37,298 bases of DNA from a virus: positions 1 to 37,298 of the IMG/VR virus record IMGVR_UViG_3300018080_000348; one strand, written 5' to 3'. The translations under genes were made by a program, and so were the position numbers. Position 1 is the stretch's first letter, and each line of letters starts with the position of its first letter. Below are positions 1-37,298 of this stretch, one piece after another. The notes beneath the pieces are model-generated. The model was not told where the DNA came from. It saw nothing but the letters and a program-made list of their open reading frames with translations, and did not search any database.

Positions 1-30
1 GGATTCCATGGTTTTCACCTAAATCAGTGA
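1..30 (+). CDS. 3' end of tail protein gene that begins at 35247 (partial)
   Basis: Frame 1 is open from base 1 to a TGA at 28-30 and encodes GFHGFHLNQ. The gene starting at 35247 reaches the right edge after exactly 684 codons, so joining the two ends keeps the frame and gives a 693-residue protein with a short C-terminal tail. The next gene starts 7 bases after this stop, with GAGG at the stop acting as its ribosome site. That these nine codons belong to the gene at the far end is inferred from the frame and the compact spacing. Confidence 0.6.
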   Translation, partial: GFHGFHLNQ

Positions 31-37
31 GGCCAAT

Positions 38-592
38 ATGACGATTCCATCTACAACAATTTTACCTCTTCATAGTGAGCGGATTAAAGAAGGTGGTGAA
101 GAATTAGATAAGTATTTAAGGGAGCTAATTTTTTCCCTTCAACGTCAATATGAAGATGTCGCACAGGCGGTTAATGGAGATATTCGAAGCGATGTTGATA
201 TTGGAAGCCGTCAATATATCCCTACTGTGAGTGGTTCTAGTACAGAAGGAAGTGGTACTTACGACCATCAAGTGGGGTGGGTTTTAAGACAAGGATTATT
301 AGTCGATTACTGGTTTGATATTAAATGGACAGCTCATACAGGAACAGGAAATCTTATTGTAGATTTACCCTATTTATCTATCGAAAGTGAGCAGAATCCA
401 TTCGTATGTGTGATATCAGCTGAGAATATTGCGTTTAGCGGTTATCTGACGGGAACTGTTGATCCTGGAACTAGAGAGCTGCAAATTTATGATAACCGGA
501 GTGGTACAACCTTTAACAATATAGCGCTGCCTAGTGCGGCGACTTTACGGGGCCATTTGAGATATGTCGGAAGAGAAATCGAGAGAAGTTGA
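38..592 (+). CDS. Virion/tail accessory protein, jelly-roll-like
   Basis: This 184-residue protein lies between the tail gene that crosses the window ends and the internal virion genes, so it is probably a structural or tail-tip component. Residues 1-45 are helical and charged. The rest is beta-rich with Gly/Thr turns, including a GLLVDYWFDIKW stretch followed by TGTGNL, a pattern I associate with small jelly-roll domains in tail proteins. The ATG follows GAGG (28-31) at good spacing. Its end overlaps the next gene by 29 bases. No catalytic motif is visible and the exact function is unknown. Confidence 0.75.
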   Translation: MTIPSTTILPLHSERIKEGGEELDKYLRELIFSLQRQYEDVAQAVNGDIRSDVDIGSRQYIPTVSGSSTEGSGTYDHQVGWVLRQGLLVDYWFDIKWTAHTGTGNLIVDLPYLSIESEQNPFVCVISAENIAFSGYLTGTVDPGTRELQIYDNRSGTTFNNIALPSAATLRGHLRYVGREIERS

Positions 593-1187
593 TTTTGAAA
601 AGTTACGGTTTATTAGAGTTTTTACGCCTATGCACGTTCCAAAAGAACTTATTGAGCAGGTACGTGATAGAGAATATGAGGTCGATGATTGGTATAATTA
701 TCAAGAGGTTATATGCCTTAGGAAAACGGCTTCTGGACCTCAACTTAACCCTTTATCACTCTTGTATGTTATTGCGGATGAAGGGAACAAGGTCGTTGGG
801 ATGTTATGGTGTGAAATTGATACGCTTGGCAAAACACTCGTTATACAAACCTTTTCGATGGATAAGAAATATTGGAGTAGAGGAAAAGCAGTAACACTTT
901 TATCAAAAAAGGCGAAAGAAATATTAAAAGAGTGTAAACTGAAGAGAGCTGTGTGGCATACAAATTATCCAAAACATAGCGAGAGATATGGATTCAAAAG
1001 GGCGCGCTCTGTTTTGATGGAATTTAAAGAGGAGGAAGAAGATGGGCGATGTAATGATGGGGAGTGCGAAGCACAAAGGGGATGCTCCGTTGATGACCCA
1101 GGAACAACAAGACTTTCTGAGTCAGACACTAGCGGGACTGGGGCCTCAAGCGGGAGCAGCCTTTCAACAGTTTCTACAGCCGTATGA
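564..1187 (+). CDS. GNAT-like (acyltransferase-fold) virion-cluster protein
   Basis: This 207-residue protein has the outline of a GNAT fold: a strand pair around LLYVIADEGNKVVGMLW, a helix after YWSRGKAVTLL, and a C-terminal strand with the aromatic NYPKHSERYGFKRARSVL near residues 130-150. A GNAT-like protein beside internal virion genes recalls T7 gp13. The classical acetyl-CoA loop (Q/RxxGxG/A) is not clear, so enzymatic activity is doubtful. The domain ends near the acidic EEEE at about residue 160. The last 46 residues are read from the same DNA as the start of the next gene and are Ser/Thr/Gly-rich, suggesting an overprinted tail. Confidence 0.7.
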   Translation: MSEEKSREVDFEKLRFIRVFTPMHVPKELIEQVRDREYEVDDWYNYQEVICLRKTASGPQLNPLSLLYVIADEGNKVVGMLWCEIDTLGKTLVIQTFSMDKKYWSRGKAVTLLSKKAKEILKECKLKRAVWHTNYPKHSERYGFKRARSVLMEFKEEEEDGRCNDGECEAQRGCSVDDPGTTRLSESDTSGTGASSGSSLSTVSTAV

Positions 1188-1806
1188 CCAAGAACAATTC
1201 CAAGGCTTATTTCAACAAGCGTTTGTCGATCCGGCAATGCTCACGTATGAGCAGCAGGTTTTACCGGCTATTCAACAAAGATTTGTTGAGGCTGGTGCTG
1301 GTTCTTCTTCTGCTTTAAATCAAGCGTTGGGACAATCAGCTGCTGATTTAAGTACGATGCTTGGTGGTCAGATGGGACAATTCTATCAACAACAGCAAGG
1401 ACAACAGCTAAATGCCCTTCAACTTCTTAGTCAGTTAACAGGACAGAGGGCTTTCGATCCTATCATTCAAAAGAGAAGTGGTATAATGGGACCTCTTATT
1501 GAAGCTGGTGGAAAAGTTGGAGCTGCTGCCGCTGCGGCATCTTCCAGAGAGATTAAAGAGAATATTCACGATTTTGTTTCTGGAACATCTATGATTAATG
1601 GCCTTGATGTAAAGCAATATGACTACAAGGAACCTTATGAATTTAAGGGAAAAAATAAAGTTGGTTTGATTGCAGAAGAAGTTCCAGAAGTTCTACAAGA
1701 AGATATAGATGGAGTTCTTGGTGTCGATCTTTATGGATTGCTAGCAATATCAATCAATGCAATTAAAGAATTAACTAAACGAGTTGAAGAGTTGGAGGCA
1801 AAATAA
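1042..1806 (+). CDS. Virion protein with C-terminal peptidase S74-type chaperone domain
   Basis: The protein has 254 residues. Residues 20-165 are rich in Gln, Ala and Gly (for example QQQQGQQLNALQLLSQLTGQ). Residues 167-254 match the intramolecular chaperone domain of phage tail fibres (S74 family): SSREIKENI, then GLIAEEVPEVL, a YGLL helix and a closing coiled coil ending KRVEELEAK. In that family a Ser/Lys pair cleaves the domain off after trimer assembly. Here Ser167 and Lys172 are candidates, but the usual SD pair is SS. AGGAGG lies just before the ATG. The gene overlaps the previous one by 146 bases and touches the next (TAATG). It sits with ejection-type genes rather than with a fibre. 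Confidence 0.85.
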   Translation: MGDVMMGSAKHKGDAPLMTQEQQDFLSQTLAGLGPQAGAAFQQFLQPYDQEQFQGLFQQAFVDPAMLTYEQQVLPAIQQRFVEAGAGSSSALNQALGQSAADLSTMLGGQMGQFYQQQQGQQLNALQLLSQLTGQRAFDPIIQKRSGIMGPLIEAGGKVGAAAAAASSREIKENIHDFVSGTSMINGLDVKQYDYKEPYEFKGKNKVGLIAEEVPEVLQEDIDGVLGVDLYGLLAISINAIKELTKRVEELEAK

Positions 1807-3074
1807 TGCCTATCGTAGTAGAAGACCTATCCGGCATTGCTGAGGGCATTCGAGGAGCTGGTGGTGCTTTAGCCCAGGCTTTAGAAAAACGCGCTGAGCA
1901 GCGTTTAACACAGCAACAAAGGGGAGCTTTAGATGCAGCTCTTCAAAAGGCTGATTTATCGACTACAGCTGGTCAGCAGGATTTCCTTAGGAAATATACA
2001 CAGGCAGGTGGGGATGTTAAAGATGCTTTAGCGGTTATTAAACAACAGCAACCTTCTGAATTAGATAAGTTATTAGCTGCATATGGGTATGGTGAATCAC
2101 AGGGTCAGGAAACTCCAGTGCCTCTTAATCAACGAGATGTTGATGGTGTTTCTGGTAATCCAATTACGGAATCTCCTGTTCAGGCACAAACAAAAGAAAT
2201 TCATCCTGCGTTGAGAGAGACACCATTTAATCAGGTTCCGGATGAAATGGCTACGATTATGGCTGCTAGTACAAATCCATCGACGCAGAAATTTGGTGAA
2301 GCTTTGATGAATACTAGAGACCAAGCTTTCAAAAGGTATGATAGTGAAAGGAAATATGCTTCCCAACAAACGAGAAAATTCACAGATGGAACCACTGAGT
2401 TAAGAAGAACTCTTCCAGGAAGGCAACTATCAGTATCTCAAATGAAGCATTCTCTTTTAAATAGGGATGAGGCGGCAAAAACAAAAGATTTCTGGGCCTC
2501 TTATTTCATGAGAGGAGGAAGTGAATGGGCTGAAAGATTCTTAAGCCCTGAAGGTGCTTTATTAGAAAGTGCTGTGAAGAGCTTCCTTATTGATGACTTA
2601 GCAGTTGTTAAGGGAAGACCTAACCAATTCTTAGAACAAAGAATTATTGCATCTCTACCATCTTTGATGAAAAGCGATTTAGCGAACCTAACCGTGTTAG
2701 CTGGTTTTGAATTGAGAGATGAGTTTGATAAAATAAAGCTAGAAACTTATGACAGATTAGCAGATTTCTACATGAAACAAGATGGATTTTTGCCAGCTAA
2801 TTTTGAATCGGTTGTCTATCAACAGATGCAGCCAGCAATGGAAGCGGCTAGAGATGGATACGCCTATAGAATTAGAACATTGCAAGAGCAAGACCAAGGA
2901 ATAGATAAATTAGCGAATAAAAAAGTTGTACAAGGAACTCCTTTGACAATGGATATGATGACCCATTTTGTTGACACATATGGAAAAGATAAGGCTGTAG
3001 AGAGAGCTAAAAAACTTGGTTATACAATTCCAACAATAGAACAATATAGGAGATATACAGATGCAGGCTCCTGA
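1806..3074 (+). CDS. Probable internal virion/ejection protein A
   Basis: This 422-residue, mostly helical, Gln/Ala-rich protein starts at an ATG sharing bases with the preceding stop (TAATG). The N-terminal 100 residues form helices with Gln runs (TQQQRG, KQQQ); a Pro/Gln-rich linker follows at about 95-145; the rest is charged and helical. No enzyme motif is seen. Its place between the S74 protein and another long helical protein, downstream of head and tail genes, matches the block where podoviruses encode proteins ejected with the DNA. The role is inferred from position and composition only. Confidence 0.75.
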   Translation: MPIVVEDLSGIAEGIRGAGGALAQALEKRAEQRLTQQQRGALDAALQKADLSTTAGQQDFLRKYTQAGGDVKDALAVIKQQQPSELDKLLAAYGYGESQGQETPVPLNQRDVDGVSGNPITESPVQAQTKEIHPALRETPFNQVPDEMATIMAASTNPSTQKFGEALMNTRDQAFKRYDSERKYASQQTRKFTDGTTELRRTLPGRQLSVSQMKHSLLNRDEAAKTKDFWASYFMRGGSEWAERFLSPEGALLESAVKSFLIDDLAVVKGRPNQFLEQRIIASLPSLMKSDLANLTVLAGFELRDEFDKIKLETYDRLADFYMKQDGFLPANFESVVYQQMQPAMEAARDGYAYRIRTLQEQDQGIDKLANKKVVQGTPLTMDMMTHFVDTYGKDKAVERAKKLGYTIPTIEQYRRYTDAGS

Positions 3075-4551
3075 AGGAACAATTTTCGATCTATATGATG
3101 AGGCTGGTAAAGAAGAGAGGCAGAAAACAAAAAAAAGGCGCCCCAAAACAGCTCAAGCTATTAGAGAAGTTGGTTTAGGTATGGCACAAGGTGCTGGGGA
3201 CATAGTTCAAATGGCTGGGATGTTAGAGGGTGCCATACAAGCCCCCTTAACATATGGATTGCTCAGTGAAGAACAGAGAAAAGAAACACAACTACCAGGG
3301 GAGAAAGCGAGGACTCAAATGCTTTTTGATCCTGATATTACTGAGAGCCAGTTTGCTGCTTTAGCTGTCGATGACGATCTTATTCCTCCTACTCAATTGC
3401 CCGGTGGTCGTACTGCTCTTGGGGAGGCGTTAGAAGAAATTCCAGAAGAAGGAACACTTCAAGAAATCGTCAGAAGAGGGACTCGTACATTGGCGTTTGC
3501 ACCAGCTGGAGCAGCTGCTATGGCTGAGATGGGGACTAGAGAGTTAATGGGTTTAGGAGGGAAGAAAATTGCTGAAAATCTTGGTTTAGGAGAAACAGCT
3601 CAAACACTTTTTGATGTAGGGTTTAGTCTTACTCCAGTCCCAAAAAAATTTATTAAAGGTGGTTCTGCTATTATCAAAATGGCTGAACAAGGAAAATTTA
3701 CCACTCAGAAACAAATGGTAGATACAGCAAAAAAATTAGGAATGACAGAACAGGAAATAGCACCACTTGTTAGAGAAGGATGGTTTGCAGATATCCTACG
3801 TAAAATTTCTCCTCGAAGGGGTGGAACTGAAAAAGCGCTGCATGCAACAAAAGCCGGAGTTGGTAGAGCGTTTGAGACAATCCGAGAGTCAGATATTGCA
3901 AGAAACGCTTTGACTAAGGGTTCAAGAGGCGCTTTTATTAAAAATTTAGAATCTGGGTTAGCTGATTTGTCTACAGGAGCTAAAGATGCGATTGCCGGTG
4001 ATTTAGCGGATTTAATGAATAGTAAAATGACTGGTCGAGATTTGATGGTTTTCTGGGATAAAATCAACGACTACTGGAAACAATATCCCAAACTTGGAAA
4101 GCTAAAAGGTTCTCTTAAAAAAGCACTGGGTTCTATTTCTCCCGAGTTATCTTCTGATTTTGAAATGGCCAATACTTTATCTCAAAGATTCCGTGATGTG
4201 GCATCAAAGCTAAAACCTAATGTGGCAACTGATATTGCTGGCCTTGGAGAAGTTGGTGTTGTCTTTAGCTCTCTTTTAAAGGGTGGTTTACCAGTATTAA
4301 TGAAAACAGCTCCTTATAGCCTTGGAATTCCAGCCGCAAGAAAATTAGCGCAGTTGATGTCAACGAGCGCTAGATTTCAAAACCTTCATAAGAAAATGAT
4401 CACTACTGTAAATGCTGGACAGGTTAAAGCTACAAAGAAAATTTTAGATCAGATGGTTGGGATGATTCAAAAAGAATCCCCAGAAACAGCGGCAGAGCTG
4501 CAAAAGATTACCATGGAAGACCTAGAAGAAATGCTTAAGGGAGCGGATTAA
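3061..4551 (+). CDS. Probable internal virion/ejection protein B
   Basis: This 496-residue protein overlaps the previous gene by 14 bases. It has a basic segment near residue 20 (KKRRPK), Gly/Ala-rich amphipathic stretches at about 130-200 (LAFAPAGAAAMAEMG and a following GLGGKK) and near 395-425 (VGVVFSSLLKGGLPVLM), and a charged helical C-terminus. Weakly hydrophobic glycine-rich helices of this sort are common in ejection proteins that enter the cell envelope. I see no lytic transglycosylase or protease motif. It is the last gene of the virion block; a 340-base stretch with an opposed small gene follows. Confidence 0.75.
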   Translation: MQAPEGTIFDLYDEAGKEERQKTKKRRPKTAQAIREVGLGMAQGAGDIVQMAGMLEGAIQAPLTYGLLSEEQRKETQLPGEKARTQMLFDPDITESQFAALAVDDDLIPPTQLPGGRTALGEALEEIPEEGTLQEIVRRGTRTLAFAPAGAAAMAEMGTRELMGLGGKKIAENLGLGETAQTLFDVGFSLTPVPKKFIKGGSAIIKMAEQGKFTTQKQMVDTAKKLGMTEQEIAPLVREGWFADILRKISPRRGGTEKALHATKAGVGRAFETIRESDIARNALTKGSRGAFIKNLESGLADLSTGAKDAIAGDLADLMNSKMTGRDLMVFWDKINDYWKQYPKLGKLKGSLKKALGSISPELSSDFEMANTLSQRFRDVASKLKPNVATDIAGLGEVGVVFSSLLKGGLPVLMKTAPYSLGIPAARKLAQLMSTSARFQNLHKKMITTVNAGQVKATKKILDQMVGMIQKESPETAAELQKITMEDLEEMLKGAD

Positions 4552-4650
4552 GTTTCCCATGTGTTTTTTTCTGCTTTATAGCCCTCTCTGTAAGAGAAAA
4601 TGGATAAAGAAATTAAAATTAACCCTATAACGAGAAAGGAAATCATAATA

Positions 4651-4794
4651 TCACCTATTAAAAGTTTTTAAATAGTACATGATTGCTTGGAGAACAAGCT
4701 TGGACATTGTCATATTCCTATCGATTGCAGCCTTCTTAATGATGGCGTGTTCTTCACGAGACAATTTGACTATTAGAGTTGCTAACTTTTTCAT
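4651..4794 (-). CDS. Small ribbon-helix-helix (Arc/CopG-like) regulator
   Basis: This 47-residue protein begins MKKLATLIVKLSREEHAIIK. A short beta strand (ATLIVKL) is followed by two helices with the turn DRNMTMSKLVLQAI, the layout of ribbon-helix-helix DNA-binding proteins that act as dimers. The reading frame stays open upstream to 5037, but that extension runs antisense through the fibre gene and lacks family features, so the Met at 4794 is chosen. There is no SD; instead a good promoter ends just before the ATG, so the message may be leaderless. It is the only minus-strand gene among the late genes. A repressor role is inferred. Confidence 0.75.
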   Translation of the reverse strand: MKKLATLIVKLSREEHAIIKKAAIDRNMTMSKLVLQAIMYYLKTFNR

Positions 4795-4801
4795 ATATAA
4801 A

Positions 4802-4830
4802 TATATACCAAATCGCCTTTTTTCTTGCAA
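4802..4830 (-). promoter_or_regulatory. Sigma70-type promoter for the ribbon-helix-helix gene
   Basis: Read on the minus strand, TTGCAA (4830-4825) is followed after 17 bases by TATATA (4807-4802). Transcription would begin about 7 bases downstream, at or next to the A of the ATG at 4794. The lack of an SD before this ATG fits a leaderless transcript. The call rests on consensus matching only. Confidence 0.5.
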
Positions 4831-4893
4831 ATAGAAAAAAAAGAGTTGTACAAAAGAGATGTTAGTTAGGCCAGAGAAAAAGGAGGTTTTACG

Positions 4894-7185
4894 ATGGCTA
4901 GAATAAAAAGAGCGTATGGTATTGGTAGGCCGTTTCGAGACGTCTTTCCTGTGCCTGTGATAGCGGCAAGGGCTCCGCTTACAAGTGATACAAATTATGA
5001 AGACGGTCAAGTCTGGATTAGAACTTCGACCAATCAAGTATGGATTAAAACAAGCACAGTTTCCGGCTCTGCTACATGGAGTTTAGCTGGTCCTGGAGCT
5101 TCTGATGTTGACACTATCAATAGTTTATCACCAGTTGCTGGTAATATCATCATTGATGGGGGAACCAATATTACTGATGTGAATGCGGGTAACACGGTGA
5201 CGCTGAATTTAGACGCGGCAATCACCTTGGCGACTAGTGTCACCTCTCCGATTTATACTTCTGCTGCTGCTGCAGATACAAACATCAATTCTGCTGCGGG
5301 ACAAAATATTATCCTGCAAATGGGTGACGCTGCTGCTGCTAACAAAGTAAGTTTCGAAACGAATGCTAGTGCAGAGGTTGCAAGTCTAGATTCTGCTGGA
5401 ACGCTGACAGTTGTAAATATGGATGGTATCATCGGTGCCACAACTCCTGCTGCTGGTACCTTCACTACAGTTACAGCTAATACCTCAGTGACAAGTGCAC
5501 TTTACACTTCTGCTGCTGGTGCGGATTGTGATATTACAGCTCCAGTTGGTCAGAATATGGTGTTGAAGCTTGGAGATGCTGCCGGTGCTAATAAACTTAG
5601 TGTAACAGATAGTGCAGACGTTGAAGTCTTTGCCGTTGATTCTAACGGTGGACAGACATATACATCTATCACTTCTACTGGTTTGATCACTGGTCAAGCT
5701 GGTATTACCGTTAACTCTGCTGGTACTGCCATTACACTTGGTGGTGACAATAGTGGTGATGCGGTAATTCTTGGAGGTGGAACGACAGCTCGTGCGATAA
5801 CGATCGGTCAAGACGCTGCAGCCCATACGGTAGCAATTGGACAAGCTGCCGCTGGAGCAATTACAGTTGATACAGCTGCGGGAATTTCTCTAGACTCTGC
5901 AACTGCTTCAAACTTCACTGTTACTGGCGCTGCTGATCTAACACTAGATTCTAGTGCAGGTTCGGTAAATATTGCTGGTGGTGAAGCTGCTGTTGATGCG
6001 GTATCTATTCAAGCCGCTGCCGGTGGTATTGATGTCAACGGTGCTCTAGAAATTAATATCGATTCTTCTGAGGCCGCTGTGGCTGATGCTGTTCGCATTG
6101 TTGCTTCCGCTGCCGATGGAGGTATCGATATTGACAGTGGAACTGGTGGTTTAACACTTGATTCTACAGGAGCTATCAGTATAGACGCTGCTGCTGCATC
6201 AAACTTTTCTGTAAGTGGAGCTGGTATCGATCTTACTCTTGGTAGTGCTGCTGGACGTGTAATCGTCAACGGTGAGGAAGCTGCCACAGATGCTATTACG
6301 TTGCTTACTGCTGCTGGTGGTATCGATGTAAATGCAGCCTTAGAGATTAATATTGATTCTTCTGAAGCTGCGGTTGCTGATGCTGTCAGAATCGTTGCGT
6401 CGGCCGCTGACGGTGGTATTGATATTGATGCTGGTACAGGTGGAATCACGATTGACTCAACAGGTGCTCTTTCACTTGATGGAGCTGCCGCCTCTAACTT
6501 TAGCGTATCAGGTGCTGGTATTGACCTAACACTTGCTTCTGCTGCTGGTAGAGTTGTAGTAAATGGTGAGGAAGCCGCTGCCGATGCAATAAGATTGCTC
6601 TCTGCTGCTGGTGGACTTGATACTGATGTAGCTCTTCAGATGAACTTAGTGTCATCACAAGCTGCCGCTGATGCCATTGTTATTAATGCATCTGGTGGTG
6701 GTGTTGATATTACGGCAGCTACTAATGATTTAGACATCGCAGCCTCAACAGCAAGTGTTAACATCACTGCTGCAGAAGCTGTTGGAGATGCTATTGTTAT
6801 CAATGCTAGCAATGCCGCTGGTGGTGTAGACATTCAAGCTGGTACTGGAGGGGTTAATATCGCTTCCGGTCAGATTGTTAATGTCGTTAGCAAAACTAAC
6901 GCTGACACTCCATATGCATTACTAGGAACCGATTATGTCGTTGCTGGTGATACAGGGGCTGGTGTTCTTCAAGTAACACTTCCTGCTGCTCCTGCAACTG
7001 GACGTGTTGTTATCGTTACTGACGAAGGTGGTGCTGCTGGAGCTAGCAATATCACTGTTAATGGTAACGGAAAGAATATTGCTTCTGCCGGAGCTGTTGC
7101 CGCAACAGCAGTAATCAACTCCAACTATGGAAGTATGTACCTAATTTACACTGGCACGATTTGGAATGCCTTTGACTTACCATAA
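4894..7185 (+). CDS. Repetitive tail fibre / adhesin-like protein
   Basis: This 763-residue protein starts after a strong AAGGAGG. Residues 1-60 form an N-terminal domain (RAPLTSDTNYEDGQVWI) that probably docks on the tail. Residues 75-665 are Ala/Gly/Asp-rich beta repeats, likely a fibrous beta-helix or trimeric shaft, with three tandem copies of about 97 residues from residue 338. The C-terminal 95 residues (YVVAGDTGAGVLQVTLPAAP onward, ending YGSMYLIYTGTIWNAFDLP) form a compact knob seen at the ends of other phage fibres. It is first in a block of four fibre-like genes. Receptor binding is inferred. Confidence 0.85.
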   Translation: MARIKRAYGIGRPFRDVFPVPVIAARAPLTSDTNYEDGQVWIRTSTNQVWIKTSTVSGSATWSLAGPGASDVDTINSLSPVAGNIIIDGGTNITDVNAGNTVTLNLDAAITLATSVTSPIYTSAAAADTNINSAAGQNIILQMGDAAAANKVSFETNASAEVASLDSAGTLTVVNMDGIIGATTPAAGTFTTVTANTSVTSALYTSAAGADCDITAPVGQNMVLKLGDAAGANKLSVTDSADVEVFAVDSNGGQTYTSITSTGLITGQAGITVNSAGTAITLGGDNSGDAVILGGGTTARAITIGQDAAAHTVAIGQAAAGAITVDTAAGISLDSATASNFTVTGAADLTLDSSAGSVNIAGGEAAVDAVSIQAAAGGIDVNGALEINIDSSEAAVADAVRIVASAADGGIDIDSGTGGLTLDSTGAISIDAAAASNFSVSGAGIDLTLGSAAGRVIVNGEEAATDAITLLTAAGGIDVNAALEINIDSSEAAVADAVRIVASAADGGIDIDAGTGGITIDSTGALSLDGAAASNFSVSGAGIDLTLASAAGRVVVNGEEAAADAIRLLSAAGGLDTDVALQMNLVSSQAAADAIVINASGGGVDITAATNDLDIAASTASVNITAAEAVGDAIVINASNAAGGVDIQAGTGGVNIASGQIVNVVSKTNADTPYALLGTDYVVAGDTGAGVLQVTLPAAPATGRVVIVTDEGGAAGASNITVNGNGKNIASAGAVAATAVINSNYGSMYLIYTGTIWNAFDLP
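5905..6777 (+). repeat. Three tandem ~97-codon repeats in the fibre gene
   Basis: Copies begin at 5905, 6196 and 6490 (spacings of 291 and 294 bases), each opening with A-S-N-F-(S/T)-V-(S/T)-G-A and carrying a GEEAA..DA(I/V) motif about 25 residues later. Copies one and two share a stretch of 31 identical residues (from ALEINIDSSEAAV to GGIDID), yet 19 of its 31 codons differ. The third copy is more diverged, and traces of a further partial copy follow. Confidence 0.8.
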
Positions 7186-7207
7186 ACCAAGAACTTAAGG
7201 TGAAAAA

Positions 7208-7426
7208 ATGGAAACAAAAGACGTAATAGCCTTTGTAGAAGAAAAGGAATGTGGGACATTCAAGGTCTTAATACCTAGAGGAGCTCCTTCCAGTCAGGCT
7301 TACGAATTTGGCTATAATTTTCTGCAAAAGATTGTTGAAATTATTAATCAACAAGCTAGACAACTAGAGCCTAAAAAAGCAGAAGAAGAGGCTAAAGAAG
7401 TCAAAGAGACTAAGCCTGAAAAGTAA
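7208..7426 (+). CDS. Small hypothetical protein of the fibre block
   Basis: The 72-residue product has a compact N-terminal 50 residues (CGTFKVLIPRGAPSSQAYEF, then a helix FLQKIVEIINQQ) and a highly charged Lys/Glu tail. AGGTG precedes the ATG. A terminator follows immediately, so it closes the transcript of the first fibre gene. It may be a fibre chaperone or assembly factor given its position, but there is no sequence evidence for that. Confidence 0.65.
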   Translation: METKDVIAFVEEKECGTFKVLIPRGAPSSQAYEFGYNFLQKIVEIINQQARQLEPKKAEEEAKEVKETKPEK

Positions 7427-7433
7427 AAATAAA

Positions 7434-7464
7434 GGGTGGGGACTGAACATCCCCTCCCTATTTT
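7434..7464 (+). terminator. Rho-independent terminator after the first fibre transcript
   Basis: GGGTGGGGA (7434-7442) can pair with TCCCCTCCC (7450-7458) with one mismatch across a 7-base loop, followed by TATTTT. It lies 8 bases after the stop of the gene ending at 7426. Confidence 0.7.
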
Positions 7465-7489
7465 AGCACTGCACCACAAATAGTGCTAT
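7464..7489 (+). ncRNA. Hairpin with conserved GCACCAC loop (copy 1)
   Basis: TAGCACT (7464-7470) pairs perfectly with AGTGCTA (7482-7488) around an 11-base loop, GCACCACAAAT. The ACACACGGA box follows at 7492-7500 and an ATG at 7508. The loop matches 10 of 11 bases of the hairpin at 27590-27622 although the stems differ, suggesting an RNA-level element. Function unknown. Confidence 0.55.
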
Positions 7490-7491
7490 CC

Positions 7492-7500
7492 ACACACGGA
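7492..7500 (+). repeat. ACACACGGA box, copy 1
   Basis: Exact copy of a 9-mer found five times in the window, always between genes. Here its GGA plus the next G forms the SD of the gene at 7508. Confidence 0.6.
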
Positions 7501-7507
7501 GCAAGTT

Positions 7508-7810
7508 ATGACAAATAGAGCGTCTCAAAATAGGCCCTTTAAATTTGGGGCAAAAGATAGGCGAGAATTTATCGTTCATGATGGCGAAATGGCAATTCGT
7601 GCACAAAACGATGCAACCGGAAATGTTTTATATCTTGGTTTTGCAAAGGCCGGAAGTGCTACAAGCGATGCTGTTTGGCAAATATCCTTTCATGCATGGG
7701 ATGCGAATAATGCTTTAACATCAAGAACGTGGCCACAGAATAGTTTAGGTAGTCCATCTACTGAATATGAATTTGTATGGGACAATCGTGCCACTTACAC
7801 CTACGGATAA
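7508..7810 (+). CDS. Small tail-associated protein
   Basis: The protein has 100 residues. Its C-terminus (EYEFVWDNRATYTYG) is a pattern I recognise from small proteins encoded beside phage tail fibres, with a Trp-rich middle (AVWQISFHAWDANN). It probably takes part in the fibre or tail tip, but the role is unproven. The SD GGAG comes from the ACACACGGA box. It starts a new transcript after the terminator at 7434-7464, and only 11 bases separate it from the next gene. Confidence 0.7.
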   Translation: MTNRASQNRPFKFGAKDRREFIVHDGEMAIRAQNDATGNVLYLGFAKAGSATSDAVWQISFHAWDANNALTSRTWPQNSLGSPSTEYEFVWDNRATYTYG

Positions 7811-7821
7811 TGAGGTAAGAT

Positions 7822-8571
7822 ATGCCATTAAAAGTAAATCCAGTTGATGGTCGCCTAGACCTTGTGATGAGTCCAGGAGGTGGCACGGCAACTATTGAAT
7901 TTGATACTGATTCAGGCACCGCGAATCCAACAGGCGCAGGTGTCATTACTGTTTCTGGCGGTCTTGGAATAAATACCGCTGGTGCTGCAGACGTTGTAAC
8001 AATAAATTTAGATAGCCCTGTCTTAACGACTTTGGGTGGTACGGGAAGGAATAGCTTAACCGATGGAGCAATTGTTGTTGGAGATGGGACAAATGCCGTT
8101 GAGTTAATTGGTCCTCTTACCGATGGGCAACTCCTTATAGGGGATACCGCTGGAGTATCTCCCGTCGCCGCCACTTTAACCGCTGGTGCTGGAATAACGA
8201 TCGTAAACGGAGCTGGCAGCATCACAATATCATCTACTGGTGGTTTCACATGGAACGAGGTTACCGGTATATCACAATCCGCTTCCGTAAATAATGGATA
8301 TATCACTAATAATGCAGCATTAGTAACGGTAACACTCCCTGCAACAGCGGCTATCGGTGATAGCGTTCAACTAGCAGGAAAAGGAGCGGGAGGGTGGAAA
8401 ATAGCTCAGAATGCAGGACAGACCATCCATTTTATTGATACCGATACTACTACTGGTGTAGGCGGAAGCCTTGACAGCACAAAGCAATATGATGCTGTCG
8501 AGTTGGTATGTATAACAGCAAACACAGACTGGGCAGTTATTGATTCAGTCGGAAACATAACGGTGACATAA
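7822..8571 (+). CDS. Short tail fibre with knob domain
   Basis: This 249-residue protein has a leading strand segment (MPLKVNPVDGRLDLVMSPGG) and Gly/Thr-rich fibre repeats. A linker (GPLTDGQLLIGDT..PVAATLTAG) recurs in the next gene. The C-terminal domain starts near residue 150 with FTWNEVTGISQSASVNNGY and contains GAGGWKIAQNAGQTIHF at about 187-203, a module shared by many phage and bacterial surface fibres. Its end overlaps the next start (TAATG), so translation is probably coupled. Adsorption is the likely role. Confidence 0.8.
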   Translation: MPLKVNPVDGRLDLVMSPGGGTATIEFDTDSGTANPTGAGVITVSGGLGINTAGAADVVTINLDSPVLTTLGGTGRNSLTDGAIVVGDGTNAVELIGPLTDGQLLIGDTAGVSPVAATLTAGAGITIVNGAGSITISSTGGFTWNEVTGISQSASVNNGYITNNAALVTVTLPATAAIGDSVQLAGKGAGGWKIAQNAGQTIHFIDTDTTTGVGGSLDSTKQYDAVELVCITANTDWAVIDSVGNITVT

Positions 8572-11441
8572 TGGCTACACAGAATGCAATTAATATTTCT
8601 GATTCTGGAATTGTATCTTATGATGGTTCTGGTGATTTTGCTGGCAGAACTTTAACACCACCATCTGCTGGAATCAATATAACAAATGCTGATGGAATAT
8701 CGGGAAATCCATCATTTACCTTAACGGATGATTTAGCGGCTGTAGAAGCTCTTGCTTCTACTGGAATAGGTACTAGAACTGGAGCGAGTACATGGACTAC
8801 ACGTACAATTACAGCATCCGATGGAAGTAATGTCACAAATGGAGATGGCGTTTCAGGGAATCCAACGATTGATACAGCTGCGCTTCCTGTAGGTTTTGTT
8901 GATCCTGCGAATGAAGCACAGATTTCTTTCGTGAATGGGACTCGTACATTCACTATCGATAAACAAGTTACATCCTTCACTTATTGGTCTGACGGTGCTA
9001 AATACACGAAAACAGCTGCAGAGAATATCGTTATTGCAAACACCGAAGGTCTTCACTACGTCTATTATGATGGAAGCACTCTAAGTGAAACTACTACTTT
9101 TTCTAATGATCTCATCACAAAATACGCGATCGTTGCTATTATTTATTGGGATGCTACGAACGCTAAAGAACTCTATATTGGGGATGAATTCAAGCATACC
9201 ACGAAGATGAGCGGCCTTACTCATGTTTATCTTCATGATACTGTAGGTTTTGCTCTAGAGACTGGTGGTGCTATCACAAGTTTATCAACTGATCAAAGTG
9301 GTGATTTAGCGGCCCATGGACAATTTGGTAATGAAGCAACTGTTGCGTGGGATGAAGATGCTGCTTTCAGTTTTACGGCAAGAACAAGCACATCTACAAT
9401 TCCAGTTTATTACAAAGATGGTGCGGATGCCAGTAATATTTGGAGATATGACGATACAGCAACTTTTGGAGTTCTCACCACAGGAACAGGACGAGCAGCA
9501 TATAACCAGCTAACTGGTGGAAATTGGCAACAGACAGAGGTTGCCAATAACGATTTTGTTCTTGCTCATGTATTCACCTACAATGATAGCACTCGTAAAT
9601 ATGCAGTCATTCAAGGTCAAGCCGATTATGCAACATTGGTAGCTGCTAGAGATGGAGCAGAAACAGAAATTATTGACATAGTGTTAGATGGACTTCCAGC
9701 CGCAGAGTTTAAGTTTCTTGGAACGATTATCTATCAAACATCTAATGGATATGCTAATGCTGTGAAATCCCGCACAAGGACTGTAAACGTCGCTGGAGAT
9801 GATTATATCGACCTTAGGGACTTTGGAGTTACAAGAGGTGGTGTTTCAGGAACATTAACAGACCATGGAGCTTTGACAGGTCTCGGTGATGACGACCACA
9901 CTCAGTATCTTCTTGCTGATGGAACTCGCGCCCTTGCTGGTGCTTGGGACATGAATAGTCAGAATCTTACTAATGTTAATGTTGATAGTGGAACAATTGA
10001 TGGAACAACAATAGGTGGCGCAACTCCCGCTGTTGGAACATTTTCAACTTGCAATGCTACAACTTTTGATACAAATGTTGCTGCTGCTGCAGTTACTCTT
10101 GTGGGAACAACCCTAGCAGCTGATGGAACAGATGCTAATATCGATATTGCAATTACACCAAAAGGAAGTGGTGAAGTAGATATCACAAAAGTTGATATCG
10201 ATGGAGGGGCTATAGATGGAACGGCCATAGGAGCAGCCTCGGCCTCTACAGGGGTATTTAGTGCTTTAAGTGATACAAGCCGCACCCAACATGCGATTTC
10301 GATATACGGGGCTTCTGGTGCGCTCAGTGAGGTGGGTCCACTCACAAATGGTCAGCTTGTAGTTGGGTCGACTGGTGTCGCGCCTGTGGCGGCTACACTA
10401 ACCGCTGGTAGTGGAGTTACAATTACTGAAGGTGCTGGAAGCATCACTATTGCTTCATCAGCTTCTGCAGCAGATGATCGACCAGGATGGTCAAATATTG
10501 GAATATCATATTCGGGAGGTACTTTCACTGTTCATGGTTCTGATGGAACCGCTCTTTCTGCGGGTAATCCTGCATCTGTTACGATCGCCAGTGTGGCAAA
10601 TCCTGGTCAGCTTGTAACGATTAGCATAACAGCCAACCAGACATTTGTTGATGATGCCGGTTCTTCAGAGATCATTAATAACCTATTTGGATTAACAACT
10701 AGCGTAGCTGTAACGGTCGATGTTCCGTTCTTCTTATATGCTTGTGTGAATGATGACGACGACGCTATAGAATTTGGAATATCTAGAGCGCCTGGTCTAA
10801 TCGTTGCTCCGGCAACAGCTAACCTTGGTTCTGCATCTAGTGCAACGGCTGACGTTCAAGGATCGATATTCTTGCTTAATGATCCCACTCTTGGTGATTA
10901 TGATACAAACCCCGTGTTGTTACTTGGTTCTTTCCGCATGCAGATGAGTGCATCCGACGACTGGACAGTACAAGCATTAAATGATTATGAGGGAATTGGA
11001 CGCTACCATGAAGGTGTCATATTCACTGGAATGGCTGGACAATTCGGGGCTAATTCCGGAACATATAATCGTGCTAATGGCGGAACAGCACCAGTATGGG
11101 GAACGAACACCCAAGAATATCAAGTTTTAGATGCACGTGCCGGAATTGTAGAGGTAATCACCGTTCTAAGAAATGATGGTGGTACAGACGGGGCGGGTGC
11201 TGTAGATGCTCAAGTAACCTTTCCATATTATCCTAATTATTCAATATCAAATGTAGCGCCTGTCTTTGGTCCAGTGTTTGTGAAAAATACTTCCGCTACT
11301 GGATGGGGTACATGGAAAATGAGTAACTCCGATAATTATTCAAAAATCTGGCTAGATGCCGGGGGAGACTCCGAATGGGCAGATTACGGAGGCGGTACAA
11401 GAAATCTTGAAGGAATTGCAACATATAAGGTGTCACCATGA
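8571..11441 (+). CDS. Large multi-module tail fibre
   Basis: This 956-residue protein is the longest complete one here. N-terminal turns (GINITNADGISGNPSFTL) repeat twice. A globular region spans about 110-410. At about 428-465 comes DHGALTGLGDDDHTQYLL, a metal- or turn-type motif typical of fibre junctions, then AVGTFST-type shaft turns, then the linker GPLTNGQLVVGST shared with the previous gene. A final module of about 210 residues starts near 640 (SNIGISYSGGTFTVHGSDGT) and has a homologue in the fibre at 11682. The ATG overlaps the previous stop and the last bases overlap the next gene (ATGA). Confidence 0.85.
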   Translation: MATQNAINISDSGIVSYDGSGDFAGRTLTPPSAGINITNADGISGNPSFTLTDDLAAVEALASTGIGTRTGASTWTTRTITASDGSNVTNGDGVSGNPTIDTAALPVGFVDPANEAQISFVNGTRTFTIDKQVTSFTYWSDGAKYTKTAAENIVIANTEGLHYVYYDGSTLSETTTFSNDLITKYAIVAIIYWDATNAKELYIGDEFKHTTKMSGLTHVYLHDTVGFALETGGAITSLSTDQSGDLAAHGQFGNEATVAWDEDAAFSFTARTSTSTIPVYYKDGADASNIWRYDDTATFGVLTTGTGRAAYNQLTGGNWQQTEVANNDFVLAHVFTYNDSTRKYAVIQGQADYATLVAARDGAETEIIDIVLDGLPAAEFKFLGTIIYQTSNGYANAVKSRTRTVNVAGDDYIDLRDFGVTRGGVSGTLTDHGALTGLGDDDHTQYLLADGTRALAGAWDMNSQNLTNVNVDSGTIDGTTIGGATPAVGTFSTCNATTFDTNVAAAAVTLVGTTLAADGTDANIDIAITPKGSGEVDITKVDIDGGAIDGTAIGAASASTGVFSALSDTSRTQHAISIYGASGALSEVGPLTNGQLVVGSTGVAPVAATLTAGSGVTITEGAGSITIASSASAADDRPGWSNIGISYSGGTFTVHGSDGTALSAGNPASVTIASVANPGQLVTISITANQTFVDDAGSSEIINNLFGLTTSVAVTVDVPFFLYACVNDDDDAIEFGISRAPGLIVAPATANLGSASSATADVQGSIFLLNDPTLGDYDTNPVLLLGSFRMQMSASDDWTVQALNDYEGIGRYHEGVIFTGMAGQFGANSGTYNRANGGTAPVWGTNTQEYQVLDARAGIVEVITVLRNDGGTDGAGAVDAQVTFPYYPNYSISNVAPVFGPVFVKNTSATGWGTWKMSNSDNYSKIWLDAGGDSEWADYGGGTRNLEGIATYKVSP

Positions 11442-11680
11442 TAGAAGATGAAATTCATCCAATAGAAAGAATGAAAGTTAAACTTTCAAGTTATGCAAAT
11501 ACAGATGATGTTTTGAATGCTTTGCTTAGTGAAGATAATGCAGAGATAACAAAATATAAGAATCTGAAAACACAGATAGATGCTTATAATCAAAAAACTG
11601 AAACTGATTATAATAAAGCATCAAAAGAAGAACAAGACAATATCGTAAAGACTTGGCAACGACCACAATTCGAGGTTTAA
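11438..11680 (+). CDS. Small charged protein between fibre genes
   Basis: This 80-residue, helical, Lys/Glu/Asn-rich protein starts at an ATGA overlap with the large fibre gene and ends 1 base before the next fibre gene. No motif is recognised. Such small proteins between fibre genes are often assembly chaperones (compare T4 gp38 or lambda Tfa), but nothing in the sequence itself supports that beyond position. Confidence 0.65.
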   Translation: MIEDEIHPIERMKVKLSSYANTDDVLNALLSEDNAEITKYKNLKTQIDAYNQKTETDYNKASKEEQDNIVKTWQRPQFEV

Positions 11681-11681
11681 G

Positions 11682-13763
11682 ATGGTTAGATTTGGAGTTC
11701 CAGGGCAGAACGTCGATCCTTTAGCATATGCTGACGGTAGGCTATCTACTGTTCCAGTAGTAAATGCCCCTAGACGCCCTACCACTACAGATAAAAAATA
11801 TCCAATGTGGTGTGAATGGAGGGTAAACAAAGATGCTTCTTCTCCAGCTACAGAAGGAGAATTTTGGAAGCTTGTTAGGTTTGAATCCAATGGAGACGCG
11901 ACATGGCAAAGAGTTGATGTTAGTGGTTCGAGTCCTGGGGTCGATGATATTAGAGATCAGGTAGATGCCCAAGTAACACCGGATTCTAGTGGATTTATTG
12001 ATATAGACGGAGCAGCGGTTGCGAATGCTGCTAATCCATCCGGAATTCCACTGGAAACCGTAGCTGATGCAACAACTAGCACTTTAGATGTTCAGATTCA
12101 AGTAGGTGCTGCGATAACCGGTGCTCCTGGAGACAAAAACGACGCGGGAATTTGTTCCTTCAATGATACACACTTTTCCGTTGATGCTGATGGATATGTC
12201 AGTCTTATTGGTGGTGGCATAGCTATCGATACAATTAGTGGGGATGATGGCAATGCGGTTACCCCAGATGGAAGTGGAAACTTTAATCTTGCTGGTGTTG
12301 CTGTTGCTAGTGGTACTAATGCAAAACCAGTATATTTTAAGCAGTCTGGCTCAGCTAATACAGTCGATTTGGATATTCAAGTGGGTGGTGCCCGGACTGG
12401 AGCACCCGCAGATAAAAATGACGCTGGAATTTGTTCATTCGATGATACAGCTTTTGCCGTTGATGGAAATGGATATGTAACTTTAGTAGGAGGTCCAGGG
12501 CCTGCGGTTGATTCTATAGATGTCCAAAACAATACAGCTCCAGGGACTGATCCCGTTGTTCCATCAGGAACAGGACAGGTTGCGATAGCTGGTGCTGCGG
12601 TAGCTGCTCATTCTGTGCCTATAGAAACCCATAGTCGAGCTGCGAATGCGTTCAATGTTGAAGTGCAATATGCAGATGCAACGGCAACTTCTACTGCGGC
12701 ATCTAGTGGAATTTGCCATTTCGACAGCGATGATTTTACGGTAGATGCAAGTGGTTATGTTCAGCTTAAAGAAGCATCAGCAGGAGAATTTCTTAACCTT
12801 GGTATCTCTTATGCTGCTGGAACATTTACAGTAAATGGTGAAGACGGAACGGCATTATCTGCAACGAATCCAGGATATGTTACTTTGCAAAGTGTTACTA
12901 ATCCTGGACAGCTTACAACCATTGCTGTAACAGCAAATCAAAGCTTTAACGATGATGCTCATGCTTCCAGTGATATTGTAAATAATCTTTTTGGATTTAC
13001 CACTGGAACTGCAATTACAGATGATGTGCCATTCTTTTTATATGCCTGTCTTAATGATGCTCAAGATGCTGTAACTTTTGGAATATCTAGAATTCCTCAT
13101 AGAACACGAGCACCGGCTACAGCGAATATTGGAACACCAGCTACTGCAAATGCTGATGAACAGTACGGAATATTCTTATTTAATTCTGTAACCATTGGTG
13201 ATTATGATACTAATCCCGTTACTCTAATTGGTTCTTTCCGTATGAAGATGAGCGCAGCAGATGATTGGACGGTACAGACTTTAACTACACAAGATGGAGT
13301 TGGCACTTTCCAAGAAGGAATACAATTTAATACTCCTAAGGGACAGTTTGGAGCTAATGCCGGAACATCAACAATACCTAACGGTGGCACACCACCGAAT
13401 CCTTTAGGACAAGATAACAATGTTTATTGGATAGATAGAGACGGAAATGTAACTCATCAATTCCTTATTACTATGAATAATGCGAACGGAGCTGGTGCGG
13501 TAAGTGCAAGAATTACTAGTCCATTTTTTGCTTCTGAGGGAAATAACAATGATGCTCATGTTGGCACCGGATTTCAATGGATAGCCAATGGAAATAATGT
13601 AATACAAACTCCAGAATACAGGGGTGGCTCTGCAAAAAATCAGGTATCTTTTAAATCATCAGGATTAGCAAGTAATCAAAGTTTAACATGGGGTGCATTG
13701 AATGGTGCTGGTAGCACAGGAGTGTCAGGAAGTACAGTTTTCAAAGCGGATATTAGCGGGTGA
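11682..13763 (+). CDS. Tail fibre with three tandem modules
   Basis: The 693-residue protein's N-terminal 80 residues include DKKYPMWCEWRV, a likely docking domain. Three tandem modules of about 88 residues follow at 89-178, 180-269 and 278-364, each with a VTPD/VPSG start, an A-G-I-C-S/H-F core and a D-G/S-Y-V ending. From about 368 (LGISYAAGTFTVNGEDGT) a module of about 210 residues is homologous to the C-terminal part of the fibre at 8571, sharing VPFFLYAC, IGDYDTNPV and GSFRMKMSAADDW. The last 100 residues are unique and probably form the tip. GAGG precedes the ATG. Receptor binding is inferred. Confidence 0.85.
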   Translation: MVRFGVPGQNVDPLAYADGRLSTVPVVNAPRRPTTTDKKYPMWCEWRVNKDASSPATEGEFWKLVRFESNGDATWQRVDVSGSSPGVDDIRDQVDAQVTPDSSGFIDIDGAAVANAANPSGIPLETVADATTSTLDVQIQVGAAITGAPGDKNDAGICSFNDTHFSVDADGYVSLIGGGIAIDTISGDDGNAVTPDGSGNFNLAGVAVASGTNAKPVYFKQSGSANTVDLDIQVGGARTGAPADKNDAGICSFDDTAFAVDGNGYVTLVGGPGPAVDSIDVQNNTAPGTDPVVPSGTGQVAIAGAAVAAHSVPIETHSRAANAFNVEVQYADATATSTAASSGICHFDSDDFTVDASGYVQLKEASAGEFLNLGISYAAGTFTVNGEDGTALSATNPGYVTLQSVTNPGQLTTIAVTANQSFNDDAHASSDIVNNLFGFTTGTAITDDVPFFLYACLNDAQDAVTFGISRIPHRTRAPATANIGTPATANADEQYGIFLFNSVTIGDYDTNPVTLIGSFRMKMSAADDWTVQTLTTQDGVGTFQEGIQFNTPKGQFGANAGTSTIPNGGTPPNPLGQDNNVYWIDRDGNVTHQFLITMNNANGAGAVSARITSPFFASEGNNNDAHVGTGFQWIANGNNVIQTPEYRGGSAKNQVSFKSSGLASNQSLTWGALNGAGSTGVSGSTVFKADISG
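11946..12773 (+). repeat. Three tandem ~88-codon fibre modules
   Basis: Units cover residues 89-178, 180-269 and 278-364 of the fibre. The first two share APGDKNDAGICSF / APADKNDAGICSF and DADGYVSL / DGNGYVTL; the third keeps SSGICHF and DASGYVQL. Divergence rises along the array. Confidence 0.75.
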
Positions 13764-13993
13764 TGATGGAATTTAAAAGCATTGGCGAGATTAATGAGGA
13801 TGAATTGTACGATAAGATTTATCAATTCAAAGGAAAAGTTCGTCTAGACTCCAAAGATAATGGTAAGGCGAAGATTTATGAGGGGCGTATGATTAAACGC
13901 GTCGAGGAATGTGATAATCTTAAAGCTGCGTGGAAAGCTTCCGAAGAAATGGAAAAACATAAAAAGAAGAAGAAGGATTGTAAAATTCTTTAG
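13763..13993 (+). CDS. Small hypothetical protein
   Basis: The product has 76 residues (75 if the second of two adjacent ATGs is used). The start overlaps the stop of the fibre gene (TGATGATG), which points to coupled translation; the upstream SD is weak (GCGGG). It has a compact mixed N-terminus (IYQFKGKVRLDSKDNGKAKI) and a very basic C-terminus (HKKKKKDCKIL). No function is recognised. Confidence 0.6.
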   Translation: MMEFKSIGEINEDELYDKIYQFKGKVRLDSKDNGKAKIYEGRMIKRVEECDNLKAAWKASEEMEKHKKKKKDCKIL

Positions 13994-14001
13994 GAGGAAA
14001 A

Positions 14002-14151
14002 ATGCTTAGGGATTTTGGATGGGTTTTGGTGGTAACTTTCGTTGGTTTATGTGCACTTATCAATACACTCAACGAGAAGGGAAAACAAGAGAAAGAAGAA
14101 AAAATTAAAGACACGTCTGAAGAAATCCATACCTGTGATGTGAGGTTTTGA
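14002..14151 (+). CDS. Small single-span membrane protein
   Basis: This 49-residue ORF begins at the ATG at 14002 behind a strong AGGAGG. Residues 5-23 form one hydrophobic helix (FGWVLVVTFVGLCALINTL), followed by a charged cytoplasmic or periplasmic tail rich in Lys/Glu. Its TGA overlaps the next ATG (TGATG). Together with 14368 it makes a pair of small membrane proteins at the end of the late operon, a common place for lysis genes. A holin or spanin-like role is possible but unproven, since no endolysin is recognised nearby. Confidence 0.65.
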   Translation: MLRDFGWVLVVTFVGLCALINTLNEKGKQEKEEKIKDTSEEIHTCDVRF

Positions 14152-14378
14152 TGGCAAAAATAAAAATCATCCATGAATTTGACTACTATGAAGAAGGAAA
14201 AGAAGCTCATCAATTTGTGAGAATTCCTACCGCTGTCTCTATTTTATGGGATATCGATCAAGAGATTCGATCAAAACTCAAACATGGAGATGATGAGTGG
14301 TTAAAAACTGAAGCGTACGAATATCTCGAGCGTTTAAGAGAAATGATTCACGAATCAGGAGTTTTAAATGACTACTAA
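14151..14378 (+). CDS. Small acidic hypothetical protein
   Basis: The protein has 75 residues. The ATG at 14151 is preferred over the TTG one codon upstream because it overlaps the preceding stop and has GAGG at proper distance. It reads as a strand (AKIKIIHEF) followed by long helices with Glu/Lys (RSKLKHGDDEWLKTEAYEYL), probably soluble. It sits between two membrane-protein genes and overlaps the next by 11 bases. No family recognised. Confidence 0.6.
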   Translation: MAKIKIIHEFDYYEEGKEAHQFVRIPTAVSILWDIDQEIRSKLKHGDDEWLKTEAYEYLERLREMIHESGVLNDY

Positions 14379-14583
14379 AGAGAAAGAAAAAATTAACTGG
14401 ATGAAGTGGATTATGAGAATAGGGATTGCTCTTTTAGTTGCATGTGGTATTGTTGGCGGCTGCACTTATATAAATAAAAAAATTGGAATGAAAGATGACC
14501 ATGCCATTGAAGAGATTATTGAAGGGTTTATTTTAGAGAATACAGAGTTGGATATTGACCTCACCCCTATTACGCCAGAATAA
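14368..14583 (+). CDS. Small membrane protein with acidic C-terminus
   Basis: This 71-residue protein has a basic N-terminus, one hydrophobic helix at about 14-33 (IMRIGIALLVACGIVGGC) and a soluble acidic tail ending IDLTPITPE. That ending resembles a group of small phage membrane proteins of unknown function. AGGAG precedes the ATG. A cysteine (GGCTY) follows the helix, but the segment is not a clean lipobox. It is the last gene of the late operon; the structured convergent segment follows its stop. A lysis-related role is possible only by position. Confidence 0.65.
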   Translation: MTTKEKEKINWMKWIMRIGIALLVACGIVGGCTYINKKIGMKDDHAIEEIIEGFILENTELDIDLTPITPE

Positions 14584-14586
14584 AAA

Positions 14587-14689
14587 GCTTAGCCTACACG
14601 GTTCCCGATCATTAAGGTGCGACCTTTTCGATCCGCGAAACCACCCTTTGTAGGGTGCGACCCTACCATTCCCCTACCCTTAGCTAAGC
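14587..14689. other. Highly structured segment between convergent operons
   Basis: GCTTAGC (14587-14593) and GCTAAGC (14683-14689) form an outer 7-bp helix. Inside are two arms. One nests GGTT/AACC (14600-14603 with 14639-14642), GATC/GATC (14607-14610 with 14630-14633) and AAGGT-GCG-ACCTT (14614-14626). The other is the perfect GTAGGGT-GCG-ACCCTAC (14650-14666). Both tips read GGTGCGACC. The segment holds no gene and separates genes facing each other (ends 14583 and 14757), so two-way termination or transcript protection is likely. No long T-run follows. From 14690 to 14756 nothing stands out. Confidence 0.6.
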
Positions 14690-14756
14690 AAACTTAATCT
14701 CCATGTAATTACCAACGCGTCATAACGACATTTGCATGCCTGCATAATCACACAGA

Positions 14757-15032
14757 CTAAGCATCATCTTTCTTTTCTTCTAGGTTAATCTCAAATATCC
14801 AAGCAGCTTTCCCAACAAACAACATGTTTTCATATTTACAGCGATAATATGCAAGACCACCTTTCTCACCTGGAACCATGAAATAACCTTGAGCTCCCCA
14901 CTTCTTTGGTTCTGTCACAGTCATTAAACAACCACCAAAAACATCGTCTGCCTCAGGTTTTATCTGGTATATATCACCTGGCTCACATTTTTGGGATTCT
15001 TGTCCATCTTTTTCACTTTTAATTTCACTCAT
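14757..15032 (-). CDS. Hypothetical protein, last gene of the recombination operon
   Basis: The 91-residue product has a charged N-terminus, then GDIYQIKPEADDVFGGC, a segment that looks like a small beta-barrel (VTEPKKWGAQGYFMVPG) and an acidic end. It reads like the small phage proteins that describe a compact beta fold, but no family is named. GGGGG precedes the ATG. The gene lies 10 bases after its upstream neighbour, so it is the promoter-distal member of the minus-strand operon. Confidence 0.65.
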   Translation of the reverse strand: MSEIKSEKDGQESQKCEPGDIYQIKPEADDVFGGCLMTVTEPKKWGAQGYFMVPGEKGGLAYYRCKYENMLFVGKAAWIFEINLEEKKDDA

Positions 15033-15042
15033 GATTCCCCCA

Positions 15043-15249
15043 TTAACCTACCCATCTAAGAGTTGCCTTACTCACCTTGAGTTTTTCATTCTCAGATTTA
15101 ATATGATTTAGCTCTTTTTCTAAATCTTTCACCTCTTTGAAAAGGCGTTTCCTTACTTTATCATGTGAAATTTTTAACTTATCAACAATTTCCCACAATT
15201 CTTTGAATTCAGCAGGTTTATCAAAAAAGGTCATTTGCTCCATCATCAT
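15043..15249 (-). CDS. Small coiled-coil protein
   Basis: This 68-residue, mostly heptad-patterned protein (VKDLEKELNHIKSENEKLKV) is likely a dimeric coiled coil. Three consecutive ATGs open it; AGAGGA sits directly against the first, so the third (15243) has the better spacing. The stop of the upstream gene overlaps these ATGs, indicating coupled translation. Function unknown. Confidence 0.6.
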   Translation of the reverse strand: MMMEQMTFFDKPAEFKELWEIVDKLKISHDKVRKRLFKEVKDLEKELNHIKSENEKLKVSKATLRWVG

Positions 15250-15500
15250 TCCTCTTTTGTTACATCTATCCAGTCTTTAGGGTCTAATACCTCCCTGTAT
15301 TTAGGATATCCCCAATCCCTAGGCGATGTTACTGGTTTTTTATTCCCACAGACCTGGCAATAGTTAGAGTGGAACGTGCCAAGATGACCATCTGGCCAAC
15401 GACCACCAGCCCTCTCAGCACATTCCCCACAACTCCACACAGGATAGTTGTCGTCCGTGACTTTTACTTTCTTTCCTTCGATTCTATCCTTAGTGTCCAT
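15246..15500 (-). CDS. Zinc-ribbon-like protein
   Basis: This 84-residue protein has two CxxC knuckles, SCGEC near residue 24 and CQVCG near residue 48, spaced for one zinc ribbon, followed by an aromatic segment (RDWGYPKY). Such small four-cysteine proteins are common in phage recombination and replication operons. The gene starts 37 bases inside the exonuclease gene and its stop overlaps the next ATGs. Nucleic-acid binding is inferred from the fold only. Confidence 0.65.
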   Translation of the reverse strand: MDTKDRIEGKKVKVTDDNYPVWSCGECAERAGGRWPDGHLGTFHSNYCQVCGNKKPVTSPRDWGYPKYREVLDPKDWIDVTKEE

Positions 15501-16351
15501 GTTTCTTTGCTCTGTTTTCTGTATTTATTCAAATCAACATTTTGAAGCTCTGGAATAGCTGAATAATCAACGCGTCCTTGCGGATATGATCTAGTGAGAA
15601 TAATCCCACCACCCTTACAACTTTTTCCTTCTGCTTCTTTAATAAGCTCCTCTTTCAAAGCATCCTTACTTTTCTTGAGTCCCTTCACTCTTTCTTCAAA
15701 TTCTTTTATCATCTTGTCGAACTTAACTATTTCTTCTGACCTCATCAGCCACTCCGAATCGTTTTTAAGTTCGTAGTCTTTCTCAGAAAAAGGAGGTGGT
15801 GTTTTAGATTTTACAAATTTCCAAAACGCTTCTTCCTCTTTAATCATCTGAGAAATGTATTTCTCATCCCTTTCTACCTCAATAATTTTTCCATCAGTAC
15901 CATCGAATGAGAAGTAGTATAACATTTCGAGACTTAAACATGCAAGCTGATGCTGAAGCTGTGCCTTATAATGTTCTGGCACTTTCCCTTTCATAGCGAT
16001 AGAATGATCTTTAGAGCCAGGACATTTGATTTCAACTACTGCATCACCACATAAAGTTAACCCGTCCAGGCTAGCCATCATAAATTTATGTTGGGGGTGA
16101 AATACAACCTGTGGAAACACTTCTAGGCCCGTGGCGTCCTCGAAAGCTTTTCTTGCTTCAGGTTCCATCTGCGTTCCGCGTCGCATTGCAAAATTTTCTG
16201 TGGGGGAATTTTTCACCCCCACCTTTTCTTCCCATAATTGGAAAGGAGTTCTCCAAGGGCTATCTTTCATCACCACTGGAGCATCGGAGGCACCAAGGTG
16301 CCCCCTTCTCATCTCTAACCATTCTTTAGAGCCTTGGACGTGCTTACCCAT
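15464..16351 (-). CDS. YqaJ-type recombination exonuclease
   Basis: The 295-residue protein has the lambda-exonuclease/YqaJ core in order: GASDAPVV at 20-27, RGTQMEPEAR with Gly59 and Glu63, SLDGL with Asp96, EIKCPG with Glu107 and Lys109, and the QLQHQL helix at 131-136. These are the metal-binding and catalytic residues of the family. A C-terminal coiled coil and a short strand region (VDYSAIPELQNVDLNKYR) follow. The enzyme should resect double-stranded ends 5' to 3' and hand the strand to the annealing protein, whose gene overlaps its start by 8 bases. Confidence 0.92.
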   Translation of the reverse strand: MGKHVQGSKEWLEMRRGHLGASDAPVVMKDSPWRTPFQLWEEKVGVKNSPTENFAMRRGTQMEPEARKAFEDATGLEVFPQVVFHPQHKFMMASLDGLTLCGDAVVEIKCPGSKDHSIAMKGKVPEHYKAQLQHQLACLSLEMLYYFSFDGTDGKIIEVERDEKYISQMIKEEEAFWKFVKSKTPPPFSEKDYELKNDSEWLMRSEEIVKFDKMIKEFEERVKGLKKSKDALKEELIKEAEGKSCKGGGIILTRSYPQGRVDYSAIPELQNVDLNKYRKQSKETWTLRIESKERK

Positions 16352-17123
16352 GTGCCACCTCCATAGATTCTTCTCTAATCTTCTCTAGACGAGCATAAAT
16401 CTTATCTGCGTGTTCGATTGGGATGTCCCTCATATCAATTTCCTGTCTTTCTAAATAAGAAATCACCTGTTCTCGATATTCAGGGTGATTCAACAGCTCT
16501 TCGTCTAAGATTTGAGCTCCATCTTCTCCAATAGTTTCGGAATGAATCGAACTTTCCGGAATTTCCGGAATATTCCTCTCTGATTCCAGGGCTATTTCGT
16601 CGGATTGCGTCGGAATTGCCGTATCCGATGAAACCTCACCCTGTACATAACAGCCCTTAATCACATCGGGGAAAAGCTGTCTTGCCAGACGACTCAACGC
16701 CCTAGCAAATAGCATGTCCTTGGGATATGCCCGCCAGCTCATTCCTCCGGCCACTCCTGCGCGTTTTGCGTCTTCAATAGAAAAAGACTCTACCCAGGTG
16801 TCGTTTGTGTCTGCGCGCTTCCCATGAAGGATACAGACGGTATCATTACTTCTTTTGTCCTTAGTGATTGAGTGCCCTGCTTGACGAATCAACGTGTTCA
16901 TCATCATCGATGACATCTCAACCCTACCTTTTACGAAATACATCCCACCATTCAAGGCATGAAGAGGATCAACACCAACAGATTTCGCCGTCTCTACGAT
17001 AGCAAAAATTCCATCTGGGCCAATCTTCTTATAGTGGGGTGACTGCATCAACGTTTGACACAGCTTTTGAGTGTTCTGTAACTCCATCAAGGAGTTATCT
17101 ATCTTGCTTAGTTCTTTAGTCAT
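16344..17123 (-). CDS. recT: RecT-type single-strand annealing protein
   Basis: This 259-residue protein matches the RecT/Bet superfamily pattern: VDPLHALNGGMYFVKGRVEM at about 51-70, NTLIRQAGHSI, a GKRADTNDTW strand, and the strongly conserved YPKDMLFARALSRLARQLFP followed by D-V-I at about 133-155. Family members coat single strands and anneal homologues, working with a partner exonuclease. Here that partner is the next gene (8-base overlap). The C-terminal 90 residues are acidic and less conserved. AGGAG precedes the ATG. The pair probably makes replication concatemers or circularises the genome. Confidence 0.85.
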   Translation of the reverse strand: MTKELSKIDNSLMELQNTQKLCQTLMQSPHYKKIGPDGIFAIVETAKSVGVDPLHALNGGMYFVKGRVEMSSMMMNTLIRQAGHSITKDKRSNDTVCILHGKRADTNDTWVESFSIEDAKRAGVAGGMSWRAYPKDMLFARALSRLARQLFPDVIKGCYVQGEVSSDTAIPTQSDEIALESERNIPEIPESSIHSETIGEDGAQILDEELLNHPEYREQVISYLERQEIDMRDIPIEHADKIYARLEKIREESMEVAHG

Positions 17124-17141
17124 AATGGTTCTCCTGTGTTC

Positions 17142-17252
17142 TTATTCTCTTTCTTTAAAGGTTATGTTTTTCATAACCAATATCAATATCGGTGTGGTGA
17201 CGATTAAATATAAAAACAACCACCACAAATAATATAATAATGTGTCCAACAT
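17142..17252 (-). CDS. 36-residue membrane microprotein
   Basis: The ATG at 17252 follows a perfect AGGAGG. The peptide opens MLDTLLYYLWWLFLYLIV and continues hydrophobic to about residue 27 before a charged end (KNITFKERE), so it should cross the membrane once. The gene begins 5 bases after the upstream stop and ends just before the recT ribosome site, as a real operon member would. No homologue is recognised. It may modulate lysis or the envelope, but this is open. Confidence 0.6.
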   Translation of the reverse strand: MLDTLLYYLWWLFLYLIVTTPILILVMKNITFKERE

Positions 17253-17257
17253 GCACA

Positions 17258-17563
17258 CTACCTCCTATTGTTCAGGTGATCTATAGTTGCTCGTTGATAT
17301 CCAAGATACCACTGCATTAGATCGTTCGATTTCTTTTTCTCTAAGATGGGCTCTCCTTTATGGATAGCCACATCAAGTTCGCCACATACCTCGTCGAGGC
17401 AAAATTCAAGTTTCATAACATCTCCGCTCTCATAGACAGCTTCGATGATTCCTTGCACGTGATCGCGCAAATGTTCAAGATTAGGAACCTCTTCTTCTCG
17501 GACATAGCCGGCAGGTTCCTCATAATCGTAATCATAATCATAATTGTAGTCATATTCTATCAT
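17258..17563 (-). CDS. Hypothetical protein with Tyr-Asp repeat N-terminus
   Basis: The 101-residue product opens with alternating Tyr/Asp (YDYNYDYDYDYDYEE), encoded by imperfect hexanucleotide repeats. An acidic helical domain (EHLRDHVQGIIEAVYES) follows, then a C-terminal WYLGYQRATIDHLNNRR helix. The leader carries ACACACGGAGCACCACC directly before the ATG. No function is recognised; the aromatic-acidic tail might be flexible or mimic nucleic acid. Confidence 0.65.
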   Translation of the reverse strand: MIEYDYNYDYDYDYEEPAGYVREEEVPNLEHLRDHVQGIIEAVYESGDVMKLEFCLDEVCGELDVAIHKGEPILEKKKSNDLMQWYLGYQRATIDHLNNRR

Positions 17564-17571
17564 GGTGGTGC

Positions 17572-17580
17572 TCCGTGTGT
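17572..17580 (-). repeat. ACACACGGA box, copy 2 (minus strand)
   Basis: Exact 9-mer on the minus strand; GGAG of the box is the ribosome site for the gene starting at 17563. In this copy GCACCAC, elsewhere the hairpin-loop motif, directly follows the box. Confidence 0.6.
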
Positions 17581-17602
17581 AAAAATTAAGGTTTGTTATC
17601 TC

Positions 17603-17788
17603 CTAAACATTCTCCTTTTTAGGATTTGTCGTCGAACTTTTTTCTATGTCTTGTTTTGTTATTTCTTCACCACAGCACAAACAAACAATAGCATCCCACG
17701 CCATATGAAATACTCGTGTCTTAGCAGTACAATGTGGACACTCAATCATTATTTTTTCTTCTTCCACTTCTTCCCTCTCCAAGTTCAT
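17603..17788 (-). CDS. Zinc-ribbon protein, first gene of the recombination operon
   Basis: The protein has 61 residues. ECPHC near residue 16 and CLCCG near residue 36 form a two-knuckle zinc ribbon. The start at 17788 has only a weak ribosome site; the internal Met at 17749 (MIECPHC) would give a 48-residue protein and is an equally good choice. It is the promoter-proximal gene of the minus operon. A role in nucleic-acid binding is inferred from the fold. Confidence 0.6.
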   Translation of the reverse strand: MNLEREEVEEEKIMIECPHCTAKTRVFHMAWDAIVCLCCGEEITKQDIEKSSTTNPKKENV

Positions 17789-17917
17789 GAGCTTCTGCTC
17801 GTTTCAGATTCACCCATAATCTAACATGATGTTGCTTTTTCACACAAGAAAAAAAACAGGATGATGAAAAAAAATCAAATTGGTAAGATTACACAGCTAA
17901 ATAACAAGGAGATAAAC
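17789..17917. promoter_or_regulatory. Divergent regulatory region with palindrome
   Basis: This segment separates the minus recombination operon from the plus Cro-like gene. It contains the perfect 11-base palindrome AACATGATGTT (17823-17833). On the minus strand TTGTGT and TAGATT, 18 bases apart, flank it as possible -35 and -10 boxes. An operator bound by the neighbouring regulator is the natural guess. The plus-strand promoter is not clear. Confidence 0.45.
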
Positions 17918-18202
17918 ATGAAGCTTAGAGACTGGCTAATCGATAGAAGAATCACACAAAAACAATTCGCTAGTGCTGTTGGAGTTACACGCTGTCATCT
18001 TAGTAGTGTAATGAGCGGCTTTAAACCAGCAGGAAAAAAGCTAGCCAAAAGCATAGAGGTTGCAACCCATGGAAATATAACATCTGATGATATTCTGTCA
18101 GGCAGGGCAATAGGGTATGAAGGAAAAAAAAGAAAGGTGAGCTTTATAAAAAATTCTTCCAGCAATAATTTTAGTTCTCAAAAAAGATTTAGTCTTCTAT
18201 AA
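17918..18202 (+). CDS. Cro/XRE-like helix-turn-helix regulator
   Basis: The protein has 94 residues from the ATG at 17918, chosen because AAGGAG lies 6 bases upstream; the frame is open further (to 17861) but without a ribosome site. The HTH reads ITQKQFASAVGVTRCHLSSV at residues 12-31, close to the Cro/C1 pattern, followed by a helix and a basic Ser-rich tail. It faces the recombination operon across a palindrome, the arrangement of a phage genetic switch. No matching larger CI-like repressor is seen, so this may control early genes in a simpler way. Confidence 0.8.
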   Translation: MKLRDWLIDRRITQKQFASAVGVTRCHLSSVMSGFKPAGKKLAKSIEVATHGNITSDDILSGRAIGYEGKKRKVSFIKNSSSNNFSSQKRFSLL

Positions 18203-18215
18203 AGATTCTGTAAAG

Positions 18216-18279
18216 GGTTTCCGTGGGGAAAAAGAGCAGTTCCCCGCACCACCGAGAAACTGCCACTACACACGGAACC
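18216..18279 (+). ncRNA. Structured leader segment with GCACCAC and box (copy 4)
   Basis: GGTTTCCGTG (18216-18225) can pair with CACGGAACC (18271-18279) with a single bulge. The enclosed part can form GGGAA/TTCCC (18226-18230 with 18240-18244) or, alternatively, GCAGTT/AACTGC (18236-18241 with 18258-18263). GCACCAC is at 18246-18252. The ACACACGGA box (18268-18276) forms part of the closing helix. No start codon follows closely, unlike the other copies. Confidence 0.45.
18268..18276 (+). repeat. ACACACGGA box, copy 3
   Basis: Exact 9-mer in a non-coding segment without a nearby ATG, which argues that the conserved word is more than a ribosome site. Confidence 0.55.
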
Positions 18280-18320
18280 ACTACGACTGACTGTCGCAGA
18301 CGGTTAGAAACCACAACACC

Positions 18321-18367
18321 AAAAAAAAGAACTCTCCCTCATCCATGAGTGGGTCATCCGCTTTTTT
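18321..18367 (+). terminator. Possible terminator after the Cro-like gene
   Basis: An A-run (18321-18328) and a T-run (18362-18367) flank an imperfect hairpin built on CTCAT-cc-ATGAG (18339-18350) with further pairs outside one mismatch. It could stop transcripts from either side. The rest of the roughly 300 bases before the leader ORF shows no gene; an AGGAGG at 18461-18466 has no ORF close behind it. Confidence 0.4.
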
Positions 18368-18498
18368 CGTGTCAGTGGCTGAAGGCAGCATATAAAACTG
18401 CGTGATTTAGCGCAACCATAAAAAAGGACTTAATGGTTTCATTAAAAAAACCCACTCAACCAGGAGGGAAGAGCGGGCCTACATAGGAGGTACCCTCA

Positions 18499-18570
18499 AT
18501 GTACCTAGTTCAGAAGATATCAGATTTAACGAATAAAAAGCAACCTCTAAACACTGGAGGTGCAAAATGA
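18499..18570 (+). CDS. 23-codon leader ORF coupled to the replication gene
   Basis: The ATG at 18499 follows a strong AGGAGG (18485-18490) and the ORF encodes MYLVQKISDLTNKKQPLNTG plus GAK. Its TGA overlaps the next ATG (ATGA). AGGTAC (18488-18493) and GTACCT (18501-18506) can form a hairpin around the leader start. ACCTC (18543-18547) pairs with GAGGT (18557-18561), the ribosome site of the downstream gene. A ribosome translating the leader would open that second hairpin. The peptide itself probably has no separate function. Confidence 0.5.
   Translation: MYLVQKISDLTNKKQPLNTGGAK
18543..18561 (+). promoter_or_regulatory. Hairpin masking the ribosome site of the replication gene
   Basis: ACCTC (18543-18547) and GAGGT (18557-18561) are perfectly complementary across a 9-base loop; GGAGG (18556-18560) is the SD for the ATG at 18567. 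The 5' arm lies in the leader ORF, so leader translation should expose the site. Confidence 0.45.
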
Positions 18571-19529
18571 CAATCATTCGAACCTTACATAACAGAGAAA
18601 ATCCATATGTGATGATCAATAAAAAAGCCACCGAAGACTCAAATCTGTCGCTTCGAGCTCTTGGATTATGGGTTAAGTGCATAGCAAAGCCTGATAATTG
18701 GACATTCCGAATAGATAAAATGATAGCTGAAAGTAAGGAAGGAAGAGACGCGGTCAAGAACACAATCAAAGAGCTTATAGAAAACGGATATTGCTTCAAG
18801 GTCCAAACCACAGAAAGAGATGAAAGCGGGAAAATATTATTCGGAAAAACCGAATACGTAATCTTGGAGTTCAAGGCTAATAAAGAAGAGGTGGAAATCC
18901 TAAAAAAACAGTTTGAAGAAGCGCTGGCAGAAGAAGGAAAAGGTGTTGTTAAAAAAAACGTTCCGTTTACTGACATTCCGTTAACGGAAGTTTCAGCAAC
19001 GGAAAAACGGCCCCTAATAATTAATAATGATAAACAAGTAATAAAAGAACAACTACCCGACCAGCAAAACGACCCACCAGAACCACAATCTAAAGTCGAA
19101 TCAAAAAAAGTAGTGGTAGTTCCTTCTCTTTGTCTAGAATTAGGAGCGACAGAAGACAGCTATCGACGATTACTCAAACTTTTCCCTGAAAAACAAATAC
19201 TTAAAGCCTGCGAAGTTGCTAAGAGCCAAGACACAATCCCTGAAAACTTCTTCGGCTGGATAAGAGACTGCATTACATACGAGTGGGAGCCTAAAGCTTC
19301 AGGAGAAGAGCAAGAAGCGCATAATAAAAAAATCTTACATGAGTGTTTTGGTCAGCTAGACGGAAAGGAAAGATGGGGGCGGAAAATAACCATCGGACCC
19401 AACTACATTGAATTTCTCATCGGAGGGGTTCACAACAAGATGGAAATTTTCAAAACAAACGAAGATTCATTTGAGTTTAGGGTGAGAAAACATATTAAAA
19501 TGCTTCAGGATGGACACAACTGTGCCTAG
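18567..19529 (+). CDS. Winged-helix replication-initiator-like protein
   Basis: This 320-residue protein has an N-terminal winged helix at about 10-80 (ATEDSNLSLRALGLWVKCIA, then a recognition-like helix DAVKNTIKELIENGY), as in phage replication proteins with a helix-turn-helix front end. After a Pro/Gln-rich linker (about 150-175), residues 180-245 form a helical domain (LLKLFPEKQILKACEVAK, FFGWIRDCITYEW). A mixed C-terminal extension follows. It heads the early plus-strand block that includes RusA. As no polymerase or helicase is encoded, it probably recruits host replication proteins to an origin, perhaps within its own gene; this is inferred. Confidence 0.65.
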   Translation: MTIIRTLHNRENPYVMINKKATEDSNLSLRALGLWVKCIAKPDNWTFRIDKMIAESKEGRDAVKNTIKELIENGYCFKVQTTERDESGKILFGKTEYVILEFKANKEEVEILKKQFEEALAEEGKGVVKKNVPFTDIPLTEVSATEKRPLIINNDKQVIKEQLPDQQNDPPEPQSKVESKKVVVVPSLCLELGATEDSYRRLLKLFPEKQILKACEVAKSQDTIPENFFGWIRDCITYEWEPKASGEEQEAHNKKILHECFGQLDGKERWGRKITIGPNYIEFLIGGVHNKMEIFKTNEDSFEFRVRKHIKMLQDGHNCA

Positions 19530-19611
19530 AATCGCAAAACTATGGTAAGGTGGGGCCTGTAGACATTTAAACCAAGAAATGACGATATAGAGCAAGCATG
19601 GAGGTTTAAGG

Positions 19612-20004
19612 ATGCTTGATGAAATGTATAAGAAAAACCTTAAAGAGGCGATGCCAGTGTTTAGCAGTCTTGAATTCCCAGAGGTATTAAAGGCTTGTAG
19701 AGAGCTTATGGGGTTAAAGCAATACGCAGCAAGCGATTACTTGGGATTTGAAAACCCTAGATATAAAAAACTTGAACTCGGAAGATTTAGCGAGCCTATT
19801 GAGCCGTGGGAAATGGAAAGGTTAGAGCAATTCTTTCAGCTTCCAGAGGGGATGTTGCAAAAGAAACAAAAAGACTTCCTGACTAAGCGCAATTGTGATA
19901 GAAAAGGAGTATGTCAAGATGTTTGGAGCACCATTGAATCCGCGAGAGGTATTAGAGCACAAAGAAGTGAGCCAAATTATAAAAGAGTACGAGGAACTCT
20001 TTAA
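19612..20004 (+). CDS. Helix-turn-helix protein
   Basis: The protein has 130 residues. Residues 25-85 look like an XRE-type HTH (LKACRELMGLKQYAASDYLG, then KKLELGRFSEPIEPWE), usually a DNA-binding regulator of early genes. The ATG follows GGAGG at slightly long spacing. The last 28 residues are read from DNA shared with the next gene (86-base overlap) and are basic and irregular. It starts after an 82-base gap in which no clear promoter is seen. Confidence 0.65.
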   Translation: MLDEMYKKNLKEAMPVFSSLEFPEVLKACRELMGLKQYAASDYLGFENPRYKKLELGRFSEPIEPWEMERLEQFFQLPEGMLQKKQKDFLTKRNCDRKGVCQDVWSTIESARGIRAQRSEPNYKRVRGTL

Positions 20005-20212
20005 GGGAAAACAGTTTTTCGATAGTCAATTTGATGAAATAGATCGAGAAATATGGAGGTACCACTGTGAAAAAAGAGACTACACATCCTACGACGTCGA
20101 AAGAAAAACAGGAATTTGCGCATGGGCAATCGTTAGAAGAGCACGAAGAATTATCGACCAAACTAGATGGTATATTCGAGAAAGATTCCCTGAGTATTTG
20201 TCTTCCAGGTGA
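19919..20212 (+). CDS. Hypothetical helical protein with HTH-like end
   Basis: This 97-residue protein starts at the ATG at 19919, preferred over an upstream GTG because AAGGAG lies 9 bases before it. The C-terminal half (YDVERKTGICAWAIVRRARR) resembles a small HTH found in regulators of late transcription or in Holliday-junction-linked operons. The gene overlaps the HTH gene by 86 bases and rusA by 146 bases. A regulator is plausible but unproven. Confidence 0.6.
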   Translation: MFGAPLNPREVLEHKEVSQIIKEYEELFKGKQFFDSQFDEIDREIWRYHCEKRDYTSYDVERKTGICAWAIVRRARRIIDQTRWYIRERFPEYLSSR

Positions 20213-20612
20213 TCCAATTGCAAAGATGCGACATCGAGATGCAAAAAGCGGGAAATACGGTAGAAAAAGGATAAGGTATGACCCTCAAAATGAAGAGAAG
20301 CAGACACTTAAGTGGAAACTAAAAGCAAGAATGGCTGGGCGACAACCACTAGACGGCCCTGTCGAGCTTTATATGCTCTGTGTGATGAAGGAGCCTAAGA
20401 ATAAGAAATATGACTTTCCTATCACAAAGCCAGACCTTGATAATCTAGAGAAATGGATAGGTGATGTAGGCAATAAGATTTTATGGCACGACGATAGCCA
20501 AATCGTGGCCAACAGAACAATGAAAATATATGGCACGGAACCAAAAACAGTTATTATGGCGAGGAAGATAGATGCTAGCTACCTTGAGGCACCAAAAAAC
20601 TTTACTTATTGA
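20067..20612 (+). CDS. rusA: RusA-like Holliday-junction resolvase
   Basis: This 181-residue protein starts at a GTG with GGAGG seven bases upstream. The RusA core begins near residue 43 (ICLPGDPIAKMRHR). The signature KPDLDNLEKW (121-130) supplies Asp123 and Asp125, and WHDDSQI (140-146) supplies the third acidic position. The family resolves four-way junctions as a dimer. With the exonuclease and annealing protein it completes a recombination set that would resolve branched replication products before packaging. The N-terminal 44 residues lie in the 146-base overlap with the previous gene and may be an added extension. Confidence 0.88.
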   Translation: MKKETTHPTTSKEKQEFAHGQSLEEHEELSTKLDGIFEKDSLSICLPGDPIAKMRHRDAKSGKYGRKRIRYDPQNEEKQTLKWKLKARMAGRQPLDGPVELYMLCVMKEPKNKKYDFPITKPDLDNLEKWIGDVGNKILWHDDSQIVANRTMKIYGTEPKTVIMARKIDASYLEAPKNFTY

Positions 20613-20847
20613 AATGGACAAGTTTGAACTTGATGGAATTGTCGGTGGAATTCCTATGAAATGCGTAATTCAAGGACCTGCCGCAATCGATGACATTCAA
20701 ATTGAGTGCGAGATTGTATGTACAAATCCGATAGAATCCGTTTCTCAGAGCGGGGAAGGATATAAGATATACGATGACGGAGAAAGATTTGTGAAATTCA
20801 AAGACAAGATTGAAGAACGTAAAGGATCGCCAAATGTTAAGCGCTAA
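20572..20847 (+). CDS. Hypothetical protein
   Basis: This 91-residue, beta-rich and acidic protein (GIPMKCVIQGPAAIDDIQIE, CEIVCTNPIES) starts inside the end of rusA (41-base overlap), where GAGG is correctly spaced. An internal ATG (20614) lies after the rusA stop but has no ribosome site. Three cysteines are present without a metal pattern. No family recognised. Confidence 0.6.
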   Translation: MLATLRHQKTLLIEMDKFELDGIVGGIPMKCVIQGPAAIDDIQIECEIVCTNPIESVSQSGEGYKIYDDGERFVKFKDKIEERKGSPNVKR

Positions 20848-21157
20848 AGAAAGAAAAGAAATTATTCACGCTATCAGAGAGAAGTTTGGAGAGATTCCAC
20901 TCGATGACATTGAAGACGCATTGGAAAAACACACAGATGAAATGGAAATCTTAAGGGATGTTGACCCAGAGCTTCTTTGTCGAATAGTTATGACTGTGAT
21001 GGTTCCTCTCCTGAAATTTGTTGGTGGGATGCAAGCACAAGATGTGCTGAGAGTTCAAGATGGGGCAAGCGATATGTTTTCTATTTATGAAGTTCTTGGT
21101 GAAGAGGGGATTGAAGGTTTAATCGAACGTGTGAGGGAAAATTTTGAAGAAGAGTAA
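20834..21157 (+). CDS. Hypothetical acidic helical protein
   Basis: The 107-residue product starts at the ATG at 20834 behind AAGGAT; the frame is open a little further to a TTG. It is helical and acidic (LDDIEDALEKHTDEMEIL), with a hydrophobic middle (LLCRIVMTVMVPLLKFVGG) that is more likely a buried helix than a membrane span. It overlaps both neighbours. Function unknown. Confidence 0.6.
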   Translation: MLSAKERKEIIHAIREKFGEIPLDDIEDALEKHTDEMEILRDVDPELLCRIVMTVMVPLLKFVGGMQAQDVLRVQDGASDMFSIYEVLGEEGIEGLIERVRENFEEE

Positions 21158-21386
21158 AGAAAAGCTAGAAAAAAGAAAAAACCTTACCGAGGACGTTAGA
21201 AAGGTGACGAAATTACTGGCTAACGCACTTGATTTAAACGATGTTGGATATTTTGAAGGCTTTTTGGCTTTATTGGGTTTAGCCGGACAGTGCGCTCATA
21301 ACGTTGATATGTCAGTAGACGAATTTATTGAGAGTGCAAAGAAGATGTTTTTATCTGTGAAGAGGGAAAATGAAAATACCAAGTGA
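21144..21386 (+). CDS. Hypothetical protein with TTG start
   Basis: The 80-residue product has no ATG; the TTG at 21144 has GAGGG seven bases before it. The N-terminus is very basic (KKSKEKLEKRKN) and the remainder forms amphipathic helices with a hydrophobic patch (FEGFLALLGLAGQCAHNVDM). It overlaps the previous gene by 14 bases and the next by 17. No family recognised. Confidence 0.55.
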   Translation: MKKSKEKLEKRKNLTEDVRKVTKLLANALDLNDVGYFEGFLALLGLAGQCAHNVDMSVDEFIESAKKMFLSVKRENENTK

Positions 21387-21651
21387 AGAATTTTGGTTCA
21401 AGATGGGTCTTTGTTGGGGTGCGTCTTCACGTCTAAAGGAACTTATAGATAGTGGGGTTGGCCATAAAGACGTGATGGATGAGGAGAGGGATCGAGCAAC
21501 TTTTATTTGGGAGACACTTTCCGAGGTGTGTGAAACTGTTTATGAAAAAGGTGAGATGATAGATTCAAGGATGAAAAACGTTAAGCAACAACTTGAACAT
21601 CCTATTTTGAAAAGGACAGGTGGGTGTGTTGGAGAAATAGATGATTATTAA
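21370..21651 (+). CDS. Hypothetical helical protein
   Basis: This 93-residue helical protein (FWFKMGLCWGASSRLKELID, then TFIWETLSEVCETVYEKG) starts behind GAGGG and overlaps its upstream neighbour. The composition suggests a small soluble dimer. No motif gives a function. Confidence 0.6.
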   Translation: MKIPSEEFWFKMGLCWGASSRLKELIDSGVGHKDVMDEERDRATFIWETLSEVCETVYEKGEMIDSRMKNVKQQLEHPILKRTGGCVGEIDDY

Positions 21652-21672
21652 ACAAGAAATTTGGAGATATAG

Positions 21673-21915
21673 ATGTATTTATTGAAAATAAAAAGAAAGA
21701 AAGACGAGACACAAAACATAAGCATTCATCTTGCAAACGAATATATTGAATTTGAAAATGTTACAGAAATTATTAAATTTGTTTATGAGAATGCTCTTTT
21801 TATTGAGTCCTACAGAGTATTTGAGCTGAAGAATTTTGAAGAAAATCTAAAGGATTCTATGATTATCGCTTGTGGGAGTTGTGGCGATCCAGGTGGCGTT
21901 AGGATAGAGGCTTAA
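21673..21915 (+). CDS. Hypothetical protein
   Basis: This 80-residue protein of alternating strands and helices (SIHLANEYIEFENVTEIIKF) ends in CGSCGDPGGVRIEA, a single CxxC. GGAG lies before the ATG. The gene is 21 bases after its neighbour and 3 bases before the next. No function recognised. Confidence 0.55.
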   Translation: MYLLKIKRKKDETQNISIHLANEYIEFENVTEIIKFVYENALFIESYRVFELKNFEENLKDSMIIACGSCGDPGGVRIEA

Positions 21916-21918
21916 ATA

Positions 21919-22164
21919 GTGACCGATAAAGAAGAAACATATGACGAATTCGCCAAGAGATATTGGGATGAAATGAAGATTGAGCTTATCAAGTGTTCGA
22001 AGTGTGGCTGGGTTCACTTCCTTGCAGATGACGAGAAAGGGCGAGATTCGTGTTTTTTCTGCAGATCGGACGCTAAGGAGATAATGATTCCAGCGAATTA
22101 CAACGATTGTCCGGTAGGGTGTACATTATCGCCGATAAACAGGAGAAATTATGAAAGAAAATAA
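21919..22164 (+). CDS. Small zinc-ribbon protein (GTG start)
   Basis: The protein has 81 residues. CSKC near residue 26 and CFFC near residue 45 make a zinc ribbon; two further cysteines (NDCPVGC) lie near residue 65. The GTG at 21919 has GAGG eight bases upstream. It overlaps the next gene by 14 bases. A nucleic-acid or protein-binding adaptor is plausible. Confidence 0.6.
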   Translation: MTDKEETYDEFAKRYWDEMKIELIKCSKCGWVHFLADDEKGRDSCFFCRSDAKEIMIPANYNDCPVGCTLSPINRRNYERK

Positions 22165-22615
22165 AACGCTCTCTCGAGAGGATTTAGAGAATACCGACCC
22201 AAGACTCCTCTTTCAAGCAATGGTTGGAGTTGTTGGCCTTGGAAAGACTCAGGAAATTTTTAGTTATTATTTTGAATTGGAGGAAGCTGGTGTGGGCGGC
22301 GAGTGTAAACAACCAACAGATGACCAGCAAACAACCAGCAAAAAATGGAAGGCTGTGATACCTGAAAATTTCACTGAAGGGTTGATTCTCCACTTGCAGA
22401 TGAGGGCAGAAACATACAGAAGGCAGGTATTTTTGCTTTATTCGCTTGTTGGAAAATTAAATCCTAATCTTGGAGATGAAGGGCCCTTAAGAAAAATTTA
22501 TTCTATACCTGGTCCTGTAGAGAAGGCTCTTCATTTCGATAATGATTGGGAAAAAATTTTAGATGAAAAAGTTGATGAGGTTCGGGAGTATATAAAAAAT
22601 TATTCCGAAAGTTAA
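22151..22615 (+). CDS. Hypothetical protein
   Basis: This 154-residue protein starts behind AGGAG. Its N-terminal part contains GVVGLGKTQEI, which resembles a phosphate-binding loop but lacks the spacing of a Walker A motif. A low-complexity Gln/Thr linker (KQPTDDQQTTSKK) follows, then a helical C-terminus (RAETYRRQVFLLYSLVGKL). It is the last gene before a 245-base segment with little coding. Function unknown. Confidence 0.6.
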   Translation: MKENKTLSREDLENTDPRLLFQAMVGVVGLGKTQEIFSYYFELEEAGVGGECKQPTDDQQTTSKKWKAVIPENFTEGLILHLQMRAETYRRQVFLLYSLVGKLNPNLGDEGPLRKIYSIPGPVEKALHFDNDWEKILDEKVDEVREYIKNYSES

Positions 22616-22631
22616 TACTGTCTGAGGAAAA

Positions 22632-22757
22632 ATGGGAGCTATAGATTCCAGAAGGGTGGAGGATAATTCCCGACGAGCATGCCGGAAGCTTTTGTTCGGG
22701 GTTGTTAGGGCAGTATTTTTTAAAAAAATCATCTGGGCACGCTATGAGGAAGTTTAA
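22632..22757 (+). CDS. Possible 41-residue cationic amphipathic peptide
   Basis: The ATG at 22632 follows GAGG. The peptide is strongly basic (SRRVEDNSRRACRK) with a hydrophobic helix (LLFGVVRAVFFKKIIWARY), the look of a membrane-active peptide. It lies alone in a segment without other good genes. An ORF in another frame (22702 onward) covers part of it. Support is limited to the ribosome site and composition. Confidence 0.35.
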   Translation: MGAIDSRRVEDNSRRACRKLLFGVVRAVFFKKIIWARYEEV

Positions 22758-22799
22758 AGGTTTAACATTTCCGAGACCACCACCACCACCTAAAAGAAG

Positions 22800-22844
22800 T
22801 GGTGTATCTCTATACCAAAAGAAAGATGGTGTCATGATACACCA
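22800..22844 (+). other. Nine-base-pair hairpin before the gene at 22861
   Basis: TGGTGTATC (22800-22808) pairs perfectly with GATACACCA (22836-22844) around a 27-base loop. AAGGAGG of the next gene follows 3 bases later. The stretch CCACCACCACCACC just upstream can pair with GTGGTG as an alternative. There is no T-run, so a translational or stability role is more likely than termination. Confidence 0.4.
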
Positions 22845-22860
22845 AAAAGGAGGGCGAGTG

Positions 22861-23139
22861 ATGAACTGGAGAGATCGAGTTAAAAAGTTTAACCAGGAAA
22901 AAGTTCCTGAAATTGTTGATCGCTGGATAGAGTTTAAAAAACTTCGCTCGAAAAACGACGAAAATGATATTAGTTTTTTTAGCCCACTTGACAGAGAAGC
23001 GGCACTTGAGTCTATGTTGCACAGATATGAGAACCTTTTGATTGAGGTTCGGGAAATGGTTGAAGAGAGCAGAAATTTAGAAGAGTTCGGTGTCCTTTTT
23101 AATATGCTCTTAAGAAAATGTGGGTATGAGGAGGAGTAA
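22861..23139 (+). CDS. Hypothetical helical protein
   Basis: The 92-residue product starts at the ATG at 22861, directly behind AAGGAGG at good spacing. The frame is open back to 22702, but the extra part is proline-rich and irregular and carries a hairpin, so it is left out. The protein is charged and helical (DRVKKFNQEKVPEIVDRWIE; YENLLIEVREMVEESRNLEE). No family recognised. Confidence 0.65.
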   Translation: MNWRDRVKKFNQEKVPEIVDRWIEFKKLRSKNDENDISFFSPLDREAALESMLHRYENLLIEVREMVEESRNLEEFGVLFNMLLRKCGYEEE

Positions 23140-23140
23140 A

Positions 23141-23299
23141 ATGCCTTTTAAATCTCAAAAGCAACGTGCATGGATGCATACTAATAAGCCAAAGATGGCA
23201 GAAAAATGGGAAAAAGAGACGCCAAAAGGAAAGAAATTACCGAAGAAGGTGACGAAGAAGAAGATACGTGCGCCCAAACGAAACAGGACGCGAACGTAA
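23141..23299 (+). CDS. Small very basic phage protein (52 residues)
   Basis: The peptide begins MPFKSQKQRAWMHTNKPKMA and continues with KKLPKKVTKKKIRAPKRNR. The start MPFKSxKQRAWMxxNxPKMAxKW belongs to a group of tiny phage proteins often seen near packaging genes, of unknown function. GAGGAG precedes the ATG, and TAATG joins it to the next frame. The charge suggests DNA or RNA binding. Confidence 0.7.
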   Translation: MPFKSQKQRAWMHTNKPKMAEKWEKETPKGKKLPKKVTKKKIRAPKRNRTRT

Positions 23300-23415
23300 T
23301 GGATTCGGATTTTTTGGACGTGGAGTTTTGGTTGCTCTGCTGCCACTTGATTCGAATGAGTGTGAGAAGAAAAAATATGCGGGGTAAGGCAGTGGTTAGT
23401 CGTAGGGTCTCATAA
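23299..23415 (+). CDS. Doubtful 38-residue ORF running into the tRNA
   Basis: The ATG overlaps the previous stop (TAATG). The first 25 residues (MDSDFLDVEFWLLCCHLIRM) are plausible, but the last 13 codons lie inside the tRNA gene. It is kept only because of the start overlap; it could equally be a chance frame. Confidence 0.25.
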   Translation: MDSDFLDVEFWLLCCHLIRMSVRRKNMRGKAVVSRRVS

Positions 23416-23449
23416 GCCCTGAGCGCGAGTTCGATCCTCGCCCCCGCTA
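23378..23449 (+). tRNA. tRNA with CAT anticodon (Met or Ile2 type)
   Basis: A full cloverleaf can be drawn. Acceptor bases 2-7 GCGGGG (23379-23384) pair with CCCCGC (23442-23447). The D arm has GG in its loop. The anticodon stem AGGGT/GCCCT closes the loop CTCATAA with anticodon CAT. The variable loop has 4 bases, and the T arm is GCGAG-TTCGATC-CTCGC. Position 1-72 is T-T, a mismatch, and 10-25 is A-G. No CCA is encoded. A mismatch at 1-72 recalls initiator tRNA, but the anticodon stem lacks the three initiator G-C pairs in the usual register. Confidence 0.85.
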
Positions 23450-23483
23450 AATACTAAATTAGTAAAAACTAGTAGGTTTTGAC

Positions 23484-23750
23484 ATGACAATGACAGAAGA
23501 CGATTTAATTTTGTGCACTTTCAGGTATTGCCTGGGGAGAATGACGTATATCGTGAGCGATATGACAGAATACCTCGAAAAGAAGTGGGATGATATCAAA
23601 GAGCCGTATCAAGAGATCATCAAGAGGGAGATTAAAGAAGCGCTAGAAAGAAATAAAGCTGGAATGAAGTGTGATTGGATTACCTGGGATATTTTTTTAA
23701 AAAAAGTAGATAAGGAGGGGAAGTATGCCTTTAAATCAGAAAGGGAGTAG
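23484..23750 (+). CDS. Small phage protein of a recurrent family
   Basis: This 88-residue helical protein contains FRYCLGRMTYIVSDMTEYL and AGMKCDWITWDIFL, a pattern I recognise from small phage proteins of unknown role. The ribosome site is weak (TAGG). The gene follows the tRNA after 34 bases and overlaps the next by 26. Confidence 0.65.
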   Translation: MTMTEDDLILCTFRYCLGRMTYIVSDMTEYLEKKWDDIKEPYQEIIKREIKEALERNKAGMKCDWITWDIFLKKVDKEGKYAFKSERE

Positions 23751-23916
23751 GGTTTTCGCCACTAGTGGAAGCGGATATAGAGAGCAATATGTGAAAAAGA
23801 ATGTGAAGAGATGTGAAAATTCACATGAGGAGAAGGTGAGAAGGCGAGTGAAAGAGAATCTAAAAAACAGGAAGACGACATCATATGCGCAGAGATTAAG
23901 GAGCCCAAGGATATGA
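23725..23916 (+). CDS. Small basic protein
   Basis: This 63-residue protein has a strong AAGGAGG. It is Arg/Lys-rich (KKNVKRCENSHEEKVRRRVK) with a single cysteine; no metal motif. It overlaps both neighbours (26 and 4 bases). Possible nucleic-acid binding by charge alone. Confidence 0.55.
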   Translation: MPLNQKGSRVFATSGSGYREQYVKKNVKRCENSHEEKVRRRVKENLKNRKTTSYAQRLRSPRI

Positions 23917-24077
23917 AAGATATGTTTGATGATATTGTGAAAAGTTTGCGAGATGTAACAAGTGCCCTTGAAATCTTATCTAAAGCTCATAAGGAAAATC
24001 TTCATAAATTTAGGGTTATAGAAGGTAAATTGGAAATTCTAGAAAACAAGATTAAGAGAATATTGGAGGACAAGTGA
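23913..24077 (+). CDS. Small coiled-coil protein (54 residues)
   Basis: The ATG at 23913 follows AAGGAGCCCAAGGAT and overlaps the previous gene by 4 bases. The peptide MKDMFDDIVKSLRDVTSALE continues as a clear heptad-repeat helix (FRVIEGKLEILENKIKRILE). Its end overlaps the next GTG. Function unknown. Confidence 0.6.
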   Translation: MKDMFDDIVKSLRDVTSALEILSKAHKENLHKFRVIEGKLEILENKIKRILEDK

Positions 24078-24316
24078 ACTTCATAATCACATTTCATTAC
24101 ATGGACGGTGAGACGTTCGAGGTTGAGGTTCATCCGGATGATATGGAAGCTTTAATGGCTGCAATTGGCAAATCAGAAGTTTATTTCAACAACTCTCGAG
24201 GTGCTGGAATTTGGATACCGATTGATAAGATACGTCTATTCCAGGTGGAGAAAGTTGATGAGAACGGCAATCGAGTAAAGGTTTCGGAGGAAGTTGTTAA
24301 TGAGCGAGAACATTGA
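24074..24316 (+). CDS. Hypothetical protein (GTG start)
   Basis: This 80-residue, beta-rich protein (FIITFHYMDGETFEVEVHPD, GIWIPIDKIRLFQVEKV) is likely a small barrel. The GTG has GGAGG upstream, and its first bases overlap the preceding stop. It overlaps the next microprotein by 17 bases. No family recognised. Confidence 0.6.
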   Translation: MNFIITFHYMDGETFEVEVHPDDMEALMAAIGKSEVYFNNSRGAGIWIPIDKIRLFQVEKVDENGNRVKVSEEVVNEREH

Positions 24317-24401
24317 AGCTTTTTTCTATGGATTTTTTATCGGTGGAGCGGTTGTCTTGCTTATTTGTTTGCATTTATGGGGGAGGGTAGATGGCGATTG
24401 A
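24300..24401 (+). CDS. 33-residue membrane microprotein
   Basis: MSENIEAFFYGFFIGGAVVL continues LICLHLWGRVDGD: one hydrophobic helix from about residue 7 to 26. The ATG has GGAGG eight to nine bases upstream within the previous gene, and the end overlaps the next start by 11 bases, fitting a real member of the operon. It could be a minor lysis or membrane-modifying protein; there is no direct evidence. Confidence 0.55.
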   Translation: MSENIEAFFYGFFIGGAVVLLICLHLWGRVDGD

Positions 24402-24696
24402 GTGTATCGGATTTAAAAGTGTAGAAAAGGGTAATATGTTGGGTGTTGCCAATCTTTTTCTTACAAATGTTGGAATGGAAATCTACGGATGTACTCTTCA
24501 TCAGAAAGATGGTCGTCGCTGGGTAAATCTTCCTGTAAAGGAATTCAAAGACAAGGAAACTGGAGAGACGAAGTATTTTCAATTTATAAAGTTTCCAGAC
24601 AGCCGATTTCACAACGCTTTTGTAAAAGGAGCGAAGGAGGCTATCGATGAATGGTGTAATAAAAATGCGGAGAAAGTAAATGGCGAGAGCATCTAG
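24391..24696 (+). CDS. Small phage protein with SpoVG-like pattern
   Basis: This 101-residue protein has the run IECIGFKSVEKGNMLGVANL, then GMEIYGCTLHQKDGRRWVNL and an aromatic IKFPDSRFHNAF. This order of strands recurs in small phage and plasmid proteins resembling the nucleic-acid-binding SpoVG fold. Family membership is my reading of the pattern, not a proven match. GGGAGG precedes the ATG; it overlaps the next gene by 17 bases. Confidence 0.65.
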   Translation: MAIECIGFKSVEKGNMLGVANLFLTNVGMEIYGCTLHQKDGRRWVNLPVKEFKDKETGETKYFQFIKFPDSRFHNAFVKGAKEAIDEWCNKNAEKVNGESI

Positions 24697-24847
24697 TTGT
24701 CGTGCTAAACACGATGGAATGAGGCGTCGATCTAAAGATGCCAAACCAAAACACCTCGCACCTAAGAAGAAAGGCTCGAGAGAAAAAGATAAACTAAATG
24801 AAATGATAATAAGGAGGTCTAGACAGTCTCATAAGAAAAGAAATTAA
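24680..24847 (+). CDS. Very basic 55-residue protein
   Basis: The ATG at 24680 follows CGGAG. The peptide (MARASSCRAKHDGMRRRSKD, then KHLAPKKKGSREKDK) is almost entirely Lys/Arg/Ser, so it should bind nucleic acid or pack in the virion. It closes the early operon; the long hairpin at 24850 starts 3 bases after its stop. Confidence 0.55.
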   Translation: MARASSCRAKHDGMRRRSKDAKPKHLAPKKKGSREKDKLNEMIIRRSRQSHKKRN

Positions 24848-24849
24848 GG

Positions 24850-24895
24850 TGTCTGTCCGTCCGAGCACCACGTATACCAATCGGACAGACAGACA
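24850..24895 (+). ncRNA. Long hairpin with conserved GCACCAC loop (copy 2)
   Basis: TGTCTGTCCGTCCGA (24850-24864) pairs with TCGGACAGACAGACA (24881-24895) with one mismatch around the loop GCACCACGTATACCAA. The ACACACGGA box follows 3 bases later. GTCCGT (24855-24860) could instead pair with ACGGAC (24903-24908), which includes part of the box, so two exclusive folds are possible. It lies between the early and packaging operons and lacks a T-run. Confidence 0.6.
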
Positions 24896-24898
24896 GAA

Positions 24899-24907
24899 AC
24901 ACACGGA
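24899..24907 (+). repeat. ACACACGGA box, copy 4
   Basis: Exact 9-mer 14 bases before the ATG at 24922; here a separate AAGGAT serves as ribosome site, so the box is not the SD. Confidence 0.6.
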
Positions 24908-24921
24908 CCACAAGGATTCAC

Positions 24922-25437
24922 ATGATATCTTGGACATTGCAGAAGAGAAATATCAATGACCTAAAGAAATATGAAAGAAACCCAAGGAGATTAAGTGACA
25001 AAGAGCAAAGACACTTATCCGACTCACTCGATAGATATGGACTCATTGACAAGCCAATTGTTAACGAGGACAATACAATCATCGGGGGCCACCAGAGAGT
25101 CTCGGTTATGGCGGGGAAGGGAGCGTCGGAAATCACCTGTTGGATTCCTGATCGATACCTCGACGAGAAGGAAGTGGAAGAGCTTAATGTTCGTCTCAAT
25201 CGTAATACCGGCTCTTGGGATTATGATGTTCTGGCGAATGTTTATGATGTAGGCGACCTCCTTATGTGGGGTTTCGAAGAAGATGATTTAGGTCTTGGCA
25301 AGAATGAAAAGCCAAAGAAAGAACCCAAACCAGTAATTACTTTAGAGTTCTCTGACAAAGAAACTATGCTTGATTACCTTCAGAGATGTGAAGAAATAGC
25401 ACAGCAATCAGCAGCAAAAATGAAGGTGAGAGGATGA
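24922..25437 (+). CDS. ParB/Srx-fold protein of the packaging operon
   Basis: The protein has 171 residues. The N-terminal 80 residues match the ParB/sulfiredoxin-type domain: DLKKYERNPRRL, then LIDKPIVNEDNTIIGGHQR with the typical GGHQR loop, and VEELNVRLNRNTGSWDYDVL. Phages often carry this domain next to terminase genes, sometimes fused to a DNA methyltransferase; here no methyltransferase is attached or adjacent. A nuclease or CTP-linked role is possible. The gene heads the packaging operon and overlaps terS (ATGA). Confidence 0.8.
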   Translation: MISWTLQKRNINDLKKYERNPRRLSDKEQRHLSDSLDRYGLIDKPIVNEDNTIIGGHQRVSVMAGKGASEITCWIPDRYLDEKEVEELNVRLNRNTGSWDYDVLANVYDVGDLLMWGFEEDDLGLGKNEKPKKEPKPVITLEFSDKETMLDYLQRCEEIAQQSAAKMKVRG

Positions 25438-25829
25438 GTGTACCTGTATCAGAAGGTGGAAAAAGTAAGTTTGGTTCTGGAAATTATATCACCGAAGAGT
25501 TTCTAGAAGACAATCGCGAAACAGTTAAGAAGTTATCGCAACTTGGATGTACCTATAAGGAAATAGGTGATTTTCTTGAAGTATCTTCAAAGAGCATCGA
25601 AAGGCACTTCAAACAAGAAGTTGAGTGGGGGCGTTCGAATTTACGCCAATCTCTTAGGAAGGCGCAGATTGAGTGTGCTATTCGTGAGAAAAATTCAACA
25701 ATGCTTATTTGGCTTGGGAAGAACTATCTCGAGCAGCGTGAACCTAGGCAGAATATTGAACATAGTGGCTCTATTAAGATTGAAAAAGTGATGTTTGGTT
25801 CTAATGACAAAGATAATAAGAATTCCTGA
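25434..25829 (+). CDS. terS: Small terminase subunit
   Basis: This 131-residue protein has an N-terminal HTH (LSQLGCTYKEIGDFLEVSSK) for recognising the packaging site, then a helical oligomerisation segment (RQSLRKAQIECAIREKNSTM) and LIWLGKNYLEQREP, a signature I associate with small terminases. Its C-terminus overlaps the large subunit gene. Position directly before terL supports the call. It should select phage DNA and stimulate the motor. Confidence 0.85.
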   Translation: MSVPVSEGGKSKFGSGNYITEEFLEDNRETVKKLSQLGCTYKEIGDFLEVSSKSIERHFKQEVEWGRSNLRQSLRKAQIECAIREKNSTMLIWLGKNYLEQREPRQNIEHSGSIKIEKVMFGSNDKDNKNS

Positions 25830-27123
25830 CTTAGAGCCGAGACACTATCAGATTCCGTTCTTTGAGGCTATGGATAATGGTTTAAAAAGAGCGGTGATTG
25901 TCTGGCACCGGCGAGCAGGAAAAGAAATTACTTGTTGGAATTATATGATTCGAGAGGCTTGCACTGGCCGTATCGGAACATACTGCTATTTTTTCCCAAG
26001 TTCTAGCCTGGGTCGCCGGATTTTATGGGATGGGGCAAATAAAGACGGGAAAAGATTTTTGGATTATATTCCAAAAGAGCTTATTGAAGGTTCTCCTAAC
26101 AATGTTGAAATGAAGATAAAGCTTACAAACGGCTCTATCATTCAAATCATAGGAACGGAAAGGATTATCAATGTTGGTGTCAATCCTATTGGTTGTGTTT
26201 TTTCTGAGTTTTCTTTGCAAAGTCCAAAGACATGGACGTTCGTAAGACCTATCTTGCGTGAAAATGATGGGTGGTCGGTTTTTAACTTTACCCCTAGGGG
26301 TAAAAACCACGCTTATGATTTATTTTTAATGGCCAAGAACAATCCTGAGTGGTTTTGTCAAAAACTGTCTATCAGTGATACAAGGGTCCTTACTGAAGAA
26401 GATATGGAAACAGAGCGCCGTGAAGGAATGAGCGAGTGCATGATTCAGCAAGAATATTTCTGTAGCTTCGATCAGGGAATAGAGGGGGCTTATTATGCAA
26501 AATACCTTACCGAAGCTGAAAACAATGGTAGAGTTGGGAGTGTGCCTTATGATCCTTATCGCCCAGTTGACACTTATTGGGATTTGGGCGTATCGGACAG
26601 CACAGCTATCATCTTCGCTCAAAACACTGGACAGGAAATTCACGTTATTGATTCATACATTGCCGAGGGAGAGGGTTTGGATCATTATGCCAGAATCGTT
26701 GAGCAAAAAGCAAAAGATGGATTATGGCAATATGGAAGACACTGCGCACCGCATGACATCAGGGTTAGAGAACTTGGACACGGAGCTCGAACAAGATTGC
26801 AAATGGCGGCAGAACTTGGATTAGATTTTGAGATAGTCCCGAATCTTTCTATTCAAGAAGGAATTGAGGCAGCTAGAAGCATTTGGCACAAACTATGGAT
26901 CGATAGAGAAAAAAACATCTATTTCCTGAAGTGTCTTGAAAACTATCACAAAAGATATAACGAAAGATTGAATGTGTATTCTGATAAACCAGAACACGAT
27001 TGGTCTAGCCATTTTTGTGATGCATTTCGTTACATGGCAATTATGCAAAGCAAGTCTAGGCAAACAAGAATGACAGAGGGAGAGGCAATGGAAATGGAAA
27101 GGATGTACTCAAGAAAGTATTAA
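25804..27123 (+). CDS. terL: Terminase large subunit
   Basis: The protein has 439 residues from the ATG at 25804 (a TTG three codons upstream is possible). The ATPase has HRRAGKE at 35-41 as Walker A, with Glu in place of the usual Ser/Thr, GCVFSEFS at 130-137 as Walker B with Glu135, and the coupling motif NFTPRGKNH at 161-169. The RNase H-type nuclease shows DTYWDLG with Asp260 and DAFRYM with Asp406 near the end. It pumps DNA into the head through the portal and cuts it. Overlap with terS suggests coupled translation. Confidence 0.93.
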   Translation: MTKIIRIPDLEPRHYQIPFFEAMDNGLKRAVIVWHRRAGKEITCWNYMIREACTGRIGTYCYFFPSSSLGRRILWDGANKDGKRFLDYIPKELIEGSPNNVEMKIKLTNGSIIQIIGTERIINVGVNPIGCVFSEFSLQSPKTWTFVRPILRENDGWSVFNFTPRGKNHAYDLFLMAKNNPEWFCQKLSISDTRVLTEEDMETERREGMSECMIQQEYFCSFDQGIEGAYYAKYLTEAENNGRVGSVPYDPYRPVDTYWDLGVSDSTAIIFAQNTGQEIHVIDSYIAEGEGLDHYARIVEQKAKDGLWQYGRHCAPHDIRVRELGHGARTRLQMAAELGLDFEIVPNLSIQEGIEAARSIWHKLWIDREKNIYFLKCLENYHKRYNERLNVYSDKPEHDWSSHFCDAFRYMAIMQSKSRQTRMTEGEAMEMERMYSRKY

Positions 27124-27148
27124 ATTTTCCATAACAACGGAGGCAATA

Positions 27149-27583
27149 ATGAGTGATTGGATAGATATCCGAGAAAGTTATCCAGATTTTGGTGAAAGAG
27201 CGGTGGCTGTTTGGAATGGAGAACATGTTGTAATGGATTGTCATTACGACAGAGAAACAGGAAAATGGAGAAGTAATAGGTTTCCTTTTTTTCCCATCCC
27301 AGGAAAAATTACTCATTGGATTCTTTCTATATCATCACCAAAAGCAGAGAGCCGGTATCGCATTCATGCTGTTAAAGAATGTGTTGAGGGTAAGAAAAGA
27401 TGTTACAGGGAACTACAAAAAGACTTTGATTCATTGAGAAAAACTGTAAAATTTTTTGTAAATGGTATATATAATGGTGGACTATTCGACACGGTTCTTG
27501 TAGATTTAGAACTTGGGAGAGAAATTACTCTTGGAGAAATAGAACATTTTATTGATGAATATTGTGAAAAAATAGTTAAATGA
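27149..27583 (+). CDS. Hypothetical protein with DUF551-like N-terminus
   Basis: The protein has 144 residues. The N-terminal 65 residues follow the pattern of small phage DUF551 proteins (DWIDIRESYPDFGERAVAVW, ending ITHWILSISSP). The rest is helical and charged (RCYRELQKDFDSLRKTVKFF). GGAGG precedes the ATG. It sits between terL and the portal gene cluster; function unknown. Confidence 0.65.
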   Translation: MSDWIDIRESYPDFGERAVAVWNGEHVVMDCHYDRETGKWRSNRFPFFPIPGKITHWILSISSPKAESRYRIHAVKECVEGKKRCYRELQKDFDSLRKTVKFFVNGIYNGGLFDTVLVDLELGREITLGEIEHFIDEYCEKIVK

Positions 27584-27589
27584 AAAGTA

Positions 27590-27622
27590 TAGGTTTAGTC
27601 CGCACCACATATGGACTACCTA
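27590..27622 (+). ncRNA. Hairpin with conserved GCACCAC loop (copy 3)
   Basis: TAGG..TAGTCC (27590-27601) pairs with GGACTACCTA (27613-27622), ten base pairs with a two-base bulge, around the loop GCACCACATAT. The loop differs by one base from copy 1, while the stem is unrelated. Downstream, ACACAAATCACGGA (27641-27653) is a split variant of the box, directly before the ATG at 27657. Confidence 0.6.
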
Positions 27623-27656
27623 TTGTTACCATGAACATTACACAAATCACGGAATC

Positions 27657-27842
27657 ATGGCAAAGCAAAAAAAATGGATTCAGGGTGCTATTAAAAAACC
27701 AGGCGCTCTTAGAAAATCACTCGGTGTGAAAAAAGGCGAGAAGATTCCGAAAAAGAAGCTCGAAGCGGCTGCTAAAAAAGGTGGCAAGATGGGAAAAAGA
27801 GCTCGTTTAGCGGAAACATTGTCTAAGATGAGAAGAAAATAA
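27657..27842 (+). CDS. Small basic phage protein
   Basis: The 61-residue peptide is MAKQKKWIQGAIKKPGALRK followed by SLGVKKGEKIPKKKLEAAAK and GKMGKRARLAETLSKM. The motif QGAIKxPGALRxxLGVKxGxxIP recurs in tiny proteins of many phages beside head genes; function unknown, but its charge suggests DNA contact in the head. CGGA precedes the ATG. Confidence 0.75.
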   Translation: MAKQKKWIQGAIKKPGALRKSLGVKKGEKIPKKKLEAAAKKGGKMGKRARLAETLSKMRRK

Positions 27843-27995
27843 AGTAAAGCGGTTTTACATAGCGGTTGGGACTGGGCTTTCTCGGTCGGCCGCGTTTATT
27901 AAGGCCGCGACGTCGGACTGATCATCCTTGCCGTGCTACCACGCGGGCGTCGCATCCTTTCCTTGGTAGAGGAGAGACCAAGAGGATGGTATGCG
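27843..27995 (+). promoter_or_regulatory. GC-rich structured gap before the portal gene
   Basis: This gap is clearly richer in GC than its surroundings. It has the direct repeat GGCCGCG (twice near 27888-27908) and CGTG-ctac-CACG near 27932. A strong hairpin has CATCCT (27953-27958) plus CTTGGT (27962-27967) pairing with ACCAAG plus AGGATG (27977-27988), twelve pairs with a 3-base bulge. The loop shows AGAGGAGAG, while the portal ribosome site (AGAGGA) lies in the 3' arm. It may control portal translation or be a packaging site. Confidence 0.45.
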
Positions 27996-30053
27996 ATGGC
28001 TTACAGAACAGATTTGGGTATTATTCAGGCATTTGATGAGTACTATAACGAGGCTTATTATGCGTGGGACCCATTTTTCCCAGAGGCAGAAAAAGATTTA
28101 CGATTCTATTTAGGTGATCAATGGGACGAATCTGAGAAGCGTGCTCTTTTTGCAGAGGGAAGAAACACGTTTGTTTTCAACCGTATTCGTCCTGTAGTCA
28201 ATATGATTACTGGATATCAACGACAACACCGTCTTTCTTCTGTCGTTGTTCCTGTAGAAAATTCCGATCAAAAAACAGCGGACCAACTATCTGAGTGCTT
28301 AATGCATGTTATGAGCTACTCAGATGGATATAGGGCTATTAGTGATTGTTTTTCTGGCGCTGTTAAGACTGGTTGGAATTTAGCATCTATTTGGCTTGAT
28401 TATCGAGAAGACCCAATTAACGGTGATATCAAGTTTGCTAGAGAGCCGTGGAATGGTTTTATTCTCGATCCGTATTTCACAAAGCTTGATTTGTCTGATT
28501 GTTCCTACATTCTTAGAAGAAAATATTTGAGTGTAGACCTCGTAGCTTCTTTGTTGCCTGGACAAGAGAAGGAAATTCATGCTCTTCATCGAATAGGGTG
28601 GGAGAGAGATGATAAGTTCACATGGCTTCCTTATCAAAGACAGCCGAATGGACAGGATTTAATGGCATATAACGAGTTTTATATGCCTAGATGGGAAACT
28701 CAAAGAGTCGTCGTTGATATGGAAACAGGTCGTTTCAGCGACTGGGATGGTGATGAGGAAGATTTTGCGCGCCTTAAATCTATTAATCCGGCTTTTGAGC
28801 TTACATCAAGACAAAAACGTGTCATTGAGATGCATATTATTGTTAATGACCAGGTGATGCGTACGGAAACAAACCCATACGGTTTGAATTGTTTTCCTTT
28901 TGTACCTTTTGTGTCGATTTGGGAGCCAGAAAGTGATCAGTGGGGCTTGAAGGTTCAATCTTTAATTCGCTGTATGCGCGACCCACAAAGAGAGGCAAAT
29001 AAACGTCGTAGTCAGATGACAGATTTGCTTGATAGCCAAATTAATTCTGGGTGGCTTGCTACTGAGGGTTCTGTGGTTAATCCGCGTAGTCTTTTCCAGA
29101 CATCGCAAGGAAAGGTCGTGTGGAGAAATAAAGATGCCGATCCTGGTGCTATTGAAAAGATTCCTCCAGCTCAGATTCCTCCTTCAATGTTCCAGCTACA
29201 GCAACAATTTGACGCGGATATCAAGGAAATTGCCGGTGTTAATGATGCTGCTTTCGGTGTGATGGAATCAGGAAACGAAAGCGGGGTGTTAACAATGCTC
29301 CGTCAGGGGGCAGCCCTTACAAACCTCCAGGACGTTTTTGACAATCTTAGAATGTCTCAAAAGCATCTATCGATGTTGGCTCTTAAACTTATTCAAGGTT
29401 GGTCTCCTGAAAAGGTTGCTCGAATCATCAATGAGGAACCTACACAGGAATTTTATAATCAAGACTTCACCAAGTATGATTGTGTGGTTCAAGAAGGTCT
29501 ATTAACAGATACACAGCGTCAGGTCTTCTTTAGACAACTTCTAGACCTAAAACAGCTTGGCGAACCTATTCCACCCATGCTTCTTGCGAAAGCCGCTCCT
29601 ATCCAAGGAAAATCAGAATATTACGAAGAGATGGAGAAATTCATCCAGCAACAATCTGAAGCTGCTCAAAAGCAGGAGACTGTTCAACAAGAGCTTCTTC
29701 AGGCTCAGAAAGACCTAGCCACATCTCAATCGCTCCAACAGGTTGCTGGAGCAAAAGAAAGGTTTACTCGTGCTGTGGCAAATATGGGTCTAGAAGATGA
29801 GCGCTCTTCTGAAGCTATACAGAACAGAACTCAAGCGGTCCTAGATCAGGTGAGGGCAATGAAAGAGCTTGAAGACATGGACTTGAAAACAGCTCAAGCA
29901 GAATTGGCGTTAGCAGCGATGTTACGAGAGAAGAACAGAAAAGAAGAAGAGATGTTGAAAGCTGACAACGTAAAAATTTCCGCTTCTGGCGGTGTTCAAG
30001 GACCAATAGGAGCATTAAACCAAAACCAGGAGACGCAAGATGCCCCAATATAA
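27996..30053 (+). CDS. Portal protein, P22-like
   Basis: The protein has 685 residues from the ATG at 27996; a GTG 21 codons upstream is possible but lies in the hairpin region. It carries the P22-type portal pattern: DLRFYLGDQW, FNRIRPVVNMITGYQRQ near residue 62, MRDPQREANKRRSQMTDLL, and an AALTNLQDVFDNL helix. The C-terminal 140 residues form long Gln/Glu-rich coiled helices like the P22 barrel. Twelve copies should form the DNA gate at the head vertex, bind terminase, and later carry the tail. It overlaps the next gene by 14 bases. Confidence 0.9.
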   Translation: MAYRTDLGIIQAFDEYYNEAYYAWDPFFPEAEKDLRFYLGDQWDESEKRALFAEGRNTFVFNRIRPVVNMITGYQRQHRLSSVVVPVENSDQKTADQLSECLMHVMSYSDGYRAISDCFSGAVKTGWNLASIWLDYREDPINGDIKFAREPWNGFILDPYFTKLDLSDCSYILRRKYLSVDLVASLLPGQEKEIHALHRIGWERDDKFTWLPYQRQPNGQDLMAYNEFYMPRWETQRVVVDMETGRFSDWDGDEEDFARLKSINPAFELTSRQKRVIEMHIIVNDQVMRTETNPYGLNCFPFVPFVSIWEPESDQWGLKVQSLIRCMRDPQREANKRRSQMTDLLDSQINSGWLATEGSVVNPRSLFQTSQGKVVWRNKDADPGAIEKIPPAQIPPSMFQLQQQFDADIKEIAGVNDAAFGVMESGNESGVLTMLRQGAALTNLQDVFDNLRMSQKHLSMLALKLIQGWSPEKVARIINEEPTQEFYNQDFTKYDCVVQEGLLTDTQRQVFFRQLLDLKQLGEPIPPMLLAKAAPIQGKSEYYEEMEKFIQQQSEAAQKQETVQQELLQAQKDLATSQSLQQVAGAKERFTRAVANMGLEDERSSEAIQNRTQAVLDQVRAMKELEDMDLKTAQAELALAAMLREKNRKEEEMLKADNVKISASGGVQGPIGALNQNQETQDAPI

Positions 30054-30231
30054 AGGCAACGACCGTTACATGGGCATGATGAAGGGTAAAACCGGAAAAG
30101 TCATGAAAAACCATGGTAACACTACGTCCATTGAAACGACTTCTCCTCAGAAGTTTGATATGGGCAGGCTACAGCGTTCTAACATGGAATATAAGGGTTA
30201 TTCCAAGAAGGCGTTTGATTACAAATACTAA
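30040..30231 (+). CDS. Small hypothetical protein after portal
   Basis: The product has 63 residues, AGGAG upstream. It is rich in Gly, Met and Lys (MGMMKGKTGKVMKNHG) and Tyr at the end. It has no recognisable domain. Location between portal and scaffold suggests a head-related role. Confidence 0.6.
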   Translation: MPQYKGNDRYMGMMKGKTGKVMKNHGNTTSIETTSPQKFDMGRLQRSNMEYKGYSKKAFDYKY

Positions 30232-30232
30232 T

Positions 30233-30266
30233 CTACCAATTCGGTAGCAACTGGTAGGAGATTGGT
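30233..30266 (+). other. Alternative hairpins around a ribosome site
   Basis: CTACC (30233-30237) can pair with GGTAG (30243-30247), or CTACCA with TGGTAG (30252-30257), or ACCAAT (30235-30240) with ATTGGT (30261-30266). The last two would enclose or border AGGAG, the ribosome site for the ATG at 30269. Confidence 0.3.
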
Positions 30267-30268
30267 AA

Positions 30269-30643
30269 ATGGCACAAGAGCTGAGAGAGACAGTTCAGGA
30301 GATGATGAAGGCAGACGATAAGGAAGTCCAAGACATTCTTAATCGTAGACCTTCTGGTCACTACTGGATTGTTATTCATCATAGACCGACCAAAATGCGT
30401 ATGGACACAGGTGAGTACGTCCTGGCCCGTATCGTGAAAGATTATGACAAAAAACCAAAGCCCATGTTGGGCACAGTCACCTTAGAGGTGAAAAACGGAG
30501 AAATTGTTGATCACAAAATAAACGTACACGACATGCCTATCGACATGGAACGTCTCGCACCATTTTTGGGCTCGCCAGAAGGCGCAGAAGTCCAAAAGGG
30601 GCGTTCAGATATTGCCGGAGCGTATGTCTACAACCAACTATAG
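30269..30643 (+). CDS. Conserved-looking head-cluster protein
   Basis: This 124-residue protein has a helical start (LRETVQEMMKADDKEVQDIL) and a beta-rich middle (HYWIVIHHRPTKMRMDTGEY, GTVTLEVKNGEIV). AGGAG is eight bases before the ATG. It lies between portal and scaffold genes. No enzyme motif; possibly a capsid assembly or minor head protein. Confidence 0.65.
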   Translation: MAQELRETVQEMMKADDKEVQDILNRRPSGHYWIVIHHRPTKMRMDTGEYVLARIVKDYDKKPKPMLGTVTLEVKNGEIVDHKINVHDMPIDMERLAPFLGSPEGAEVQKGRSDIAGAYVYNQL

Positions 30644-30679
30644 AGCCGCCATCTTAAGGGCGTAAGGAGAAAACTACAC

Positions 30680-31357
30680 ATGGAAAATCCAGTAGCAGAA
30701 ACGGGCGAACAAGCTGCGGACGCCGCCGGTCCGGAAGTTGTAGTGCAGGAACAGCCTCAAGCGGAGCAAATACAGGAGCAACAACCAGAAATGGTGCCTG
30801 TAACAGCTTTACAAGCAGAAAGGCGTGAACGACAACAACTTCAAGAGCAAATGAAGATGCTTCAAGACCACGTGTCTTTGATGCAAGCAAATCAGCAACA
30901 ACCTGCTCAAAAGCAGGATGAGATGGCTGGTTTGTCCGATGATGATGTTTTGACTGTCGGAGAGGCTAAGAAGTTTCTCGGAAAGATTCAGCATAATTAT
31001 CAAACAAGCGTCGAAGAGCTTCGTGTTCAGCAGAAGTATCCAGACTACAACGAGACGGTCACTAAGTACCTTCCCGATGTAGTTGCTAAAAATCCAGCGC
31101 TGAAGACCACTCTTCAGAATGATGCGAATAGATATGAGCTTGCTTACTTTTTAGCGAAGAATAGTGATTCATACAGAAATGAACACAAAGAGGAAAAAAA
31201 ATCTACCGATGCACAACGCATAGTTGAGAACAGCCAGAAGGCTGGGAGCTTATCGGCCGTAGGTAGTACAGCACCTCAATCGCAAATCAGTAATTACAAG
31301 AACATGTCTGACTCTGACTTCATGAAGATGGCCAACAGGAATCTGGGGAGATTTTAA
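30680..31357 (+). CDS. Probable capsid scaffolding protein
   Basis: This 225-residue protein sits directly upstream of the major capsid gene. It is acidic and Gln/Glu-rich at the front (QEQPQAEQIQEQQPEMVPVT), with a coiled coil (RERQQLQEQMKMLQDHVSLM), a helical middle and a basic, helical C-terminus (DSDFMKMANRNLGRF) that would bind capsid subunits. This composition and position are typical of phage scaffolds. AAGGAG precedes the ATG. Confidence 0.8.
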   Translation: MENPVAETGEQAADAAGPEVVVQEQPQAEQIQEQQPEMVPVTALQAERRERQQLQEQMKMLQDHVSLMQANQQQPAQKQDEMAGLSDDDVLTVGEAKKFLGKIQHNYQTSVEELRVQQKYPDYNETVTKYLPDVVAKNPALKTTLQNDANRYELAYFLAKNSDSYRNEHKEEKKSTDAQRIVENSQKAGSLSAVGSTAPQSQISNYKNMSDSDFMKMANRNLGRF

Positions 31358-31382
31358 CCAGAAAACTAAAGGAGGATAAAGT

Positions 31383-32324
31383 ATGGCTATTACTGATGTA
31401 GCAACTTTGCCACCAGCAGTGCGGGAATATTATGACCGACTTTTGCTCATGACGGCATACCCGCAGCTGATTCACACAAAATTTGCTCAAAAGCGAATTT
31501 TGCCTGAGAAGGAAGGGGATACTATTGTCTTTAGACGTTACTCACGTCTATCAACTGTTCCTGTACCTATTGTAGACGGTGTTACCCCTCCAGGGGCCGC
31601 TCTGTCTGCTACTGACATAAAAGCTCGCGTAGATTTCTACGGGAATTTTGTGACTATCACGAACCAAGTTGAGCTTACTGTTGAAGATCGTGTTCTCAAC
31701 GAAGCTGCAAGGCTTTTGGCTCAAAACCTTGGTCAAACTATTGACGAAGTAACGCGTGATGTTCTTGCTTCTGTTGCGACCGTAGTGGCTTGTAGCAATG
31801 GTGTGAACGGTTCTACGCCTACTGAACTCACGAAAGCCGATATTGATTCTGCTGTATTTACTCTATTAGGTAATGATGCAGAAATGATCTCAGATGTTGT
31901 CGTGGGTCGGGATGCCTTTGGAACAACTCCAGTTCGTCCGGCATTCTGGGGATATATTGATACTGCTCTTCTAGATGATCTAGAGGCCGTTTCAAACTTT
32001 GCACATAGCTCACAGTATCCTAACCAGCAGTCTGTTCTAGAGTCTGAATGGGGTACTACTGGAAACGTAAGATGGCTCTACACTAGTGTAGGAAGCGTTA
32101 CATCTTCAACTCCTGCAGTGTATAACAACTTTATCATTGGTAAAGAAGCATACGCTGTTGTGCACCTAGGTAGTGAAACTGGAGAGTTCTATGTGGAACC
32201 ATTAGGTTCTGCTGGTTCTGCCGACCCACTACACCAACGTGGTACTGTTGGATGGCAACATCCATTCGTCTCTAGAATCTTGAATGATTCATTTATGCTT
32301 AATTTAACTGCAACCCACAGCTAA
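31383..32324 (+). CDS. Major capsid protein, N4-gp56 family
   Basis: This 313-residue protein starts behind AAAGGAGG. The N-terminal pattern AVREYYDRLLLMTAYPQLIH, then FAQKRILPEKEGDTIVFRR, VDGVTPPGAALSATDI and GNFVTITNQVEL is that of the N4-gp56 family of HK97-fold capsid proteins. The family is not limited to N4 relatives. The C-terminus (GTVGWQHPFVSRILND) also fits. It forms the icosahedral shell together with the upstream scaffold. Confidence 0.93.
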   Translation: MAITDVATLPPAVREYYDRLLLMTAYPQLIHTKFAQKRILPEKEGDTIVFRRYSRLSTVPVPIVDGVTPPGAALSATDIKARVDFYGNFVTITNQVELTVEDRVLNEAARLLAQNLGQTIDEVTRDVLASVATVVACSNGVNGSTPTELTKADIDSAVFTLLGNDAEMISDVVVGRDAFGTTPVRPAFWGYIDTALLDDLEAVSNFAHSSQYPNQQSVLESEWGTTGNVRWLYTSVGSVTSSTPAVYNNFIIGKEAYAVVHLGSETGEFYVEPLGSAGSADPLHQRGTVGWQHPFVSRILNDSFMLNLTATHS

Positions 32325-32341
32325 TAGGAGGAGGTAAAGTC

Positions 32342-32935
32342 ATGGCACAAGTAAGAACTTTTACATGGACAAACCCAAATCCAGCGGTTGCTAGAGACCT
32401 AGACGTTGGATTTACTGTTGCGGAAATTACTACGGTAGACCGCACGAATGGTGGAAGCTGGTATTGGAATGATGGAATGGCCGATGCCGAAGTTTTAGAT
32501 GTTGATTCTGGAACTCTTACCACTACAAATGGTTTCACACCACTATCTGAAAGCGCAAATTATGGAGCAACGGTTTCGGGCTTCACGAACGCAAATCCTG
32601 GCGTCATCACTGTCGATGATACTGGGCCTGCTGGTTTTGCTGCTGGAGATACAATTACTGTAACGGGTGTTGCTGACGATCAGTCTGCAACTACTTTGAA
32701 TGGTACTTATACGGTTGCATCTGTTACCGCAACTACCATTACCACCGCTACCAATACGACTGCTTATAGCGTCTATGTTAGCGATGGTACTGCTGTGCGT
32801 GTTTCAGATACTAGTGGTGATGTTATTCCTACTGAAAACTTTGCACGTCGTGGAATCACTGTCGGCACCACCCCTGTAGGGGCGAACAGTGCGAACATGG
32901 TTGCAATTGTTGTTGGCAAGGAGACTGTTACTTAA
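32342..32935 (+). CDS. Capsid decoration-like protein with E1-FCCH-type insert
   Basis: The protein has 197 residues. Residues 1-60 are beta-rich (VGFTVAEITTVDRTNGGSWY). Residues 75-150 form a module like the E1-FCCH-type beta domain found in phage proteins (TNANPGVITVDDTGPAGFAA, then NGTYTVASVTATTIT). The same module occurs twice in the tail protein at 35247. Location right after the capsid gene, with strong AGGAGG, suggests a decoration or head-surface protein. Confidence 0.7.
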   Translation: MAQVRTFTWTNPNPAVARDLDVGFTVAEITTVDRTNGGSWYWNDGMADAEVLDVDSGTLTTTNGFTPLSESANYGATVSGFTNANPGVITVDDTGPAGFAAGDTITVTGVADDQSATTLNGTYTVASVTATTITTATNTTAYSVYVSDGTAVRVSDTSGDVIPTENFARRGITVGTTPVGANSANMVAIVVGKETVT

Positions 32936-32945
32936 TAATTTGAGT

Positions 32946-32985
32946 AGGGGGTGTTTTGGACCTCCATTGTCACCCTCTCTCTTTT
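32946..32985 (+). terminator. Terminator after the capsid operon
   Basis: AGGGGGTG (32946-32953) pairs over eight positions (one G-U) with CACCCTCT (32971-32978); an inner TGG/CCA is possible. CTCTTTT follows. The ACACACGGA box begins directly after. It would reduce transcription beyond the abundant capsid genes. Confidence 0.6.
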
Positions 32986-32994
32986 ACACACGGA
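32986..32994 (+). repeat. ACACACGGA box, copy 5
   Basis: Exact 9-mer; GGAG at its end is the ribosome site for the ATG at 33001. Confidence 0.6.
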
Positions 32995-33000
32995 GATAAA

Positions 33001-33318
33001 ATGACTGTAGAAGCACCAAAAGTCCAGAAGGATAAAAAAGATCGCCGTAAGGAATGGCTCAATGAAGAAGTTAGTGTTGAGTTCTTTAACCTTGAGGAGC
33101 CAGGTGTACCCCTTAAATTTAGTTATGGGAGTACGCGAAATCCTGAGACGTTTACATTGCTCCATGGCGGTAAATATAAACTGCGTAGAGAGATTGTGCA
33201 GCACATCGAATCTAGGCAGACACCTATTTGGTCTTATAGACCTGATGGGAAAGGAATTATGCAAAAAAAACTAGAAAGCTACAAATCTCGCTTTCAATGC
33301 AGACAAGTTTTTGATTAA
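33001..33318 (+). CDS. Head-tail region protein
   Basis: The product has 105 residues. The frame is open upstream to 32956, but that part lies in the terminator and box, and the ATG at 33001 has the ribosome site. A basic N-terminus (KVQKDKKDRRKEWL) leads to a compact domain (VSVEFFNLEEPGVPLKFSYG; SYRPDGKG is near, as WSYRPDGKGI). It might be a head completion protein by position, between decoration and connector genes. Confidence 0.65.
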   Translation: MTVEAPKVQKDKKDRRKEWLNEEVSVEFFNLEEPGVPLKFSYGSTRNPETFTLLHGGKYKLRREIVQHIESRQTPIWSYRPDGKGIMQKKLESYKSRFQCRQVFD

Positions 33319-33329
33319 GGGGAAAACTC

Positions 33330-34235
33330 ATGGCAGAATGGAATTTAGCGGAGATACGCAAAAAAACAAGACAGCTTAGCGGTAGGCTTTCTGTTGTTGA
33401 GCTTGGAAATACTCAGCTTGATGATTACATCAATAAGTATTTCCAGTTTGAGTTCCCTGCCGAAGTGAAGCTTAACAGAAACTATACTCTTCATGAATTT
33501 AACACGCAGGCGGATGTTCAAGATTATACATTCCCTGCGAATTTTACCAATTTCGTTCCTGAGGCAACGATAGATCGTCGTCAGCTTGAGTTCTATCAAG
33601 ACCCAGATAAATTTTATACCGAGAACCCAGAAAATGTTCAGAGGTTCTCTACATGGACAGGAGATGGCACGACGACAGCTTTCACTAACACGTATGGGAA
33701 TAATGTTCCAATTATTGCTGGAACTGTTCTTGTAGATGATACAGTAGAGGTTTTCACTGATGATGGAGCTGGTGTGCTCACCGGTGATCAGGGAGGTGCT
33801 GGGACTGTCGATTATACAACTGGCGCTGTTGCTGTTACCTTTAATACTGCCCCTACTAATGGACAGGTAATTCAAACAAGCTTTGTTCAATACATTGCTG
33901 GAACACCTGTTTCTGTTTTAATGTTCGATAACACATTCCGATTCAATCCAATTCCTGACCGCGCATATCGCTTTAGAATTAAGGCGTGGTCTCTTCTTTA
34001 TGTTCAACCTTCATCTGGCTCTAATAAGGTTTTATTTGAGTTTGCCGATGATAAGCCACTACAGGAAGAATGGGGCCCTGCTATTGCGTTTGGAGCTGCT
34101 AGAAGGATAGTTAGTGATTTCGGCGAGATGGATCGATATAGCGAGCTTACAGTGCTCTACAAGGAACAAATTAATTACATATTAACAAGAACTCATATCG
34201 ACCTGGAATCGACGAGGGCGTTGCCAATGTTTTAG
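33330..34235 (+). CDS. Probable head-to-tail connector / tail adaptor protein
   Basis: This 301-residue protein has an N-terminal helical segment (LAEIRKKTRQLSGRLSVVEL, NTQLDDYINKYFQFEFPAEV) as in phage adaptors that sit beneath the portal. An inserted beta domain follows at about 110-185 (TWTGDGTTTAFTNTYGNNVP, GTVDYTTGAVAVTF), then a helical C-terminus (EWGPAIAFGAARRIVSDFGE). The order resembles the adaptor or tubular proteins of podoviruses. The precise class is uncertain. The ATG follows AAGGGG. Confidence 0.7.
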   Translation: MAEWNLAEIRKKTRQLSGRLSVVELGNTQLDDYINKYFQFEFPAEVKLNRNYTLHEFNTQADVQDYTFPANFTNFVPEATIDRRQLEFYQDPDKFYTENPENVQRFSTWTGDGTTTAFTNTYGNNVPIIAGTVLVDDTVEVFTDDGAGVLTGDQGGAGTVDYTTGAVAVTFNTAPTNGQVIQTSFVQYIAGTPVSVLMFDNTFRFNPIPDRAYRFRIKAWSLLYVQPSSGSNKVLFEFADDKPLQEEWGPAIAFGAARRIVSDFGEMDRYSELTVLYKEQINYILTRTHIDLESTRALPMF

Positions 34236-34243
34236 GGGGTAGA

Positions 34244-34579
34244 ATGTATTGGGATAAAGATGGACAGGGTTATTTATTTGCCCCAAGTCCTGGTACACCA
34301 AAAGACACCAAAGCATGGAAAAAATTTAGGAAGTATGACTGTGAAAATCCCCAAATTTGGGAGAGATTTGTACAGATAACAAAGCAAGCATGGGATAGAG
34401 GGTTTCGAAAGATCGGAGCGCATTACATAATTCAAATTATGAGATGGGATACAGGTCTTAGAGCTCGAGATGAATATAAAATTGGAAACAATTATTTCCC
34501 ATACTATGCACGGAAATTCATGCTCGAATACCCAGAATATCAGGGGATGTTTGAGTTGAGGGCATTAAAAGGAGATTAG
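34244..34579 (+). CDS. Conserved phage protein of unknown function
   Basis: This 111-residue protein contains NPQIWERFVQITKQAWDRGF and NYFPYYARKFMLEYPEYQGM, a pattern I recognise in small proteins of many phages and prophages. The core (helix, then IIQIMRWDTGLRARDEYKIG) may bind DNA or protein, but no role is established to me. It sits among tail genes, preceded by GGGGG. Confidence 0.7.
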   Translation: MYWDKDGQGYLFAPSPGTPKDTKAWKKFRKYDCENPQIWERFVQITKQAWDRGFRKIGAHYIIQIMRWDTGLRARDEYKIGNNYFPYYARKFMLEYPEYQGMFELRALKGD

Positions 34580-34581
34580 AT

Positions 34582-35247
34582 ATGGCCTGGAATAAAGCAT
34601 TGCCGACGGATGCCGAAAAGATTAGGAATCTTGGCATTGTTATTCGGCCAAATTGGGAAGCTATCGAGGAAGGTGATGATGTTGGAGTTGGTAGCATGTT
34701 GCAGATGCGATCTGTTCAGTTGGATAACCGGACTGGTCTTGCCGCTAATAATGATCCCATTACTAATGCTGGGACTCATTATGTTTATAGCAAAGATGAT
34801 GGAGGTGGTGTCCAGGAAGGATTTATGAAAGATTCTGCTGGAAATGTCATTCAGATGACTAATGACGGTGGCATTGGCTCTGCTTCTACTACTATTCACT
34901 TCAATGATTTAACAAATGATGATGGAACAACTACCTATGATGAAAAAAATCTCGTTGCTTATTGGGCGACTGTTACCGCTGGAGGAAGCATTAGTGCTCA
35001 GAGCGGGGGATTGTCTGTTTCTAAAACTGGGAATTCTACTTATCGTGTAACGTTTTCTACCGCCCAATTGAATGCAAATTATGCCGTTAATGTTACAGCG
35101 AATCACAATCCTGGAAATCCAAGGATTTGTACGTATTACACTCCGACAACAGCGAATTTTAACGTAAAAATCGTTAATCAAAACGGTACACAAATTAGCG
35201 CTGGTGCTGCTTTTAGTGTCACTGTTTATGGAGGAAGACCAACGTAA
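34582..35247 (+). CDS. Short tail fibre/spike-like protein
   Basis: The protein has 221 residues. The N-terminus (KIRNLGIVIRPNWEAIEEGD) is a docking motif shared by several phage tail proteins. The middle is variable. The C-terminal 90 residues (WATVTAGGSISAQSGGLSVS, TYRVTFSTAQLNANYAVNVT) form a small beta-sandwich knob. Its stop overlaps the next start (TAATG). It is separate from the large fibre block and probably a short fibre or plug. Confidence 0.7.
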   Translation: MAWNKALPTDAEKIRNLGIVIRPNWEAIEEGDDVGVGSMLQMRSVQLDNRTGLAANNDPITNAGTHYVYSKDDGGGVQEGFMKDSAGNVIQMTNDGGIGSASTTIHFNDLTNDDGTTTYDEKNLVAYWATVTAGGSISAQSGGLSVSKTGNSTYRVTFSTAQLNANYAVNVTANHNPGNPRICTYYTPTTANFNVKIVNQNGTQISAGAAFSVTVYGGRPT

Positions 35248-37298
35248 TGTCTTACCAACCTTTTCTTATAGCGCCTTTTGGCACTGGTTTAGATACCGAT
35301 ATGGAGCCTTGGCTTTTGCCGCAGGATGCCTTTAGTGAAATCGTAAACGGTCATATCAAACATGGTGTTGTTGAGAAGAGGCAGGGATATACAAAACAAG
35401 GTGATATCGTATATAGCGATGGAGCTATTTGGAATATAAGCAACATTACTCAAGCAAATCCTGGTGTAGTAAGTGTTGGTAGCACAGCTGGAATTACCAA
35501 TGGCGATACGATTGAAATTCGTAGCGTCACAGGAATGACAGAAGTTAATGGAAATCAATATACGGTTGCTAATGTAGCTGCTGGTTCTTTTGAATTGTCA
35601 GGTGTTGATACGACTGGATTTACCGCCTATGCTGGAGGTGGTGTTGTTTATCTTGTTCCTGGTAATAGAGTGATGGGTCTTGAGAGGTACATTGATAGTT
35701 CTAATGTTAAAGAAGTTTTAGCTTTTGATACGAAGCGAGCTAGTGTTTTTAATGCGACAAATAATCAATATGATCCTCTTGATACAGCAGATATCATGGA
35801 TAGTGGAGACACCGATTATATTTGGGCAGATAACTGGGCATCAACTGCCTCTGGAGTTGCATCTACTCTTTATCGTCTATATTTCACTAATGGAAAGGTT
35901 CTTTCTGCTGGTTTAAATGGAATTCGATATTATGATGGAGGAACTACTACTACCTCTTTTGCTCCATTGATAAATGGAACGACTACAATTAATGGTTGTA
36001 AGCTTCTCTTTGCATTCAAACAACGTCTTGTTTTGCTTCATACTTTTGAGGGAGGCAACACTTATCCTCAGAGAGCTCGCTGGTCTCAAGCGCAAGGACC
36101 TTCTATAAGTGATGGATGGGATGATAATGTAGCTGGTAAGGGAGGGTTTGTTGACGCTCCTACAGGGGATCACATTATCAGTGCTCAGTTTGTTCAGGAT
36201 GTTTTGATAGTTTTCTTTACCAATAGTGTTTGGACACTTCGTTCAACACCAGACCCTTCTCTTCCTTTCAAGTGGGATAAAATTAATGATTTTAGGGCTT
36301 GTGATGGAAAAATGACATCTGAACAGTTTGATAGATATGTTATTTCTTTAGGTGTTCGAGGGATTACAGCTACCGATGGTGTAGAAACTAGGAGATTTGA
36401 CGAGAGAATAGAAGATTTCGTAGACGATTCTATTAACGATGGTGAGTTCGAGAAAGTGTTTTCTAGAAGAAATTTTGGTAATAGGCGTCTATGGATGCTT
36501 TATCCAAAGATAGAGGATGATGATTCTGCGTCGGCGCTTATATATTCTGAGGAATCAGGAGCTTTTTCGAAATATGACATTGAGATGAATGTCTTGGGTT
36601 ATGGTGGAGCTGCAGAAGATGCAACTCTAGCTGATTTTGCTGCGACAGAAGGAATTGATGATGTCGGCGATAACGGTATTGGTGACTATTTCTATGATGA
36701 GGGAGCGGAAATCTTTCTAGGTGGTAATAGGAGTGGAGAGATTTTTATACTAGCCGATGGCGGTGATGATAATGGAGATTCTATTCCCTTTAAATTAATA
36801 TCTGCTGCGTGGAATCCCTGGATGTCTGAAGGAAGAAAAGCTCAACTTGGTTACATCGATATTTTCGCAGATACTCATCAAACAACCATTGTAGACGTTA
36901 GTTTTTTCGTTAACAATGAAATCACACCTTATGCAACACGAAGAATTAATCTTCTTCCTGCTCTTCGTGAAATTGCGAGTGTGTCGAATATTACACAAGC
37001 GAATCCAGGTCAAGTCACTTCAAATCAACATGGTCTATCTACTGGAGATGTTGTGTACATTTATAATGTTGATGGTATGGATGCTGTTAATGGAGGTCCT
37101 TACACAATTACGGTTGTAGATGCTAACAATTTCACTATAGGCGTAGACACAAGTGCGTATTCGGCTTATGCAAACGGTGGAGTATTGACGGAGCTTCCTT
37201 TTTCATCAGATAAGGCGTTTAAACGGGTGTATGCAGGAGGCGTTGGATATCAACATAAAGTAAAATTTGAATCTACAGGAGTTGATAGACCTTTACGA
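35247..37298 (+). CDS. Large tail protein with two E1-FCCH-type modules (runs off the window)
   Basis: 684 codons are present, from the ATG at 35247 (MSYQPFLIAPFGTGLDTDME), open to the right edge. Beta-rich throughout with Trp/Tyr repeats, it resembles the large tail or stabilisation proteins (beta-propeller-like) of podoviruses. Two related modules lie at about 64-134 (ISNITQANPGVVSVGSTAG) and 577-648 (VSNITQANPGQVTSNQHG), of the E1-FCCH-type found in phage tail proteins. The frame continues into bases 1-30 if the window is circular, giving 693 residues. The start overlaps the previous stop. Confidence 0.75.
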   Translation, partial: MSYQPFLIAPFGTGLDTDMEPWLLPQDAFSEIVNGHIKHGVVEKRQGYTKQGDIVYSDGAIWNISNITQANPGVVSVGSTAGITNGDTIEIRSVTGMTEVNGNQYTVANVAAGSFELSGVDTTGFTAYAGGGVVYLVPGNRVMGLERYIDSSNVKEVLAFDTKRASVFNATNNQYDPLDTADIMDSGDTDYIWADNWASTASGVASTLYRLYFTNGKVLSAGLNGIRYYDGGTTTTSFAPLINGTTTINGCKLLFAFKQRLVLLHTFEGGNTYPQRARWSQAQGPSISDGWDDNVAGKGGFVDAPTGDHIISAQFVQDVLIVFFTNSVWTLRSTPDPSLPFKWDKINDFRACDGKMTSEQFDRYVISLGVRGITATDGVETRRFDERIEDFVDDSINDGEFEKVFSRRNFGNRRLWMLYPKIEDDDSASALIYSEESGAFSKYDIEMNVLGYGGAAEDATLADFAATEGIDDVGDNGIGDYFYDEGAEIFLGGNRSGEIFILADGGDDNGDSIPFKLISAAWNPWMSEGRKAQLGYIDIFADTHQTTIVDVSFFVNNEITPYATRRINLLPALREIASVSNITQANPGQVTSNQHGLSTGDVVYIYNVDGMDAVNGGPYTITVVDANNFTIGVDTSAYSAYANGGVLTELPFSSDKAFKRVYAGGVGYQHKVKFESTGVDRPLR

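Follow-up and report, generated by a model that had tools for sequence, protein, structure and literature searches.

The window, as the whole stretch of DNA analysed here is called, is an entire IMG/VR virus record of 37,298 bases. It derives from a tailed phage and encodes a portal (phrog_156), a terminase and a major head protein, together with RecE/RecT-like recombination genes, a RusA resolvase and one tRNA-Met. A ParB-like nuclease / methyltransferase-like protein (24922-25437) adjoins the terminase genes. No close isolated phage was found: megablast returned no match, and all portal matches were below 60% identity. Relatives of the window RecT occur in two phage-sized contigs binned in Chlamydiota MAGs (L079, JAAKFB010000001.1; L081, JAGRNW010000004.1) and in one Verrucomicrobia contig, which weakly indicates that the host may lie within the Chlamydiota/Verrucomicrobia superphylum.

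The genes are ordered as leftward recombination genes, a Cro-like gene, a 296-nt gap, a leader ORF and a replication gene. The Cro-like repressor gene (17861-18202, plus strand; probable start 17918) matches the transcriptional repressor families phrog_35 and phrog_1468. The replication gene (18567-19529, plus strand) encodes a 320-aa DnaD-like helix-turn-helix protein that matches families of replication-initiation and DnaD-like proteins (phrog_11718, 3.7e-17; phrog_4707, 4e-11; phrog_186, 4.1e-11) and, by tblastn, phage initiators. Its AlphaFold2 model has a mean pLDDT of 71.8; the fold matches are weak, with none at E <0.001, and the best are winged-helix regulators and the Gram-positive primosome proteins DnaB/DnaD. 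The product is probably an initiator or helicase loader, and a control acting on a gene of this family would bear on copy number or the onset of replication.

The leader ORF (18499-18570, plus strand) comprises 23 codons from an ATG at 18499 to a TGA at 18568-18570 and encodes the peptide MYLVQKISDLTNKKQPLNTGGAK. Its Shine-Dalgarno sequence, AGGAGGT (18485-18491), lies 8 nt upstream of the start codon, and its stop shares an ATGA with the initiator start at 18567. All of this agrees with a preliminary description of the locus. When the upstream region was dinucleotide-shuffled 5000 times with ATGA appended, the overlapping TGA closed an ORF with an ATG start and at least 15 codons in 8.2% of shuffles, and one that also had a Shine-Dalgarno match of at least 6 nt in 0.14%. 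The same description had seen a layout of translational coupling or attenuation. Transcriptional attenuation is not supported: the leader ORF has no codon run for one amino acid, the sign of transcription attenuation, and a strict scan detected no plus-strand terminator, while a loose scan gave one weak match (18347-18363).

Predicted structure at the two ribosome sites

The initiator Shine-Dalgarno sequence, GGAGGTG (18556-18562, plus strand), falls within a hairpin at the end of the leader ORF (18540-18563). In this hairpin ACCTCT (18543-18548) pairs with GGAGGT (18556-18561), and the stem is lengthened by GC/GC to a total of -11.1 kcal/mol. The segment 18536-18570 has a z of -4.28, with 0/200 shuffles as stable, which bears out the proposal that ACCTC in the last third of the leader pairs with GAGGT of the ribosome site. 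By partition function the unpaired probability of the initiator Shine-Dalgarno sequence is 0.003. Ranked by accessibility among 42 gene starts checked in the window, the initiator site is the second least accessible and the leader start the fourth least. The initiator site is thus predicted to be sequestered by a structure that translation of the leader would open.

A second hairpin, of AGGTAC with GTACCT, had been proposed at the leader start. The inverted repeat exists and is exact (18488-18493 and 18501-18506), but it is not the preferred fold. The lowest-energy structure over the leader Shine-Dalgarno sequence and start codon (18480-18503, plus strand) pairs UACAU with AUGUA and GAGG with CCUC instead; this region alone is as stable as its shuffles (z -0.32). 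The leader-start hairpin was found in the window only and was rejected as a conserved feature.

Recurrence among related phages

Relatives were gathered from IMG/VR by a portal search (69 loci) and a RecT search (44 loci), and from GTDB genomes (4). Searched by sequence in IMG/VR, the initiator itself has a single close relative, L003, at 36-39% identity. The leaders of the relatives were located by their position upstream of the first replication gene, not by sequence. Including the window, the start of a replication gene is visible in 12 phages, and in eight of them a short ORF led by a Shine-Dalgarno sequence ends in an exact ATGA or GTGA overlap. These eight are the window, L086 (28 codons), L087 (44), L088 (32), L091 (63-91), L093 (33, GTGA), L123 (45) and L079 (16 or 115). 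The Shine-Dalgarno sequence of the replication gene is sequestered in all eight, although these counts are not independent because the phages are related.

At 8 of 11 replication genes the Shine-Dalgarno sequence has an unpaired probability below 0.25, whereas the median at 277 other starts is 0.50 (Mann-Whitney p 4.9e-5). The values outside the window are 0.004 (L087), 0.01 (L086), 0.05 (L091), 0.12 (L093), 0.17 (L079), 0.21 (L123 and L088), 0.36 (L097), 0.40 (L003) and 0.51 (L006). The hairpins responsible are unrelated in sequence from phage to phage and have their 5' arms within the leader; the stem of L087 reaches 17 bp. In L086, L093, L123 and L079 the local folds are near those of shuffles (z -0.6 to -1.7). 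When 139 starts lacking a long gene upstream were scanned without bias, the five exact 4-nt leader overlaps found all lay at replication genes (Fisher p 1.1e-6).

The arrangement is not universal in the group. It is absent from L006 and L103, and the overlaps in L097 and L082 are of 17 and 11 nt rather than 4. L003, which has the closest initiator, lacks part of it, with a 42-codon ORF, a weak Shine-Dalgarno sequence, an ATGA overlap and a partly open initiator site. In L065 (about 1900-2160), and in the same region of L123, several similar short ORFs stand in tandem upstream of the initiator, each with a Shine-Dalgarno sequence, as though by duplication of the leader.

Leader peptides of 23-91 residues showed no similarity when compared among the phages. 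Their sole shared ending is GGAK or similar, where the Shine-Dalgarno sequence encodes those residues. What recurs of the leader frame is thus its position and overlap (8/12), not its peptide sequence; since the peptides are not conserved, it is the Shine-Dalgarno sequence and the overlap that point to leader translation. At least three initiator types follow the leaders, namely Phage_rep_O-like (L079, L086), HTH_36 (L087, L091, L093, L123) and the phrog_11718-like type of the window. In L088 the ORF behind the leader has only 106 codons; it is unclassified and not confirmed as an initiator. Different initiator types are also seen at one place behind the same control region when L082 is added to L079, L086, L087, L091, L093, L123 and the window. 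With unrelated peptides and differing initiators, position and structure are what has been kept. Selection on structure and frame position, and not on sequence, would be expected to leave such a pattern.

Two simpler explanations bear on these counts. The leader ORF could encode a functional micropeptide, with the overlap reflecting ordinary operon packing. Four-nucleotide gene overlaps are common in phage operons and are seen at further genes in the relatives of the window, and the leader Shine-Dalgarno sequence is strong. However, the dissimilarity of the peptides and the enrichment of sequestered sites at these particular starts make this explanation very unlikely. It is just as improbable that the ORF and hairpin arose by chance and have no function, with the initiator expressed independently. 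About 25% of the remaining starts at these loci do have a Shine-Dalgarno unpaired probability below 0.3, but a chance origin accounts poorly for ORF, exact overlap and hairpin recurring together.

Probable translational coupling of the initiator to the leader

The ORF, the overlap, the hairpin and their recurrence, all of which were computed, make it likely that the leader acts as a translational-coupling switch in which a ribosome unfolds the hairpin over the initiator site. On the transcript running from cro to the initiator, the initiator Shine-Dalgarno sequence would be locked in a hairpin, with the last codons of the leader forming the 5' arm. A ribosome loading at the strong leader site would translate through this hairpin and melt it, and would then halt at the leader stop codon UGA, which overlaps the initiator AUG. 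The same ribosome could restart at that AUG, or the opened site could be used by another. Because the leader ribosome would both unfold the hairpin and finish on the initiator start, initiator synthesis would be tied to leader translation, and the peptide itself is probably unimportant. From the computed features we infer leader translation, hairpin melting, coupling and any influence that these have on copy number or on when replication begins. The gating of the initiator site by leader translation, as predicted in the preliminary description, gains support from the recurrence of exact overlaps and sequestered sites with unrelated peptides and different initiators.

In plasmid copy-number control, gating by a leader peptide together with an opposite-strand RNA is a textbook mechanism. 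The mechanism is ordinary in kind, but its conservation as a module at phage replication genes was not expected, and to our knowledge this combination has not been described as a conserved module ahead of the replication initiators of tailed phages. If it works as proposed, a phage could use it to meter the initiator, which is rate-limiting, once it has infected its host, and phages and plasmids would have converged in the control of their replication. The control cassette would also outlive the gene that it controls, as the leader, hairpin and overlap persist while the initiator types behind them vary.

The opening of Shine-Dalgarno hairpins by upstream translation, and reinitiation, are documented mechanisms of coupling (PMC12548453). 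The proposed switch resembles the MS2 lysis gene and rpmI-rplT, where RNA is likewise unfolded by upstream translation (PMC12548453). In contrast to those systems, the upstream ORF in the window is a dedicated short leader, unconserved in sequence, which precedes several initiator types.

An opposite-strand RNA element after cro

A conserved RNA element lies directly after cro on the minus strand (18229-18305). Read leftward, a hairpin and a linker close to YGYGUGUAG are followed by another hairpin, whose loop carries GUGGU, and by a U tract. In the window the linker UCCGUGUGUAGU, the terminator hairpin with its GUGGUG loop and the U tract occupy 18229-18276, identified by covariance match, covariation and G-U pairs. 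The other hairpin, on the 5' side of the same element, was recognised by sequence and fold (18276-18305). A covariance model (R2) built from four contigs matched eight beyond these at E up to 0.03, including the window (20.7 bits, E 0.007-0.03). The match in L103 has an E of 0.095, and L082 has a diverged copy recognised by eye. In total the element is present in the window, L003, L006, L079, L086, L087, L088, L091, L093, L097, L103, L123 and L125. An exact-pattern scan of all IMG/VR retrieved four contigs only, all of this phage group. The element also offers a searchable signature of the group.

Across 12 contigs, in an alignment fitted to the model and so favouring pair counts, 96.4% of cells are paired standardly and 10 of the 12 pairs show two-sided changes. 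The covariation score is 0.794, against 0.245 in shuffles and 0.05-0.24 in slid controls. The element was assigned to the minus strand because, read on this strand, it has 14 G-U pairs against 1 A-C. The nut sites of lambda and the put sites of HK022 are RNA structures of the rightward transcript, downstream of cro. A nut/put-like antiterminator was rejected for the window, as the stems pair properly on the minus strand only and end in U tracts. No Rfam family was found in the element and leader region up to E 5, and the element may possibly represent a new family of phage small RNAs.

The element could be a plain intrinsic terminator that keeps leftward transcription from reaching cro and has no part in initiator control, in which case the leader coupling may still hold. 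The minus-strand hairpin with its U tract fits this function, as does a promoter search that found nothing above shuffles. A plain terminator has no need of a conserved linker and loop sequence, yet these are kept among phages whose Cro proteins share only 31-43% identity. On balance a plain terminator is a realistic possibility, if not quite a probable one.

The other explanation adds to the coupling rather than replacing it, by taking the opposite-strand RNA as antisense in function. By pairing with the transcript from cro to the initiator it would reduce either translation of the leader or the integrity of that transcript, and with it initiator output, as part of a full circuit like that of plasmid R1. 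In addition to the covariation and the strand assignment, the conservation of the unpaired linker YGYGUGUAG and of the GUGGU loop favours such a role. Furthermore, a second minus-strand terminator lies upstream of the linker in 6 of 13 contigs, at 98-118 nt in five (L091, L093, L097, L123, L125) and at 78 nt in L003, and no equivalents occur on the other strand. Two framing terminators on the same strand at a near-constant distance suggest a separate small transcription unit.

The order of features is that of R1 copB-copA-tap-repA (PMC5717011) and of IncI RNAI-repB-repA (PMC10286972). However, the element does not overlie the leader but is situated about 110-320 nt upstream. Its loop pairs with the leader region of the same phage no better than with those of other phages (mean -10.17 kcal/mol for both), and its linker does so slightly less well (-10.58 kcal/mol cognate, -11.00 non-cognate). 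A pseudoknot or trans pairing of loop or linker with the leader was rejected on these grounds. As no promoter is detectable, antisense control is offered here as a hypothesis, and the complete R1-like circuit appears doubtful.

In plasmid R1, CopA acts on RepA through Tap, and initiator translation is coupled to that of the leader (PMC5717011). R1 and other IncFII plasmids share with the window a repressor gene, an intergenic opposite-strand RNA (in the window a predicted one), a short leader ORF and an initiator in this sequence (PMC5717011). Unlike R1, the window is a phage with unrelated proteins, an exact ATGA overlap and a Shine-Dalgarno hairpin inside the leader. In R1 the antisense RNA controls the leader start directly, whereas in the window the opposite-strand RNA, whose expression is predicted, lies apart from it. 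In plasmids of the IncI complex, leader translation is needed for initiator expression and the antisense RNA lies upstream (PMC10286972). The window resembles these plasmids, including ColIb-P9 repY-repZ, in having a leader ORF before the initiator and a predicted opposite-strand RNA upstream, but the activating pseudoknot was not identified in it. Asano and Mizobuchi reportedly described in 1998 a structure over the initiator Shine-Dalgarno sequence in repY-repZ. No homology was found between the initiators or RNA of the window and plasmid RepA/RepZ or their control RNAs, the protein matches being to phage families and the Rfam search empty.

In position the element recalls lambda OOP, a short leftward RNA between cro and O that carries a terminator of its own (PMC5869508). 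Both are leftward, end in a terminator and lie between cro and a replication gene, but OOP overlaps the end of cII, whereas the element abuts cro and cII was not recognised in the window. The lambda annotation also has no short leader ORF overlapping O. Membership of the element among the OOP or the R1/IncI antisense RNAs is at most hypothetical. More speculatively, Cro, a new family of antisense RNA, the leader and the Shine-Dalgarno hairpin might form a plasmid-like copy-number cassette that stayed fixed while initiators were swapped, in uncultured phages that possibly infect Chlamydiota. In L003 a 152-aa ORF (3366-3824) with a GIY-YIG-like start (GYVYGIF...LYIGQTKNIEARM) lies between cro and the initiator.
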